From Methanothermobacter sp. (GTDB taxonomy: Archaea; Methanobacteriota; Methanobacteria; Methanobacteriales; Methanothermobacteraceae): a DNA stretch of 64,000 nt. Positions 1-64,000 of the stretch are shown piece by piece (the first letter of the stretch is position 1; the number at the start of each line of letters is the position of its first letter). A program made the translations under genes and the position numbers. The stretch is from the NCBI RefSeq assembly GCF_030055435.1, contig NZ_JASFYG010000002.1:145224-209223 (forward strand). The letters run 5' to 3'. The notes beneath the pieces are model-generated. The model was not told the origin of the DNA and did no database searches. It saw nothing but the letters and a program-made list of their open reading frames with translations.

Positions 1-193
1 CGCTGTACGCCAGTGCGCCATCGAGGCAAACCAGAAGGGAATGAACCTAAAGGATGTGGTCCTTGAAAGGAAAGATATCATGGAGCACCTTACAGAGGAT
101 GACCTTGAGGAGATAATGAACCCTGAAACCTACACTGGTTCGGCCTCAAGGATAGTTCAGCGGGTCCTTGAGGAGTCAGAGAACTGGCTCTGA
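1..193 (+). CDS. purB: Adenylosuccinate lyase, C-terminal fragment
   Basis: The open frame enters from the left edge and stops at TGA 191-193, giving the last 63 residues of the protein. The fragment includes an N-P-E-T-Y-T-G segment followed by an amphipathic I-V-Q-R-V-L helix, which matches the usual C-terminal end of adenylosuccinate lyase. That enzyme cleaves SAICAR and adenylosuccinate in purine synthesis. The catalytic lobe lies outside the window, so the assignment rests on this short tail alone. Confidence 0.8.
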   Translation, partial: AVRQCAIEANQKGMNLKDVVLERKDIMEHLTEDDLEEIMNPETYTGSASRIVQRVLEESENWL

Positions 194-295
194 ACCATTC
201 ATGGACCATAGAGATATAAAATGTTTAATATGGCGGAATGAAGTTTTCATAAGTTTTATATGTTCAATAACCATATAGATATGGCTGGTGATAAT

Positions 296-1198
296 ATGCA
301 GCCAAAGGAAATAAAATCTGTAAGGGTTGTCCCCTACACCATTATGAACTCATCGATAGGGGCAGTATGGGCATTCCTCTTCGCCCTCCTGATTCTGATA
401 TTTGCCGGTGCAATAGGGTCAGCACTTCCAGCTGAGATGAAAGTGTTGAAGGGGTTGATCACTGGAATATCAGTTGTTGGACTGGTTGTTTTACCTGTTG
501 GAGTGTTCCTGCTTAGCATAGTCGAATCATTCCTGAGGGCATTCATTTACAACGGCCTCACGCCCCGGCTTGGCGGTATCAGGCTCAGCTTCATTGACAT
601 GGAGCAGATAGAATCATTTGACATCGTGAACACAGCACTCATACTCTCAGCCGTCAGCGCAATTCTCACATTCATATACCAGCTCCTGGTATCCCCCCTT
701 CAGTGGGTATTCTTCAATGCAATCCTCAGCATTGCAAGGACGGTTGAACCCTCAGCAGTATCAAGCATGGCCGCGGTAGGCTCTGCAACGGCACTCGGCA
801 CCGTCGTCAACATCGTCATAACACCTATAATGACATTCATAGTTACCTTCATATTAACGGCCATTGTACTGCTCCTCTACAACTTCCTCTCAGGGAAGAT
901 CACAATGATAAAACTGAAACTCACAGAGACCGGCGATGGCTTTATGAGCATAGACAGGATCGAGGCAATACCCCTTGGACTCATAACAGGGTCAATTTTC
1001 GCGGTTGTAGGTCTCATCATAGGTATCATAGCATTCATAGTTTCAGCTATCGGCGGAGAATACAGTGTTGGGCTCATCTTACTGGTGATTGTAACCATTG
1101 GGGCATTCCTTTATGCCTTCATAGTCTATGCACTGACAGCACTGTTCTACAATGTCCTGGCACCAAGGATAGGTGCCGTGCAGATAAGAATGGAGTAG
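296..1198 (+). CDS. Polytopic membrane protein built from internal repeats
   Basis: About 300 residues with roughly six to eight hydrophobic segments and no recognised enzyme motif. The chain looks like three diverged repeats, each ending in a Y-N-(x)-L-x-(P/G)-(R/K)-(x)-G/T-(x)-I signature: Y-N-G-L-T-P-R-L-G-G-I early, Y-N-F-L-S-G-K-I-T-M-I in the middle and Y-N-V-L-A-P-R-I-G-A-V at the end. I chose ATG 296 over the in-frame ATGs at 260 and 281. GGTGAT (287-292) lies directly before it, and a TATA-like stretch around 250-260 puts transcription initiation close to 283. Function unknown; probably a methanobacterial membrane family. Confidence 0.75.
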   Translation: MQPKEIKSVRVVPYTIMNSSIGAVWAFLFALLILIFAGAIGSALPAEMKVLKGLITGISVVGLVVLPVGVFLLSIVESFLRAFIYNGLTPRLGGIRLSFIDMEQIESFDIVNTALILSAVSAILTFIYQLLVSPLQWVFFNAILSIARTVEPSAVSSMAAVGSATALGTVVNIVITPIMTFIVTFILTAIVLLLYNFLSGKITMIKLKLTETGDGFMSIDRIEAIPLGLITGSIFAVVGLIIGIIAFIVSAIGGEYSVGLILLVIVTIGAFLYAFIVYALTALFYNVLAPRIGAVQIRME

Positions 1199-1252
1199 AA
1201 ACAACCATTCCTTTTTCTTTCATACGAACAGTTTCAAAATTTAAAGGCTTTA

Positions 1253-1279
1253 ATACTTTAATTGAGTACTTTAGAGTAT
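1253..1279. promoter_or_regulatory. Inverted repeat upstream of nrdD
   Basis: A 27-bp imperfect dyad with arms ATACTTTAA and TTAGAGTAT (one mismatch) around a 9-nt centre. It lies about 40-65 bp before the likely nrdD TATA element (TTTTTTATATG near 1318-1327). The position suits an operator, but I recognise no known archaeal motif in it. Confidence 0.3.
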
Positions 1280-1387
1280 CTAATATCGGAAAAAACCATT
1301 TTTTAGCTCTAATGACACTTTTTTATATGATGAGAAACATAATAAATAACCATCTGATTACTTCAAAAGGAGCTATATGGTGATCCT

Positions 1388-3703
1388 GTGATTGATGATT
1401 CACGTCTTCTGGCTGCCATACCAACAAAGGCAGAAACATGCGTACTGAAAAATAATGGTATAAGGGAAAAATTCAGCCATGAAAAACTTGTAAAATCCCT
1501 CCTGAACCTGGGGGCCAGCCTATGGACCTCCGAAAATGTGGCCTCAGAGGTTGCAAGGTCAGTCTATAATGGAATAACCACTAAGGAGATAAAGATCCTG
1601 GTTTATGATGCCCTCAAGAAGGTTGATGAGGAACTGGCAGACAGGTACCTTGCAGCCAACAGAATGAGGGTGAGAACATCCAGGGACAGGATAGAAACCT
1701 TTGACCAGAAAAAGATTGAGGAGAACCTTGTAAGGGAGGCCGGGGCCTCTAAGGAGGTTGCAAGGGAAATAGCATCTGATGTCTGGAGGGAACTCAAGAA
1801 ACTCAACGTGGAGTACCTCACAGCCCCGATGATAAGGGAGGTCGTGAACACCAAACTCATAGAACACGGCCTTGAAACCCTCCGGAGGAGGTACACACGT
1901 CTCGGTATCCCCGTCTACAACATAACAAACCTCATAGAGAATGGCTCCAGGGACAACGCCAACATGATCCACAACCCCGAGACCGTCCATAAGTACGTGG
2001 CTGACGAGGCCCTCAAACAGTATGCACTTCTCCACATACTACCATCGAGGCTTGCAGACGCCCACATGTCAGGGGACATACACATACATGACCTTGAATT
2101 CTTCGCTGCAAGGCCCCTTAACTGTCTACAGCATGACCTCAGGCTCTTCATAAGGCACGGCCTCCGGGTGGACGGTACAGGTGACCATACCTCGGTGGCA
2201 GGACCACCAAAGCATCTGGAGACACTCATGAACCATGCAGGGGAGATAATGCTGGCATCCCAGCAGAACATGTCAGGGGGCCAGGCAATGAGCCTCTGGA
2301 ACGTCTTCGTGGCACCCTTCGCCTCTGGACTTCCCTATGAGAAGATCAAACAGGCTGTCCAGATGTTCATATTCAACCTCAACATGGCCTACGCTGCTAG
2401 GGGCAGCCAGGTGCCATTCACAAGTATAAACCTTGAGTTCGGGGTCCCTGAGTTCCTTGAGGATGAACCCGCCTATGGACCTAGGGGTGAGCATGTGGGT
2501 GTGTACGGTGACTTTGCAGAGGAGGCGAGGTTACTGACAAGGGCGTTCACAGAGGTACTCCTTGAGGGGGATGCAGATGGCAAACCCCACCTCTTCCCCA
2601 ACACCATCTACACCATAAGGCGGGAGACACTGAAGGGTGAATTCCATGAGGAACTTGGACTGGTCCATGAACTGGCATCCAAGTACGGGACAGCCTACTT
2701 CATAAACATGCTGGCAGATTACCGGGGTGAGATGGCCAACTACATGGGCTGCAGGACGAGCCTGGCGGATAACTGGACAGGTAACTGGGAGGAGGACTGC
2801 CTCAGGACAGGTAACCTTGCCTACATAACCCTGAACCTCCCAAGGGTGGCATACCAGTCCAGGGATGACGATGAACTCTTCGAGTACCTTGATGAGTACA
2901 TTGACATGGCGGTGGAGGTCCTGAAGATAAGGAGGGAACAGGCACTCCACTGTCTGGATGACTACCACCTTCTACCATTCCTATCCCAGGAGATAGATGG
3001 TGAGCGCTACTACAGGATAGAGAATGCCACAATGAGCTTTGGATTCACAGGACTCAATGAGATGCTGGAGTACCACCTGGGCTCCGGTATAGAGGACCCT
3101 GAATCCAACAGGTTCGGCCTGAGGGTTGTGGAACACATAAATGAACGCGCAGCTGAACTCAAGAAGGAGACAGGCTGGAGGTGGAGCGTGCTCCAGACAC
3201 CTGCTGAGTCCACTGCCCACAGGTTCGCGATGCTGGACCATGAGCACTACCCTGAGGAGGCGGTGCTCCAGGGTACCAAGGGTGCATACTATTACACCAA
3301 TTCAAGCCACACACCCGTGGATGCAGAGGTGGATATTGTACAGAAGATAAAGATCGAGGAGAAGTACCACCCCCTCACACCGGGAGGCCACATATTCAAC
3401 GCCTGGCTCGGCGAGGCAAAACCCGACCCGGCCGCACTTGAGGGCCTCACACGAAAAATCTGCAGAAGCAGTGACATAGGATTCTGGGCCTACAGCAACG
3501 CCCTTAGCTTCTGTCTCAGGTGCAAGACCCTCATGAGGGGGCTTCAGGATTCCTGTGCCCGCTGCGGTGAAAGGGATGATGTTGAATGGTATGACCGGAT
3601 CACAGGTTACGTGCAGCAGGTCGGAAGGGCCAAGTCCTCAAGCGGTGGCTGGAACAGGGGTAAACAGCAGGAACTTCTGGATAGGAGGAGAATAAATATC
3701 TGA
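1388..3703 (+). CDS. nrdD: Anaerobic ribonucleoside-triphosphate reductase (class III)
   Basis: 771 residues, a normal length for class III reductases, which reduce NTPs to dNTPs with a glycyl radical. The first ~90 residues form an ATP-cone allosteric domain (L-K-N-N-G-I-R-E-K-F type start). The catalytic barrel follows. The C-terminal end carries the zinc site as two Cys pairs (C-L-R-C and C-A-R-C), then the glycyl-radical motif R-I-T-G-Y, about 30 residues from the end. The start is GTG 1388, placed by GGTGAT at 1379-1384. No activase gene is adjacent; a radical-SAM candidate is encoded at 51584-52288 on the minus strand. No intein is present. Confidence 0.95.
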   Translation: MIDDSRLLAAIPTKAETCVLKNNGIREKFSHEKLVKSLLNLGASLWTSENVASEVARSVYNGITTKEIKILVYDALKKVDEELADRYLAANRMRVRTSRDRIETFDQKKIEENLVREAGASKEVAREIASDVWRELKKLNVEYLTAPMIREVVNTKLIEHGLETLRRRYTRLGIPVYNITNLIENGSRDNANMIHNPETVHKYVADEALKQYALLHILPSRLADAHMSGDIHIHDLEFFAARPLNCLQHDLRLFIRHGLRVDGTGDHTSVAGPPKHLETLMNHAGEIMLASQQNMSGGQAMSLWNVFVAPFASGLPYEKIKQAVQMFIFNLNMAYAARGSQVPFTSINLEFGVPEFLEDEPAYGPRGEHVGVYGDFAEEARLLTRAFTEVLLEGDADGKPHLFPNTIYTIRRETLKGEFHEELGLVHELASKYGTAYFINMLADYRGEMANYMGCRTSLADNWTGNWEEDCLRTGNLAYITLNLPRVAYQSRDDDELFEYLDEYIDMAVEVLKIRREQALHCLDDYHLLPFLSQEIDGERYYRIENATMSFGFTGLNEMLEYHLGSGIEDPESNRFGLRVVEHINERAAELKKETGWRWSVLQTPAESTAHRFAMLDHEHYPEEAVLQGTKGAYYYTNSSHTPVDAEVDIVQKIKIEEKYHPLTPGGHIFNAWLGEAKPDPAALEGLTRKICRSSDIGFWAYSNALSFCLRCKTLMRGLQDSCARCGERDDVEWYDRITGYVQQVGRAKSSSGGWNRGKQQELLDRRRINI

Positions 3704-3732
3704 GCCTAAGTAGCTCAGTTCTCTATCCAGAA
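3675..3732 (+). terminator. Nested hairpin and T-rich tract at the nrdD 3' end
   Basis: Two nested inverted repeats span the nrdD stop codon. The outer 10-bp stem pairs TTCTGGATAG (3675-3684) with CTATCCAGAA (3723-3732). The inner 6-bp stem pairs CTGAGC (3700-3705) with GCTCAG (3713-3718). T-rich sequence follows at 3734-3760. The rest of the gap to 3966 is AT-rich and I see nothing else in it. The element could be a terminator or an mRNA 3'-end stabiliser. Confidence 0.5.
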
Positions 3733-3966
3733 TTGTATTTTTCTGTCTGCAATTTTTAATTGAATTTCCTTCAAATTTGAAGAGCTTTCTTTTTAATAAC
3801 ACTAAAATCTACCCTGAAACTCCTTGGAGTCTCTCAGTGTCTGGAGATAAATAGCCTTTTCCCTTTCTGAGTATTTCATCAGAAATGGAAGCAATGATTT
3901 CTCATAAGAGGACGTCTAAAGACAGAAAAAGTAGTAAAATGGAGTTATTGCACTGAATTATACACT

Positions 3967-5070
3967 TTAGTCTTCATTGAACCTCACGGGCACCGTCTGG
4001 GACTCTGATGATCCTCCAAAACCGTGGGCTATCATGGTGTGTCTCCCGGGACCACCGGCAACCACGAGGATGACATCTTCGGGACCTCTAGTTATATGGA
4101 CCATCCCATCGGTCACGAGGTCCTCATCCAGCTTCCTCCCACCACGGTCAGCCAGGCGAGCCTCCACGGTTGCATTTTCATGTATATAATTTTTAACATC
4201 CTCCCTGGACCATCCATGTGATGCAACGGTCTCTGCATGTTCGGGGCTCATTATAACCAGTAGCTCCCCTGGAACGTGGCTGTTGTTGCAGCCGGCCGTC
4301 GATGCAGTGTGTACGATGGTGTCAAGGAGGTCCTCGGGGGTCCTGCTCCTGTGGTCATTCACATTGTGTGGCGCCTCAGCTCCAATCACGGTCACCGCGC
4401 TCTCTTCAGCGCCGAAACCCCTCTCAACGTGTAGGGGCTCCCAGGGGCTTTCCTCCTCATTCTCCGCGAAGCAGTAGCTGTACTTTGCAGGTGAACCCAT
4501 AGTGGCATGGTCACCCACCCCGGGCACCGCACCTGCAATGTTGATGAGGGAGAGCCGCAGGGCACGCCCAAGGGTGGCACAGGCAAGGTTGCCGGGTCCA
4601 AGGCATCCCACATCTGAGTTGAAGCCGAGTTCCTCTGCAGCGGGGCCGTTGACCAGGACAGCAACAGCCACGGGGTGTGTCGTGGCGTTTATACCTGCAA
4701 GGTTGAATTCCTCCCGTCCGACACCCTCGATGCATGCCTCTATGAGCGGCATCATTGGGGGTATGCAGCCGGCCATCACCGCATTCACAGCCACCTTCTC
4801 AACGGTGGCGATCCCCATCCTCGGGGGGAGTGTGGCTATAACGTCCTCTGGTTTCCTGGGAGTGTATCTGTAGAATTTTCTGACACGGGCCTCTGTGGGC
4901 GGTATGATGGGTAGTCCATCGGTCATCCTCTTCTCATAGAATTCCAGGCTGATCCTCTCTGGGTCAGGGTCGACCATGACCTTCATATCCTTGGGGGATG
5001 AGCTGCACAGTCTTTCATCCTCCAGGAGGTCCTCTATGAGGCATCCGCATGATTTATCGATTTTAACCAA
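3967..5070 (-). CDS. Conserved protein of unknown function, partner of the UGSC protein
   Basis: 367 residues, soluble, no recognised catalytic motif. Features that can be seen are an early Cys pair (S-C-G-C, residues 8-10), a Pro-rich segment (G-L-P-I-I-P-P-T-E), and a Gly/Ala-rich core. The start is TTG 5070, fixed by AGGTGA at the expected distance. That ribosome binding site contains the stop codon of the upstream UGSC gene, so the two are probably translationally coupled. I know of such proteins only as companions of UGSC-type proteins. A role in reducing or exchanging a thiol or sulfur ligand would be guesswork. Confidence 0.7.
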
Positions 5071-5074
5071 TCTA

Positions 5075-5584
5075 TCACCTCAGATGGTCCAGTATGGATG
5101 GTATCAGGTTCTCGGCCTTTTTCCTCACAGCTTCGGGTTCCAGACCCGCTATGGGGTGTTCCACCTCAACTATTCGAAGACCGGGCATGCCGTGGGCTGA
5201 TGCCAGTCTCCTGGCGTATTCACTGAAGCGGTCTGAGCAGATGGAGATGGTGGGGACGCCCATACCCTCCAGGCGGATGGCGTCAAGGATCACCCATGTG
5301 GTGCAGGAGCCACAGTCACCCAGGGCAAGGATGCAGAGGTCACCCCTGGCAGCCATCTCTATCTGTTCAGGCTTTGCAGGTGCACCTGCAGGTTTCTCTG
5401 ACCAGATAAAATTGAAGCCACTGAGCCCTGATTCCAGAATTCTCAGTATGATGTCTGCACCGGGCTTTGTGTTATCAAAGAGTGATATGGTCCTGACATC
5501 ACCTATGCTGTTAACGGGGATCTCCTCCATGCTGGTATCTGCCAGGGGGTCCATAACCTCCCTTTCAATGATTTTCACCTTCAT
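5075..5584 (-). CDS. UGSC-motif family protein (cysteine form)
   Basis: 169 residues. Residues 90-95 read D-C-G-S-C-T, the cysteine version of the U-G-S-C motif that names a family with selenocysteine-containing members. Cys91 and Cys94 form a CxxC redox-like pair after a beta strand (L-C-I-L-A-L-G), reminiscent of the thiol-redox placement in thioredoxin-like or Rossmann-like folds. The start ATG 5584 follows a GGTGGT site. The gene sits 15 nt after lysS and 4 nt before its partner, so it is probably the second gene of a three-gene operon. The biochemical function is unknown to me; a redox or thiol-transfer role is inference from the motif. Confidence 0.7.
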
Positions 5585-5599
5585 CTGACCACCATACTG

Positions 5600-7174
5600 T
5601 CAGGCTTTTAAGCGGAGCCTTTTTACCACGAAGTCCCTTTCAAGTGAAAGTAGGAATGATGCAGCCCGCGGCCCCATCTTCTTACCTATCAGGACCTTAT
5701 ATATGGCCTGGAATGCCTTCTGGGGTTTGAGCCCATGCCTCCTGAGTATAATGTACATTTCGTCGTGGAGCTCCTCCGGGCTCATATCCGTGGACTCAAG
5801 GACATCTGCAAGTTCCCCGAGGAATTTTCTCTGGGACTCTGAGAGTTCAACCTCTGGGAGTTCGTCCTGGACATGAAACTTCAAGAAGTCCGGGGCATAG
5901 AGTCTGAGCCAGTTTTTAACATTTTCAACCCGTTCCCTCAGCTGGGTTAACTGTTTGTCTGTTAAATCTTCAAGTTCCTTGTCCATGAACTCATCTGGAA
6001 TCTGTGAGTTCCTTTTGAGGATACCGTAGAGCCTTTCAAGGTCGTCCCCGGCGATCTGGTAGGCCACGGTCATGAAGCGGTAGGATGGTCTCAGTGGAAG
6101 ATCAGCGCCGTCTATCATTGAGACCCGGTAGATCCTCTTGAGTTTCTGCTCCTCCTTCTCTGAGGCAGCCTCCTCCATACCATAGTAGATCCTCTCTGTC
6201 CGGTCGAACTGGTCCATGAGGTCCAGGAATGGCATGTCGGGGTTGAAGTCCTTGTGTTTCATGGGCTTGCTCCGGAATATGAAGTAGTTGAGGCTCTCGG
6301 GGGGTCCTATCTCAAGCCACTGGCCTGGTGTGAAGAATACGCCCCTTGACTTGGACATGGCCTCCCCCCTGAGGGTTATCCACTCATAGGGAACCGGGTA
6401 GGGGGCCGGGTAATCGAATATCTCCTCTGAGATTATACTGCTCACATCATATGAGCCGCCGCTCGCGGCATGGTCCTTACCGAAGGGTTCACAGGTGACG
6501 CCGAGGATCTTCCACCTAGCGGCCCACTCAACCCTCCAGGTGAGTTTACCGAGCCCTGACTTTATGTCCATCTCCCCATGGAATCCACATTCACAGCGGT
6601 ACCTCACGGTGTCCCCGCTGAAGTCATATGCCTCTGTGGTGTTCACACGGCCACAGCTTTCACAGATGGGGTTGTAGGGGAGCCAGTCCTCCCTCAGGGG
6701 CCTTTCCCTGAACCTGTTAAATATTTCCCTTATCTCACCGGCCCTCCTCAGGGAGGTTCTTATGTAGTCATTGTAGACGCCCTCGCTGTACATCTGGGCC
6801 CCTGAATGGTGTTCCACCTTTATCCTGAACCTTTCAAGGGCATCCAGGAAGGGTCTCTGGAAGTGTTCCACGAAACTCTCGCAGCAGCCCTCAGGGCAGG
6901 GTATCATGGAGTAGGGTACTCCCAGGTACTTCTCGTAGCTTTCTGGGAGTGGATAGGGGACCTTTCTGAGGGGGTCATGGTCGTCTGCTATCCAGACGGT
7001 CCTTGATCTGAACCCATCCTTTTCAAGTGACTTTGATATTGAGCTTGCTATGAAAACGTCGCAGGAGTTCCCTATGTGTATTGAGCCTGATATGGATGTT
7101 CCGCTTGCAACAACGTGCTCATCAACATCCCTGTCCTTAAGTTCATCGGCTATCCTTTCAATCCAGTGCTTCAA
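5600..7174 (-). CDS. lysS: Lysyl-tRNA synthetase, class I
   Basis: 524 residues from the preferred TTG start at 7174, which follows AGGTGATC. The longer reading from 7234 lacks a ribosome binding site and would add a hydrophobic tail not expected in the family. This is the archaeal class I enzyme that charges tRNA-Lys, unrelated to the bacterial class II form. The H-I-G-N version of the HIGH motif lies near residue 35 (of 524) and the KMSKS equivalent is A-M-S-K-S in mid-protein. Cys pairs (C-x2-C and C-x-C) suggest a zinc ribbon between them. The C-terminal helical part is the anticodon-binding domain. Confidence 0.95.
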
Positions 7175-7270
7175 GCAGATCACCTGTAAAAAGCGTGATA
7201 GAATCAGTGCAGTAAAAAAGTGTGTGAACTTCAAAATATATTAATCCTTCTCTAAAAAAGGAGTGGAGGT

Positions 7271-8572
7271 TCAGTCGAAGATCCTGGTATCTGCACTGTC
7301 AAGCCACTCGTTGACAATCTTAACAGCGCAGTACTCACCGCACATGGTGCAGGTGTCTGGATCCTCAGGGGGACGCTCGTCCCTTATGCGCCTTGCCTCT
7401 GCAGGACACATGGCTGCATCGAACTGGGCCTCCCAGTTGAGCTTCTTACGGGCGTTGGCCATTTCAAGGTCCTTCTCCCCACTGTGGATTCCCTTGACCA
7501 TGTCACCCACGTAGGCTCCGATCCTTGTTGCAATGACCCCCTCCTTCACATCTTCAGGGTAGGGGAGTGCAAGGTGCTCTGCAGGTGTAACATAGCAGAT
7601 GAAGTCCGCACCTGCAGCCGCAGATGCAGCGGCTCCTATCGATGAGACTATGTGGTCATAACCGGCCCCTATATCCGTGACTATTGGTCCCAGCATGTAG
7701 AATGGGGCTCCACGGCAGAGTTTTTTCTGGAGTATAACGTTGGCCTTTATCTCATTGAGGGGTATGTGGCCCGGGCCCTCAACGATGGTCTGGACACCGG
7801 CCTCCCTGGCCCTGTCGATGAGTTCACCCAGCACTATGAGTTCCTGGACCTGGGCACGGTCGGTTGAGTCTGCAATGGCACCGGCCCTCATTGCGTTGGC
7901 CATGGACATGACAAAGTCGTGTTCCTTGGCTATCTCGAGTATGTAATCAAAGTTCTCATATAGGGGGTTTTCCAGCCCGTTTTCAACCATCCAGGCTGAT
8001 ACGAAGGCCCCTCCCCTGCTCACAAGGCCACCCTCACGGCCCTGCCTTTTGAGTCTCCTGAGGGTTTCCCTGTTGACACTGCAGTGGATGGCCATGAAGT
8101 CTATACCATCCTTTGCCTGCTTCTCAATGGCTTTGAACATGACGTCCTCGTCCATGTAAATGGCAGCGCCCTTCTTCCTTATGGTTTCGATGGCTGCCTG
8201 ATACACGGGCACGCTTCCAACGGGTATTGGTGAGAGGTCCAGTATACGCCTCCTTATCTCATCGAGGTCCCCTCCCACTGAGAGCTCCATGAGGGTGTCT
8301 GCCTTGTTTTCAATGGCGACACGGGCCTTTTCTTCCTCCATTTCGAAGTCCACGATGTCGGTGGATGTCCCTATGGTGGCGTTGACCTTGGTCCTTAAAC
8401 CCTCGCCTATACCGACAGGGGCAACATCGTCCCTGTTCAGGTTGCTTGGGATGGCTATTCTTCCACTGGCAACTCCTCTTCTTATAAATTCTGGGGTGAC
8501 GTTCTCCGCCTCTGCCACCGCCTTCATTTCTTCTGTTATAACACCTTTTTTAGCTTCATCCATTTGAGTCAT
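7271..8572 (-). CDS. thiC: Phosphomethylpyrimidine synthase ThiC, copy 1
   Basis: 433 residues. ThiC is a radical-SAM enzyme that rearranges aminoimidazole ribotide to hydroxymethylpyrimidine phosphate for thiamine. The C-terminal cluster motif C-T-M-C-G-E-Y-C (CxxCxxxxC) is intact, as are the E-G-P-G-H-I-P and A-T-I-G-T-S core motifs. The start ATG 8572 follows CGGTGATTGT. A second full copy lies at 41987-43258 with the same N-terminal pattern (M-T-Q-M-acidic), so this genome has ThiC paralogs. I found no TPP riboswitch in the 223-nt gap upstream; that gap holds TATA-like sequences on the minus strand near 8665-8690. Confidence 0.93.
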
Positions 8573-8795
8573 ACAATCACCGTCTGGTTTGACCCTTTAA
8601 CCCGTAAGGGTATGATTGGGATCAGCTGGAATGAGATTCATGCGCATTTTATATTGTCCAATCCAGTTATAAAAACTATGGGGTTTTAATTTTCTTAATA
8701 AAAATTCATGGCCTCTGATGTCAGGGGATCCTTCATTTAAGATATTGGAACATTCATAGTTTATCTGAACCGATGAGGGTCCTTTCCTGCTAAAT

Positions 8796-9725
8796 TTATA
8801 TGGGGGGTTCATAGCCCCAGTGCCTCTTAAAGCGACTCAAAGCAGATTCCAGATCTGGAATTTTTGTCTGAGTCCCCTCCTCCTCCACTATGAAGGATGC
8901 AACCGCCGATGCAAACCTGCCACAGTTCATGAGATCTGCACCGGCAAGGTAGGCCCTCATGAACCCTGCCCTGTATGAGTCACCGGCCCCTGTGGGATCG
9001 GCAGCCTCCCGGGGTATTGCATCGATTTTAATCACATCATCGGCATAGATAACACTTCCATCACTGCCGTAGGTCTTAACCACCACATCAGGGCCCATGT
9101 CTCTGAGACCCTCAACATCAACCTCCAGTCTGGAGCATATGCGGTCTATTTCGTGGTGGTTGCCGAAGAGGATGTCACATATCCCCACAGCCCTCTCGAG
9201 CTGGCTCCTGGAGTACATGTGGAGGTCCTGTCCGGGATCGAAGGATATGATCTTCCCCAGCGACCTTGCAAATTCACCGCATCTGCAGTTAAAGGTAGGG
9301 TCTCCTGTTGCAAGGTGGACTGCCCTGGCAGATTCTATTACTCTGCGCGGGATTTCACTCTTCCGGAAGTGTGCCGCGGCACCCCAGTAGAAGTAGCTTA
9401 TCTGGTTATGCTCGGCATCTGTCATCACAAAGGCGGTTGGTGTTGTTTCAGCTTTCACAACAATCATGGAACTTATATCTATGCCGCTGGCCTCAAGTAT
9501 CCTCCTGTACTCTGATCCCTCAAAGTCGCCGCCAACGGCTGATACAAGTGATGTTCTAAGCCCCAGCTTTGACCCCACGAGGGCGACGTTGGCGGCAGCT
9601 CCACCATGAAGGTTCCTCATCCTCTTTATGGCCGTTGATGAGTTGGGTTCGGGAAATTTATCAAGCTGTATTATGTAGTCAAAGGCGGTATGTCCAACAG
9701 CAAGAAGGTCTCTGTCTTCATTCAT
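8796..9725 (-). CDS. PfkB-family (ribokinase-like) sugar or nucleoside kinase
   Basis: 309 residues with both PfkB signatures. A Gly-rich segment near residue 40 (H-G-G-A-A-A-N-V-A) binds substrate. D-P-T-G-A-G-D-S near residue 250 holds the catalytic Asp and anion hole. Archaeal relatives include nucleoside kinases with broad specificity as well as ribokinases, so the substrate cannot be settled from sequence. The start ATG 9725 follows GGGTGATTCC. It shares the strand with thiC but is separated from it by 223 nt, so co-transcription is uncertain. Confidence 0.85.
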   Translation of the reverse strand: MNEDRDLLAVGHTAFDYIIQLDKFPEPNSSTAIKRMRNLHGGAAANVALVGSKLGLRTSLVSAVGGDFEGSEYRRILEASGIDISSMIVVKAETTPTAFVMTDAEHNQISYFYWGAAAHFRKSEIPRRVIESARAVHLATGDPTFNCRCGEFARSLGKIISFDPGQDLHMYSRSQLERAVGICDILFGNHHEIDRICSRLEVDVEGLRDMGPDVVVKTYGSDGSVIYADDVIKIDAIPREAADPTGAGDSYRAGFMRAYLAGADLMNCGRFASAVASFIVEEEGTQTKIPDLESALSRFKRHWGYEPPI

Positions 9726-9788
9726 GGAATCACCCTGAAAATATAAATTAACTCTGCCCCGGCGACTTATAACACCATTGATTATTCG

Positions 9789-10652
9789 TTAAACAGATCG
9801 GTGTAATGGTTCAAAACCCGCCTCCAGGACAGCCTCTTGGCCCTCCCCCCTTATGAAATCCATGAATTCCTCAACCCCCTCCCTTTCCCGGCAGACCACG
9901 GCACTTATAACGTGCCTGGTCTCATTCTGGAGGATTTCAGAGCCACTGAACTGGCTTGCACTGAGGAATGTCCTGAGCTCCTGGTCACTCTTTACTATCC
10001 TGTGGGCATGGTATGGGGACCGGACATTCCTCACAATTTCAAAACTGACACCCGAATCTGAGAGCACCTCCCAGGCCAGCCTCTGAGCTGAACCCTCAAC
10101 CCCAACGAATGATGAGCCATCAAGTTCCCTCATGGTTCTCGCATCACCACCCACAAGCACCAGGTGGTCGTATGCAACCGGCACGAAGTCGAGGCCCCTC
10201 TGGTAGGCCTGGAGGGGATCGTCAAGGAAGATCACATCAAGGATGCTTCTTTCTGCAAGGTGGAAGAGGTCATCATCACAGCATGAAAACAGGGATGCCT
10301 CCACTCCGAACCTCTCGATGAGGACCTCGGCAAGGTTTGATGAGACATAACCCGCAGCAACCATGAGCCTTCCTGACCCACTGAGGATTTTCAGGTGGCG
10401 CATGTAGGTTCTGAGGATATCCATACCCTCAGGCGTGAGTTCTGATCCAGCACCACTGCTTTTTACGAGTTTAACCCCCAGAAGGGATTCTGCCCTAAGA
10501 ATCCTCCTGTTTAAAACCTGTGGTGTCACACCAAGTATCCTTGCAGCCTTCCTCTGGGAGAAGGTTTCCCCGATTGTACGGAGGGTCTCAAGGAATCTGT
10601 GATCCATTTCATGGCCGTTGATCTTCATTCCAGGGAGGGGTTCAATATCCAT
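9789..10652 (-). CDS. LysR/ModE-like transcriptional regulator with ligand-binding domain
   Basis: 287 residues. Residues ~16-80 form a winged helix-turn-helix of the LysR/ModE type (F-S-Q-R-K-A-A-R-I-L-G-V-T, then N-R-R-I-L-R-A-E). The remainder resembles a periplasmic-binding-protein fold (V-A-A-G-Y, D-V-I-F-L-D-D, V-P-V-A-Y-D-H-L-V-L-V). Such one-component regulators with a PBP-like domain often sense molybdate or tungstate in prokaryotes. The close fdhD, moaA, mobB, fdhA and fwd genes make a Mo/W role plausible, but that is inference. The start could also be the internal Met at residue 16. Confidence 0.7.
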   Translation of the reverse strand: MDIEPLPGMKINGHEMDHRFLETLRTIGETFSQRKAARILGVTPQVLNRRILRAESLLGVKLVKSSGAGSELTPEGMDILRTYMRHLKILSGSGRLMVAAGYVSSNLAEVLIERFGVEASLFSCCDDDLFHLAERSILDVIFLDDPLQAYQRGLDFVPVAYDHLVLVGGDARTMRELDGSSFVGVEGSAQRLAWEVLSDSGVSFEIVRNVRSPYHAHRIVKSDQELRTFLSASQFSGSEILQNETRHVISAVVCREREGVEEFMDFIRGEGQEAVLEAGFEPLHRSV

Positions 10653-10780
10653 GGGTATCTCTACTATTGGAATTATTATTTTTACTTTACTTGACTAGGT
10701 CTATTAATTAATCGATGAGTACATGAGGAAATTTTTACTCTTATATCTCATGACCCATATATTAGATTACAGGTGTTGCA

Positions 10781-11365
10781 ATGATAATGAGAGAGGCCAT
10801 CAGGGATATAGTGGATAATCTACAGAAAATGGAAAATGAGATTGACGCTGAAACAGTTGACAGATTCATAGAGACCCTCACATCCGCAGGAAACGTCTTC
10901 GTTCTTGGACTGGGGAGGTCGGGGCTTGTTGCAAAGGCCTTCGCCATGAGACTCATGCACCTTGAGATAAACGTCTTCGTGGTGGGTGAGACCATAACAC
11001 CAGCCATAAATGAGGGTGATGCGCTGATTGCAATATCAGGCTCAGGGACTACAAGTTACATAGTCAACGCTGCCCGGATAGCCAAGGAAAGGGGTGCCCA
11101 GGTCGTTGCTGTAACCTCACATCCAGAATCAGAACTTGGAGAGATAGCTGACCTCACCGTAACCGTGAGGGGCAGGACAAAGATCGACGGCGAGAAGAAC
11201 TATATGAAGAGGCAGATACGGGGCAACCATCACTCAAGGACACCGCTGGGTACACTGTTTGAGATATCAGCCCTTGTCTTTCTGGACGGCCTCATAGCTG
11301 AACTCATGCACAGGCTTGATAAGAGGGAGGAGGACCTCAACGAGAGGCACAGCGTTTTTGAATAA
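10781..11365 (+). CDS. hxlB: 6-phospho-3-hexuloisomerase
   Basis: 194 residues, a single SIS (sugar isomerase) domain with G-L-G-R-S-G and I-S-G-S-G-T-T phosphate-binding loops. The size and the R-G-N-H-H-S-R-T-P-L-G-T-L-F-E segment are typical of Phi/HxlB. The enzyme interconverts hexulose 6-phosphate and fructose 6-phosphate. In archaea lacking the oxidative pentose phosphate route the reverse ribulose monophosphate pathway supplies pentoses and releases formaldehyde. The partner hexulose-phosphate synthase is not in the window. AGGTG lies before ATG 10781, and a TATA-like element near 10741-10748 supports its own promoter. Confidence 0.88.
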   Translation: MIMREAIRDIVDNLQKMENEIDAETVDRFIETLTSAGNVFVLGLGRSGLVAKAFAMRLMHLEINVFVVGETITPAINEGDALIAISGSGTTSYIVNAARIAKERGAQVVAVTSHPESELGEIADLTVTVRGRTKIDGEKNYMKRQIRGNHHSRTPLGTLFEISALVFLDGLIAELMHRLDKREEDLNERHSVFE

Positions 11366-11415
11366 AATCTGCTTTTGAGGAGGTATCTGAAATGATCAGA
11401 ATCAGCGGCAATACC

Positions 11416-12168
11416 CTAATCAAGTATTATCCTCTCAGGGTTGCTGTATATGTTGAACCTCCTCCCCCTTACAAATCCCAGCATTGTAAGACCAGTCTTC
11501 CTTGCAGCTTCATACCCTGATGATGTTGGGGCGGCGTTCGATGCTATTATGGGAACCCCGGCACGCACAACCTTTATAAGCATATCCGCGGGCATCCTGC
11601 CACTGTAGACCATGAAGCTCCTGGAGAAGTTAACACCGTCCATGGCACCGGAGCCCAGGGCCTTATCGACCGCCACGTGCCTGCTGACATCCTCAAATAC
11701 CCTGAATTCATCCCCGGTCACAAGGGCGGCAACATGGGTACCTCCAGTCATCCTCCAAACTGTCGCTGCCTTCACCATACGCCTGAAAGCATTGAATATG
11801 TCCTCAGCCCTTACCGTGAAGTCTGAGTCAACTGGTTCCACCATCTCAGCCCTCTGCCTCCATCCACCGAAGCAATCAGAGCCCATCACAAGCTCACGCC
11901 TTATCTCAAGGTCCTCTGATTCTATCTCAACGTCGATGAGGTTCTCTGTGATATCCATGGATATTATATCATCCACCGAGTCCACGAGTCCCTCGCCGAG
12001 AAGGTAGCCTGTTGCGAATTCCCTAAGGGCAGCGGGACTTGTGGTGAAGCGCTGTTCCAAGCCCCCATTTATTCGGATACGCACCTCAAGGTCATTCACG
12101 ATTCTTTCAGGGACCCTCCGCATCCCATCATCCACACGGAATGCTTCAACCTCTCTGTAAAGTGACAT
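11416..12168 (-). CDS. fdhD: Formate dehydrogenase maturation protein FdhD
   Basis: 250 residues. FdhD family proteins hand sulfur to the Mo/W-bis-pterin cofactor of formate dehydrogenase. Visible landmarks are the A-T-G-Y-L-L-G-E-G segment and the T-G-G-T-H-V-A-A core. The cysteine loop reads G-S-D-C-F-G-G, with one Cys where many homologs have CxxC, so the sulfur relay would depend on that single residue. The gene is divergent from the NuoE/NuoF-like subunits and close to fdhA, consistent with service to that enzyme. The start ATG 12168 follows AGAGGTG. Confidence 0.9.
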   Translation of the reverse strand: MSLYREVEAFRVDDGMRRVPERIVNDLEVRIRINGGLEQRFTTSPAALREFATGYLLGEGLVDSVDDIISMDITENLIDVEIESEDLEIRRELVMGSDCFGGWRQRAEMVEPVDSDFTVRAEDIFNAFRRMVKAATVWRMTGGTHVAALVTGDEFRVFEDVSRHVAVDKALGSGAMDGVNFSRSFMVYSGRMPADMLIKVVRAGVPIIASNAAPTSSGYEAARKTGLTMLGFVRGRRFNIYSNPERIILD

Positions 12169-12207
12169 TCATCCACACCTCTCATCTAAAAACATATATT
12201 CACCCTG

Positions 12208-12222
12208 GTTTAACAGTTAAAC
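12208..12222. promoter_or_regulatory. Perfect palindrome between divergent fdhD and NuoE-like promoters
   Basis: GTTTAAC-A-GTTAAAC is a perfect 7+1+7 palindrome. It lies between a minus-strand TATA-like box for fdhD (ATATATG, about 12192-12199) and a plus-strand one for the NuoE-like gene (TAATTAATATG, about 12243-12252). A partial third arm (GTTTAA) follows at 12227-12232. The placement suits an operator that controls both directions. The LysR/ModE-like protein at 9789-10652 is a candidate binder by proximity only. Confidence 0.45.
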
Positions 12223-12297
12223 AGATGTTTAATCATTCATCCTAATTAATATGAATGCGACACTAGAATGGATCTCACATTTAGGTGGAGGTTTCTG

Positions 12298-12747
12298 ATG
12301 GATAAGGAATTGAAGAGGATATTCTCTGGCTACACTGGCCATGCCTCAGAGATCATACCCATCCTCCAGGATATTCAGGATGTCTACGGCTATCTGCCGG
12401 AGCATGCCCTGGAGGAGGTTGCTGGTTTCACAGGGGTCAGTAAAACACATGTATACGGGGTTGCAACCTTTTATGCCCAGTTCAGGTTCAAACCGAAGGG
12501 AAGGAAGCACATAATGGTCTGCACCGGAACAGCGTGCCATGTGAGTGGGGCTGAACAGGTTCTGGATGCCCTTAAGAGGCACCTTGGCATCGGTGAGGGT
12601 GACGTCACAGAGGATATGGAGTACTCCCTGGAATCGGTGGGATGCATTGGCTGTTGCTCCCTGGCTCCATGTGCCATGGTAAACGATGATGTTGTATCAC
12701 GCATAAAGCCATCGAGGGTAAGCAAAATTTTCCCAAAAAAGTCTTAG
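12298..12747 (+). CDS. NuoE-like [2Fe-2S] subunit (formate dehydrogenase gamma type)
   Basis: 149 residues, thioredoxin-like 24-kDa fold. The four cluster cysteines are present as C-T-G-T-A-C (C-x4-C) and C-I-G-C-C (C-x3-C). A helical N-terminal half (I-L-Q-D-I-Q-D-V-Y-G-Y-L-P) is typical of NuoE/HndA. I chose ATG 12298 over ATG 12268 because AGGTGGAGGT precedes it and the TATA-like box near 12245 would start transcription at about 12273. It is followed after 1 nt by the NuoF-like gene. The pair plus FdhA resembles NAD(P)-linked or bifurcating formate dehydrogenases and hydrogenases. Confidence 0.88.
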   Translation: MDKELKRIFSGYTGHASEIIPILQDIQDVYGYLPEHALEEVAGFTGVSKTHVYGVATFYAQFRFKPKGRKHIMVCTGTACHVSGAEQVLDALKRHLGIGEGDVTEDMEYSLESVGCIGCCSLAPCAMVNDDVVSRIKPSRVSKIFPKKS

Positions 12748-12748
12748 A

Positions 12749-14620
12749 GTGTTTAAAATGTTTGAAGATATTGCAGGAAGGGCACTGGATGAATATATGT
12801 CCCTCTTCAGGGACGAGCCGGTTATATTCCTTGGTTCAGCAACCTGTGGAAGATCCGCGGGGGCTCATGAAATAGAGAGAGTATTGCTTGAGAGGGCTTC
12901 TGAGCTCTCAGTTGAATGTCGCATCGTACACACAGGCTGCATGGGTCTCTGCTATGCCGAACCCATGGTGACCGTCTTCAACGGTGATACCCGTGGAGCC
13001 ATCTACGGATCCTTGAACAGGAGACTTGCAAAGAGGATAATTCAGGAGCTCGCTGATGGTGAGCAATCCTCAGCCATTGGTCATGTTAACGTGGCCTTCA
13101 GTGGCGACTCATTTGAACCCTCCTACAGCATTGACTTCATGGAGAAACAGTCAAGGAGGATACTCCGAAGATGCGGCCTCATAGACCCAGAGAACATCAA
13201 CCATTACCTGGCGACAGGGGGATACCAGGGGCTCCTCAGGGCACTGGAGATGGAACCTGAGGATATCATTGAAGAGGTGAAGGATTCTGGACTCAGGGGC
13301 CGTGGGGGGGCAGGATTCCCCACCTGGCTCAAGTGGAGCCTCTGCCGCCAGGAGGAATCCGATGTGAAGTACCTGGTATGCAACGCCGACGAGGGCGACC
13401 CGGGTGCCTTCATGAACCGTTCACTCATAGAGGGGGACCCCCACTCCCTCCTGGAGGGGATACTTATAGCAGCATACGCTGTGGGTGCAGAGGAGGCCTA
13501 CATCTACTGCAGGGCAGAGTACCCCCTTGCCCTTGAAAGACTGAGAACCGCAATATCTGACCTCCGGGATCTAGGACTCCTCGGCGAGGACATCCTGGAC
13601 TCTGGGTTCAGCCTTGATATAAGGATAAAGGAGGGGGCAGGGGCATTTGTATGTGGAGAGGAGACAGCCCTCATAGCATCCATTGAGGGTAAAAGGGGGA
13701 TGCCCCGTACCAGACCACCATTCCCAACAACAAGCGGCCTCTGGGGGAAGCCAACTGTTATAAACAATGTGGAGACACTTGCAGCTGTCTCAATGATAAT
13801 GCAGGAGGGCCCAGAGTACTTCAACACCCTGGGGACTGAGGGGAGTCCCGGAACCAAGACCTTCTCCCTTGTGGGGGATGTGAGGAGAACCGGCCTCATA
13901 GAGGTTCCCCTGGGCACAACTCTGAGGGAGGTCATCCATGATATTGGTGGGGGTGTAAGGGACGGTGAGCTCAAGGCTGTCCAGATAGGAGGACCATCCG
14001 GCGGATGCCTCCCGGCTGAACTTGTTGACACAGGCATAGACTATGATTCACTGACATCTGCCGGCGCAATAATGGGTTCAGGGGGCCTCGTGGTTTTATC
14101 TGACCATACATGCATGGTTGAACTTGCAAGGTACTTCCTTGAGTTCACTCAGCGGGAATCATGCGGAAAGTGTGTCCCGTGCCGTGTGGGTACAAGGCAG
14201 ATGCTCATGATACTCAATGATATAGTTGAGGGCTCAGGAAGAGAGGAGGACCCGGAGATTCTCAGGGACATCGCAGAAACCGTCAGGGCAGCATCCCTCT
14301 GTGGCCTGGGCCAGACATCCCCAAACCCTGTTCTAACCACCCTCAGGTACTTTGAAAACGAATACCATGACCACATAAACGGAAAATGCACCGCAGCATC
14401 ATGCAGCCAGCTCATGCACTACCTCATAGATTCAGAAAAATGTGACGGATGTATGGCCTGTCTGAAGACATGTCCCGCGGACGCCATTGAGGGTTCAAAG
14501 GATGAGTTGCATGTTATAGATCAGGAGAGCTGCCTCAAGTGCGGGTCCTGCCTTGAAACATGTAAGAGGGACGCTGTTTTGAGGGTTCCAGGGCCATATT
14601 CCCCGGCCAATCAGGACTGA
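12749..14620 (+). CDS. NuoF-like flavin/iron-sulfur subunit (formate dehydrogenase beta type)
   Basis: 623 residues in four parts. Residues 1-110 are a thioredoxin-like domain with only three of the usual four cluster cysteines (C-G-R-S and C-M-G-L-C), so its [2Fe-2S] site may be empty. The NuoF core follows, with G-R-G-G-A-G-F-P-T for NADH/FMN binding and N-A-D-E-G-D-P-G-A. Then comes the SLBB region and the [4Fe-4S] site S-C-G-K-C-V-P-C. The last ~60 residues hold two ferredoxin-type clusters (C-D-G-C-M-A-C and C-L-K-C-G-S-C). Start is GTG 12749 or ATG 12758; neither has a clear ribosome site. The 3' end overlaps the moaA 3' end by 10 nt. Confidence 0.9.
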
Positions 14621-15528
14621 TAGTAGGGAGACCTCCTTCTGATGGCCTCAAGAAAAAGTTCACGGAGACCCTCAAGGTCACCGGAACTGAGGGCTTCCCT
14701 GGTGTCCACCAGGTTGTCGTTACGGAGGAGGCACGGCTTAAGCTTCCCATCAGGGGTTACCCTAAGCCTTGTGCAGTTTGCACAGAACCTTGTATTATCC
14801 ATGGGCCTCACAACCTCCACCTCCCCGTCCCCGATGAAGTACTTCTTGCGGTCCTGCATGAACTTCCTTGTCATTGTACGGTCAGCCATCTCTGCAAGTT
14901 CAGCCTCAATGGGGGTTATGTCGAAGTGGTACCTCTCCACTCCATTATCAGGGCAGCTGTCGGTTTTCAGGAGTTCTATTATCTGCAGCACCGCGCCCTG
15001 CTGACGGCAGAACTCAAACATGTCCCATATTTCGTGGTGATTGACACCCCTCAGTATCACCATGTTTATCTTGACAGGGTCGAGGCCAGCCATAACGGCA
15101 CCTTCTATCCCCGCCTTAACCCTCTCAAGGTAGTCCTTCCTGGTTATGAACCGGTAGGTTTCAGGGTTGAGGGTGTCGAAGCTGACATTGACCCGGTCAA
15201 GCCCGGCATCCCTCAGGGGGACACTCAGATCCTCAAGGAGGGTCCCGTTGGTTGTTATGGAGATATCCCTGAATCCAATACTGTCTATCCTCTCAACTAT
15301 CTCAACAATATCATCCCTTATGAGGGGCTCGCCACCTGAAAGCCTTATTTTCTTCACACCAAGGTCAGAGGCCACCCTGCATATGTTCTCTATATCCTCT
15401 GGGCTCATCTCCTCGTCTGAACGCACGATTCCGTCCCGGTGGCAGTAGATACAGCTGACATTGCAGCGCCCCGTTACAGATATTCTCAGTGATACCAGCG
15501 GTCTTCTGTGGTTATCATGAACCTGCAT
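14611..15528 (-). CDS. moaA: GTP 3',8-cyclase MoaA
   Basis: 305 residues. MoaA is a radical-SAM enzyme that starts molybdopterin synthesis from GTP. The N-terminal radical-SAM motif is C-N-V-S-C-I-Y-C, followed by the S-G-G-E-P-L SAM-binding loop. The second cluster motif near the C-terminus is C-A-N-C-T-R-L-R with a later Cys (K-P-C-L). The E. coli-type Gly-Gly tail is absent, as in other archaeal forms. It lies 14 nt after mobB on the same strand, so the two cofactor genes form an operon nested between subunits of the Mo/W enzyme they serve. Confidence 0.93.
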
Positions 15529-15542
15529 TCTCTACCCCGATA

Positions 15543-16226
15543 TTAATCTGGTCTTTTTATGATGAGATCAACCTTTTGATGTTTAAGGCTTTCTGTATCA
15601 AGGGCACCCACCATGCCGAGAACAGTACCTGCTATGAAGTTCTGGACGAAGGGGTTCAGGGGGACGGGTTTTCCATTCACCCTGAGGAGAACCCTATCAG
15701 GCTGGCTCTTACAGTTTGTATCATCTGCATCACCCTGAACCTTTGCCTTTGCAAACTCTCTGCATGATTCAAACCCGCACTTACCGCAGTTGAGGTCCTG
15801 AAGGAGGCCGTAGCTTCTTTTTTCTATGAGCTCAATCAGGTCATCCACTTCATCGATTTTGAATGGATCAACAACCTTCAAGGTGAATTCTCCTGGTGTA
15901 GATGTTGATATGTTGGCATACTCCATTGACTTGAAGCCCTCAACCACAAGGAAGTCGATGTCATCCAGCATCTCAAGGACACCCACAACCTCAGGGAGGT
16001 CCATTTCCCTGTCGATAAGGAAGAAGGTTTCCCTGCCAGTTCCTGCAACTATCTCTGCACCGGCCCTCCGGTGCCTGTCGGTGTCCTTGCCTGGAAAATC
16101 AAATCCCCCATGAGTATGCTTGAGGGTCGCGACCCGGTAACCCGCATCCACGAGTTTTCCGACGATTTTCTCAACCAGGACGGTTTTGCCGGTGTCCTTG
16201 GTGCCTGTCACCCCTACTATCCTCAT
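15543..16226 (-). CDS. mobB: MobB-like GTPase fused to an iron-sulfur domain
   Basis: 227 residues. Residues 1-150 are MobB, with the P-loop G-V-T-G-T-K-D-T-G-K-T, the T-L-K-H-T-H-G segment and a D-F-L-V-V-E-G-F motif. MobB assists guanylation of molybdopterin to the MGD cofactor. Residues ~150-180 add an Fe-S domain with C-G-K-C-G-F-E-S-C and a fourth Cys about 17 residues later, a four-cysteine [4Fe-4S] pattern. The start ATG 16226 follows GAGGTG. The Fe-S extension suggests redox sensing or delivery to an Fe-S protein, which is inference. Confidence 0.88.
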   Translation of the reverse strand: MRIVGVTGTKDTGKTVLVEKIVGKLVDAGYRVATLKHTHGGFDFPGKDTDRHRRAGAEIVAGTGRETFFLIDREMDLPEVVGVLEMLDDIDFLVVEGFKSMEYANISTSTPGEFTLKVVDPFKIDEVDDLIELIEKRSYGLLQDLNCGKCGFESCREFAKAKVQGDADDTNCKSQPDRVLLRVNGKPVPLNPFVQNFIAGTVLGMVGALDTESLKHQKVDLIIKRPD

Positions 16227-16298
16227 ACTTTCACCTCTTCATAAACTTTATTTTATGTGGGGATAAATTTTCAGTATAAAAAATTAGCTGAAGATAAC

Positions 16299-18953
16299 AT
16301 GAAGGGGACTGTAAAATTCAGGATCGATGGAAGGGAAGTTGAGGCAGCCAGGGGGATGACGGTCCTCGAGGCAGCCCTTGCAAACGGCATCTACATACCC
16401 AACCTCTGTTTCAGGGATGGACTTGAACCATTCGGGGGCTGCAGGCTGTGCCTGGTTGAAAACAGTGAGGGACGTCTGGTAACGGCATGCGAGACCCCCG
16501 CAGAGGATGGTGCTGAGTTCATATCAGAGTCTGAAAGGATAAACAGGATCAGGAGGACCACCTTATCCCTGATAATAGCTGAACACAGTAGGGATTGCCT
16601 TGCGTGCCCTGCATCAGGTGACTGCAGACTTCAGGAGGTCTCATCCTACCTCAACGTATCTGAAGAGGACCTTGAGAGGATGAGACCTGAGATTTCATGG
16701 ATTGATGTGGATGAATCCAACCCGTTTTTCCTGAGAAACCATGATAAGTGCATCCTCTGCGGCATATGTGTCCGTATCTGCAGGGTAGTGGGTGCAGAGG
16801 CGGTTGATTTTGCATACAGGGGCCATGAGACAAGGATAGCCACCTTCATGGACAAGGATATACTTGATTCAAGCTGCGTCTCATGTGGTGAATGCGTAGA
16901 GGCATGCCCGGTGGGCGCCCTACTACCCAGGACTGAGAGGCCATCAACTGAGGTGAGGACTGTATGCCCCTACTGCGGCGTCGGCTGCGAGATCTACCTT
17001 GGGGTGAGGGGGAACCGGGTTGTGAGTTCAAGGGGCGCCCCTGACAGCCCTGTTAACAGGGGAAGGTTATGTGTGAAGGGGAGGTTCGCCCTTAAATTTG
17101 TAAACAGCCATGAAAGACTCAAAAAACCATTGATAAAGGTTGATGGAAGGTTTGTAGAGGTAGAATGGGATGAGGCCATCTCAGTTGTAGCTGAAAGGCT
17201 TTCTGAATATACTGGAGAAGAATTTGCGGCTGTTGCATCTGCCAAGTGCACCAATGAGGAGAACTATCTGCTGCAGAAGTTCACAAGGGCAGTTATGGGG
17301 TCAGGGAACATTGACCACTGCGCAAGGCTCTGCCATGCCCCATCACTTACAGCACTTAGAATGAGTCTGGGTAGCGGTGCAATGACCAACTCCATATCTG
17401 AACTGGAGGGTGCCAGTTGTATACTGGCGGTGGGGACCAACCCAACAGAGACGCACCCTGTAACCTCCTACAGCGTAATCAGTGCCGTGAGGTCTGGTGC
17501 AAAGCTGGTCGTGGTGGATCCAAGGAAAACACGGCTATCTGAACTTGCAGATATCCATCTTCAGAATAGACCGGGATCTGACATCCCGCTTTTAATGGCA
17601 ATGTGCCGCTTCATACTGGAGGATGGTCTGCATGATGGTGAATTCATAGAGTCCCGCACAGAGAAATTTGAGGAGTTCAGGGATGCCGTCATGGCCCTGG
17701 ATCTTGATGAGGTGGAGAGGGTAACCGGTGTTAAACTTGAGGACATAAGGAGAGCCGCAATAATGTACGCCTCGAATTCCCCTGCATCCATAATATATTC
17801 AATGGGCATCACACAGCACGTCAATGGGACGGGCAATGTGCTTGCACTGAGCAACCTGGCGCTTCTTACAGGCAACCTAGGTGTAAAATCAGGGGGTATC
17901 AACCCTCTGAGGGGCCAGAACAACGTTCAGGGGGCCTGTGATATGGGGGCGCTTCCCGACCTCCTCCCTGGCTATCAGGACCTTGGTGAGGCTGCAGAGA
18001 AATTCTCTGAGAAATGGGGTTCACCCATCCCCCCCGCGGGGATGACGCTTCCTGAAATGTTTGATGCCGCAAGAGACGGAAAAATCAGGTGCATGTACAT
18101 AATGGGTGAGAACCCACTTATGAGCGAACCTGACATTGAAAAGACCAGGGAGGCCCTTGAGGGTCTTGAATTCCTTGTGGTACAGGATATATTCCTCACC
18201 GAGACAGCCGAACTTGCAGATGTGGTTCTGCCTGCAGCATCCTTTGCAGAGAAGGATGGCACATTCACCAACACCGAGAGAAGGGTTCAGCTTCTGAGAA
18301 AGGCACTGGATGCCCCGGGGGATGCGCTCCCTGACTGGCAGATAATCTCCATGATTGCAGGGAGGATGGGAAGGGAGGACTTTGATTATGAATCAGCGTC
18401 CAGGATATTCGATGAGATAAGGGAACTTGTACCATCATATGCTGGCATCTCCCACGAAAGGCTGAAATATGGCGGTATACAGTGGCCCTGCACATCAGAG
18501 GAGAATGAGGGAACAGGGTATCTTCACTCTGAAGAATTCCCAACACCCACAGGAAGGGCATCGTTCCTGCTGCCTGATTACCAGTTCAGGGATGTCTCGG
18601 AGGAGTATCCGCTGGTCCTTGTAACGGGGCGGAACCTCTACCAGTACCACACAAGGTCCATGACCTCAAGGGTGAGGGAACTGGAATCGTTCTCAGACCA
18701 TGATGAGCTTCTCATGAACCCCGATGATGCCGCCTCTCTGGGTATAAGGGATGGGGATACCGTTGAGGTCACATCAGAGAGTGGCTCCCTCAGGATGAGG
18801 GCAAGGGTTACAGATGAGGTTATGGGAGGTGTGGTCTTCATGACATTTCACTTTGCAGATGCCCCCGCAAATGTCCTTACGGGCGGAGACTGGGACCCTC
18901 TTTCAGGGATGCCTGAACTCAAGTTCACTCCGGTCAAGGTGTCTCGCGTCTAG
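16299..18953 (+). CDS. fdhA: Formate dehydrogenase alpha subunit with NuoG-like N-terminus
   Basis: About 884 residues from ATG 16299 (GTG 16257 is possible but adds a non-family tail). Order: [2Fe-2S] ferredoxin (C-x10-C-x2-C then C), NuoG-type H-S-R-D-C-x2-C-x5-C site, two [4Fe-4S] ferredoxin motifs, an N-terminal [4Fe-4S] site C-P-Y-C-G-V-G-C, then the bis-MGD catalytic domain and C-terminal cap. The catalytic residue is Cys in L-C-H-A-P, with no in-frame TGA, so this is not a selenoenzyme. The fused NuoG-like head differs from the short F420-type methanogen FdhA and fits electron transfer to the NuoE/NuoF-like proteins upstream. Confidence 0.92.
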   Translation: MKGTVKFRIDGREVEAARGMTVLEAALANGIYIPNLCFRDGLEPFGGCRLCLVENSEGRLVTACETPAEDGAEFISESERINRIRRTTLSLIIAEHSRDCLACPASGDCRLQEVSSYLNVSEEDLERMRPEISWIDVDESNPFFLRNHDKCILCGICVRICRVVGAEAVDFAYRGHETRIATFMDKDILDSSCVSCGECVEACPVGALLPRTERPSTEVRTVCPYCGVGCEIYLGVRGNRVVSSRGAPDSPVNRGRLCVKGRFALKFVNSHERLKKPLIKVDGRFVEVEWDEAISVVAERLSEYTGEEFAAVASAKCTNEENYLLQKFTRAVMGSGNIDHCARLCHAPSLTALRMSLGSGAMTNSISELEGASCILAVGTNPTETHPVTSYSVISAVRSGAKLVVVDPRKTRLSELADIHLQNRPGSDIPLLMAMCRFILEDGLHDGEFIESRTEKFEEFRDAVMALDLDEVERVTGVKLEDIRRAAIMYASNSPASIIYSMGITQHVNGTGNVLALSNLALLTGNLGVKSGGINPLRGQNNVQGACDMGALPDLLPGYQDLGEAAEKFSEKWGSPIPPAGMTLPEMFDAARDGKIRCMYIMGENPLMSEPDIEKTREALEGLEFLVVQDIFLTETAELADVVLPAASFAEKDGTFTNTERRVQLLRKALDAPGDALPDWQIISMIAGRMGREDFDYESASRIFDEIRELVPSYAGISHERLKYGGIQWPCTSEENEGTGYLHSEEFPTPTGRASFLLPDYQFRDVSEEYPLVLVTGRNLYQYHTRSMTSRVRELESFSDHDELLMNPDDAASLGIRDGDTVEVTSESGSLRMRARVTDEVMGGVVFMTFHFADAPANVLTGGDWDPLSGMPELKFTPVKVSRV

Positions 18954-18965
18954 CTAAAGATAAGA

Positions 18966-18984
18966 TGTGTGCCACCAGCACACT
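18966..18984. promoter_or_regulatory. Inverted repeat 1 upstream of fwdH
   Basis: GTGTGC (18967-18972) and GCACAC (18978-18983) are perfect 6-bp arms around a 5-nt centre. It is the first of three similar GTGT...ACAC dyads in the 174-nt region before the fwd operon. A TATA-like TTTATACA follows at about 18987. Confidence 0.45.
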
Positions 18985-19022
18985 CATTTATACATTTTCT
19001 CTATTGCTGACTTGACCAGGGA

Positions 19023-19039
19023 TGTGTACTAACAACACA
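19023..19039. promoter_or_regulatory. Inverted repeat 2 upstream of fwdH
   Basis: TGTGTA (19023-19028) and AACACA (19034-19039) are arms with one mismatch around a 5-nt centre. An AT-run TAATATATATAT at 19041-19052 follows directly and could act as a TATA box for an upstream fwd transcript. Confidence 0.45.
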
Positions 19040-19080
19040 CTAATATATATATTTTTCTATTTGTTTTTTGTAGAAAATTA

Positions 19081-19088
19081 TTATATAC
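19081..19088 (+). promoter_or_regulatory. TATA box of the fwd operon
   Basis: TTATATAC lies about 27 bp before the centre of the third inverted repeat, so the predicted transcript begins near 19108-19110. That leaves a short leader of about 20 nt that still contains the GGTGA site for fwdH. Confidence 0.5.
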
Positions 19089-19100
19089 CTAGCGGTTAAA

Positions 19101-19117
19101 TGTGTGATTAACACACA
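19101..19117. promoter_or_regulatory. Inverted repeat 3 at the fwd transcription start
   Basis: TGTGTG and CACACA form perfect 6-bp arms around ATTAA. The site overlaps the predicted transcription start and ends only 10 nt before the fwdH start codon, a position expected for a repressor or roadblock operator. Confidence 0.5.
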
Positions 19118-19127
19118 TGGTGACCCT

Positions 19128-19604
19128 ATGCCGAAACATATAGTTTCTGGACTCAAATACATAGCAGCTGTAAACCTAACAAAACAGGGCCATTCACAGA
19201 GAGAGATAGCCAAAGCTCTGAAGATAAACAGATCAACTGTTTCTCACTACCTCAACGGGCGAAACCTCTCATGGAGGTCAATAGAAATTGCACGGATAAT
19301 AACAGAGATGTGTCCAAGGGATTTCCTTCTTCTCACCCACTCCCTTACACAGAGCACGGAGATGACAAGGACGATAGTGAAGACATGCCAGCAGAGGAAA
19401 TTCCAGGGAAACGTCAGGAACTCATGTATTGGGTGCGGGCTATGTGTGGACACATGCCTCATGAAGGCCATAACCCTCCGAGACCTCAAGGCACATGTGG
19501 ATTCCGAATGGTGCTGCGGGTGTCTCATCTGTGTTGATATGTGTCCAACTGATTCTATAGAAATAAAGGAGGTAGAAATTGATGGAAACGACCGAAGTAA
19601 TTGA
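19128..19604 (+). CDS. fwdH: FwdH: helix-turn-helix protein with two [4Fe-4S] clusters
   Basis: 158 residues from ATG 19128, chosen because GGTGA lies 4 nt upstream; GTG 19104 would start inside the operator. Residues ~10-65 form a helix-turn-helix ([21 protein letters not shown]). The C-terminal ~60 residues hold two ferredoxin motifs, C-I-G-C-G-L-C-x3-C and C-C-G-C-L-I-C-x3-C. FwdH is the first gene of the tungsten formylmethanofuran dehydrogenase operon. The DNA-binding half plus Fe-S half suggests a redox-responsive regulator of its own operon rather than only an electron carrier; this is inference. Confidence 0.85.
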
Positions 19605-20631
19605 AGGTAAGAATATTACCGTGGAGCGGACCGGCGAAGAAAACAGAAAATTGACCTTCCAGGATTGTCTCTGCGCTGTTTGCGGACTGTGTGGCGAGAT
19701 ATGCCCGGTCAATGCAATTGAGGTTAACCCAACAGGTGCAATGGTCAGAACAGAACAGGATGAACCCAAGATACTAATTGATGAAAACAAATGTGTCCTC
19801 TGCGGTATGTGCAGCTCAATCTGCCCATTCCAAGCTCTTGACCTTCAGATTGACGGAACATCAATAAAAGACCTTGCAGAATATCCTAAAATACTCAAAT
19901 CAGCCGAGATAGATGATGAAACATGCATACAGTGCAAGGCATGTGAAACAGCGTGTCCACAGGACGCCATAACCATAACAAGAGAACTCCCAGAAAGGAA
20001 GGACCTAATAACAGGTGAAATCGAAATAGACAAGGACACCTGCATCTACTGTGGTATGTGCGAGGAAATGTGTCCTGTTGACGCCATAGAGATAGAACAC
20101 CAGATACCAAGTTCAGCAAGCCCAACCGTAGCAACTGACATTAACGTGGACGAGGACAAATGTGTCCACTGCGGAATATGTAAGAGGATCTGCCCTGTTG
20201 ACGCCATAATGGAGGTCTGCAGAATTTGTCCATACGGCGAATACGAGATAAAGGTTCCTGAGGTTACAGGAACATCCTACATCGACCCTGAGCTCTGTGT
20301 AAACTGTGGCTGGTGCCAGGAGATCTGCCCTGTCGATGCTGCAACAGTGACGAAGCCATTCGAGGGAGAACTGATAATTGACCAGGATACATGCCAGGCC
20401 TGTGAAACCTGTGTGATGGTATGTCCATGCAACGTTCTCTCATTCCCGAAACCAGAGAAACCCGGTGAAAAACCAACCAAACTCTACAAGGACGAAAGGT
20501 TCTGCATATACTGCGGAGCATGTGAAAGATCATGCCCTGTGAACGCCATAGAGGTTAAGAGGAGCAAAATAAATACAACTCCAATCAAATCAAAGGCATG
20601 GAAAAACGCCTTTGAATCACTACTCAAATAA
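19582..20631 (+). CDS. fwdF: Formylmethanofuran dehydrogenase polyferredoxin subunit FwdF
   Basis: 349 residues from ATG 19582 (GGAGGT at 19568-19573). I count eight CxxCxxCxxxC(P) motifs, so sixteen... eight [4Fe-4S] clusters in tandem, matching the polyferredoxin that wires Fwd complexes to electron donors. It overlaps fwdH by 23 nt, which suggests translational coupling. The fifth motif is followed by an extra Cys pair (V-C-R-I-C-P), a loop with additional cysteines. The protein is the electron-distribution hub of the enzyme that reduces CO2 to formylmethanofuran in the first step of methanogenesis. Confidence 0.95.
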
Positions 20632-20645
20632 ATGGAGGTAATCAG

Positions 20646-20894
20646 ATGGCAATTGGACTTAAGGCATACCCTGAACTCTGCCATGGATGCGGAAACTGCG
20701 TAATCGCATGTCCCGTAAATGCCCTCAGAAGCCCGGAAGTCGCCGGTGGAAAGGGCCCAACAGATGATGTTGAGATCATCATGATAGTTGAGGACGGGGT
20801 TGTAAACATAAAAAACCCTGAACTGTGCGGAAAATGTGGCACATGTGTCGAGAGCTGCCCTGTGGATGCAATAAGACTGGAGGAATTAGAATGA
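20646..20894 (+). CDS. fwdG: Formylmethanofuran dehydrogenase ferredoxin subunit FwdG
   Basis: 82 residues with two [4Fe-4S] motifs (C-H-G-C-G-N-C-x3-C-P and C-G-K-C-G-T-C-x3-C-P). FwdG bridges the tungsten subunit and the FwdF polyferredoxin. It starts 14 nt after fwdF with GGAGGT upstream, and its TGA overlaps the ATG of fwdD. Confidence 0.94.
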   Translation: MAIGLKAYPELCHGCGNCVIACPVNALRSPEVAGGKGPTDDVEIIMIVEDGVVNIKNPELCGKCGTCVESCPVDAIRLEELE

Positions 20895-21283
20895 TGGTCA
20901 TACTCAACACAGGAAGGACAATATGGCAGGGACAGGCCATAGAATCAGGTAAGGATCTTAAAATGTACGTGGACGCAGCTGCAATAATTCAGATGAACCC
21001 GGACATGATGAAGCAGCTGGGAATAAGCGAAGGAGACAACGTTAAGGTCATATCACAGTATGGTGATGTGGTTGTAAAGGCTGTTGAAGCAAAGGAACCA
21101 CTACCAGATGGAATGGTCTACATACCAATGGGTCCATGGGCCAACAGGGTCATAAGACCAGATACGGATTCAACAGCAACACCCAGCTTTAAGAACATAC
21201 CGGTGGAGATCATACCCACCGATGAAGAGGTTCCTGACATGCCCACCCTCATGAAGGTCTACGGTAAAGTAGGTCAGATTTAA
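20891..21283 (+). CDS. fwdD: Formylmethanofuran dehydrogenase subunit FwdD
   Basis: 130 residues. FwdD corresponds to the C-terminal molybdopterin-dinucleotide-binding barrel of larger oxidoreductases, here as a separate subunit that completes the cofactor site of FwdB. The chain shows the barrel pattern (G-I-S-E-G-D-N-V-K-V-I-S-Q-Y-G-D-V-V-V-K). The start ATG 20891 overlaps the fwdG stop as ATGA; ATG 20894 is directly next and equally possible. A much longer frame reading from 20825 runs through fwdG and is not the gene. Confidence 0.93.
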   Translation: MMVILNTGRTIWQGQAIESGKDLKMYVDAAAIIQMNPDMMKQLGISEGDNVKVISQYGDVVVKAVEAKEPLPDGMVYIPMGPWANRVIRPDTDSTATPSFKNIPVEIIPTDEEVPDMPTLMKVYGKVGQI

Positions 21284-21305
21284 TTAGTTCAGCGGGAGGA
21301 TTCAA

Positions 21306-23015
21306 ATGGAATACATAATCAAAAACGGATTTGTTTACTGTCCTCTTAACAACGTCGATGGAGAAAAAATGGACATCTGCGTCAGGGATGGTAAAATAGT
21401 TGAGAGCGTCAGTGACTCCGCCAAGGTCATTGATGCATCTGGAAAAATGGTGATGCCTGGAGGTGTCGACCCACACTCCCACATAGCCGGTGCAAAGGTC
21501 AACGTGGGAAGGATGTACAGGCCAGAAGACAGCCGAAGGGACGCTGAAAAGTTCAAGTCAGGAAGGGCCGGAAGCGGTTTCTCAGTACCATCAACCTTCA
21601 TGACAGGTTACAGGTACGCCCAGATGGGTTACACCACCGCCATGGAGGCTGCCATGCCACCACTCCTTGCAAGGCACACCCATGAGGAGTTCCACGACAC
21701 ACCCATAATAGACCACGCAGCATACCCACTCTTCGGTAACAACTGGTTCGTGATGGAGTACCTCAAGGATGGAGACGTGGATGGATGCGCAGCCTACGCA
21801 TCATGGCTCCTCAAAGCAACTAAGGGTTACACAATAAAGATAGTTAACCCGGCAGGTACAGAGGCCTGGGGATGGGGTGGAAACGTCCACGGCATCCATG
21901 ACCCTGCACCATACTTCGACATAACACCTGCAGAAATCATAAAGGGACTCGCAGAGGTCAACGAGAAACTCCAGCTACCACACTCAATACACCTCCACTG
22001 TAACGACCTGGGACACCCAGGAAACTACGAGACAACCCTGGCATCCTTTGACGTGCCAAAGAACATTAAACCAAACCCTGCAACAGGTGAAAGGGATACA
22101 GTTCTATACGCCACACACGTACAGTTCCACAGCTACGGTGGAACCACCTGGAGGGATTTCGTATCCGAGGCACCAAAGATCGCAGACTACGTCAACAAAA
22201 ACGACCACATAGTCATAGACGTTGGTCAGATAACCCTCGATGAGACCACAACAATGACAGCGGACGGTCCAATGGAATACGACCTCCACTCACTCAACGG
22301 CCTCAAATGGGCAAACTGTGACGTGGAACTCGAAACAGGTTCAGGTGTAGTCCCATTCATATACTCAGCAAGGGCACCAGTCCCCGCTGTCCAGTGGGCA
22401 ATAGGTATGGAGTTATTCCTGCTCATCGATGACCCAGGAAAGGTCTGTCTCACAACAGACAGCCCAAACGCCGGACCATTCACAAGGTACCCAAGGGTCA
22501 TAGCCTGGCTCATGAGCAACAAGTACAGGATGAACCTCATCGAGGGAGAACTCCACAAATGGGCCCAGAGGAAGAGTACCATAGCAACAGTTGACAGGGA
22601 ATACACATTCTCAGAGATAGCCCAGATCACAAGGGCAACATCAGCAAAGGTCCTGGGTCTCAGCGAAACCAAGGGCCACCTTGGAGTCGGTGCAGATGCA
22701 GACATCGCAGTATACGACATCAACCCTGAAACAGTCGACCCATCAGCCGATTACATGGCAATTGAGGAAGGATTCTCAAGGGCAGCATACGTCCTCAAGG
22801 ACGGCGAAATAGTGGTTAAGGACGGAGAGGTAGTGGCCTCACCACACGGAAGAACCTACTGGGTTGACACCCAGGTTGATGAGTCAATCTACAGTGAGGT
22901 CCTTGCCAATGTGGAGAGCAAATTCAAACAGTACTACTCTGTCAACTTTGCAAACTACCCTGTGCAGGACGATTACCTGCCAAAATCCGCTCCAGTTAAA
23001 GGGGTGATGCTATGA
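21306..23015 (+). CDS. fwdA: Formylmethanofuran dehydrogenase subunit FwdA (amidohydrolase)
   Basis: 569 residues, amidohydrolase fold. The metal site begins with the H-x-H motif in G-V-D-P-H-S-H, and later His residues and the K-I-V-N segment supply the remaining ligands of a binuclear zinc centre. In the known Fwd structure this subunit condenses formate with methanofuran after CO2 is reduced in FwdB/D, with an internal channel between them. GGAGGA precedes ATG 21306. The stop codon overlaps the fwdC start (ATGA). Confidence 0.96.
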   Translation: MEYIIKNGFVYCPLNNVDGEKMDICVRDGKIVESVSDSAKVIDASGKMVMPGGVDPHSHIAGAKVNVGRMYRPEDSRRDAEKFKSGRAGSGFSVPSTFMTGYRYAQMGYTTAMEAAMPPLLARHTHEEFHDTPIIDHAAYPLFGNNWFVMEYLKDGDVDGCAAYASWLLKATKGYTIKIVNPAGTEAWGWGGNVHGIHDPAPYFDITPAEIIKGLAEVNEKLQLPHSIHLHCNDLGHPGNYETTLASFDVPKNIKPNPATGERDTVLYATHVQFHSYGGTTWRDFVSEAPKIADYVNKNDHIVIDVGQITLDETTTMTADGPMEYDLHSLNGLKWANCDVELETGSGVVPFIYSARAPVPAVQWAIGMELFLLIDDPGKVCLTTDSPNAGPFTRYPRVIAWLMSNKYRMNLIEGELHKWAQRKSTIATVDREYTFSEIAQITRATSAKVLGLSETKGHLGVGADADIAVYDINPETVDPSADYMAIEEGFSRAAYVLKDGEIVVKDGEVVASPHGRTYWVDTQVDESIYSEVLANVESKFKQYYSVNFANYPVQDDYLPKSAPVKGVML

Positions 23016-23824
23016 GTGAAATAATATTAACTCCAAAGGAACAGCCCGAAGTGCCACTGGAGGCACCCAACATCAAACCCGATGTATTCGCAGGAAAGTC
23101 AATAGACGAGATCAAAAACATCCAGATAATGCACGGTAACGAGGTCGTTAAACTCGGAGACTTCTTCGACGTCAGCGGAGAACCAGCAGAGTCTGCAGCA
23201 GATATCAAAATCATCATCGACGGTGATGTATACAACACCAAGAGGATAGGGCAGGAGATGACAGCCGGCGAAATCCTGGTAAAGGGTAACGTGAACATGT
23301 ACGTTGGAGCCGGTATGAAGGGCGGTAAGATCACAGTGGAAGGCAACGCAGCATCATGGGCCGGACAGGACATGAGGGGAGGAGAACTCGAAATCCTCGG
23401 AGACGCGGCCGACTATGTTGGATCATCCTACCGTGGTGACTGGAGAGGCATGAGTGGCGGCGTAATAACCGTCCATGGAAACGCCGGAAACGAGATCGGA
23501 GAGTACATGAACGGCGGTAAGATCATCATCAAGGGCGACGTCAACATAATGCCAGGAATACACATGAACAACGGTCTCATAATCATCGAGGGCAACGCCG
23601 TTGCAAGGGTAGGCGGCGAAATGGCCGGCGGAACAATAATCGTAAAGGGAATGATACAGGAATTCCTACCAGGATTCAAGTACCTTGGTGTTGAAAAGGA
23701 CATAGAGGTTAACGGGGAAACCTTCCCCGGAGCATACTACAAGTTTGAAGGAGATCACGCAATTAAGGGAGCTAAGGGTATAGTCTATGCGGCTGTCGGA
23801 TGCAACGGCCACATAGAACCCTAA
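23012..23824 (+). CDS. fwdC: Formylmethanofuran dehydrogenase subunit FwdC
   Basis: 270 residues. The second half is a run of short Gly-rich beta-helix repeats (pattern G-G-x-I-x-V-x-G-N-A), the same fold as the C-terminal domain of glutamate synthase. FwdC holds FwdA and FwdB/D together in the complex and has a structural role. The overlap with fwdA and the 15-nt gap to fwdB show operon membership. Confidence 0.95.
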   Translation: MSEIILTPKEQPEVPLEAPNIKPDVFAGKSIDEIKNIQIMHGNEVVKLGDFFDVSGEPAESAADIKIIIDGDVYNTKRIGQEMTAGEILVKGNVNMYVGAGMKGGKITVEGNAASWAGQDMRGGELEILGDAADYVGSSYRGDWRGMSGGVITVHGNAGNEIGEYMNGGKIIIKGDVNIMPGIHMNNGLIIIEGNAVARVGGEMAGGTIIVKGMIQEFLPGFKYLGVEKDIEVNGETFPGAYYKFEGDHAIKGAKGIVYAAVGCNGHIEP

Positions 23825-23839
23825 CTGGAGGTAATTATC

Positions 23840-25138
23840 ATGGAATACGTGAAAAATGTGGTCTGCCCCTTCTGCGGAACCCTCTGTGATGACATCATCT
23901 GTAAGGTTGAGGACAACGAGATTGTCGGGACCATCAACGCATGCAGGATAGGTCACAGCAAGTTCGTGCATGCAGAGGGTGCAGTGAGGTACAAAAAGCC
24001 ACTCATAAGGAAGAATGGCGAATTCGTTGAGGTAAGCTACGATGAGGCCATAGACAAGGCCGCAAAGATCCTTGCAGAATCAAAGAGACCACTCATGTAC
24101 GGGTGGAGCTGTACAGAGTGTGAAGCACAGGCCGTTGGAATGGAACTTGCGGAGGAGGCAGGTGCAGTAATAGATAACACAGCCTCAGTCTGCCACGGAC
24201 CATCAGTACTTGCACTCCAGGACGTGGGATACCCCATATGTACCTTCGGTGAGGTCAAGAACAGGGCCGACGTTGTGGTCTACTGGGGATGCAACCCCAT
24301 GCACGCCCACCCAAGGCACCTATCAAGGAACGTATTTGCCCGTGGATTCTTCAGGGAAAGGGGAAGATCAGACAGGACACTCATAGTGGTTGACCCAAGG
24401 AAAACAGACACAGCAAAACTTGCAGACATACACCTTCAGCTGGACTTTGACCATGACTATGAACTTTTAGATGCAATGAGGGCATACCTCCTTGGAAACG
24501 AGATCCTCTACGATGAGGTTGCAGGTGTACCAAGGGAGCAGATCGAGGAGGCCGTTGAGGTCCTCAAGAAGGCCCAGTTCGGTATACTCTTCTTCGGTAT
24601 GGGTATAACCCACAGCCGTGGTAAGCACAGGAACATTGACACGGCCATTATGATGGTCGAGGACCTCAATGACTATGCAAAATGGACCCTCATACCCATG
24701 AGGGGACACTACAACGTTACAGGTTTCAACCAGGTCTGCACATGGGAGAGCGGATATCCATACTGTGTTGACTTCTCAGGTGGGGAGCCAAGATACAATC
24801 CTGGTGAGACCGGGGCAAACGACCTTCTCCAGAATAAGGAGGCCGATGCAATGATGGTCATAGCCTCCGACCCCGGCGCCCACTTCCCACAGAGGGCACT
24901 TGAGAGGATGGCTGAGATACCTGTCATTGCAATCGAGCCCCACAGGACACCCACAACCGAGATGGCTGATATCATAATTCCACCGGCCATCGTGGGCATG
25001 GAGGCTGAGGGTACAGCCTACCGTATGGAGGGTGTCCCCATAAGGATGAAGAAGGTTGTTGACTCAGACCTCCTCTCAGACAGGGAGATCCTGGAGAGAC
25101 TCCTTGAAAAGGTAAGAGAATACAAGGCCTCAAAGTAA
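23840..25138 (+). CDS. fwdB: Formylmethanofuran dehydrogenase tungsten subunit FwdB
   Basis: 432 residues. This is the catalytic subunit that reduces CO2 to formate at a tungsten bis-MGD centre. The N-terminal [4Fe-4S] site is C-P-F-C-G-T-L-C with a later Cys (N-A-C-R-I-G). The metal ligand is Cys in S-V-C-H-G-P-S, near residue 118, and is encoded as Cys rather than Sec. This matches the W isoenzyme operon fwdHFGDACB; the Mo isoenzyme genes (fmd) are not in the window. A T-rich tract follows from 25146. Confidence 0.96.
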   Translation: MEYVKNVVCPFCGTLCDDIICKVEDNEIVGTINACRIGHSKFVHAEGAVRYKKPLIRKNGEFVEVSYDEAIDKAAKILAESKRPLMYGWSCTECEAQAVGMELAEEAGAVIDNTASVCHGPSVLALQDVGYPICTFGEVKNRADVVVYWGCNPMHAHPRHLSRNVFARGFFRERGRSDRTLIVVDPRKTDTAKLADIHLQLDFDHDYELLDAMRAYLLGNEILYDEVAGVPREQIEEAVEVLKKAQFGILFFGMGITHSRGKHRNIDTAIMMVEDLNDYAKWTLIPMRGHYNVTGFNQVCTWESGYPYCVDFSGGEPRYNPGETGANDLLQNKEADAMMVIASDPGAHFPQRALERMAEIPVIAIEPHRTPTTEMADIIIPPAIVGMEAEGTAYRMEGVPIRMKKVVDSDLLSDREILERLLEKVREYKASK

Positions 25139-25171
25139 TTCAGGCCTTTAATTTTCCTATTTATTTTAAAA

Positions 25172-25261
25172 TTTTTGATTTGGTTGCTGTTCATTTTTAT
25201 GGATACTTAAAGTACATTGAAATATTTCACCAGTTCTGTTTTTGATTTGGTTTCTGTTCAT
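25172..25261 (+). repeat. Pair of 23-bp direct repeats between fwdB and nifH
   Basis: TTTTTGATTTGGTTGCTGTTCAT (shown in two parts: TTTTTGATTTGG then TTGCTGTTCAT) at 25172-25194 recurs with one change at 25239-25261, and GGATA follows each copy by 6 nt. Both units start with a T-run and sit after the fwd operon, so they may act as tandem terminator or 3'-end elements, or as a binding site upstream of the nif promoter. Confidence 0.4.
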
Positions 25262-25306
25262 GTTTAGGATAGCTGAGCGCATAATTTTCACCCATGCACC
25301 AAAAAA

Positions 25307-25314
25307 TTTAAATA
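25307..25314 (+). promoter_or_regulatory. TATA box of the nif operon
   Basis: TTTAAATA with an A-rich BRE-like stretch before it (25301-25306). Predicted start of transcription is near 25336, just before the NrpR operator. This is the only strong promoter element I see in the 244-nt gap before nifH. Confidence 0.6.
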
Positions 25315-25338
25315 GGGTATCCTCCAATAATAGAAGTG

Positions 25339-25365
25339 TCGGAAGAAGGAAGCATACTTCCGACT
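25339..25365. promoter_or_regulatory. NrpR operator of nifH
   Basis: GGAA-GCATAC-TTCC at 25349-25362 is an exact match to the GGAA-N6-TTCC operator of the methanogen nitrogen repressor NrpR. A wider dyad, GTCGGAAG (25339-25346) and CTTCCGAC (25358-25365), overlaps it and gives a second possible half-site arrangement. It lies directly downstream of the predicted transcription start, as expected for repression. Confidence 0.8.
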
Positions 25366-25367
25366 GA

Positions 25368-26210
<843 letters not shown>

Positions 26211-26219
26211 GTGTTAAAA

Positions 26220-26537
26220 ATGAAGATGATAAGGGCAATAATAAGGCCAGAAAAGTCCGAAGAGGTGGCTGATGCTCTGGATGATGCAGGGTTCCCGGCC
26301 CTCACAAAGATGGAGGTTATAGGGAGGGGTAAGCAGAAGGGCATTCGCTTTGATGAAATCTACTATGATGAGATACCCAAGACCATGCTGCTCATCGTTG
26401 TGGACGATGCTGATGCAGAGAAGGTGGTCTCGGTTATCAGTGAAAGCGGATACACAGGCAAAATTGGGGATGGTAAAATATTCATAAGCCCAGTGGAAAA
26501 CGCCTACACCGTCAGAACAAGAGAAGAAGGCCTTTAG
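26220..26537 (+). CDS. nifI1: Nitrogen-regulatory PII-like protein NifI1
   Basis: 105 residues, PII fold (M-I-R-A-I-I-R-P-E-K start and G-R-G-K-Q-K-G T-loop base). In methanogens NifI1 and NifI2 together bind 2-oxoglutarate and switch nitrogenase off when ammonium appears. The start is ATG 26220, preceded by AGGTG that overlaps the nifH stop; GTG 26211 is the alternative. Position between nifH and nifD is diagnostic for this family rather than GlnK. Confidence 0.93.
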   Translation: MKMIRAIIRPEKSEEVADALDDAGFPALTKMEVIGRGKQKGIRFDEIYYDEIPKTMLLIVVDDADAEKVVSVISESGYTGKIGDGKIFISPVENAYTVRTREEGL

Positions 26538-26545
26538 GTGTCTGA

Positions 26546-26911
26546 ATGAAGGAAATAATCGCCATAATAAGACCAAAAAGCATGAAGAAGACCAGGGATG
26601 TTCTTGAATCCCTGGGATTCCCCTCATTCAACGCCACCAGAGTCCTCGGGAGGGGCAAGCAGAGGGCAATAATTGATGAGGTCACCATCCCCTCCCCCCC
26701 TGCTGAGGTTCAGGAGGAGAGGGGAACAATGAGGTACATTCCCAAGAGGATGATCCAGATAACCGTGGAGGATCCTGACGTCCAGCTGGTTGTGGAGGCC
26801 ATAATGAAGGTCAACCACACAGGAAAAATTGGGGACGGAAAGATCTTTGTATGCCCGGTTGACGATGCAGTGAGGATAAGGACTGGTGATAGAGGGACTG
26901 AAGCGCTTTAA
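26546..26911 (+). CDS. nifI2: Nitrogen-regulatory PII-like protein NifI2
   Basis: 121 residues, the partner of NifI1. It carries a longer T-loop region (residues ~45-70, with P-S-P-P-A-E-V-Q-E-E) than NifI1, a typical difference between the two. The start ATG 26546 follows AGGTG, 8 nt after nifI1. A 71-nt gap separates it from nifD and holds no NrpR operator, so the MoFe genes appear to depend on the nifH promoter. Confidence 0.93.
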   Translation: MKEIIAIIRPKSMKKTRDVLESLGFPSFNATRVLGRGKQRAIIDEVTIPSPPAEVQEERGTMRYIPKRMIQITVEDPDVQLVVEAIMKVNHTGKIGDGKIFVCPVDDAVRIRTGDRGTEAL

Positions 26912-26982
26912 AACTGTATCCTGAGTTAATGAGCGGATAAAGTGCTGCTTTAGTTATTTCATAAATCAAAGGATGATTGAAA

Positions 26983-28395
26983 ATGCCATTTGAACTGTTT
27001 GATGTCGATGCTGAAATACCAGATAGAAAAAAGCACATCTATGTAAAGAATGAGGCGGATCCCCAGGAGGACATACCCGCATGTAACACGACAACGATCC
27101 CCGGCTGCATGACAGAAAGGGGATGCGCATTTGCAGGTGCAAAGGGTGTGATAACAGGGGCAATAAAGGATGCGCTTCATGTTATCCATTCACCTGTTGG
27201 ATGCACAGCATATGGCTACGGTACAAAGAGATACCCCACATCACAGGAAATGCCTGATGGAAGCATGTTCCCAATAGAAAACTTCAACCTCAAATACATA
27301 ACCGGCACGGATCTAAGTGAGTCTGATGTGGTGTTTGGTGGTATGGACAAACTCAAAAGGTGCATCCTGGAGGCGGTCAGGGAATTTCCAGAGGCAAATG
27401 CAGTTTACACCTACGCCACATGCACAACAGGTCTCATAGGGGACGATATTGATGCAATCTCAAGGGAGGTCTCAGAGGAGATTGGTAAGGATGTTGTTGC
27501 AATAAACGCTCCGGGCTTTGCGGGTCCAACACAGTCAAAGGGTCATCAGGTTGCAAACTACACACTCTTTGAGAAGCTGGTGGGAACCGCGGAGCCCCCG
27601 AGAACCACAGAATACGACGTGAACCTCATAGGGGAGTACAATATCGATGGGGACCTGTGGGTCCTGAAAAAATACTTTGAGGAGATGGGGATAAACGTCC
27701 TGAGCACATTCACAGGGGACTGTTGCCATGATGAGATAAAGTGGATGCACAGGGCAAAGCTGAGTCTGGTCAGATGTCAGAGGTCAGCAACCTACATTGC
27801 AAAGCTCCTTGAGGAGAGATATGGTGTCCCCTACATGAAGGTTGACTTCTTTGGAATGGAATACTGCAGAAAAAACCTCATGGCAATAGGGGAGTATTTC
27901 GGAATACCAGAGAAGGCAGAGAGGGTGATAGAGGACAGAATGGAAAAAATAGGTCCAGAGATTCAGTATTTCAGGGATAAACTCAGGGGTAAAAGGGTCT
28001 GGGTTTTCTCAGGAGGCCCGAAAAACTGGCATCTTCCCAGACCACTCGAGGACGAACTTGGAATGGAAGTGGTTGCAGTTTCAACAATGTTCGAACACGA
28101 AGACGGCTACGAGAAGATCAAGAAAAGGGTCCGGGAGGGCACAGTGATAGTGGACGACCCCAACTCACTGGAACTCGAGGAGATCATCGAGAAATACAGG
28201 CCAGACATCATTCTATCAGGAATAAAGGAAAAATACCTCGCCCATAAACTTGGAGTGCCCTGTATACTCATCCACTCATATGAAAACGGACCATACATAG
28301 GCTTTGAGGGATTCCTTAATCTGGCGAGGGACATGTATGCGGCAATATACAATCCCGTATGGGATCTGCTTGAATTCGAGGAGGATGTTAACTGA
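26983..28395 (+). CDS. nifD: Nitrogenase MoFe protein alpha chain NifD
   Basis: 470 residues from ATG 26983 (GGATGAT before it). P-cluster ligands are Cys48, Cys74 and Cys147. The FeMo-cofactor ligands are Cys265 (V-R-C-Q-R-S) and His431 (I-H-S-Y-E-N), and the substrate-pocket Gln184 and His188 lie in T-Q-S-K-G-H-Q. All functional positions known for molybdenum nitrogenase are therefore present. The stop overlaps the nifK start (TGATG). Confidence 0.96.
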
Positions 28396-29774
28396 TGCCA
28401 GAAATAAACGTGATGGAGAGGGGAAGGGAACTTGTGATAAACCCCCTCGTGACCTGCCAGCCATTCGGTGCAATGTTCGCAACCATGGGTATAAGGAGGG
28501 GGCTGCCCCTGGTTCACGGCTCCCAGGGCTGCAGCACCTTTGTGAGATACGGGCTTAACAGACACTTCAGAGAACCCGCAGAGATAGCCGTCACATCGCT
28601 TCATGAGGACGCTGCCGTATTCGGAGGTAGAAGTAACATAATAAACGGTGTTAAAAACCTTGTGAAGAGATTCAGACCCGACCTTGTGGGAATTGTAACC
28701 ACCTGCTCAAGTGAAATAATAGGGGATGACGTGGATGGTTTCATGAGGGTCGCTGAGACTGAACTGAGAGATGAACTTGGAGACAGGTTCCAGACAAAAC
28801 TGGTCCACATATCAACACCCAGCTTCGTTGAAAACCACTTCAGGGGATACGGAAATGCCATAAAATCATTCATAGAGACCCTCGCCAGGGAGGATGGAGA
28901 CTGTAACCATAGGCTCAACGTGATACCTGGTATAGTTAACCCTGGCGACATAAGGGAGATAAAACACATCCTGGGCCTTATGGGCATTGACCATATCATA
29001 CTCACTGATACCTCAGACCCCTTTGATTCCCCACTCAGACCATCAAAAACAGAGAAGATGCCATTCTACCCCCCTGGAGGAACACAAGTTTCTGAAATAG
29101 AGGACTCATCAAACAGTATTGGAACAGTGACCATGACCATGTATGGTGATGAAGCAGTGAATACACTTGAAAAGCGATTCGGGGTACCGGGTGAGTACTC
29201 CATACCAGTGGGGGTCCGCAATACAGATGAATTTGTCCGCACGGTAGCCAGGATTTCAGAGAGTGATGTGAATGATGAACTCCTCGATGAAAGAGGCATC
29301 CTGATTGACTCAATGGCGGACCTCAGTTCAAGGTACCTCTCTGGAAGAACAGCCGCGGTCTACGGGGACCCTGACATGGTTGCGGGAATATCAAGGTTCC
29401 TCTGTGAACTTGGGATGGTTCCACTCCACACTTGCACAGGAACAGATAACCAACTATTCCTTGATAGGATGAAGACAGTGGCATCTGAGGCAGGTGAAAG
29501 GATAAATGTCATGATAAAATCAGATCTCAGGGCACTTGAGGCGAAACTCGCAGAGGAACCCGTTGACCTCATGATAGGAAACTCCGATGGTAGACTCATA
29601 GCACGTGACCTTGGAATACCCCTGGTGAGGGTTGGCTTCCCTGTATATGACAGGGTGGGCTATCAGAGGGTGCCCATCATAGGTTACAGGGGGGCAGTGA
29701 ATCTCATAAACAGAATAACAAACACAGTACTCAGGGAATACTATGAACCACAGCACTGGAAACTGCAGCAGTAA
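28395..29774 (+). CDS. nifK: Nitrogenase MoFe protein beta chain NifK
   Basis: 459 residues, without the long N-terminal extension of bacterial NifK, as usual in methanogens. P-cluster Cys residues occur in V-T-C-Q-P-F-G, G-S-Q-G-C-S-T and T-T-C-S-S-E-I-I-G. It overlaps nifD by 1 nt and its end overlaps nifE by 32 nt, an unusually tight arrangement. Confidence 0.96.
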
Positions 29775-31185
29775 AGAGAATTTTTCAACGGCCACCGCAG
29801 GAGATTTAAAGGTTGAGGAGGTCCCTGAAGCGATTATAGAGACACTCTCCCCCAGAAAAGAACACTTCACAAGGAGCTGCAGTGGGTCAGGGCCACGCTG
29901 TAATCGCGAATCACTTCCAGGCATGGTAACCCAGAGGTCATGTGTTTATGGGGGGGCGAGGGTTGTCCTCATGCCCATAACGGATGCAGCCCACCTTGTG
30001 CATGGACCTGTGGGGTGCGCGGCATGCACCTGGGACATCAGGGGAAGCAGAAGCTCAGGGTCTGAACTCTACAGGATGGGATTCTCAACTGGTCTTGAGG
30101 AAAAGGATGTGGTGTTTGGGGGGGAGGATAAACTCCTTGAATGTATACTGGAGATAAGTGAAATCCACTCCCCCTCAGCCATATTCGTCTACTCCACATG
30201 TGTTTCAGGCGTTATAGGGGACGACATAGCGGCTGTATGCAGAACAGCAGAAAACAAAACAGGAAGATGGGTAATACCGGTGCAGTCTGAAGGATTCAGA
30301 AGCTTCAACAAGTCACTCGGCCACCAGCTAGCCTGCGATGTTATTCTCAGACACATAATAGGGCGTGGAGATGCTGAAGTCAGGGAAAACTCGGTTAACC
30401 TTGTGGGTGAGTTCAATGTTGCAGGGGACCTGTGGGAGATAAAGGGTCTACTTGAGAAAATGGGTATTCACGTGGTTTCATCCATAACCGGTGACTCAAC
30501 AGTGGCTGAAATCTCAGAAGCCCACACAGCGCAGCTTAACATTGTACAGTGCAGCAAGTCATCAGGTTACATTGCAGAGGAGATGAAGAGGAAATACGGG
30601 ATACCCTACATAAATGTCAATTTTTTTGGCATAAAAGAGACCATGGATTCTCTCCTATCAATTTCAGATTTCTTTGGTCTCAGCGCTGAAAAATGGATCA
30701 GTTCAATGGCAGAAAAAACATATAGAATCATCAGGGGCTACAGGAGAGTCCTTGAGGGTAAAAAGGTGGCAATATACGTGGGCGGTAACAAGGCATGGTC
30801 CCTTATAAGGGCATTTGGGGACCTTGGAATGGAGGTGATAATGAGCGGAACCCAGAATGGGCTCCCTGAAGACTACCTGAAGATAATGGAGAAGTCAGGA
30901 AGGGAACTGATACTCTTTGATGATGCAAATCCAGTTGAACTTTCAGAACTGCTGCGAAAGTACAGGCCTGATCTGCTTATTTCAGGGGCCAAGGAAAAAT
31001 ATCTCTCCTATAAGCTTGGAATACCCTTCTGTGAATTTAACCATGACAGGATAAAACCATTCTCAGGCTTTGGAGGATTCCTGAATTTTGCTGAGGTGGT
31101 TAAAAGAACGCTGGAAAGTCCCATATGGACTATTGCCAGCAAAAAAAGGTTATCGGAACCAGGAGGTATGTCCAGTGGAGCATAG
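29743..31185 (+). CDS. nifE: FeMo-cofactor scaffold protein NifE
   Basis: 480 residues, NifD paralog. NifEN is the scaffold on which the FeMo-cofactor precursor matures. Cluster cysteines are retained (R-S-C-V-Y-G-G, V-G-C-A-A-C-T and S-T-C-V-S-G). The position equivalent to NifD Cys265 reads V-Q-C-S-K-S and the His region is F-N-H-D-R. The ATG at 29743 has no clear ribosome site and lies in nifK, so coupling or a later start is possible. NifB and NifV are not in the window. Confidence 0.92.
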
Positions 31186-32518
31186 AAGCACCATAATGAA
31201 TCCTGGAATCATCTGTCAGCCCCTGGGTGCTGTCATGGCGTTTCTGGGCATCAGGGGCTCAATGCCACTCATACATGGTTCACAGGGCTGCAGCACATAT
31301 ATGAGGTTTCAGCTCACAAGACACTTCAGAGAACCTGTGAATATAGCCTCAAGTTCCCTGAGTGAAGCTACAGTTGTATATGGTGGAGAAGAAAACCTTT
31401 TAAGGGCCCTGAAGACGGTTGAAGAACAGTACAGCCCTGAAGTTATAGGTGTAATTTCAGGTTGCCTCTCAGAGACAATAGGAGATGACATTGATAGAAT
31501 AGTGGATAAACACAGGGGAAGAGGAGAGTCTGAGATTATAACGGTTTCATCACCTGGCTTCAGAGGTTCACACGTGGATGGATATGAGGCCGCTGTTAAA
31601 TCCATTCTCAGATCACTTGTCAGGGATCATGCTGAACCTGTTGATAGGATAAACATCATAAATGGTATCATGAGCCCTGCAGACACCTCAGAGATAAAGA
31701 ATATTCTTGAAGGAATCGGAGTGGATTTTCTCATGATAACCGATAACTCTGAGTCCCTTGATGAACCATTTGATGGTGACCCGTATTTTATAACACGTCA
31801 CGGAACATCCATCCATGAAATAGCTGGTGCAGGTAGCTCCATGGCCACCCTTAACCTTGGGGGGTACGGTGGAGGGGAGTTCCTGGAAAAGAAATACGGG
31901 GTTAAAAACATTGAACTCCAGATCCCTGCAGGCCTTGAAGGTACAGATAAATTTTTAGGGGTCCTCCTGGATCTTTTCAATTCAGATATTTCCCGTTCCA
32001 TCAGGAGGGAGCGGGGTAGACTGATGGATGCAATGATAGATTCCCATCAGTACACCTCAGGAAGGAGAGTGGCCATATTTGCAGACCCAGCATATGCTGT
32101 TGCATTAACATCGCTGGTACTTGAGATGGGAATGCGACCATATGTTTTCACAGGTTCCAGGAGCAGATACTTCCATGAAAAAATCAGCCAGCTTCAAAGA
32201 AAATGGGGATTTCGATTCCCGGCAGAAAGTGGAGTGGACATATATGGCTTAAAGGAGAATCTTGCTGGTAGAGAGGTCGATGTCCTTATAGGAAACTCCC
32301 ACTGCGCAAGGGTCGCCAGGGAACTTGGAATACCACTCTTGAGGATGGGATTCCCGGTTTACGATAGGGTTGGGTCACAGAGAATAAGAATAGCAGGCTA
32401 TGGCGGGGGGATATCCTTTGTTGACTCCCTTACAAACCTGATACTTGAGAGCCACTATGATGAGGGATATGAGATCGATGGTGATGCATGTGATAAGGAT
32501 AGCTGTTGCATCGGATGA
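31175..32518 (+). CDS. nifN: FeMo-cofactor scaffold protein NifN
   Basis: 447 residues, NifK paralog and partner of NifE. I chose GTG 31175, which has AGGAGGT 8 nt upstream and sits inside the end of nifE; the frame is open back to 31088 without a start signal. Conserved cysteines are in I-C-Q-P-L-G and G-S-Q-G-C-S-T. Base composition and overlap fit the same operon. Confidence 0.9.
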
Positions 32519-32825
32519 CGGTAGATACGTTAACAGACACTTCGCAGATGCAGATGCCTTCATAGTTTTTGAGAGGATTGATAGTGAAATCAAATTTTCT
32601 GAAATAAGAAAGGTGGATGGAGGGAAAATAGAGAGGCACGATGATAGATGGAGGCGGGTCCTGGACCTTATTGACGACTGTGAAATCGTAATATGCAGAA
32701 GGATAGGGGAAAAACCCCTTGAGGAGGCTAAAAGGAGGGGTGTTATAGTCTTTGAATCAGATGATGGAATAGCTGCGGCAATATTGAAATCACTCACGGA
32801 ACTGAACATATCCTGCAGAGTATAA
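32490..32825 (+). CDS. nifX: NifX-like FeMo-cofactor binding protein
   Basis: 111 residues of the NifX/NafY/NifB-C family (I-R-I-A-V-A-S-D-D start, H-F-A-D-A-D-A-F, C-E-I-V-I-C-R-R-I-G). Such proteins carry NifB-co or FeMo-co between assembly partners. GTG 32490 is preceded by GGTGAT (32480-32485), and the gene overlaps nifN by 29 nt. A paralog outside the nif operon is at 59309-59638. Confidence 0.85.
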   Translation: MIRIAVASDDGRYVNRHFADADAFIVFERIDSEIKFSEIRKVDGGKIERHDDRWRRVLDLIDDCEIVICRRIGEKPLEEAKRRGVIVFESDDGIAAAILKSLTELNISCRV

Positions 32826-32835
32826 CGGGTCTCCC

Positions 32836-34752
32836 ATGAGAGTCTTCACAACCTGCACAAGGGACTGTCCAGGCGCATGTGGTCTCACAGTCAGGGTTAA
32901 GGGGGGAGTTGTAAGGTCGATAGGTGGAAACAGAAAACATCCCCACAGTAGGGGATTTTTATGCAGAAAAACGGCCAAATACCATATTATGAGGCTTTAC
33001 TCCCCTAAGAGGATCCTAAAACCCCTCATGAGGGATGGAAATCAGTGGAGAACCATATCCTGGGATGAGGCACTTCAAACAGTATCTGATGTGATGAACA
33101 GATGTAGGGATGAATACGGTTCAGAATCCATAGTCTACTATCAGGGATTCGGGGCAAGAACGGCCCTTAGACTTCTTAACAGGAGATTTTTCAATTCTCT
33201 AGGGGCAACAACCCTTGAGGGAACTCTCTGTGGAGGTACAGCCATAGCTGCCCATAAAATGGATTTCGGGAAAAGGATATCCCATGAACCAAGCGACCAC
33301 CTCAACAGCAGAAACATATTCATCTGGGGACGTAACCCGGCAGTTACCGACCTTAACCTCTGGAGGATAATAAGGAGGGCCCAGCGTAAGGGCAAGACAA
33401 TCGTCACAGTTGACCCTCTAAGGACTGAGACAACCGCCAGAGCAGATATCCACTGCCAGGTTAGACCAGGCACCGACATGTACCTTGCAATTGCACTTTC
33501 AAAGATCATCATTGATGAGGGACTCTACGATCAGGGGTTTATTGAGGACCATGCAGAGAACTCCGATGCCTACCTGAACGTTCTTGATGCCTTCAGCCTC
33601 TCTGAACTATCAGGGATCACAGGGGTCCCTGAAGGGATGATGTATGAGCTTGCCTTCACCTATTCAGATGGCCCGAGCAGCATAATCATTGGCTGGGGGC
33701 TGCAGCGGTACTTCAACTCCCACATCACCTGCAGGTTCATAGATGCACTCGCCGCCATATCAGGCAATATAGGGATCAGGGGAGGGGGCGTTAACAGCGG
33801 TTTTGATGAATACGGCGGTTTTGATGAATCGGTCTGCCTTGAAGACAGAAGAAAAATATCCATGCCGCTTTTCGGAAGGGAACTTGAGAATCTGGATTCA
33901 CCAGAGGCAAAATGTGTCTTCATAACTGCAGGCAACCCGGTGAACCTCGGCCCTAATTCAATGAAAACTCTGAGGGCCCTCAGAAAAATGGATCTTGTGG
34001 TCATGGTCGACCACTTCCTCAACGACACATCATATGCTGCCGACATATTTCTTCCAGCAACAACCTTCCTTGAGGAAACCGATCTGGTGGGCAGTTACGG
34101 TCATCCCTACGTTTCTCCGGTAAATGCAGCAGTCAGGCCCTCAGGGGAATGTCAGTCAGAATTCTGGATCCTTCAGAGTCTGTCAGAGTTCATGGGCCTT
34201 GATAAGATGGGGGGATCCCTCATGGAATGGCTTGAAATCATAGCAGCACCCATCCTTGATTACCATGGAATAGAGCTCCCTGATCTTTTAAAAAGGCCAT
34301 ACAGGACGCCTGGAATTCCAGAAGTTCCATTTGAGGATTTCAAATTCTATACAGAGAGCGGAAGGTTTATCTTACCATCAGAAATTCCTTCAGAGGTCAG
34401 CACCTCGGATGAAAAATCTCTTAGACTTTTAACGGTGATGAACTCTGAATGGATAGGATGCAGAGAACCATATGATGAAGAAGAGCTTCTAGAGGTCTTT
34501 ATACATCCAGAAACCCTATTAAAAATAGGATTTGAAGAGGGTGAAACCGTGACTCTTGAATCATGTGTGGGTAGAACATGTGCAATTGTAAGGTCCTCTG
34601 ATAAAGTGTATCCTGGATGTGCCCTATCATTCAGGGGTACCTGGCTCTCAAGGGGCGGGTGTATAAATACTGTGATTGAGGATGGAAAGACAGGGATGGG
34701 TCATGGAACAGCATACCATGAAACCATAATAAAAATTAAAAAGCATTATTGA
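32836..34752 (+). CDS. Molybdopterin oxidoreductase attached to the nif operon
   Basis: 638 residues, DMSO-reductase superfamily, no signal peptide. The N-terminal [4Fe-4S] site is C-T-R-D-C-P-G-A-C with a later Cys (F-L-C-R-K). The likely metal ligand is Cys in T-L-C-G-G-T-A. C-terminal cofactor-cap sequences are present (M-N-S-E-W, F-E-E-G-E-T-V). It starts 10 nt after nifX on the same strand. The family also contains formate dehydrogenases and thiosulfate or polysulfide reductases, so the substrate cannot be named. Its location suggests co-repression by NrpR and a function linked to diazotrophic growth, which is inference. Confidence 0.85.
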   Translation: MRVFTTCTRDCPGACGLTVRVKGGVVRSIGGNRKHPHSRGFLCRKTAKYHIMRLYSPKRILKPLMRDGNQWRTISWDEALQTVSDVMNRCRDEYGSESIVYYQGFGARTALRLLNRRFFNSLGATTLEGTLCGGTAIAAHKMDFGKRISHEPSDHLNSRNIFIWGRNPAVTDLNLWRIIRRAQRKGKTIVTVDPLRTETTARADIHCQVRPGTDMYLAIALSKIIIDEGLYDQGFIEDHAENSDAYLNVLDAFSLSELSGITGVPEGMMYELAFTYSDGPSSIIIGWGLQRYFNSHITCRFIDALAAISGNIGIRGGGVNSGFDEYGGFDESVCLEDRRKISMPLFGRELENLDSPEAKCVFITAGNPVNLGPNSMKTLRALRKMDLVVMVDHFLNDTSYAADIFLPATTFLEETDLVGSYGHPYVSPVNAAVRPSGECQSEFWILQSLSEFMGLDKMGGSLMEWLEIIAAPILDYHGIELPDLLKRPYRTPGIPEVPFEDFKFYTESGRFILPSEIPSEVSTSDEKSLRLLTVMNSEWIGCREPYDEEELLEVFIHPETLLKIGFEEGETVTLESCVGRTCAIVRSSDKVYPGCALSFRGTWLSRGGCINTVIEDGKTGMGHGTAYHETIIKIKKHY

Positions 34753-34801
34753 GGGACTCATGGAGTAATAGACTTCAAGTAGATAAAATTAAAATAATAT
34801 C

Positions 34802-34894
34802 CTATGTCGCTTCTCTGTTGAGTAGATGGGCCATCAGACTCACAATTATAAATCCAGCCACTATGAGTGAAACTATCTCCAGCACAGCGGACAT
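34802..34894 (-). CDS. Small single-span membrane protein (30 residues)
   Basis: Read from the minus strand: ATG 34894 to TAG 34802-34804. GAGGTGAT lies 4 nt before the ATG, and that site overlaps the stop of the DUF2097-like gene upstream. The peptide has an acidic residue at position 5, a hydrophobic stretch of about 17 residues (I-V-S-L-I-V-A-G-F-I-I-V-S-L-M-A) and a polar tail with Arg and Glu. It is shorter than usual gene-finder limits. Function unknown; co-translation with the upstream gene is likely. T-rich sequence follows on the minus strand. Confidence 0.6.
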   Translation of the reverse strand: MSAVLEIVSLIVAGFIIVSLMAHLLNREAT

Positions 34895-34903
34895 TAAATC
34901 ACC

Positions 34904-35179
34904 TCATTCATCTACAGCCTCAATTATGCATACCCCACCCTCACATTCGTGCTCCAGTTCGATGAGGTAGTCCTTCAGCTTCTCAACGTCAATGGTTGTA
35001 AGGCCCTTTATGAGGTCGCTGTCTATTTTTATCTGTATGACTCCGGCGTTGTTGGTTACAACCTTCCCAGGAATGTATACGCGGCCGAGGGATAGCCTCA
35101 CAGTATCCCCTGGTTTAACCTCTTCCCTTATGTACCTGCAGAGTTCATCGCAGGTTGCAATTCTATTTTCCTTTTTCAA
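34904..35179 (-). CDS. Small conserved archaeal protein, DUF2097-like
   Basis: 91 residues from TTG 35179, which follows AGGTGAT; the GTG at 35188 lies inside that site. The sequence has a barrel-like G-D-T-V-R-L-S-L-G-R-V-Y-I-P-G-K-V pattern and a C-terminal C-E-G-G-V-C pair of cysteines. It resembles the small methanobacterial DUF2097 proteins, which have no known role. It lies between nrpR and the 30-residue membrane protein on the same strand, with its own TATA-like TTTTTATAATG near 35225-35236. Confidence 0.65.
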   Translation of the reverse strand: MKKENRIATCDELCRYIREEVKPGDTVRLSLGRVYIPGKVVTNNAGVIQIKIDSDLIKGLTTIDVEKLKDYLIELEHECEGGVCIIEAVDE

Positions 35180-35289
35180 ATAAATCACCTTGTCTCTGAT
35201 TATATAATCTTATGATCATTATAAAAATAAGTTTTACACCAGTCATGTATGAGTTCCAGGGTCAGGGGTTCTAGTCCATGAAATAGGGT

Positions 35290-36972
35290 TCACACCTCGT
35301 CAACATACATGAATTCCTTAAGCTCCATGAGACCCTTAACGGCCTTCATCCTTATATCAATACCTGCCTCACGGACAGCCGCAAGGGGGTTCAGGCCTCC
35401 AGGGGTCACTATCCCAGCATGGTACTTCTCCACGCGGGCGTTGTAGACTATCTCACTAGGTTTCCCGATTTTCAGTATGCTGAAACCTGCTTCTGATAGA
35501 TCTCCAATGAGGTCCGTGGCGTGATCCCTTGCAAGGTATGGCACCTCACGGAGACTTGCAAGTACCCTGCCTGGACCATCAAGGGCTTCAAGAACTGCGG
35601 TCATATTCTTTGAAACGTAGATCTCATGGGGGTCCAGGGATGAGCCGCTGTAGGCTGTTAGTTCAACAAAGCGCGGATCCCTACCTCCAACCTCAAGAAG
35701 GCCGCCGTACTTTGGTGTGGACATGATACCGTTCTTTATGAGTATGCCGTCCAGGGTGAGGCTGCAGACAGTTGCAATTCCAGCCATTTTTCCCTCGTCT
35801 GTGATTCCTATAAGTGGAAGGGTTGAAAATTCAGGGCGCTTCCCCAGGACGTCACGTATGATCTCGAGGGATTCATCAAGATCCTCTCTTTTAACCAGGG
35901 ATATGTTTGCAATTACCCTCCCGGAAAAATCTCTGTGGTTAAAATCAACCCTGTTTATGAGGTTCCAGGCCTTTGAAAGCAGGAATCGGACCCTGACACC
36001 CCTTTCAGGTGCAGACGCCATCAACCTCCCCTCGGGTTTTACGAGGGGCTCCAGGTTTCTGAAGTCAATGAGGTTCTCTGCCAGTTTAATCTCGGCCCTG
36101 TAACCTGCCTCCTGTATTGCGCAGAGTGGAGTTATCCCGCCTATTATGGCAACCCCAACCATCCCGTCAGCCACAGGAACGCCAAGGACATCTCCCCCTG
36201 GCTCACCCACCTTGAGGACTCCTGATATATTGACTTCCTCAAGTTTTCTGAAGAGTTTAATGGCCTCCTCCCGGGCGGTTCCAGGTATAAGGCGGAGGTT
36301 TGCAGGTACGGTCCCCTCTCCATTTTCAATGACATCAAGAACTGAGGTCATGTTCTCTGATGTGAATGCCTCTAGGGGGGTCATAGATGTCTTCTTGTAT
36401 GCTATGAGTTCCCTGAAGTTCACTGGCCTGCTCTCCTCGAACCTCACAAGCCCCCCAAACTGGGGTATTACAGGGATTCCATTCATGAGCAGAAGACCAT
36501 CAACCGTTGTCCCGCAGATGGTACTTATTACAAACTCCCCATCATGTTCTTCGAGTCTGACACGGGGGCTCAAACAGAAACCATTTTTCATAACGTATTT
36601 CAGGGTTTCAATGGATTCAGGGGATATCCTTGATGTGTTTACAACCACCTTCCCCTCAAGGGTATCCGGGTTGAAGCTTGTACGGTAGATCATACTCTCG
36701 AACTTTGAGAATATGAAGTCCACCTGGTCGTAGACTAGGCCACGGTTTATCTCCTGCAGCCCCTTTTCTGTTATCCTTCTTCCGGCGTAACCAACCCTTT
36801 CCGTAAGACCCTTTTCATCAAGTATGCGCATGTGGTATCTGACAGCACGCTCTCCAAGGTCGTAGCCCTTCTTTTTAAGTTCTGATGCTATTATCTTTGC
36901 TCCAAGGACGTCGTCGTGCTCTGCAAGGATCCTTAAAATCTCCATCATCTTCTGGTTGGTCTCTTCAGCCAT
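35290..36972 (-). CDS. nrpR: Nitrogen regulatory repressor NrpR
   Basis: 560 residues. Residues ~10-75 form a winged helix-turn-helix (A-S-E-L-K-K-K-G-Y-D-L-G-E-R-A-V-R-Y-H). Two tandem NrpR regulatory domains of about 240 residues follow (each with G-L-L-x-N-G-I or G-I-L-I-K-N-G-I and Y-K-K/S-x-S-x-x-P-E/A-x motifs). NrpR represses nif and glnA when 2-oxoglutarate is low. The start ATG 36972 has a GGTG site at 36980-36983; its TATA box, TTTAAATA on the minus strand, is at 37007-37014. This arrangement matches the single-protein two-domain NrpR of Methanothermobacter. Confidence 0.94.
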   Translation of the reverse strand: MAEETNQKMMEILRILAEHDDVLGAKIIASELKKKGYDLGERAVRYHMRILDEKGLTERVGYAGRRITEKGLQEINRGLVYDQVDFIFSKFESMIYRTSFNPDTLEGKVVVNTSRISPESIETLKYVMKNGFCLSPRVRLEEHDGEFVISTICGTTVDGLLLMNGIPVIPQFGGLVRFEESRPVNFRELIAYKKTSMTPLEAFTSENMTSVLDVIENGEGTVPANLRLIPGTAREEAIKLFRKLEEVNISGVLKVGEPGGDVLGVPVADGMVGVAIIGGITPLCAIQEAGYRAEIKLAENLIDFRNLEPLVKPEGRLMASAPERGVRVRFLLSKAWNLINRVDFNHRDFSGRVIANISLVKREDLDESLEIIRDVLGKRPEFSTLPLIGITDEGKMAGIATVCSLTLDGILIKNGIMSTPKYGGLLEVGGRDPRFVELTAYSGSSLDPHEIYVSKNMTAVLEALDGPGRVLASLREVPYLARDHATDLIGDLSEAGFSILKIGKPSEIVYNARVEKYHAGIVTPGGLNPLAAVREAGIDIRMKAVKGLMELKEFMYVDEV

Positions 36973-37033
36973 CAGCAAACACCATATAAAAAATAGGGAG
37001 GGGAGTTATTTAAAGTTTAATAAAAAAGGAGGG

Positions 37034-38362
37034 TTAGATGTCCAGGTATTTTTCAAGTTCGTACTTGAAGACCCTCACCCGGTAGTCGTCCCATTCCTTG
37101 TGCTTTATCTCCATGAACTTCTCATAGACATGGTCTCCAAGGGCTCCCTTGATGACGTCGTCCTCCTCAAGGGCATGGTATGCTTCCCAGAGACTTGATG
37201 GGAGGGTTTTGATTCCCATTTCCTTGAGCTCATCCATGGATTTTTCGAATACATCGATTTCAGTTGGTTCGCCGGGGTCAATCCTGTTCTGTATACCGTT
37301 CATACCCGCTTCCAGCATGGCTGCAAATGCAAGGTACGGGTTGCATGAGGGGTCAGGCATCCTTAGTTCCACACGTGTCCCCTTACCACGGGATGCAGGG
37401 ATCCTCACAAGGGTTGACCTGTTTTTGAGACCGTATGCGATGTACACAGGGGCCTCATAGCCAGGTACGAGCCTCTTGTAGGAGTTGACTGTAGGTGCAC
37501 ACACAGCTGATAGTGCAGGGGCATGCTTGAGGAGCCCTCCTATGAAGTACATTGCCTCCTCTGATAGCTGTGTCTCGGTGTCAGGGTCGTAGAATACGTT
37601 TTCACCGTCCTTGAAGAGTGACTGGTGGCAGTGCATACCGCTACCGTTTTCACCGAAGAATGGTTTTGGCATGAAGGTTACCATGTACCCCATCTTGTCC
37701 ACTATGGCCTTTATTGCCTGCTTGAAGGTTATGACGGCGTCTGCTGTTTTAAGTGCCTTGTCAAATTTGAAGTCTATCTCATGCTGCCCAGGGGCGACCT
37801 CGTGGTGGCTTACCTCAACATCGAAGTTAAGGGCCTCAAGGTCCATCACGAGTTTTCTTCTGAAGTCTGTACCCTGGTCCACTGGTTCCACATCGAAGTA
37901 TGCGCCGCAGTCGTGGGGTATTATGTTCCCATCCTCATCCTGGTCCAGGATGAAGAATTCGGGTTCCGGTCCAACGTTGTATTCGTAGCCTAGGTGGGCG
38001 TATTTGTCAAGGGCTTTTTTCAGGACGTATCTTGGGTCTCCCTCGAATGGTTTTCCTTCTGGCCAGTATACGTCACAGATGAATCTGCAGACACCCTTTT
38101 CCTCTGGTCTCCATGGAAGTGTTGAGAAGGTGTCAGGGTCCGGCTTGAGGACCAGGTCACTTTCGTTTATGTCGACGAATCCCTCAATTGATGACCCATC
38201 AAAGAGGAGACCGTCCTTTATTATGTCCTCTATCTGGTCTGGCCTTACCAGGGGTATTGCCATGTTTTTTGGTTTTCCGTGTATGTCCACAAACTGAAGG
38301 CGGACGAATTTTACTCCGCATTCATCCATTTTAGCTATTATTCTTCCAATCTTATCTGACAT
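37034..38362 (-). CDS. glnA: Glutamine synthetase, type I
   Basis: 442 residues, the GS I-alpha size without the 25-residue insert. Catalytic motifs are visible: [28 protein letters not shown] and N-R-S-T-L-V-R-I-P. The enzyme makes glutamine from glutamate and ammonia. The promoter (38422-38432) and the exact NrpR operator (38399-38412) upstream place it under nitrogen control. nrpR follows it on the same strand. Confidence 0.97.
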
Positions 38363-38398
38363 GGGTTATGCCTCCGTGGCATGAGCTTAACTGTCACC

Positions 38399-38412
38399 GG
38401 AAGTAACTTTCC
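38399..38412. promoter_or_regulatory. NrpR operator of glnA
   Basis: GGAA-GTAACT-TTCC, an exact GGAA-N6-TTCC match. It lies where transcription is predicted to begin, about 25 bp from the minus-strand TATA box centred at 38427. Confidence 0.8.
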
Positions 38413-38421
38413 TTCTACTGG

Positions 38422-38432
38422 TTTATATATTT
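38422..38432 (-). promoter_or_regulatory. TATA box of glnA
   Basis: Minus-strand AAATATATAAA-type element, about 65 bp upstream of the glnA ATG. It begins within 10 bp of the stop codon of the E1-like gene. Confidence 0.6.
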
Positions 38433-38440
38433 TTTGGTCA

Positions 38441-39193
38441 TTACAGTTCGACAATTTTGAATGGTTCGCCAAGGAGCAGATCAAATTTCAGAATCCTCGG
38501 CGCGACTATTAAATCGCCCTTACCGGTTATCAGTTTAAAAACCTCAGCCGCCTGCAAACACCCGGTAACATTGGCCACAGGCCCTATGACCGGCGGAGTT
38601 TCAGAGGATAGCTCTTTAAGCTTAGCCTTAACATCCCCTGTAAGTTCAAGACCCGCAGATGGTAGATTGAAAAGTTCCTCATAGGAGGGGGAATCGGATG
38701 TGAAGACGCTCACCTGGCCCATGGATCCGTGTATGGCTCCATGTACGAATGGTATGTCCTCCTTGCTGCATCTTCTTGCCGCCATGACCCTTGAGGTTAT
38801 GTTATCAAGGGCGTCCACCACGGCGTCACTCCCATCAATTATGGTTGAGGCATTTTTTTCTGTGAAACACTCATGAAATACCTCAACATCAGCGAAGGGG
38901 TTCACTTTCCTGATGCGTTCTGCTGCAACTTCAACCTTGGGGAGCTTGAGGGCGCTGAAGCTACTCATGAGCTGTCTGTTGATGTTTGAGACATCAAATA
39001 CGTCGCTGTCTATTATCCGAATCCTGCCTACACCCATCCTTGCAAGCATCTCAACTGCAGCCCCCCCTATACCCCCACATCCAATTACAGAAACAGTTGA
39101 ATTCCTTAGCCTTAACTGTTCGGCCTTTGAAATGAGGCCCATCTGCCGGCTGACCATCTCCCAGTACGCCATACCCTCATATCTTCTAGGCAT
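38441..39193 (-). CDS. E1-like adenylyltransferase (ThiF/MoeB/HesA family)
   Basis: 250 residues. Rossmann ATP-binding start V-I-G-C-G-G-I-G-G and the S-N-I-N-R-Q motif are those of E1-like enzymes that adenylate the C-terminus of ubiquitin-like sulfur carriers (MoaD, ThiS, SAMP). The CxxC zinc pairs typical of MoeB and ThiF are absent, so this is a zinc-free branch. A role in molybdopterin, thiamine or tRNA sulfur supply cannot be chosen from sequence. RBS: GAGGG before ATG 39193. The 282-nt gap upstream holds no gene I can support. Confidence 0.85.
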   Translation of the reverse strand: MPRRYEGMAYWEMVSRQMGLISKAEQLRLRNSTVSVIGCGGIGGAAVEMLARMGVGRIRIIDSDVFDVSNINRQLMSSFSALKLPKVEVAAERIRKVNPFADVEVFHECFTEKNASTIIDGSDAVVDALDNITSRVMAARRCSKEDIPFVHGAIHGSMGQVSVFTSDSPSYEELFNLPSAGLELTGDVKAKLKELSSETPPVIGPVANVTGCLQAAEVFKLITGKGDLIVAPRILKFDLLLGEPFKIVEL

Positions 39194-39475
39194 TCCAACC
39201 CTCTTTAAATCCTATCGCAGTATATGTATGTCACTGAATTAATATTAATGATTTTTACAGGTTTAAAGATCACATCATGACCTGCACTGCATTGAAGCGG
39301 GTGGATGTGGCTTACCGCATAAGAATAGGGGATTAAGTGGATTCGATAAATGACTGTGATGTGGCCCTAGGGACACTGAATAGCAAAATTGACTGGAGTC
39401 TGTAAATTACTGGTGATGTATTGCTACCATAAAGAGGTGATCATGCATGTATAATAGGAAAAAATGGTTTCAGGA

Positions 39476-39584
<109 letters not shown>

Positions 39585-39723
39585 GTAGCTTATAAAAAAT
39601 CAGTTTTCATCTCATTTAAACTTTTCTGTTAAACACCTAGGATGCATGAAAGCCCCCAAGATGCAACCATTATTACTGGGTGGTAACATAAATACAATCA
39701 GTCACTTGCAGTGGGGGAGGGCC

Positions 39724-40722
39724 ATGCAGATCAGGGGTCTTGATCTTTCAGAGGGTGCATGTGGTGCCTGTCACCTGGTACTCAGGCATCTCTCAGAGGA
39801 GGGATTCATCGTTGAAACCTCAGAGTACCCTGAGGGCGTCAGGGCACGTATACTGGATTCCTCTGGAGAGTTGGCTGGAGAGGGGTCGGACATAACATGG
39901 GCCCCGGCAGTTCTCGATGCACAGATAAATGCTGGTTTTATTGATGATGACCTTGCAGATGTCCTGAAACCATTTCTTACAGATAAAATGGACCAGAAGC
40001 GCGTTGCAGAAATGGCAGGGTATGGAAGGGTTGTTAACACAGCATCCAGGGTCATCTCCAGGGTATGGTCAGAGGGGGGTTCCGTGGAGGTTAAAAGGGA
40101 GGGGGCAGGTATAAAGGTTGTTCTCTATTCTAAGAGTGGTGAAGAAATTATATCTGCGGCATCAGGGTTCTGCCCGGTCTGCGCAATCAACATAGCAGCT
40201 TCAAGGATTGGGTCAATCAGAAAAGAACTTGCCTCACTAAGGTCCCGTAACACCGGAATGGAGAAGTACGAGAGGGGGATCACAGGAAGACTTGAATGGA
40301 GGGGTAGAAGGGTCCACTCCTATCTTATTGAGAATGGAAGGGTTATTGGAAGGAACTGGGGGTGCTGCATAGCATATGCTACCATAAGGGCTGAAATCGA
40401 TGCAGGATTTGGGAGCAGTAAGTGGAACAGGCTCTTCAGGAATTACTGTGACCTCTGCCCACTCAAACATTTCTGGCTTGGCAGATCCATGGGGGCACTG
40501 GGTAACAGGATCCTCCACAGAATGGGCAGGGCAGGTGTAAGGGAAAATGTAAGAATGGAAGATTATATAACTGTGGATATCATATCTGGTGATGAGAGGG
40601 TTGCATGTGGTATAGGAACACTATGCTCATTCAGTGCAACTGTAAATGCGCTTCTTAGGTCAGATGCTTCACTGATCCTGAAACCTGATCCCGCCGATGG
40701 ATTTCCATATCCCCAGCGTTGA
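39724..40722 (+). CDS. Cysteine-rich conserved protein of unknown function
   Basis: 332 residues from ATG 39724 (GGGGGAGG before it); an upstream ATG at 39646 would add 26 residues without a site. Cysteines lie in small groups: C-G-A-C near the start, C-P-V-C in mid-chain, C-C-I-A-Y and C-D-L-C-P. These could bind a metal or Fe-S cluster. No catalytic motif is recognised. Its last 26 nt overlap the start of the methanogenesis marker 8 gene, which suggests translational coupling and a shared methanogen-specific task. Confidence 0.65.
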   Translation: MQIRGLDLSEGACGACHLVLRHLSEEGFIVETSEYPEGVRARILDSSGELAGEGSDITWAPAVLDAQINAGFIDDDLADVLKPFLTDKMDQKRVAEMAGYGRVVNTASRVISRVWSEGGSVEVKREGAGIKVVLYSKSGEEIISAASGFCPVCAINIAASRIGSIRKELASLRSRNTGMEKYERGITGRLEWRGRRVHSYLIENGRVIGRNWGCCIAYATIRAEIDAGFGSSKWNRLFRNYCDLCPLKHFWLGRSMGALGNRILHRMGRAGVRENVRMEDYITVDIISGDERVACGIGTLCSFSATVNALLRSDASLILKPDPADGFPYPQR

Positions 40723-41560
40723 GGTGTTCTCTGTGGATGAACATGTAATAGAGGCCCTGGGCAAAACCAGGGTTACAGTGAGGGACGGTAAGGTGGTCCA
40801 TGTATCTAAGCCACTCATCCACTACTGCCCCCTCTTTCACAGGTATCGTGGCATTGAAAAGATCACACCCGAGGCGGTCCGCCAGAATATTGAATTCCGC
40901 ATCAAGGATTTTGGCATGTGCACAGCCAACCGTGAATTAAGGATGAGGGATTTTCTATCATTTGGTATCTCAGAGATTATCTCAACGCTCCTTGCTGAGG
41001 GGGAGGTGGAAGCGGCCGTGATGGTCTGCGATGGAGCAGGAACAGTCATTGTAACAGAACCGGAACTTGCACAGGGTATAGGTGGGAGGATATCAGGTTT
41101 CATTAGCACATCCCCCAAAAAGAATGTTATAGAAAAAATTGGTCCTGAAAATGTTCTTGACACTCATAAGGCAACAATAGACCAGGTTAAGGGCGTTGAA
41201 AGGGCACTCGAAATGGGCTACCGAAGAGTTGCAGTCACAGTTAAGGATCCAGATGAGGCAGAGCAGTTAAGGAAAATTCGGGATGAAGAAATATACCTCT
41301 TTGCAGTTCACCTCACAGGAATAGATTACAGGGGCGCAGAGAAGATAATCAATACATGTGATGTTGTAACATCATGCGCATCAAAATACATAAGGAGGAT
41401 AGCGGATAGAAGAGCTCTTCTTAAAGTTGGCTCCTCAATACCCATATACGCATGCACAAAAAAGGGTAAGAGATTCATTGAACTCAGAATGGAAAGAATA
41501 GGAGCTGCGGGTAATAAAAATCCAGAAAAAAATCCAGTGTCACCTGAACCACTTGTATAA
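40697..41560 (+). CDS. Methanogenesis marker protein 8 (DUF2099)
   Basis: 287 residues matching the DUF2099 marker family, proteins conserved in methanogens and used as a phylogenetic marker of methanogenesis. Characteristic parts are a H-Y-C-P-L-F segment, F-G-M-C-T-A-N-R and a long Gly-rich middle region. The role is unproven, but wide conservation among methanogens suggests a function in cofactor metabolism or enzyme maturation. It overlaps the gene before it by 26 nt and is convergent with the CBS protein downstream. Confidence 0.75.
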   Translation: MDFHIPSVEVFSVDEHVIEALGKTRVTVRDGKVVHVSKPLIHYCPLFHRYRGIEKITPEAVRQNIEFRIKDFGMCTANRELRMRDFLSFGISEIISTLLAEGEVEAAVMVCDGAGTVIVTEPELAQGIGGRISGFISTSPKKNVIEKIGPENVLDTHKATIDQVKGVERALEMGYRRVAVTVKDPDEAEQLRKIRDEEIYLFAVHLTGIDYRGAEKIINTCDVVTSCASKYIRRIADRRALLKVGSSIPIYACTKKGKRFIELRMERIGAAGNKNPEKNPVSPEPLV

Positions 41561-41562
41561 CT

Positions 41563-41964
41563 CTAAAGGTGGTCTGCAACAGCCTTTATGATGCAGCTCT
41601 GAGTTATAAGGCCCACGAGTCTATCATTTTTCACAACAGGCAATCTCTGATAGCCTGTATCTGCCATTATCCTGCTTATCCTGCTTATTGGCGTATCCTC
41701 ATGGACAACAACAAGGTCCTTGCTCATGATATCCTTCACCCGCAGTTTCAGGGCCTCACCACCGGCAAGAAGAATATCTCTGTGTGTTATAAGCCCAACA
41801 AGCCTGCCGTCCTCCACAACGGGTACACCACCGACATTTGCACGGACCATCTTGAGGTTGGCAGCAGCCACAAGATCCTCTGGATTAGCCACAATAACAT
41901 CCCGCAGCATTATGTCCCTTGCACGGAGCTTCCTAATCATGAAATTATTTTTATTGATGTCCAT
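41563..41964 (-). CDS. Two-CBS-domain protein
   Basis: 133 residues made of two CBS motifs (about residues 15-65 and 75-130; G-L-I-T-H-R-D-I and G-L-I-T-Q-S-C-I endings), which form one nucleotide-binding Bateman module. Such proteins usually sense adenine nucleotides or SAM. It ends 2 nt from the marker 8 gene and starts only 23 nt from the divergent thiC copy 2. No ribosome site precedes ATG 41964, so a leaderless transcript is possible. Confidence 0.85.
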   Translation of the reverse strand: MDINKNNFMIRKLRARDIMLRDVIVANPEDLVAAANLKMVRANVGGVPVVEDGRLVGLITHRDILLAGGEALKLRVKDIMSKDLVVVHEDTPISRISRIMADTGYQRLPVVKNDRLVGLITQSCIIKAVADHL

Positions 41965-41986
41965 ATATTAAGATTGAGGGATCAAA

Positions 41987-43258
41987 GTGACTCAGATGGA
42001 AGATGCAAAAAAGGGCAATATAACCCCCGAAATGGAGGAGGTAGCCCGGAAGGAGAACATTGATATTCAGATTCTCATAAAAAGCATTGCAGATGGCAGG
42101 GCTGTCATACCATCCAATGTTAATAGAAGTTCATCACCATGCGGCATAGGGGATGGCCTTTCAACGAAGATAAATGCAAATATTGGTTCATCCTCAAAGA
42201 TGGAGGACATTGATCTTGAAGTTGAAAAGGCAATGACCGCCGTAGAATATGGTGCAGATGCGGTCATGGACCTAAGTACCGGTACAATGCTCCGGGAAGT
42301 CAGAAGGTCTATACTGGAAGCTGTAGACGTACCCGTTGGAACAGTACCCATCTATGAGGCTGGTGTTAAGGCCTTTGAATCCAGTGGATCCGTTGTGGAC
42401 ATGGATGAGGATGACATGTTCAGGACAATAGAGAACCAGGCCAGGGATGGCGTTGACTTCATGACAGTGCACTCCGGGATAACCCTTGAGACAGTTGAGA
42501 GGGTCCAGCGATCAGACAGGATAATGGGTATAGTGAGTAGGGGAGGAGCATTCCTTGCGGCTTGGATAATCCACAACCAGGAAGAAAACCCCCTCTACAG
42601 CAACTATGACTACCTCCTTGAACTGGCATATGAATACGATATAACACTGAGCCTTGGGGATGGTCTTAGACCCGGCTGCCTTGCAGATGCATCGGATATA
42701 CCACAGATCCAGGAACTGCTAACCCTTGCGGATCTTGTATCAAGGGCCCGTGATGCAGATGTCCAGTGCATGGTTGAGGGTCCTGGCCACATGCCACTAG
42801 ACCAGATCGCAGCAAACATGAAGATAGAGAAGTCTGTCTGTGATGGCGCACCGTTCTATGTCCTTGGCCCTATAGTCACAGACATGGCCCCCGGGTATGA
42901 CCATATAAGCGCGGCCATCGGTGGTGCAGTCGCGGCAATGAATGGGGCTGACTTCCTCTGCTATGTAACACCCGCGGAACACCTCGCCATACCAGGCGTT
43001 GAGGATGTTATTGAGGGGGTGGTGGCTTCCAGGATAGCTGCACAGGCCGCGGACGCCGCCAGCAAATTGCCAGGGGCATGGAAGTCTGAACTTGAAATGG
43101 CAAATGCAAGGAAATCCTTTGACTGGAATAGACAGTTTGAAATGGCATTCGACTCAAGAAAACCCGCAGAATACAGGATGCAGTGCCCCATCGATGATTC
43201 AGAGATGTGCACCATGTGCGGGGAATACTGCGCCCTGAGGATCCTCAGAGGTGATTGA
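41987..43258 (+). CDS. thiC: Phosphomethylpyrimidine synthase ThiC, copy 2
   Basis: 423 residues, paralog of the ThiC at 7271-8572. The C-terminal cluster site C-T-M-C-G-E-Y-C and core motifs I-N-A-N-I-G-S-S and E-G-P-G-H-M-P are intact, so it should be active. It reads I-N-A-N-I-G where copy 1 reads V-N-A-T-I-G, so copy 2 follows the bacterial ThiC motif more closely. The start is GTG 41987 (GAGGGATC before it), in line with copy 1. A CBS protein diverges upstream. Confidence 0.92.
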   Translation: MTQMEDAKKGNITPEMEEVARKENIDIQILIKSIADGRAVIPSNVNRSSSPCGIGDGLSTKINANIGSSSKMEDIDLEVEKAMTAVEYGADAVMDLSTGTMLREVRRSILEAVDVPVGTVPIYEAGVKAFESSGSVVDMDEDDMFRTIENQARDGVDFMTVHSGITLETVERVQRSDRIMGIVSRGGAFLAAWIIHNQEENPLYSNYDYLLELAYEYDITLSLGDGLRPGCLADASDIPQIQELLTLADLVSRARDADVQCMVEGPGHMPLDQIAANMKIEKSVCDGAPFYVLGPIVTDMAPGYDHISAAIGGAVAAMNGADFLCYVTPAEHLAIPGVEDVIEGVVASRIAAQAADAASKLPGAWKSELEMANARKSFDWNRQFEMAFDSRKPAEYRMQCPIDDSEMCTMCGEYCALRILRGD

Positions 43259-43291
43259 AGCACTTATGAATAGGGGCTCTGGAATGTCTGT

Positions 43292-43340
43292 GGCACCCCC
43301 GGTCTGAGGAGGGGACGGCAACAGTTGCATCTACTGTGCC
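43292..43340 (+). other. Potential structured RNA between thiC copy 2 and the glutaredoxin gene
   Basis: Three nested or adjacent stems can be drawn: GGCAC (43292-43296) with GTGCC (43336-43340), CCCC (43297-43300) with GGGG (43311-43314), and the palindrome GCAACAGTTGC (43318-43328). This could be a branched structure at the thiC 3' end or the leader of the next operon. I do not recognise a known class, and it lacks the conserved TPP riboswitch core. Confidence 0.25.
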
Positions 43341-43396
43341 GGTTCTATTCCCAACAGTTAATATGGTTCAGTAACAGAAATTACAGTGGTGGTCAA

Positions 43397-43675
43397 ATGA
43401 AATTTGAACATGTCAACGGCACCAAAAAGGCAAAGATCCGGCTTTTTGCCCTGAGCACATGTGGCTGGTGCAAAAAAACCCGTGAATTGCTGGAAGATCT
43501 TGGGGTGGCCTATGATTACATATACGTCGACCTTCTCCAGGGTGATGAACGAGAAAAAGCCCTCGAGGAACTTCGAAAGTGGAACCCATCCCTCTCATTC
43601 CCCACACTTGTGATAGATGATGAGGATGTTATTGTGGGATTCGATTCAATCTCAATAAAATCAGCCATCAGGTAG
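43397..43675 (+). CDS. Glutaredoxin-like protein
   Basis: 92 residues, thioredoxin fold with the redox motif C-G-W-C, a cis-Pro segment (F-P-T-L-V-I) and G-F-D near the C-terminus. The start ATG 43397 follows GTGGTGGTC. It starts an operon with the ferredoxin:disulfide-reductase-like gene 9 nt later, which would be its electron donor. Likely a reductant for protein disulfides in this anaerobe. Confidence 0.85.
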   Translation: MKFEHVNGTKKAKIRLFALSTCGWCKKTRELLEDLGVAYDYIYVDLLQGDEREKALEELRKWNPSLSFPTLVIDDEDVIVGFDSISIKSAIR

Positions 43676-43684
43676 GGGATCATC

Positions 43685-44137
43685 ATGGCTGATGAACTTG
43701 AAGCACTCTACAGAGAGATCAGGGAATCTGCAGAGAGATCAGGCTATAAAATCAACCCTGACAGGGAATTTGTCATGGAACTCCTGCGGGGGATCCTCAC
43801 AAACCGTGAGAGGTATGGATATGATTCCTGCCCCTGCCGGCTTGCATCTGGTAATCCAGAGGAGGACAGCGATATAGTATGCCCCTGTGATTACAGGGAC
43901 TATGATCTTGAAGAGTATGGAACATGCTACTGCGGCCTCTACGTTGCGGATGAGGATGTGGAGTTTAAATCAATCCCTGAGAGAAGAAATATGGAAAAAT
44001 ATTTGATTGGAAAATTTGGCCTTAAGATCCCGGTACTCCGGTGTCGTGTGTGCGGTTATCTATGCGCAAGGAAGGCACCACCCGAACCATGCCCCATATG
44101 TGGTGTCAGCGGAAAATTTGATGTCTTCCTTGAATAG
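43685..44137 (+). CDS. Ferredoxin:thioredoxin reductase catalytic chain fused to rubredoxin-like domain
   Basis: 150 residues. The first ~100 carry the FTR beta pattern C-P-C-R ... C-P-C-D ... C-Y-C-G, which holds a [4Fe-4S] cluster next to a redox-active disulfide. Residues ~115-150 form a rubredoxin-like site (C-R-V-C-G-Y and C-P-I-C-G). With the glutaredoxin gene directly before it, it should reduce disulfides with ferredoxin electrons, with the rubredoxin site as a possible extra relay. The start ATG 43685 has a nearby GGGGATC site. Confidence 0.88.
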   Translation: MADELEALYREIRESAERSGYKINPDREFVMELLRGILTNRERYGYDSCPCRLASGNPEEDSDIVCPCDYRDYDLEEYGTCYCGLYVADEDVEFKSIPERRNMEKYLIGKFGLKIPVLRCRVCGYLCARKAPPEPCPICGVSGKFDVFLE

Positions 44138-44156
44138 AAGATGATGAGGTGAATCC

Positions 44157-44909
44157 TTGCTGGAAGGGTACAGCGAAGTCAAAGAGGATGTCAGGTTCAT
44201 TTTTGGCTCTGAGGTGAGACTGAAAATCCTCCTCGCCCTCATGAATGGTCCCATGGAGCTATCAGAGATGAGGTCAGTCATAAGATCGAGTTCATCAACG
44301 ATTTTACATGCTATATATCAGCTTGAAGAGAAAAGATTGGTCTCAAGGACCAACCGCAAGTATGAACTTTCGGTAACGGGGAGGATAATATCCCTTAAAG
44401 TTCAGGGTATCATAGGGTCACTCCTTGCTCTTAAAGATCTGTCAGAATTCTTCCTTGACCATGACCTGTCATCAATACCGGATCACCTACTATCCAGCAT
44501 AGAAGCACTCGCAGGGGCCACTATTCTCGAATCAAAGCCAGAGAACCTCATGGAACCATATGAGGTGATTGCAAAGAACTCCCTGAATTCAGAGAGGGTC
44601 TGGGTCCTATCTGGGGTATATCACCCCTTCTATGAGGATCTCCTGAGGTCAGGGACGGAGGTTGAGATAATACTTTCAGAGGACCTTATAGCCTCCATTG
44701 GAACTGATTTGCCTCAGAATGCTGGTATTCATTCCATACCAGCGAAGCTTAAGTTCAGCCTCATAATAACGGAGGGTTCAATGGCCCTATCTCTTTTCCT
44801 ATCAGATGGCCTCTATGATCCATCACGGTTCCTCTTTTCAAGGGATGATGAGGCAATTGGATGGGCATGGAGCCTCTTCAGACACTTTACAGACGATGGA
44901 GTTGGATAG
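44157..44909 (+). CDS. Winged-helix transcriptional regulator with FilR1-like domain
   Basis: 250 residues from TTG 44157, which follows GAGGTGAATCC. Residues ~15-80 are an ArsR-like winged helix (L-K-I-L-L-A-L-M-N-G-P-M-E-L-S-E-M-R). The rest resembles the FilR1/DUF1724 ligand-binding region found in methanogen regulators. The target is unknown; neighbours are the disulfide reductase operon and DNA ligase, and its end overlaps the ligase start by 14 nt. Confidence 0.75.
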   Translation: MLEGYSEVKEDVRFIFGSEVRLKILLALMNGPMELSEMRSVIRSSSSTILHAIYQLEEKRLVSRTNRKYELSVTGRIISLKVQGIIGSLLALKDLSEFFLDHDLSSIPDHLLSSIEALAGATILESKPENLMEPYEVIAKNSLNSERVWVLSGVYHPFYEDLLRSGTEVEIILSEDLIASIGTDLPQNAGIHSIPAKLKFSLIITEGSMALSLFLSDGLYDPSRFLFSRDDEAIGWAWSLFRHFTDDGVG

Positions 44910-46566
44910 ATTGCTCTATATTGAACTTGCAGAGGTCTACAGAGAACTGGAATCAACAACAAAGCGCCTAGAAAAGACAGATATCCTTGCAGAGCTCTTC
45001 AGCAGCGTTGAAAGGGACCTTTTACCTGTGGTGACCCTCCTCATGCTTGGAAGGGTTTTCCCAATCTGGAGTGAGGAGGAACTCGGGGTTGGCATCAAAC
45101 TTCTCATGAGGGCAATATCAACAGTCGTGGGGGTTTCGGTTGATGAAATAGAAGATGCAATAAGGGAAGAGGGTGATATAGGACTCGCAAGTGAGAAACT
45201 CTTCTCAAAGAAAACCCAGACAACCTTCTTTTCGCAACCACTCACGGTTGAATTTGTTTATGATAAACTGCGCTCACTGACATCTGTAACAGGTGAAAGG
45301 GCCCAGGCAAGAAAGATAGGAATACTCGTTGAGGTACTATCCCAGGCAAAACCCCTTGAGGCACGTTACATCACCAGGACGGTCCTTGAGGAACTCCGGG
45401 TGGGGGTTGCAGAGGGTATCATAAGGGATGCCATCTCCAGGGCCTCAGGAGCCGACCCCTCACTTGTTGAGAGGGCCCACATGCTCACCAATGACCTGGG
45501 TATGGTGGCCGTCGTTGCAATGGAGGAGGGTAATTCGGGCCTTGAGAAGCTGAACCTTGAACCTGGAAGGCCTGTAAAGCCAATGCTTGCACAGCTTGCT
45601 GAGAGCATAGAATCTGCGATAGGGGAACTTGGAAGGGCATTCTGTGAGACAAAGTATGATGGTATAAGGGTCCAGATACACAGAAAGGGAGACGAGGTAT
45701 CCATTTTCACACGGAGACTTGAAAACATAACTGCGGCGGTCCCTGACATCCTTGATGGCGTTGAAAAGGCGCTCCCGGATGAAGACTACATAGTTGAGGG
45801 TGAGATCATCGTCACAATTGAGGGCAGACCCGCTTCATTCCAGTACATACTCCAGCGGGTCAGGAGAAAGTATGATATAGAACGATTGAGGAGGAAGGTT
45901 CCCCTTTCCCTCTTCCTCTTCGACGTACTCTATTATGGAAGGCCCCTTATCGACGAACCACTTAGGGAGAGGAGGAGGGTTCTTGAATCAATCATCTCGG
46001 AGATTCCAGGGGAGATTGAGGCGAGCCGGATGGTTGATGTGCGCCCAGATAATATTGAGAAAGCCCTGTGGCTCTTCAGGGAATCAATAAGGGAGGGTCA
46101 TGAGGGTATAATGATAAAGGACACAGAGTCACCCTATATACCTGGTATAAGGGGTAAAAAGATGCTTAAATTCAAGGCCGAACCCGAAACACTGGACCTC
46201 ATTGTGGTTGGCGGTACCTATGGTCGCGGAAAAAGGGCCCACCTCATTGGTTCATACCTTCTGGCTGCAAGGGATGATTATACAGGTGAGCTTGTAACGG
46301 TGGCTCATGTTGCAACGGGACTGGATGATGAAACCCTCCAGGAACTCTCAGAGAGGATGGAGAATCTTGCCATTGAGAGGAAGGGGAGGAAACTGCGGGT
46401 CAGGCCCGAAATAATACTTGAGGTGGCCTACAGTGAAATAGTCCGCAGCCCTGAGTATGAGAGCGGCTACTCCCTTCGATTTCCTGTTGTAAAACGCATA
46501 AGGGATGATCTGAGCCCTGAGGACATTGATACGGTTTCCCGTATAGAGTCAATGTTCAGGGCCTGA
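44896..46566 (+). CDS. lig: ATP-dependent DNA ligase
   Basis: 556 residues. The N-terminal helical domain (E-L-A-E-V-Y-R-E-L-E-S-T-T-K-R) precedes the adenylation domain with the nucleophile Lys in E-T-K-Y-D-G. Later ligase motifs include V-E-G-E-I and E-G-I-M-I-K and a C-terminal OB fold. It seals nicks in replication and repair. The start is ATG 44896 within the end of the regulator gene; no ribosome site is visible, so TTG starts a few codons later are possible. Confidence 0.95.
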   Translation: MELDRLLYIELAEVYRELESTTKRLEKTDILAELFSSVERDLLPVVTLLMLGRVFPIWSEEELGVGIKLLMRAISTVVGVSVDEIEDAIREEGDIGLASEKLFSKKTQTTFFSQPLTVEFVYDKLRSLTSVTGERAQARKIGILVEVLSQAKPLEARYITRTVLEELRVGVAEGIIRDAISRASGADPSLVERAHMLTNDLGMVAVVAMEEGNSGLEKLNLEPGRPVKPMLAQLAESIESAIGELGRAFCETKYDGIRVQIHRKGDEVSIFTRRLENITAAVPDILDGVEKALPDEDYIVEGEIIVTIEGRPASFQYILQRVRRKYDIERLRRKVPLSLFLFDVLYYGRPLIDEPLRERRRVLESIISEIPGEIEASRMVDVRPDNIEKALWLFRESIREGHEGIMIKDTESPYIPGIRGKKMLKFKAEPETLDLIVVGGTYGRGKRAHLIGSYLLAARDDYTGELVTVAHVATGLDDETLQELSERMENLAIERKGRKLRVRPEIILEVAYSEIVRSPEYESGYSLRFPVVKRIRDDLSPEDIDTVSRIESMFRA

Positions 46567-46584
46567 TGCTAAACCCCAGTAATA

Positions 46585-46592
46585 TTTAAATA
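46585..46592 (+). promoter_or_regulatory. TATA box for the OB-fold gene (leaderless transcript)
   Basis: TTTAAATA centred at 46588.5 predicts transcription from about 46613, 2 nt before the ATG at 46615. The gene has no ribosome binding site, so a leaderless mRNA is likely. Confidence 0.5.
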
Positions 46593-46614
46593 TCCATTCG
46601 TATTACATAATATC

Positions 46615-47016
46615 ATGGGTTTCATACTGGATGACAGGGCACTGCTCCTCATATCGGTTTTAATCGGAATAGTGGGGTTTATTGGAATGATAGTATCATC
46701 AGCATCACTCACACCCCCCATTGTTAGAGTTTCAGATCTGGACAGGTCCATGATGGACAGGGAGATTACAGTTGAGGGTACAGTGGAGGCGGTTCATGAA
46801 CTCGAATCCGGGATTTTACTTTTAAAAATAAATGATGGGACAGGAACAGTAACCGCTGTGGCATTTAAATCCGTCTCGGAGGCCATGGAACTGAGTCCTG
46901 AAATCTTAGGTGGAATGAGGATCCAGGTAACCGGAAGGGTTAAGGAGTATCGCGGGGCACTGGAGATAGTTGTTGAGAAACCAGCGGCCATCAGGTTAAA
47001 ATCATTTGGGAGCTAG
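46615..47016 (+). CDS. Membrane-anchored OB-fold protein
   Basis: 133 residues. The first ~35 hold an uncleaved transmembrane anchor (L-L-L-I-S-V-L-I-G-I-V-G-F-I-G-M-I). Residues 45-130 look like the OB-fold nucleic-acid-binding domain of tRNA-anticodon or RecJ-linked type (I-T-V-E-G-T-V-E, L-L-L-K-I-N-D-G-T-G, V-T-G-R-V-K-E-Y-R-G). Function unknown. It ends 1 nt from the convergent carbonic anhydrase gene. Confidence 0.75.
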   Translation: MGFILDDRALLLISVLIGIVGFIGMIVSSASLTPPIVRVSDLDRSMMDREITVEGTVEAVHELESGILLLKINDGTGTVTAVAFKSVSEAMELSPEILGGMRIQVTGRVKEYRGALEIVVEKPAAIRLKSFGS

Positions 47017-47017
47017 T

Positions 47018-47536
47018 TCACTCATCCATATGTAATGGTTTCAGTTCACCTGTGGCTATGTCAATTATAAGGCCATGGACCTTTACTGATTCAGGTATAA
47101 GTGGCGATGACCGCAGCCTCCTGATACCCTCGATCACGTTTTCCTCCTCATCGGCTATTGGGTTAAGTGTGCTGAGGCTGAAATTTTCAATGACATCCTC
47201 CTCAACGCCAAGTTTCCTCATCTCTGATACTATCTGATCCCTATCAAGGCGTGTCATTCCACAGTCTGTGTGCCCCACTATGATTATCTCCCGCACACCA
47301 AGGGCATATATGGCCACTGCAGCTGACCTCAAAGCACCATCATCCACGATGTTTCCTGCATTCCTTATTATCTTTGCATCACCCCTGCCTATCCCGAGGG
47401 CCTCCTCAAGGAATTCTGTGAGCCTTGAGTCCATACAGGTGATGATGCAGAGGCCCTTTGCTGGTTTTGCGTTCAGAAGAGGCCCTTCTTCCTTAACAAA
47501 TTTTCTGTTTTCAGAGAGGATATCCTTAATAACCAT
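47018..47536 (-). CDS. cab: Beta-class carbonic anhydrase
   Basis: 172 residues. Zinc ligands C-M-D-S-R and H-T-D-C are present with the catalytic Asp-Arg dyad, and the protein aligns over its length with Cab of Methanothermobacter. It hydrates CO2, the substrate of this hydrogenotroph. The start is ATG 47536 (M-V-I-K-D-I-L, as in Cab); the longer frame from 47551 is less likely. Confidence 0.95.
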   Translation of the reverse strand: MVIKDILSENRKFVKEEGPLLNAKPAKGLCIITCMDSRLTEFLEEALGIGRGDAKIIRNAGNIVDDGALRSAAVAIYALGVREIIIVGHTDCGMTRLDRDQIVSEMRKLGVEEDVIENFSLSTLNPIADEEENVIEGIRRLRSSPLIPESVKVHGLIIDIATGELKPLHMDE

Positions 47537-47584
47537 GATAACAAACCTCATTCTATACCCATGAAGAGCAGACCGGGGATACCC

Positions 47585-48988
47585 ATGGAGATTGTCAAGA
47601 GGAACGCCACTGTGATATTGACCATTCTACCTCCGATCTTTGCATTCCTCCTCCCACTCTTACCATCCCTGAAGTACAGCACCCCCCTTACATGGGATAT
47701 CTATTACCACGCACATAACTCTATGCTTTATATGGAGAGGGGCATCGTGTTCTGGGATCCACTTACATGTGCCCCTTACGGGAGACCAATCTGTTATCCA
47801 CCCCTTTTCCATATAATGCTGACTCTCCTTGTTAAAATCACTGGCCTTGGCTTTTTAACTGTGGCAAGATCCATACAGCCTGTGATGGCATTTATGATTA
47901 TTCTGTCATTTTCTTATATTGCAGGAAGGCTCTACGGATCTCTGACAGGATTTTTGACCGGAATGCTTTCAATTTCAAGCCCATTCCTCTTAAGGATAAT
48001 CATGCCCATTCCAGAATCCCTGGCCATGATATTTGTGCCCTTTTTTGTTTATGGTTATTGCATTTCCATGGAAAATGATTCTAAAATTTATCCAGTCTTC
48101 ACTGGCCTAATTTTTGGCATTCTGATGTTAACACACCTCTTATCCGCCTCAATGGCCCTTGCAGTGGTTTTAATCTCAACTCTGGCTTCCAGAATCTTTA
48201 GGCACTCCATAAAACCTGGAAATCTCATGGTGATTATCCTAACAGGTTTCATACTGGCGATGATCTGGTATGCGCCTCTTCTACTTAAATATGGGTTTTT
48301 CTTCAGGCCACCACCGGCAGATCCACTTTCCAGTGGGGGGTCTCTGAACCATTTAGGGGCGTTGCTCACAGTGCTTGCACTTACAGGGTTAATCTGTGCA
48401 CTTAAAAGAAGGGAGAGGAGTGATATCCTGATGGCAAGCTGGTTCATATTTGTCCTGGCTCTGAGTGCCGGTTACACTGTGGGATTGAAGGTCCTATCAG
48501 ATAGGATACTGTACTTCGCACTCTTCCCTGCGGCAGCAATGGGGGCCAGCATATTCAATTCAATGAAGGTGGCTGATAGTAGGTGGCCTGTTTATGTTCT
48601 GGTTTTTTTCATCTCAGTTTACTCCCTGTGCAGCGGTTATGGAATTGCAAGCACCGTGAAGCCGGAGGTTTCCGAATCTGAACTGGAAGTAGCCCAGTGG
48701 TTCAAATATAATGGGGACCATAAAACCGTTGTCGTGTCTGATTACCATATTCAGCCTTTAATCGTTTCTATTGCAGGGCAACCGGTATCTGCAGGTGGCT
48801 ACGCCCCGGGATCTAGAGGCACGATTGATGCCAGGAAATACACCGTCACCCTTGAGTATACAGAGGATGACATCAGAATGGATAGGGTAGGTTATATAAT
48901 TCTTGACACTAAAAACAGAAAAACACCCCCGTATTCACGGAAGGTCTACAGAAATAGGGACTTTGTGGTGTATAGGGTGGAAGTTTAG
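47585..48988 (+). CDS. Polytopic membrane protein, GT-C glycosyltransferase-like
   Basis: 467 residues with about 10 membrane segments. An early loop has a D-I-Y-Y-H segment followed by D-P-L and R-P-I-C-Y-P-P, resembling the first extracellular loop of GT-C transferases such as oligosaccharyltransferase or ArnT-like enzymes that use dolichol-linked donors. The ~100-residue C-terminal part is soluble. A GT-C role is inference. The start ATG 47585 follows GGGGATACCC; ATG 47561 is possible. It diverges from cab with starts only ~50 nt apart. Confidence 0.65.
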   Translation: MEIVKRNATVILTILPPIFAFLLPLLPSLKYSTPLTWDIYYHAHNSMLYMERGIVFWDPLTCAPYGRPICYPPLFHIMLTLLVKITGLGFLTVARSIQPVMAFMIILSFSYIAGRLYGSLTGFLTGMLSISSPFLLRIIMPIPESLAMIFVPFFVYGYCISMENDSKIYPVFTGLIFGILMLTHLLSASMALAVVLISTLASRIFRHSIKPGNLMVIILTGFILAMIWYAPLLLKYGFFFRPPPADPLSSGGSLNHLGALLTVLALTGLICALKRRERSDILMASWFIFVLALSAGYTVGLKVLSDRILYFALFPAAAMGASIFNSMKVADSRWPVYVLVFFISVYSLCSGYGIASTVKPEVSESELEVAQWFKYNGDHKTVVVSDYHIQPLIVSIAGQPVSAGGYAPGSRGTIDARKYTVTLEYTEDDIRMDRVGYIILDTKNRKTPPYSRKVYRNRDFVVYRVEV

Positions 48989-49061
48989 AATATCTTGCAG
49001 TTTATGTGTGGAAGTCTATTGAGCTCCTTTGCAATCAATAATCATACATGAGGTTATAAAA

Positions 49062-50435
49062 ATGAAAAGGCTTTTCGGTACATTTGGTGTTAGGAGACTT
49101 GCAAATGAGGTTTTAACACCTGAATTTGCATCTAAACTTGCAGCGGCATATGGTTCCATTGTAGATGGTAAAATCGCTGTTGGAGGGGATACAAGGACAT
49201 CCACGGTCATGATAAAAAATGCAGTTATATCAGGCCTCCTATCAAGTGGATGCGATGTTGTTGATCTGGGAATACTGCCAACACCGGCGGTCCAGTATGC
49301 GGTGAGGAATTACTATGAGGGGGGTGTTATCGTAACCGCTTCCCACAATCCCCCAGAGTACAATGGCATAAAATTCGTTGACGCTGACGGTATAGGTATC
49401 CCGGATGATATGGAGGAGGAAATAGAGGATATATTCTTCCAGGAAAAATTTAAGAGGGCTTCATGGGATGAGATGGGTCATCTAACAGTTAACCAGGGCA
49501 TAATAGATGAGTACCAGGAGGAGGTTATAAAGAGGGTTGATGCAGAGGCCATCAGAAAGAGAAACTTCAGGGTAGTTGTGGACTGCGGTTGCGGCGCCGG
49601 ATCCTACACAATGCCCTACATCCTCAGGAAACTGGGCTGCAGTGTTGTGACCCTTAATTCCCAGCCTGATGGGTTTTTCCCTGGCCGTGACCCTGAACCT
49701 GTCCCTGAGAACCTCTCTGAGCTCATGGAGACTGTCAGATCAACGGGGGCTGATCTGGGGATAGCCCATGATGGCGACGCCGATAGAACAATATGTATAG
49801 ATGAGAAGGGCCAGTTTGTCCTCGGTGATAGGACCTTCGCCCTTGTTGAGAAGAGGATGCTTCAGGAGAACGCTGGCGGAATAATAGTTACGACAGTTGC
49901 GACATCCTCAGCAATATATGACGTGGCAGAGGAGAATAATGGTGAGGTGATAACAACCGCTGTGGGGGACCTCCTTGTGGCCAGAAAACTTAAAGAGACA
50001 GGGGGCCTTTTTGGAGGCGAGGAGAATGGTGGCTTGATATTTCCTGACTTTGTATATGGGAGGGATGCCGCCCTTACAGCCGCAAAAATCCTTGAGATAA
50101 TGGCACATGAAGGAAGGCCCCTCTCTGAACTTGTATCAGAGCTGCCATCATATTACTCCGAGAAAAAGAAGATAAAATGTCCCGATGAAATCAAGGGGGA
50201 TGTCATGAAACTGGTGACTGAAATGGTGAAGAGTGAACCGGGTGTTAGAGATATAGATACAACTGATGGCGTTAAAATCTTCAGGGATAATGGTTGGGTT
50301 ATAATAAGGCCTTCGGGCACGGAACCAATATTCAGATGCTTTGCGGAGTCTGATACACAGGAGAATGCCACTAAAATGGCGGAATGGGGAATATCCCTTG
50401 TGAGAGAAGCTATTGATAAACTTGAAAATGCTTAG
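49062..50435 (+). CDS. Phosphohexomutase (phosphoglucosamine/phosphomannomutase family), copy A
   Basis: 457 residues from ATG 49062 (TGAGG upstream). The active-site Ser loop T-A-S-H-N-P-P, the metal-binding D-G-D-A-D-R and the sugar-binding G-E-E-N-G-G are intact, so it should interconvert hexose 1- and 6-phosphates. Substrate (mannose, glucose or glucosamine phosphate) is not decided by sequence. Bases 49635-49783 are identical to a tract in the paralog at 55180-56523. Its stop overlaps the stop of the convergent ASCH-TPR gene. Confidence 0.88.
   Translation: MKRLFGTFGVRRLANEVLTPEFASKLAAAYGSIVDGKIAVGGDTRTSTVMIKNAVISGLLSSGCDVVDLGILPTPAVQYAVRNYYEGGVIVTASHNPPEYNGIKFVDADGIGIPDDMEEEIEDIFFQEKFKRASWDEMGHLTVNQGIIDEYQEEVIKRVDAEAIRKRNFRVVVDCGCGAGSYTMPYILRKLGCSVVTLNSQPDGFFPGRDPEPVPENLSELMETVRSTGADLGIAHDGDADRTICIDEKGQFVLGDRTFALVEKRMLQENAGGIIVTTVATSSAIYDVAEENNGEVITTAVGDLLVARKLKETGGLFGGEENGGLIFPDFVYGRDAALTAAKILEIMAHEGRPLSELVSELPSYYSEKKKIKCPDEIKGDVMKLVTEMVKSEPGVRDIDTTDGVKIFRDNGWVIIRPSGTEPIFRCFAESDTQENATKMAEWGISLVREAIDKLENA
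49635..49783 (+). repeat. 149-bp identical tract, copy in phosphohexomutase A
   Basis: Perfectly identical in inverse orientation to 55802-55950 in the paralogous gene. It encodes the metal-binding region from a G-C-S-V-V-T strand to D-G-D-A-D. The flanks diverge sharply at both borders. Confidence 0.9.
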
Positions 50436-51565
50436 AGGTTTTCAAGGCACTCCTCCCGGAGTATCTCCGCATCCTCATTTTCAGGGTTTAACTGGAGGGC
50501 CCTGTTGAATGAGTCCAGGGCCTCCTCAAATCTTTCAAGTTCCAGCAGCGCAACACCAAGGTTGGTCCAGTAGACATCATTCTCTGGATCCATTTCAATG
50601 GCCCTTCTGTAGCATTCAACGGCCTCATCAAATCTTTCAAGCTCAAGAAGGGCGTTGCCCTTGCGATTCCAGAGATTGGGGTCCTGTTCATCTTCAAGAA
50701 CCAGTTCAAGGGCATTGTTGTAGGATTCAAGGGCATCCTCTGTCCTTCCCAGTTCTGAGAGCAGGTTTCCCCTTGCGGTCCATAATTCAGCATTCCGGGG
50801 GTCCCTTTCAATTGCCTTCTCATAGAATTCAAGGGCTTCAAAAGGTTTTTCAGCCACCTCGAGCATAACACCCCTCCAGTAAAGCAGGGCAGGGTCATGG
50901 GGCCTTATCTTCAGCGCCCTTGAACTTGCCTCAAGCGCCTTATCCACGTCACCGGCATTAAGGAGGGTTATGGCCATGTTGTTCCATATATACGGATTTT
51001 CAGGATCTATTCTTATGGCTTTCCTGTAGTTTTCAAGGGCTTCATCGAATCTCCCAAGCCTTGTGAGATTGTCCGCCAGTCTGTTGAGCACGTAAACATC
51101 TTCAGGGTCGATTCGCAGGGCTGCAGTGTAACACAGGCGGGACTTATTGAATTTTCCTGAATCAAAGAGTATGTCAGCCCTCCTGGTTATCATGGCCTTT
51201 TCATCGATCTTTTTACCCTCCCATTCCTCTACCGGAAGCTTCCTGAACCTTATAACCTGGAATTCGGTTTCATCATCCACATCACCCTGATACATCCTTT
51301 TGAATTCTTCCTCCAGTTCTCTGGCATCCCTGAAACCATCCTCCCTTGCCAGCGCATCGTTTTTCCTGAGCTCACCGAAACTGACGGTTTCAACGTCTGT
51401 GACCACTGCCTCGAATACCTTCTCACGGTCCTTGGAGACAAGGTTCCAGTAACAGTGAAGGCGATCACCTACCTTGAGGGGTCTTTTCCATTTACGGCGT
51501 ATGGTCATGGTCCTTTTTCCTGTTACAAGGTCAATGTCCCTGCTGCTGAATGATAGTATGGGCAA
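50432..51565 (-). CDS. ASCH-like domain fused to TPR repeats
   Basis: 377 residues from TTG 51565 (GGGGGAG before it). Residues ~1-115 look like an ASCH/PUA-type barrel (G-K-R-T-M-T-I-R-R-K-W, V-G-D-R-L-H-C-Y-W). The remainder holds about six tetratricopeptide repeats (A-x3-Y-x2-A-I-x-I-D-P-E-x3 pattern), so the protein would pair a nucleic-acid-like module with a protein-binding superhelix. Function unknown. It is downstream of the nrdG-like gene on the same strand. Confidence 0.7.
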   Translation of the reverse strand: MPILSFSSRDIDLVTGKRTMTIRRKWKRPLKVGDRLHCYWNLVSKDREKVFEAVVTDVETVSFGELRKNDALAREDGFRDARELEEEFKRMYQGDVDDETEFQVIRFRKLPVEEWEGKKIDEKAMITRRADILFDSGKFNKSRLCYTAALRIDPEDVYVLNRLADNLTRLGRFDEALENYRKAIRIDPENPYIWNNMAITLLNAGDVDKALEASSRALKIRPHDPALLYWRGVMLEVAEKPFEALEFYEKAIERDPRNAELWTARGNLLSELGRTEDALESYNNALELVLEDEQDPNLWNRKGNALLELERFDEAVECYRRAIEMDPENDVYWTNLGVALLELERFEEALDSFNRALQLNPENEDAEILREECLENL

Positions 51566-51583
51566 TTTGGTATCTCCCCCCGA

Positions 51584-52288
51584 TTATTGAATTTCTTCCT
51601 CTCCGAATTCCTCGGTGCGTATCTTAACCTTCCTGAAATATTTTTTGATCTTGAGTGCAAGTTCCCTGAGCATTCGTGGTGATGGGGGCTCAAGGTCCTT
51701 CAATTTTTCATCCAGGACCACCCTGTTCCTGAACTGCTGGATAACGTAGATGTCACAGTCTATGGACTCTGCGATAATCTTAAGGTCCTCCTCGTCCATG
51801 AGGCCCGGCACAAAGGTTGTACGGCATTCAACAGTAACATCTGAGCCTGCAAGAAGACGGAGGCTCTCCCTAACACCATCACATCTCGCACCGGCTAGTT
51901 CCCTGTAACGGTGGAAGGGGGCCTTCACATCCACTGCAACATAATCAAGCAAGGGCAGCAACCTCCGGAGGGCCCCAGGGGAGTAGCCATTGGTGTCAAG
52001 TTTTGTATGGAGCCCCAGGGAACGCGCGTGCCGCAGTACTACCTCAACATCGTCCACCTGGAGGAGGGGCTCGCCACCACTCACCACGACGGCATCAACA
52101 AAGTCGGCGTATTTTTCCATATCCTTCAGGATATCTGAGAGATCAGCTTCCACACCACCGTCTATGAGTTCAGGGTTATGGCAGTAGGGGCACCTGAAGT
52201 TACAACCCCCCGTGAATATCACAAGGGAGAGTTTACGTGGATATTCAAGGGTTGAAACTGCCATTGAACCTATTTTCATTGAAATCAC
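51584..52288 (-). CDS. Radical-SAM activating enzyme, NrdG-type
   Basis: 234 residues. C-N-F-R-C-P-Y-C (CxxxCxxC) and the S-G-G-E-P-L SAM loop identify a radical-SAM activase of the anaerobic ribonucleotide reductase / pyruvate formate-lyase activase group. The only glycyl-radical enzyme in the window is NrdD at 1388-3703, so it is the likely partner. The GTG 52288 start overlaps the hisC stop (GTGA). Confidence 0.85.
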   Translation of the reverse strand: MISMKIGSMAVSTLEYPRKLSLVIFTGGCNFRCPYCHNPELIDGGVEADLSDILKDMEKYADFVDAVVVSGGEPLLQVDDVEVVLRHARSLGLHTKLDTNGYSPGALRRLLPLLDYVAVDVKAPFHRYRELAGARCDGVRESLRLLAGSDVTVECRTTFVPGLMDEEDLKIIAESIDCDIYVIQQFRNRVVLDEKLKDLEPPSPRMLRELALKIKKYFRKVKIRTEEFGEEEIQ

Positions 52289-53385
52289 GAAATGATCTCG
52301 GCGAGAACCTCAAGGAACCGTTTATCCTCCTCAAGGGTTCCAACACTCACCCTTATCCAGTACTCATCGAGACCTGAAAATGAGGTACAGTCCCTCACGA
52401 TGATCCCTCTCCTGAGGAGCTCCTCTGCAAGTTCAGCGGCGGTTTTACCAGTACCCCTCACATCAATGAGGATGTAGTTTGCATATGATTCAAATACTCT
52501 GAGGCTTTCAAAATTTTTAAGTTTCTCATACAGGTATTCCCGGCTCCTTATGGAGTACTCTGCGGATTTTTCAAGGTATCCCCTGTCCTGTAGGGTTGCG
52601 AGGGCCGCTGCATGGGATAGCCTTGTGAGACTGAATACGGGTTTAACCCGGTGCATGTACTCTATAACCTCGGGGCTTCCAAGGCCGTAACCTATCCTCA
52701 TCCCTGCAAGACCCATAACCTTCGAGAAGGTCCTCATTATAAAGATGTTCTCATGGTCAGATAAGAGGTCCACGTTGCTGACACCTGCAAATTCGAAGTA
52801 GGCTTCGTCAACAACCACAAGGGCGTCTGTGGACTCTGCAACAGCCTTTATCTCTTTCTTATCTATAAGACCTCCTGTGGGGTTGTTGGGTGTGCAGAGA
52901 AAGACCAGGCGGGTTGAGTCATCAATCGCATCAAGGACCGATTCAAGGTCAAGGCGGTTCTCCTCAACATCCCACCGTGCATGAACTGGCCTTGCATCAT
53001 GTGCCTGGAGGGTGTATTCATAGTACATGTATGATGGCATCGGCACAACGAAGGCGTCTCCAGGGTCAATGAATGTTTTACCCAGTACCTCAATGATCTC
53101 ATCTGCGCCGTCACCACCCACTATGACCTGGTCTCCATCTACGCCTGCATAATCTGCTATAGCATCATAAAGATCTTCAAGGTTTGATTCAGGGTACCTG
53201 TGGGCGGATTGAAGTTCCCCTTCCATCGCCTTCACTGCGGCTGGCGATGGACCTAGGGGGTTCTCATTGGACCCCAGCTTGATTATATCACTCTCTTTAA
53301 GGCCATAATTCTCTGCTATTTCCTTTATGGATCTTCCAGGTATATATGGCTCCATTTTATGAATTACTGGACGAACTCTGACCAT
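52285..53385 (-). CDS. hisC: Histidinol-phosphate aminotransferase
   Basis: 366 residues, PLP fold-type I aminotransferase. The Schiff-base Lys is in F-S-K-V-M-G-L-A-G-M-R-I-G-Y-G and the N-N-P-T-G motif is present. The size and overall pattern are those of HisC, which makes histidinol phosphate; some archaeal homologs may also act on other amino acids. ATG 53385 follows a GTGAT site; TTG 53400 has none. Confidence 0.88.
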   Translation of the reverse strand: MVRVRPVIHKMEPYIPGRSIKEIAENYGLKESDIIKLGSNENPLGPSPAAVKAMEGELQSAHRYPESNLEDLYDAIADYAGVDGDQVIVGGDGADEIIEVLGKTFIDPGDAFVVPMPSYMYYEYTLQAHDARPVHARWDVEENRLDLESVLDAIDDSTRLVFLCTPNNPTGGLIDKKEIKAVAESTDALVVVDEAYFEFAGVSNVDLLSDHENIFIMRTFSKVMGLAGMRIGYGLGSPEVIEYMHRVKPVFSLTRLSHAAALATLQDRGYLEKSAEYSIRSREYLYEKLKNFESLRVFESYANYILIDVRGTGKTAAELAEELLRRGIIVRDCTSFSGLDEYWIRVSVGTLEEDKRFLEVLAEIIS

Positions 53386-53431
53386 AGAATCACTCTTCAA
53401 CCATGTTTACAGTTATAGGTCTGCTTGGTTT

Positions 53432-53896
53432 TCAGTCTTCATATTCCTGCGCCAGGTGGAAGTACCTCTCTGCATTCTCCCTTATGGACTCTATCTCATC
53501 ATCATTGAGCTCCCTAACAGCCCTTGCGGGTACCCCCACGATGAGACTTCCAGGCGGGAAACTTTTACCTGAGGTGACAACCGCACCTGCACCAACAATT
53601 GAATTTTCAGCCACGAGGGCCCCGTTGAGTATGGTTGAATTCATGCCAACCAGCACATTATCCTGTATGGTGCACCCATGGAGAACCGCAGCGTGACCCA
53701 CAGAAACATGGTTTCCCACCTTCACCGGGTAACCGCTGCTTGTATGGACAACACAGTTATCCTGGATATTGGACCGGTATCCGATCCTTATAGGTTCTAT
53801 GTCACCCCTCAAAACAGCGTTGTACCATACAGATGAGCCATCACCTATCTCCACGTCCCCGATTATTCTGGCGCCTTCAAATACATGGTAAGACAC
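53432..53896 (-). CDS. Gamma-carbonic-anhydrase-like left-handed beta-helix protein
   Basis: 154 residues of hexapeptide repeats (I/V-G-x4). The three metal-ligand His positions of gamma carbonic anhydrases are kept in V-V-H-T-S-S and G-H-A-A-V-L-H-G. Enzymes of this size often act as bacterial-type gamma-CA homologs, but activity cannot be assumed. Start is GTG 53896, after GGTGGTTC. It lies 13 nt from the GlmU-like gene on the same strand. Confidence 0.82.
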   Translation of the reverse strand: MSYHVFEGARIIGDVEIGDGSSVWYNAVLRGDIEPIRIGYRSNIQDNCVVHTSSGYPVKVGNHVSVGHAAVLHGCTIQDNVLVGMNSTILNGALVAENSIVGAGAVVTSGKSFPPGSLIVGVPARAVRELNDDEIESIRENAERYFHLAQEYED

Positions 53897-53909
53897 AGTA
53901 GAACCACCA

Positions 53910-55175
53910 TCAGTCCCTTATAATGTACTCCTGTTTGAGTATAACAAGTTTATCAGAGGGCACATCCTCGTATATGACGCAGCCGGCACCGATACGGGAA
54001 CCCTTCCCAACCTTGACACCGGGATTGAAGCTTGAGTTTATACCGGTCTTCACACCATCACCGAAAACTGCTCCAAGCTTCCTGCGACCCGTGTCCACCG
54101 ACTCCTCCTTAACCCTCATATGCACAGAACCATCATCAAAACGCAGATTGGCTATATTGGTACCGGCTGCTATGTTGCACTCTGCCCCTATGACGGAGTC
54201 ACCCACATAGCTGAGATGGTTGACGTTGGTACCATCCATTATGATGGAATTCTTGATCTCAACAGCATTGCCGATGCTCACATTGTCCCCTATACATGTA
54301 TGGGCACGGAGGTAACAGTTGGGTCCAATGTCGCAGTCTCTACCAATGTAAACAGGGCCCTGGATGTAGGTACCCGACCTTATAATGCTTCCATCACCCA
54401 CCACCACCGGACCGTGGATGGTCACACCCTCCTCCACCTTTCCATGGATGGCTCCTTCAAGGCCATTCATGAGCTTTTCACTGGCATCCAGGAGCTCCCA
54501 TGGCCTTCCAACATCTATCCACTCCCTCTCTGATACTATGGCCCTTACTGGGAGGTCATCCCTCACTTGCATCATTATGGTATCCGTTATCTCATACTCT
54601 CCCCGAGGGGAAAGGGGAGTCTGTTTTATGTAATCAAAGACAGCCGGACTGAACACATATATGCCAGTATTTATGAGGTTACCTGCATCAACATCAGGGG
54701 ATGGTTTTTCGATTATATTCCGCACACGGTCCCCTTCAAGTTTGACAGCCCCAAAGGAACTGGGGTCGGGAACTTCACGGAGAACCATCAGTGTTTCGGG
54801 TTTCATATCACTGTAGGTGGATATCAGATCATCCACAAGCTGTGGATCAATTATAACGTCGCCATTTAGGACTATGAACTCGTCACTCACCATACCTTCG
54901 GCCTGAGCTATTGCATGGGCTGTTCCAAGGCGTTCATCCTGTTTCACGTAGCTTATATTGACCCCAAATTCGGATCCGTCACCGAAATGGGACCTAACCA
55001 CCTCCTCACGGTAACCGGTTATCATGATTATCTCACTGACACCATTATCTCTTAGGGCATTTACACTGTACTCCACCATGGGTTTGCCTGCAACCGGCAG
55101 CATGGTCTTGGGCCTTGTAAGTGTGAGTGGCCGCATTCTTGTACCCTCACCAGCAGTTAGGACAACAGCCTCCAT
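53910..55175 (-). CDS. glmU: Bifunctional sugar-1-phosphate nucleotidylyltransferase/acetyltransferase (GlmU-like)
   Basis: 421 residues. Residues 1-230 are a nucleotidyltransferase (L-T-A-G-E-G-T-R-M-R-P, with P-K-T-M-L-P). Residues ~245-420 are a left-handed beta helix of acetyltransferase type. Archaeal relatives make UDP-GlcNAc from GlcN 1-phosphate. ATG 55175 is preceded by GGGTGATG, which contains the stop of the upstream mutase gene, so they are tightly coupled. Confidence 0.88.
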   Translation of the reverse strand: MEAVVLTAGEGTRMRPLTLTRPKTMLPVAGKPMVEYSVNALRDNGVSEIIMITGYREEVVRSHFGDGSEFGVNISYVKQDERLGTAHAIAQAEGMVSDEFIVLNGDVIIDPQLVDDLISTYSDMKPETLMVLREVPDPSSFGAVKLEGDRVRNIIEKPSPDVDAGNLINTGIYVFSPAVFDYIKQTPLSPRGEYEITDTIMMQVRDDLPVRAIVSEREWIDVGRPWELLDASEKLMNGLEGAIHGKVEEGVTIHGPVVVGDGSIIRSGTYIQGPVYIGRDCDIGPNCYLRAHTCIGDNVSIGNAVEIKNSIIMDGTNVNHLSYVGDSVIGAECNIAAGTNIANLRFDDGSVHMRVKEESVDTGRRKLGAVFGDGVKTGINSSFNPGVKVGKGSRIGAGCVIYEDVPSDKLVILKQEYIIRD

Positions 55176-55179
55176 ATCA

Positions 55180-56523
55180 TCACCCTATCATATTTTCAAG
55201 GTAAGCACGGGTCTTCTCATGGATCTGACGGGCCTCCTCCTCGGTCTTACCCTCAAGGGTTATCCTTATATAGGGTTCTGTCCCTGAGGGTCTTACAAGA
55301 ACCCAGCTTCCATCCTTCATCGATATTCGAACCCCGTCTATAGTATTGATCTCTGCAGCGTCGGTGAACTCATGGCTGAGTTCAGAGGCCACCCTCTCCA
55401 TTACGGGCCCCTTCTTATCATCGGGGCATGGAATTTTATCCCTTATATTGGGGTAGGATGGGACCTCATCCAGGAGCATCGAGAGGGGGCCCTTCCGTGA
55501 GATGAGCTCGGCCACCCTGAGGGCTGAGAGTATCCCATCGGGGCACATGCAGAAGTCGGGGTGCAGCCAGGTCCCTGATGGTTCTCCTCCGAAATTAGCG
55601 CCCTCCTCTGCGATGGAGTTTGCCACATGAACGTCACCCACCCGTGTCCTTATGACCTGACCGCAGTCTCCAAGGCATTCATCCACACAGAGGGATGCAT
55701 CCACAGTTGTGATGATCTTGCCCCCTATCTCCCTTGCCATGAGGGCCAGGAGTTTATCGAAACTTGCGAACCTTCCCCTGTCATCCACCGCCACCATCCT
55801 GTCGGCGTCGCCATCATGGGCTATCCCCAGATCAGCCCCCGTTGATCTGACAGTCTCCATGAGCTCAGAGAGGTTCTCAGGGACAGGTTCAGGGTCACGG
55901 CCAGGGAAAAACCCATCAGGCTGGGAATTAAGGGTCACAACACTGCAGCCGGCCATCCTGAATATGAGCGGTGATAGGTGGGAGGCTGCACCGCAGCCAC
56001 AGTCAATTACCACCTTGAGGGGTTTTTCTATATTGACCATTCCAGCGACGGCATCAGCATAGTCATCCCTGAGGTCAGCTTCCTTCACTGAGCCGAGGCC
56101 ATCCCATCCCCTCATCTTAAATTCTCTGGAATGAATGATTGATTCTATGATGCGTTCCTGTGATGGGCTGTAGGCCATTCCATCTGGGTTCCAGAGCTTT
56201 ATGCCATTGTAGGGTGCGGGGTTGTGGGATGCTGTTATCATTACACCGGCGTCGGCACCCAGCCTTGAAGTGGCGTAACCAACAAGGGGTGTTGGCACCA
56301 TTCCGAGTCTGATGACGTCACAGCCACACTCGATTATCCCTGCAATCAGGGCACTTTCAAGGAGCTGGCTGGATGTTCTCGTGTCATAGCCAACAACGAC
56401 CTTACCCCCTCCTAGGTGGGTTGCAAGGGCCCTTCCAACATCCACCGCAAGTTCAAGCGTCACCTTCTCCCCAAAGCGACCCCTTATGCCAGATGTCCCG
56501 AATAATCGCTTTTTCTGCTTCAT
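55180..56523 (-). CDS. glmM: Phosphoglucosamine mutase-like phosphohexomutase, copy B
   Basis: 447 residues. T-S-G-I-R-G start, catalytic T-A-S-H-N-P-A and metal-binding D-G-D-A-D-R are intact. Direct coupling to glmU suggests conversion of GlcN 6-phosphate to GlcN 1-phosphate. It shares a 149-bp identical tract (55802-55950) with the mutase at 49062-50435, though the rest of the two proteins is only moderately similar. It begins 1 nt after the apgM stop. Confidence 0.87.
   Translation of the reverse strand: MKQKKRLFGTSGIRGRFGEKVTLELAVDVGRALATHLGGGKVVVGYDTRTSSQLLESALIAGIIECGCDVIRLGMVPTPLVGYATSRLGADAGVMITASHNPAPYNGIKLWNPDGMAYSPSQERIIESIIHSREFKMRGWDGLGSVKEADLRDDYADAVAGMVNIEKPLKVVIDCGCGAASHLSPLIFRMAGCSVVTLNSQPDGFFPGRDPEPVPENLSELMETVRSTGADLGIAHDGDADRMVAVDDRGRFASFDKLLALMAREIGGKIITTVDASLCVDECLGDCGQVIRTRVGDVHVANSIAEEGANFGGEPSGTWLHPDFCMCPDGILSALRVAELISRKGPLSMLLDEVPSYPNIRDKIPCPDDKKGPVMERVASELSHEFTDAAEINTIDGVRISMKDGSWVLVRPSGTEPYIRITLEGKTEEEARQIHEKTRAYLENMIG
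55802..55950 (-). repeat. 149-bp identical tract, copy in phosphohexomutase B
   Basis: Inverse-orientation identical partner of 49635-49783. The ends coincide with abrupt loss of similarity, as expected for a conversion tract. Confidence 0.9.
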
Positions 56524-56524
56524 T

Positions 56525-57754
56525 TTAAGCCCCGAATTTTTCTTTTCTGTTCATGAGGTCAAGTAGTATGTCCATGACGTCAGATCCCTTTATCCTGCAT
56601 AGACCGCCAGCAGCCGCGGCCCTTTCACCGAATACACTCACATCATCAACCCTGACCTCTGGCCCGTTTATTGTGATGGGGACAGGGTCCCCTGTGTGGT
56701 CCCTGACGGATACCGGTGTTGAATGGTCCGCAGTGAGTATGAAGTAGATGTCATCGCGTATAATGTCACCGAGGATGGAGTCAACCATCTCTATGAACTC
56801 AACCTTACCCTCAAGGTCCCCATCATGTCCTGCCTCGTCTGCACCATCTATGTTTATGAGCAGAAACTCGTATTCATCATCAAGGGCATCTTTTATCGCA
56901 TTCTTTATACTCTCCAGGTCGGTGTCTGTACCCCCGGTGGCCCCTTCAACATCAATCACATCCATTCCTGCGATGTGCCCTATACCCTTTATGAGACCTG
57001 TCTCAGCGATACAGGCTGCTCTAAGACCGTAACGGTCCTCAAATTTTTCAACGTCAGGAACAGCACCCGCACCTCTTGGCAGTATTATATTTGCAGGCGC
57101 TTCTCCATTTTTGATTCTTTCGGTGTTCACGGGATTGTCCCTGAGGATTTCATAGGATTCCCTCACAAGTATGTTAAGTATATCGGCGGTTTTCTGTGAT
57201 TCAGGGGATCCATCAAGGGCCTTCACCTTCTTTGGGGGCTTTCCTTCAGTTTTGGGGTCTGCATCTGATACATTATCACCCAGCCCGGGACCTCTGAGGA
57301 CCAGGACGGCCCTGTGGCCTGTTGACTCCCTGAAGATTATTTCAACGTCCTCAAATCCATCGAGGGTCATTGAGTTGATGGCCTCAGCTATCTGGGATGT
57401 CCCTGATCTTATTCTTCCTGCCCTCCTGTCGGTTATCACAAGGTCATCGTCTGCGGTTGCAAAGTTGCATCTGAATGCAATGTCCCCTGGCCTCACATCC
57501 AGCCCCACGCCCGCAGCCTCGAAGGGACCCCGTCCGGTGTATACAGTGTAGGGGTCATATCCCAGTATGGATAGGTGTGATGTGTCGCTTCCTGCACGGA
57601 TCCCGGGTTTTATGGGATCCATTATACCATTGATACCTGAACTGGCCAGCCTGTCCATATTGGGGGTTTTCGCGGCCTCAAGAGGTGTTTTACCTCCGAG
57701 GCTTTCAATGGGGCGGTCGGCCATTCCATCTATTATCATTATTACCCCTTTCAT
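56525..57754 (-). CDS. apgM: 2,3-bisphosphoglycerate-independent phosphoglycerate mutase, archaeal type
   Basis: 409 residues, alkaline-phosphatase superfamily. The metal-binding start is I-I-D-G-M-A-D-R-P, the nucleophile region is G-S-D-T-S-H-L, and late D-G-A-D-E-A-G-H-D and T-A-D-H-S-T segments give the other metal ligands. It interconverts 3- and 2-phosphoglycerate in gluconeogenesis. ATG 57754 follows GGTGGG. It heads a run into glmM and glmU. Confidence 0.93.
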   Translation of the reverse strand: MKGVIMIIDGMADRPIESLGGKTPLEAAKTPNMDRLASSGINGIMDPIKPGIRAGSDTSHLSILGYDPYTVYTGRGPFEAAGVGLDVRPGDIAFRCNFATADDDLVITDRRAGRIRSGTSQIAEAINSMTLDGFEDVEIIFRESTGHRAVLVLRGPGLGDNVSDADPKTEGKPPKKVKALDGSPESQKTADILNILVRESYEILRDNPVNTERIKNGEAPANIILPRGAGAVPDVEKFEDRYGLRAACIAETGLIKGIGHIAGMDVIDVEGATGGTDTDLESIKNAIKDALDDEYEFLLINIDGADEAGHDGDLEGKVEFIEMVDSILGDIIRDDIYFILTADHSTPVSVRDHTGDPVPITINGPEVRVDDVSVFGERAAAAGGLCRIKGSDVMDILLDLMNRKEKFGA

Positions 57755-57785
57755 GATTTACCCACCTTCCTAAATTTATGGATCT

Positions 57786-58469
57786 CTATGCTAATAAAAT
57801 CCCTATAAATGCCCCTGTTACTGTTGCAAGGAGGTTCACATGCTCATTGTTGAGGTACTTTCTTCTCTCAAGGACGGCCCCCAGAAGGCTGTCCATGAAG
57901 CACCCCACAGTACCTGCAATCACAGCTATTTTCATTGATTTAAATGGATCTGGACATACACCAAGCATAAACGCTGATAAACCAATTATACCAGCCCCAG
58001 CTATCCCTGCGGCGGTTCCAGCAACGGATATGCCTCCATCAGTCCCAGGTTCCACCCTTTGGAGTGTTGTTATGAGGCGTGGTGTCTGCAGAACACCGAT
58101 TTCACTTGCCATGGTATCAGCGGTTGCCGTTGCAACGGATCCTATGAACCCTCCGAAGAATCCATCATAGTATCCAAAGGCAGCCATTACAAAGGGCACT
58201 ATTCCATTGGATATAACATTCTTGGCACTTCTTGTTCCCTCAAAAACTCCAATGGATTTCTTGTATTCATGCCTGTATTTTGTTGAAAGAAGGCCGAGAA
58301 CCAGAAAAATAAAAATTAGAATCAACCAGTTAAAACCGGCAGATAATATTATGAGCAAGCCCATAATGACCATGAAAAGGGATCCCCATACATCAAGCGC
58401 ACCTCTCTGGTATGTTAAAAATCCAATGAATACGCACAGAAGCACGTATCCAATGTTAAGGTCTGTCAT
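57786..58469 (-). CDS. DUF92-family membrane protein (VTE6-like)
   Basis: 227 residues with about six membrane segments, typical of the DUF92/TIGR00297 family. The plant relative VTE6 phosphorylates phytyl phosphate, so a CTP- or lipid-phosphate kinase in isoprenoid recycling is possible but not shown. A conserved charged loop is visible (S-E-I-G, then K-S-M-K). It lies 19 nt after the eS1 gene on the same strand. Confidence 0.75.
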   Translation of the reverse strand: MTDLNIGYVLLCVFIGFLTYQRGALDVWGSLFMVIMGLLIILSAGFNWLILIFIFLVLGLLSTKYRHEYKKSIGVFEGTRSAKNVISNGIVPFVMAAFGYYDGFFGGFIGSVATATADTMASEIGVLQTPRLITTLQRVEPGTDGGISVAGTAAGIAGAGIIGLSAFMLGVCPDPFKSMKIAVIAGTVGCFMDSLLGAVLERRKYLNNEHVNLLATVTGAFIGILLA

Positions 58470-58488
58470 GGGGGTCCCGGTCCATGTT

Positions 58489-59076
58489 TCAGGCTGGTTC
58501 CTCTAGAACCCTTGTTTTTATTATCTCAACCCTCTTGAGGGGGTATATCTTCTTTGCCTGGTGGTATATCTCTGAGGCGATCTTTCCTGTTACAACACCC
58601 TCCACGAATTCCTCGAAGGTCTTTTCGGAGGCTATCTCCTTCACTTGTTCCTCTATGCTCTGCCTCATGTATTTCTGCTGTGAGGACTTGGCCCTCCTGA
58701 TTGTTATGGCCAGTGGATGGACCTTAAGCTTGTAACCATCCTTTGTTTCAACTATAACTGGGGCATCAACTCTGCTTGTACCCCTCCTTATCATGCTTCT
58801 GACGTAGTCTGTTGTGACCTGGTGGCCTATGAATTTGGTGGTCGCCTCACTCCCGGCAACGTTGTTTATCTGGAACTTCAGCTTGACGTACTGCTTTGAA
58901 AAGTCGCCTGTCAGTTCCCTCATTGTTGCCTCAACCCTCCTCTTGAGGAGGAAATCAGGGTCCCTTGCGGGTGTTGTTCCTATTTCGTTTTCTCCGAACA
59001 TTTTAGGACTCTTTATCACATACCATTTCTTCTCTTTCCATGTATCACGTACTCTCCTTCTTCGAGCCTTTGCCAT
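58489..59076 (-). CDS. rps3ae: Ribosomal protein eS1 (S3Ae)
   Basis: 195 residues matching the archaeal S3Ae/eS1 family over its full length: basic N-terminus (M-A-K-A-R-R-R-R), W-Y-V-I-K-S-P-K-M-F, and a C-terminal helix. It is a component of the 30S subunit near the mRNA exit. The 232-nt region upstream holds a minus-strand TATA (TTTAAATA, 59212-59219), suggesting a leader of about 110 nt, and a TGGTTTAA...TTAAACCA inverted repeat (59112-59155). Confidence 0.95.
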   Translation of the reverse strand: MAKARRRRVRDTWKEKKWYVIKSPKMFGENEIGTTPARDPDFLLKRRVEATMRELTGDFSKQYVKLKFQINNVAGSEATTKFIGHQVTTDYVRSMIRRGTSRVDAPVIVETKDGYKLKVHPLAITIRRAKSSQQKYMRQSIEEQVKEIASEKTFEEFVEGVVTGKIASEIYHQAKKIYPLKRVEIIKTRVLEEPA

Positions 59077-59308
59077 TATATCACCTTAAAATTTAACACC
59101 GTAAAAGCAGCTGGTTTAATCTAATTCAAAAAATTCATCTTAACTGGTTAAACCATGATAGGAAGTTTCTACACCGCCAGTTATGAATAGTCTATAATTA
59201 TGATGAGGCAGTATTTAAACCTTGACATCATGGGGTATATGGTTTACCTTAAGCGGGGATTCACCTGAACTGCTGGGGTCCACTTTTGTGGGGGTGCGTC
59301 TGGGGTCT

Positions 59309-59638
59309 TCAGATGGCAGAGTTCATGAATTCGAAGTGCCTCACCCATCTTTTCAGAACCTCATCAACCGGCCCCTCGTCTGCCACAAATTTTAAACCAG
59401 CATCCTCGATTCCTATCTTCCCTTTCAAGCCCACCTGGACGGCTATTACAACATCACAGTCCATTATGGAGTCGAGAACCTTCCTCCACTGATGTTTATC
59501 ATCTTCAGCAATATTAACCGTTCTCTCCTCCACGAATTCCATTTTTCCATCACTGTAATCATATATTAAAAGTTTTGACGCCCTTCCAAAGTGGAGGTCC
59601 ACCTCCTCACCGTTGGAGGAGGCGACTGCTACCCTCAT
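59309..59638 (-). CDS. NifX/NifB-C-like protein outside the nif operon
   Basis: 109 residues, dinitrogenase iron-molybdenum cofactor domain (M-R-V-A-V-A-S-S start, H-F-G-R-A-S, C-D-V-V-I-A). Members without a nif context are common in methanogens and may bind Fe-S or metal clusters. It lies 1 nt after the iron-sulfur flavoprotein gene, in an operon with a purine phosphorylase. Confidence 0.85.
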   Translation of the reverse strand: MRVAVASSNGEEVDLHFGRASKLLIYDYSDGKMEFVEERTVNIAEDDKHQWRKVLDSIMDCDVVIAVQVGLKGKIGIEDAGLKFVADEGPVDEVLKRWVRHFEFMNSAI

Positions 59639-59639
59639 A

Positions 59640-60218
59640 CTACTCCCCGCTGTGAATCCTCTTTATGAGTTCGGCCACGTTTTCCCCGAAGCGCCTTATG
59701 GTTTCGATTCCCTCATCATCGTCCTCAACCTCGCCTGGGGCCCATCCAAATACCATGTTCCAGTAGGTTGAACCGGGGACTATCATGTCATTTATGAAGT
59801 AGAACATGAGGAGTTCCTGTATCGTTGCTGTGTGACCTCCCCTCCTTGCAACCGCGATGGGACCCCCCACCTTCCAGCTGAGGAATCCATCTGAGACCCT
59901 TGAAACCATTCCGATACGCTGGAGGGCTGACATGAGGTCACCCCTGGCTGTGCCAAAGTAGACAGGGGTTGCAACTATCAAGCCCTCGGCATCCCTTATC
60001 CTATCGATTATCCCGTTTAGGCCATCATCGATCTTGCAGCGGTGCTTTTTTGCACAGCTGAGGCAGGCACGGCAGGACTCTATATTCATCCCCCTGAGGG
60101 ATACTATCTCACATTCAACACCATGACTCTCCACCGCATCCCTGCAGTGCTCAAGGACCATCATGGTGTTGCTTTTCTTCCTTGGACTTGCAGATATCAT
60201 TAAAACCTTCAAGGACAT
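59640..60218 (-). CDS. Iron-sulfur flavoprotein (flavodoxin-like)
   Basis: 192 residues, NADPH-FMN reductase fold. The compact cluster motif C-R-A-C-L-S-C-x5-C is typical of the methanogen iron-sulfur flavoprotein family, which has an FMN and a [4Fe-4S] cluster. ISF proteins use ferredoxin electrons to reduce O2 or H2O2, mainly in Methanosarcina; the role here is inferred. It overlaps the phosphorylase by 10 nt. Confidence 0.85.
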   Translation of the reverse strand: MSLKVLMISASPRKKSNTMMVLEHCRDAVESHGVECEIVSLRGMNIESCRACLSCAKKHRCKIDDGLNGIIDRIRDAEGLIVATPVYFGTARGDLMSALQRIGMVSRVSDGFLSWKVGGPIAVARRGGHTATIQELLMFYFINDMIVPGSTYWNMVFGWAPGEVEDDDEGIETIRRFGENVAELIKRIHSGE

Positions 60219-60994
60219 TCCTCCATATTTTCATTAACATCAGCGCCGCTGAGGGCACTCTGACAGCTACAGGCAGGGTCGCTGGGAAGCTTCAAAATTG
60301 CCCCCTCAAGTGTGTCGATGAGATCCTCTCTCCTCTCCTCCATAACCTCAAAGACCTCTGTGATGGTGAGCTTTGAGGGGGATATGGATGCAGCGTAGTT
60401 TGATACCAGGCATATGCTTGCATAGCACATCTCGAGTTCCCTTGCAAGTACAGCTTCTGGGATTCCAGTCATCCCAACAACGGTGCCCCCAAGTGACTGG
60501 AACATCCTTATCTCGGCGGCTGTTTCGAACCGAGGCCCCTCGGTGCAGACGTATACACCCCCATCAACTGCACCCGAGGACTTCACAAGTGCAGAGCGAA
60601 GGTCCCTGCAGTAGGGTTCTGTCATATCCACGTGGACTGTCCTCTCATCATAGAATGTTGAGGGCCTGTTTTTTGTGAAGTCCAGGAAGTCGTCCGGGAC
60701 GACAAATTCACCGGGCCCTATGGATTCTTCAAGGGAACCCACTGCGTTTGTTGCCAGTATCTGTCTGACACCCAGCTTCTTCAAGCCCCAGATGTTTGCC
60801 CTGTAGTTGACCATGTGGGGTGGGCTCTCATGCCCCTGGGAGTGCCTTGGCATGAATGCCACATCCCTGTCATGAAGCCTGAAAACTGATATTTCCGGTG
60901 TTTTGCCGTATGGTGTCTCCAAGGATTCCCTTCCGATTATTCTTCCATGCTCCACTATCTCGTATACCCCTGTGCCTCCGATGAGCCCTATCAT
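60209..60994 (-). CDS. MTA/MTI-type purine nucleoside phosphorylase
   Basis: 261 residues, methylthioadenosine phosphorylase fold (G-L-I-G-G-T-G-V-Y, M-P-R-H-S-Q-G-H, T-E-G-P-R-F-E-T). The base-recognition region reads S-N-Y-A-A, with Asn where adenosine-specific enzymes have Asp, so 6-oxopurine substrates such as methylthioinosine are more likely. This fits salvage by way of deaminated methylthioadenosine known in methanogens. The exact substrate is inferred. Confidence 0.82.
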   Translation of the reverse strand: MIGLIGGTGVYEIVEHGRIIGRESLETPYGKTPEISVFRLHDRDVAFMPRHSQGHESPPHMVNYRANIWGLKKLGVRQILATNAVGSLEESIGPGEFVVPDDFLDFTKNRPSTFYDERTVHVDMTEPYCRDLRSALVKSSGAVDGGVYVCTEGPRFETAAEIRMFQSLGGTVVGMTGIPEAVLARELEMCYASICLVSNYAASISPSKLTITEVFEVMEERREDLIDTLEGAILKLPSDPACSCQSALSGADVNENMEECP

Positions 60995-61009
60995 TGATTC
61001 ACCGCCAGA

Positions 61010-62458
61010 CTATCCCTTTGCAACTCCCAGTGGAAGCATCCTTGCAACAAGCCTGGATATGCCGGTTTCATGGGTTGTCCTCACCACCAAGTCAACATTC
61101 TTGTAGGCACCGGGGGCCTCCTCTGCAACCACTGGCATGGATGTTGCCCGCACATAGATGCCCTCACTTTCAAGTTTTCTCTGCACCTCCTCTCCACGGT
61201 AGGTTTTCTTTGCACCGGCCCGGCTCATCTTTCTTCCTGCCCCGTGGGCGGTTGAACCGAAGGTTTCCTCCATTGCAACCTCTGTTCCGTGGAGCAGGTA
61301 GGATGATGTCCCCATGGTACCTGGAATTATGACCGGCTGACCGATCTTTCTGTATTCAGCGGGTATCTCCTTTCTGCCCGGTCCAAAGGCCCTCGTGGCT
61401 CCCTTACGGTGGACGAAGAGCTCTGTATCACGTCCCTTTACAGTGTGCACCTCCCTCTTTGCTATGTTATGTGCCACGTCATAGACGATCTCCATCTCCA
61501 TGTCCTCTGCACTCATCCCAAAGACACTTTCAAAGGACTCCCTCACCCAGTGGACTATCATCTGACGGTTGGCCCAGGCATAGTTGGCTGCGGCTGCCAT
61601 GGCCTGGAAGTAATCCATGGCCTCATCTGAATCCACTGGGGCGCAGGCAAGTTGCCTGTCAGGTATGTTTATCTTGTACCTCCGGTATGCCTTGTCCATG
61701 AGCCTCAGGTAGTCTGAGCATACCTGGTGGCCGCATCCCCTTGAACCTGAGTGTATCATAACGGCGACCTTGCCGGGGCTCACACCGTAGGCGGCGGCTG
61801 CCTCCTCGTCGAATATTTCATCTATCATCTGGACCTCCAGGAAGTGGTTACCTGATCCAAGGGATCCCAGCTGGGGTATGCCTCTCTTCTTGGCCTTATC
61901 GCTGACCTTATCTGCACTGGCATCATCCATTTTGCCGTTCTCCTCCAGGAATTTGAGGTCCTGATCCCATCCGTATCCATTTTCAACGGCCCATTTTGCC
62001 CCGTTTTCAAGAACCTCATCGATTTCACCGGGCCTGAGCCTTATCTTTCCCTTGCTCCCGACACCTGATGGTACGTTGGTGAAGAGGGTGTTTATGAGTT
62101 CCTTTATCTTTGGCCTAACATCCTCATGGTCCAGATTGGTCCTGACCATGCGGACACCACAGTTTATGTCGAATCCAACACCCCCGGGGCTTATGACTCC
62201 TGTGCGGGCGCTGAATGCACCCACACCCCCTATGCTGAACCCGTATCCGAAGTGTATATCTGGGAGTCCAATTGAGAACTTCTGGATCCCTGGGAGGCAT
62301 GCAACGTTTGCCACCTGATCAACAGCCCCCTTCTCAAGGTCCCTGAGGGCCTCATCTTTCAGGAATATTCTTCCAGGAACTCTCATTCCCTTCTTGTATG
62401 ATGTTGGAACTTCCCAGACGGATTCTCTCACCTTAACCAGCTCTTCCCTTATATCCAT
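61010..62458 (-). CDS. rtcB: RNA-splicing ligase RtcB
   Basis: 482 residues, no intein. Mn and GMP-binding motifs are present: D-I-N-C-G-V-R, H-S-G-S-R-G, and H-G-A-G-R with the guanylated His near the C-terminus. RtcB joins tRNA exon halves after intron removal, a substrate illustrated by the intron-containing tRNA-Met in this window. The start is ATG 62458 or the ATGs at 62464-62467. It follows the archease gene, which stimulates it. Confidence 0.95.
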
Positions 62459-62483
62459 ACGCATCATCCTCTCTACTTATACA

Positions 62484-62906
62484 TTACAGGTCCAGAATAA
62501 CTCTTGCCTTCATCAAGCCATCCTCTTCAAGGATATCCATCATGTGAAAGGTCACGGCTTTAACCTCATCACGCCTCTCATGGTGGTCCTTGATCACCTC
62601 TCCTGAGGCTTTACCGCTAAGACGCAGACCATCATAATCTTCAGTTATCTTAACTTTGAACTTACTGAATAAAATAAATTCAGTGTCATGTATAAAGAGG
62701 AGTTCATCAAGCCAGTCATAGAGCAGCGAAACCATATCCTCGGATTTTATTTTCACTCTCCTGCTTTCCTCTGCTTTGACAAGTGATGTGTCTGTCATTA
62801 TCTCGAACATTGCAAGGGCGGCGTTTTCAAACACCTCTTCGGGTGTATGGCCATAGGCCCAGTATCCTGCATCTGCAGTAACATCAAAGAATTCAAACCT
62901 TTTCAT
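62484..62906 (-). CDS. Archease
   Basis: 140 residues matching the archease family: the conserved Asp (F-F-D-V-T-A-D) and a C-terminal stretch ending R-V-I-L-D-L. Archease activates RtcB and broadens its NTP use. It is the first gene of the pair, 25 nt before rtcB. ATG 62906 follows GGAGAG. Confidence 0.93.
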   Translation of the reverse strand: MKRFEFFDVTADAGYWAYGHTPEEVFENAALAMFEIMTDTSLVKAEESRRVKIKSEDMVSLLYDWLDELLFIHDTEFILFSKFKVKITEDYDGLRLSGKASGEVIKDHHERRDEVKAVTFHMMDILEEDGLMKARVILDL

Positions 62907-62988
62907 GGGGGACTCTCCATTTATCTGATTCAGAGAGGAATGATTATTTCATCCACTGGTTAGTTTTCAGATGCTCTCTATCTCTTTT

Positions 62989-62996
62989 TTTAAATA
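62989..62996 (+). promoter_or_regulatory. TATA box of the 56-residue membrane protein gene
   Basis: TTTAAATA, predicted start of transcription near 63019, 11 nt before the ATG. The archease gene diverges from the same region. Confidence 0.5.
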
Positions 62997-63029
62997 AATC
63001 TCCGGTGAAGATGATAGTGGAGTGGTAGT

Positions 63030-63200
63030 ATGCACAGTCTCAGGAAACCAAACAGTATCAGGAGAAGGTTCTGGCTGCTGACGGTGGCTGGTGTTGATCC
63101 AAGGTCATTCATCTTAATCTCAGTTGTGATTTCTGTCGTAGTCTGGGGCCTTCTCATGGTGGCGGGAGGGGCCAACTCCAACTGCCCTGCAGGGGTCTGA
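63030..63200 (+). CDS. Small single-span membrane protein (56 residues)
   Basis: ATG 63030 to TGA 63198-63200. A GGAGTGGT site lies before the ATG and a TATA box is at 62989. The peptide begins with a basic stretch (R-K, then R-R-R), followed by a hydrophobic helix of about 20 residues (F-I-L-I-S-V-V-I-S-V-V-V-W-G-L-L-M-V) and a short C-terminal tail with one Cys. A basic N-terminus followed by a helix predicts a cytoplasmic N-terminus with a single span. It ends exactly at the convergent cdc6 stop. Function unknown. Confidence 0.6.
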   Translation: MHSLRKPNSIRRRFWLLTVAGVDPRSFILISVVISVVVWGLLMVAGGANSNCPAGV

Positions 63201-64000
63201 TCAGTCCAGGCACCTCTTAAGTTCGTCCCTGCTGAATCTGGGGATCACAATCCTCGAATTACCACGAACACCCTTACCTGTCAGTCTCGTGTCAATGAGT
63301 CTCAGAAATTCAAGCTTCTCAATTGTCCTGTTGAATGACGAGTAACTAGCCCCTGTCCTCTCATAGAAGAGCTCATAGAGCCTGCCAGCGGTTATGTCGT
63401 CATCCTCTGCCTCAATTATACTGATGAGAAACTCTCTTTCCTGACTGTTGAGTGTCCTCACGGTGTGCATGAGGTTAACCGGCCCGGTGCTCCTCACAGC
63501 CCTTTCAAGGTGTTCCTCGGTTATTACAGGTGAGGCATCGGCCTCTGCAAGGTTTCCGCATACCCTCAGGAGGTCTATGCCGTAGCGCAGGTCCCCGGTA
63601 TCCACGGTGTGATCGGTTATTCTCTCTATGAGTTCATCGGAGATCACACCTGGATAGAAGCCCACCCTCACACGATCTCTAAGGATATTGAATATCTCCT
63701 CACGGGTGTAGGGTGGGAATATGATCTCCTGGGGTATGAATATGGAGTTGACGTTTTTATCAAGGGCGTACCTGAATTCAATGTCAGATAAAACCGCGAA
63801 TACACCGGTTCTAACGCCCTCAAACACCTCATGGGCCCTCAGTATATCGTACAGGACCTTGTTGGCGTTTTTACTGTAAAAGAGGTGGTTTATATCATCC
63901 AGGGCCACCACCAGCGCCCTGTTTTCACTGGCCAGGTGCTGCATTATCGCCTGGTAGATCCTGGAGAAAGGTACACCTGTTTCAGGGGGCTGATGTCCGA
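63201..64000 (-). CDS. cdc6: Cdc6/Orc1 replication initiator, C-terminal part
   Basis: The frame stays open to the right edge, so the N-terminal part with the Walker A motif lies outside. Visible are a P-E-T-G-V-P-F-S segment, Walker B (V-V-A-L-D-D-I), sensor regions and the C-terminal winged helix (R-L-I-D-T-R-L-T-G-K-G-V-R-G). The protein opens the archaeal origin and loads MCM. No ORB-type repeat can be seen in the part that is visible. Confidence 0.93.
   Translation of the reverse strand, partial: GHQPPETGVPFSRIYQAIMQHLASENRALVVALDDINHLFYSKNANKVLYDILRAHEVFEGVRTGVFAVLSDIEFRYALDKNVNSIFIPQEIIFPPYTREEIFNILRDRVRVGFYPGVISDELIERITDHTVDTGDLRYGIDLLRVCGNLAEADASPVITEEHLERAVRSTGPVNLMHTVRTLNSQEREFLISIIEAEDDDITAGRLYELFYERTGASYSSFNRTIEKLEFLRLIDTRLTGKGVRGNSRIVIPRFSRDELKRCLD

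Follow-up and report, generated by a model that had tools for sequence, protein, structure and literature searches.

A perfectly shared tract in two diverged mutase genes

How can two genes whose proteins are otherwise only ~40% identical share a stretch of 149 bases without a single mismatch? Both genes lie in a 64-kb window, by which we mean the whole stretch of Methanothermobacter DNA analysed here. Gene A (49062..50435, + strand) encodes a PMM/PGM-like phosphohexomutase whose nearest solved structures in the PDB are 9du5_A (1.4e-154) and 1wqa_A (6.5e-151), and gene B (55180..56523, − strand) encodes a phosphoglucosamine mutase-like protein. All four PGM_PMM domains (I–IV, Pfam) are present in both proteins, which score 602 bits (A) and 552 bits (B) against the archaeal GlmM model (TIGR03990 Arch_GlmM; cut-off 439). 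Although both pass this model, they carry different sugar-loop motifs, GGEENGG in A and GGEPSGT in B, and judging from sequence, at most one of them need be GlmM. Gene B is the likely GlmM because its neighbour is a GlmU-like gene (53910-55175, − strand; name read from the ORF). The two genes are anciently duplicated phosphohexomutase paralogs, and their proteins are 42% identical to the left of the shared tract, 39% to its right, and 100% within it.

The tract comprises bases 49635-49783 in gene A (+ strand) and is the reverse complement of 55802-55950 in gene B (− strand), with 149/149 bases matching and an extension of 0 bases beyond either end. The initial annotation had reported this inverted match as perfect, the proteins as clearly different outside it (LSSGCDVV versus IECGCDVI), and the DGDAD motif as lying inside it. 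Identity and protein differences were confirmed, and the motif is indeed there, at the right-hand end, with only the first two bases of its final D codon (GAT in A, GAC in B) inside the tract. The tract forms the perfectly matching centre of a longer, weaker inverted repeat of 251 nt (49536..49786, + strand, and 55799..56049, − strand; 83% identical in the repeat search), which is the one repeat of at least 30 nt found in the window. No third copy was found in the genome with either the tract or a 20-kb query. Only a few codons outside the tract, the DNA identity of the two genes drops to ~50%. Their second-longest exact match is 14 nt, so that a chance origin of the 149-nt match is far excluded. 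Numbered from Met, the tract covers codons 192–241 of the 457-aa gene A protein and encodes the second half of Pfam domain II, finishing in the DGDAD/DGDADR metal loop.

Both copies change together within the genus

The genus sample consists of eight species genomes, one per species, a comparison that has population polymorphism outside its view. We found the A/B pair in 8/8 congeners, in identical gene order (tblastn), and the tract is concerted in all of them: its two copies are 93–99% identical within each genome, and the adjacent 40 codons are 46–58% identical. In the source genome, the fourfold degenerate sites of A and B differ at 0/24 positions in the tract and at 57/86 in the flanks, which bears out the expectation of the initial annotation that identity would be confined to the tract. 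Pooled over the genomes, 0.08 of the fourfold tract sites differ between A and B within a genome, against 0.35 between species for A, 0.36 for B, and 0.36 for A versus B (flanks: 0.42–0.43). With 8% difference within genomes and 35–36% between species, the tract sequence is copied and not frozen. Conversion is not equally recent in all genomes, since G003 has 7/24 fourfold differences between its two tract copies.

Sites that vary between species while A equals B in every genome were called concerted. Across the eight genomes, the tract has 22 concerted sites and 0 paralog-fixed sites, and the flanks have 4 and 300, respectively. The two copies thus change together in related species, as the initial annotation had anticipated; its reading of a recent gene conversion holds for the conversion but not for a single recent event, and the identity seen in the source genome is the latest round of recurrent concerted evolution.

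Changes found in one species alone, and there in both tract copies, number one each in G000, G002, G003, and G004, two in G006, and eight in G007. Altogether, six single-species lineages and three internal branches carry at least one change that is present in both copies and absent elsewhere in the genus, including five such changes on the branch leading to G002 and G005. A lone shared site could have arisen by parallel mutation, but eight in G007 and five in G002 and G005 could not reasonably be. In G007, the eight both-copy sites are drawn from 13 unique changes in the A tract and 10 in the B tract; its flanks have 6 both-copy sites among 120 (A) and 155 (B) unique changes, and the flanks of the shallow single-species lineages have 0. 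Some of these marks reach the protein level, with ELMD in both copies of G004, ELMDA in both copies of G006, and TVKS in both copies of G007. Permuting the partners gave a mean tract difference of 0.044 for copies from the same genome versus 0.229 for copies from other genomes (0 of 20000 permutations). The flanks showed small excesses in the same test (0.470 vs 0.485, p 0.0006; 0.496 vs 0.510, p 0.003), which probably reflect common base composition.

Trees and gene order

In the tree of the flanks, the A sequences form one clade and the B sequences another, with support of 100/100. In the tract tree, A and B are mixed by lineage, with 11 label changes. Monophyly of the genus's A copies is rejected for the tract (p-AU 0.002), and grouping the genus's A and B copies together is rejected for the flanks (1e-43). 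For the tract, no ortholog is nearer than the own paralog in 8/12 genomes; for the flanks, this holds in 0/12. Had the inverted tracts recombined by crossover, the interval between them would be inverted and the genes would be hybrids. No interval inverted relative to its flanks was seen in the gene order of the eight congeners (tblastn), nor were hybrid genes, and homogenisation has thus proceeded without crossover products.

The tract in other families

The same tract is homogenised in at least 12 genomes from three archaeal families. A second family (f3) is represented by three genomes, in which the tract copies are 94–97% identical and the genes are in direct orientation with starts ~11–12 kb apart; over the genus and these genomes, the adjacent 40 codons show 46–60% identity between A and B. 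The phylum-wide search gave a single genome outside the order, of the 'same class' (G150), which we take to be Methanothermus fervidus. Here, A (532959-534305) and B (134887-136212) are ~397 kb apart, the tract matches at 150/153 positions, and the homogenised segment reaches further left (218/220). The tract of this presumed M. fervidus is only 63–65% identical to that of Methanothermobacter. The right edge of the homogenised region falls within codons 238–243, at DGDADR, in 12/12 genomes, and the left edge lies anywhere from codon 169 to codon 198 in the same twelve (window gene A numbering, from Met).

Beyond the genus, gene A has close relatives in Methanobrevibacter and Methanosphaera, on which basis we take a further family (f2) to be Methanobacteriaceae. 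Its members keep both genes, and across 20 genomes the region is 64–77% identical between A and B, and no exact match exceeds 39 nt; another seven f2 genomes were left out of the pair table as the start-motif filter missed one of their genes. The Methanobacteriaceae are thus without recent conversion, even where the two genes are close and inverted. Depending on how the families branch, there may have been one ancient onset followed by loss in the Methanobacteriaceae, or several onsets.

In four genomes of the Methanobacteriaceae (G023 and G032, g7; G045, g10; G058, g14), the tract identity between A and B is 0.73–0.77, and the cross-genus mean is 0.65–0.68. The weak excess in g7, g10, and g14, which does not clearly exceed the cross-genus maximum, possibly represents remains of older conversion. 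Gene B of the draft genome G011 (L197:1303-2717) contains an apparent duplicated stretch of ~77 nt within the tract, accompanied by a frameshift. Its size points to an erroneous k-mer join at the repeat and not to a biological event.

Gene conversion and its alternatives

On the comparisons above, recurrent ectopic gene conversion without crossover very probably exchanges a single patch between two ancient phosphohexomutase paralogs. The patch measures ~130–220 bp and encodes the latter half of catalytic domain II as far as the DGDADR metal loop. RadA-dependent strand invasion would require near-identity, which conversion itself would maintain; the patch may thus be self-sustaining, with flanks of ~50% nucleotide identity too diverged to pair. 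Selection would eliminate longer conversions that carry over substrate-specific parts such as the sugar loop (GGEENGG in A, GGEPSGT in B), and the patch would be interchangeable if it performs the same metal-binding chemistry in both enzymes. Once the patch has drifted too far apart, as in the Methanobacteriaceae, conversion would be expected to stop. That neither distance nor orientation is a bar is as expected for homologous recombination by strand invasion, and not for a local switch.

Several other processes could make the two tracts alike. The region is among the most conserved of both enzymes, and in the Methanobacteriaceae it has 64–77% DNA identity against ~42–65% in the flanks, which is what purifying selection on the protein alone would leave; yet fourfold sites agree as well (0.08 within genomes) and differ by 0.36 between species, and species-specific synonymous and amino-acid changes are common to both copies. 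The synonymous data refute protein-level selection as the main cause, and we consider it exceedingly improbable. A constrained nucleic-acid element (an RNA, a regulatory sequence, or a recombination site) whose sequence is needed in both genes would account for the location and near-constant right edge across families, and for a between-species divergence of the tract (0.35–0.36) slightly below that of the flanks (0.42–0.43). The tract is nevertheless translated in both genes and free to change between species (63–65% identity between the presumed M. fervidus and Methanothermobacter) while staying paired within genomes; this between-species change and the absence of an Rfam match for the tract rule out such an element as the main cause, and it retains very little probability. 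Much the same holds for a phase-variation switch, in which site-specific or homologous inversion between the repeats would swap gene halves. The tracts are inverted, ~6 kb apart, and inside two genes, so that a crossover would exchange the C-terminal halves, but only one orientation of the interval exists in 8/8 congeners, which eliminates an invertible switch as the main cause. The flank halves moreover sort together by paralog, the f3 tracts are in direct orientation, and the presumed M. fervidus genes are ~397 kb apart.

The source genome is a draft (1.67 Mb, 10 contigs), and its perfect 149/149 identity rests on this one assembly. An assembler that made the copies identical could produce such a match, and the duplicated stretch that breaks gene B of G011 is the kind of damage that repeats do in drafts. 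The homogenised tract itself is independent of the draft: the single-contig genomes G005, G007, G009, and G150 have it too, with a few real differences between the copies, so that assembly error is ruled out as the main cause and carries a negligible probability. A different kind of alternative accepts conversion and asks whether it is actively favoured, through a common partner, a hetero-oligomer interface, or the purging of catalytic-loop mutations. Its persistence over three families with a near-fixed edge speaks for this, and a similar argument has been made for mtrA (PMC4632066); homogenisation was nevertheless lost in the Methanobacteriaceae although both genes were kept, and we regard favoured conversion as rather unlikely. 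That identity itself is selected, for example if domain II of both enzymes binds one partner or forms a mixed oligomer, appears more doubtful still; if true, conversion with a near-fixed edge would serve adaptively to tie the evolution of the two enzymes together during much of the order's history.

Relation to known gene conversion

Recurrent conversion between A and B is a new, well-supported case of the known phenomenon of long-lasting regional conversion between ancient paralogs, most closely paralleled by mtrA-1/mtrA-2 of Methanococcales and Methanomicrobiales (PMC4632066). There too, one conserved domain of ancient methanogen paralogs is homogenised per species, over whole orders, while the other part diverges. 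The mtrA genes belong to one operon and have an entire MtrA domain converted, whereas A and B share a patch of ~130–220 bp, at distances between 6 kb and ~397 kb and in direct or inverted orientation; their patch is unusually short and spread wide. In RF1/RF2 of Bacteroidia and Chloroflexi, conversion is likewise confined to the part that does the same job in functionally distinct paralogs (domain 3), but consists of two old single events (PMC4530459) and is not recurrent as in A and B. A report on the tuf genes of Salmonella describes ectopic copying between duplicate genes, within whole-gene bounds (PMC5485169), unlike the short patch in our ~40%-identical proteins. Efficient gene conversion in archaea is documented in polyploid Haloferax volcanii, where it is intermolecular and allelic, between genome copies (PMC8223754, PMC11276520), and not ectopic between paralogs. 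The literature that we searched yielded nothing on such conversion in phosphohexomutases, and no useful match on conversion tract length in Sulfolobus.

The pair is a natural experiment on the minimum length and the persistence of ectopic gene conversion, with an island of ~150 bp in proteins otherwise ~40% identical that is repeatedly re-homogenised in three families. With this pair, one can test how little homology conversion in archaea needs and whether it sustains itself. The pair is also a warning: phylogenies and annotations of these mutases that draw on the conserved central region will mix the two paralogs.

Gene neighbourhood

The interval between the two genes (50432..55175, − strand) encodes TPR, radical-SAM, HisC-like, gamma-carbonic-anhydrase-like, and GlmU-like proteins, names that are read from the ORFs and not from searches with the individual genes. 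Gene B is part of a run on the − strand (51584-57754) with the order radical-SAM, HisC-like, gamma-carbonic-anhydrase-like, GlmU-like, GlmM-like, and archaeal phosphoglycerate-mutase-like, which is kept in the eight congeners. The ORF at 50432-51565 (− strand) reads as an N-terminal ASCH-like part joined to TPR repeats, and its 3' end shares 4 bases with the end of gene A.
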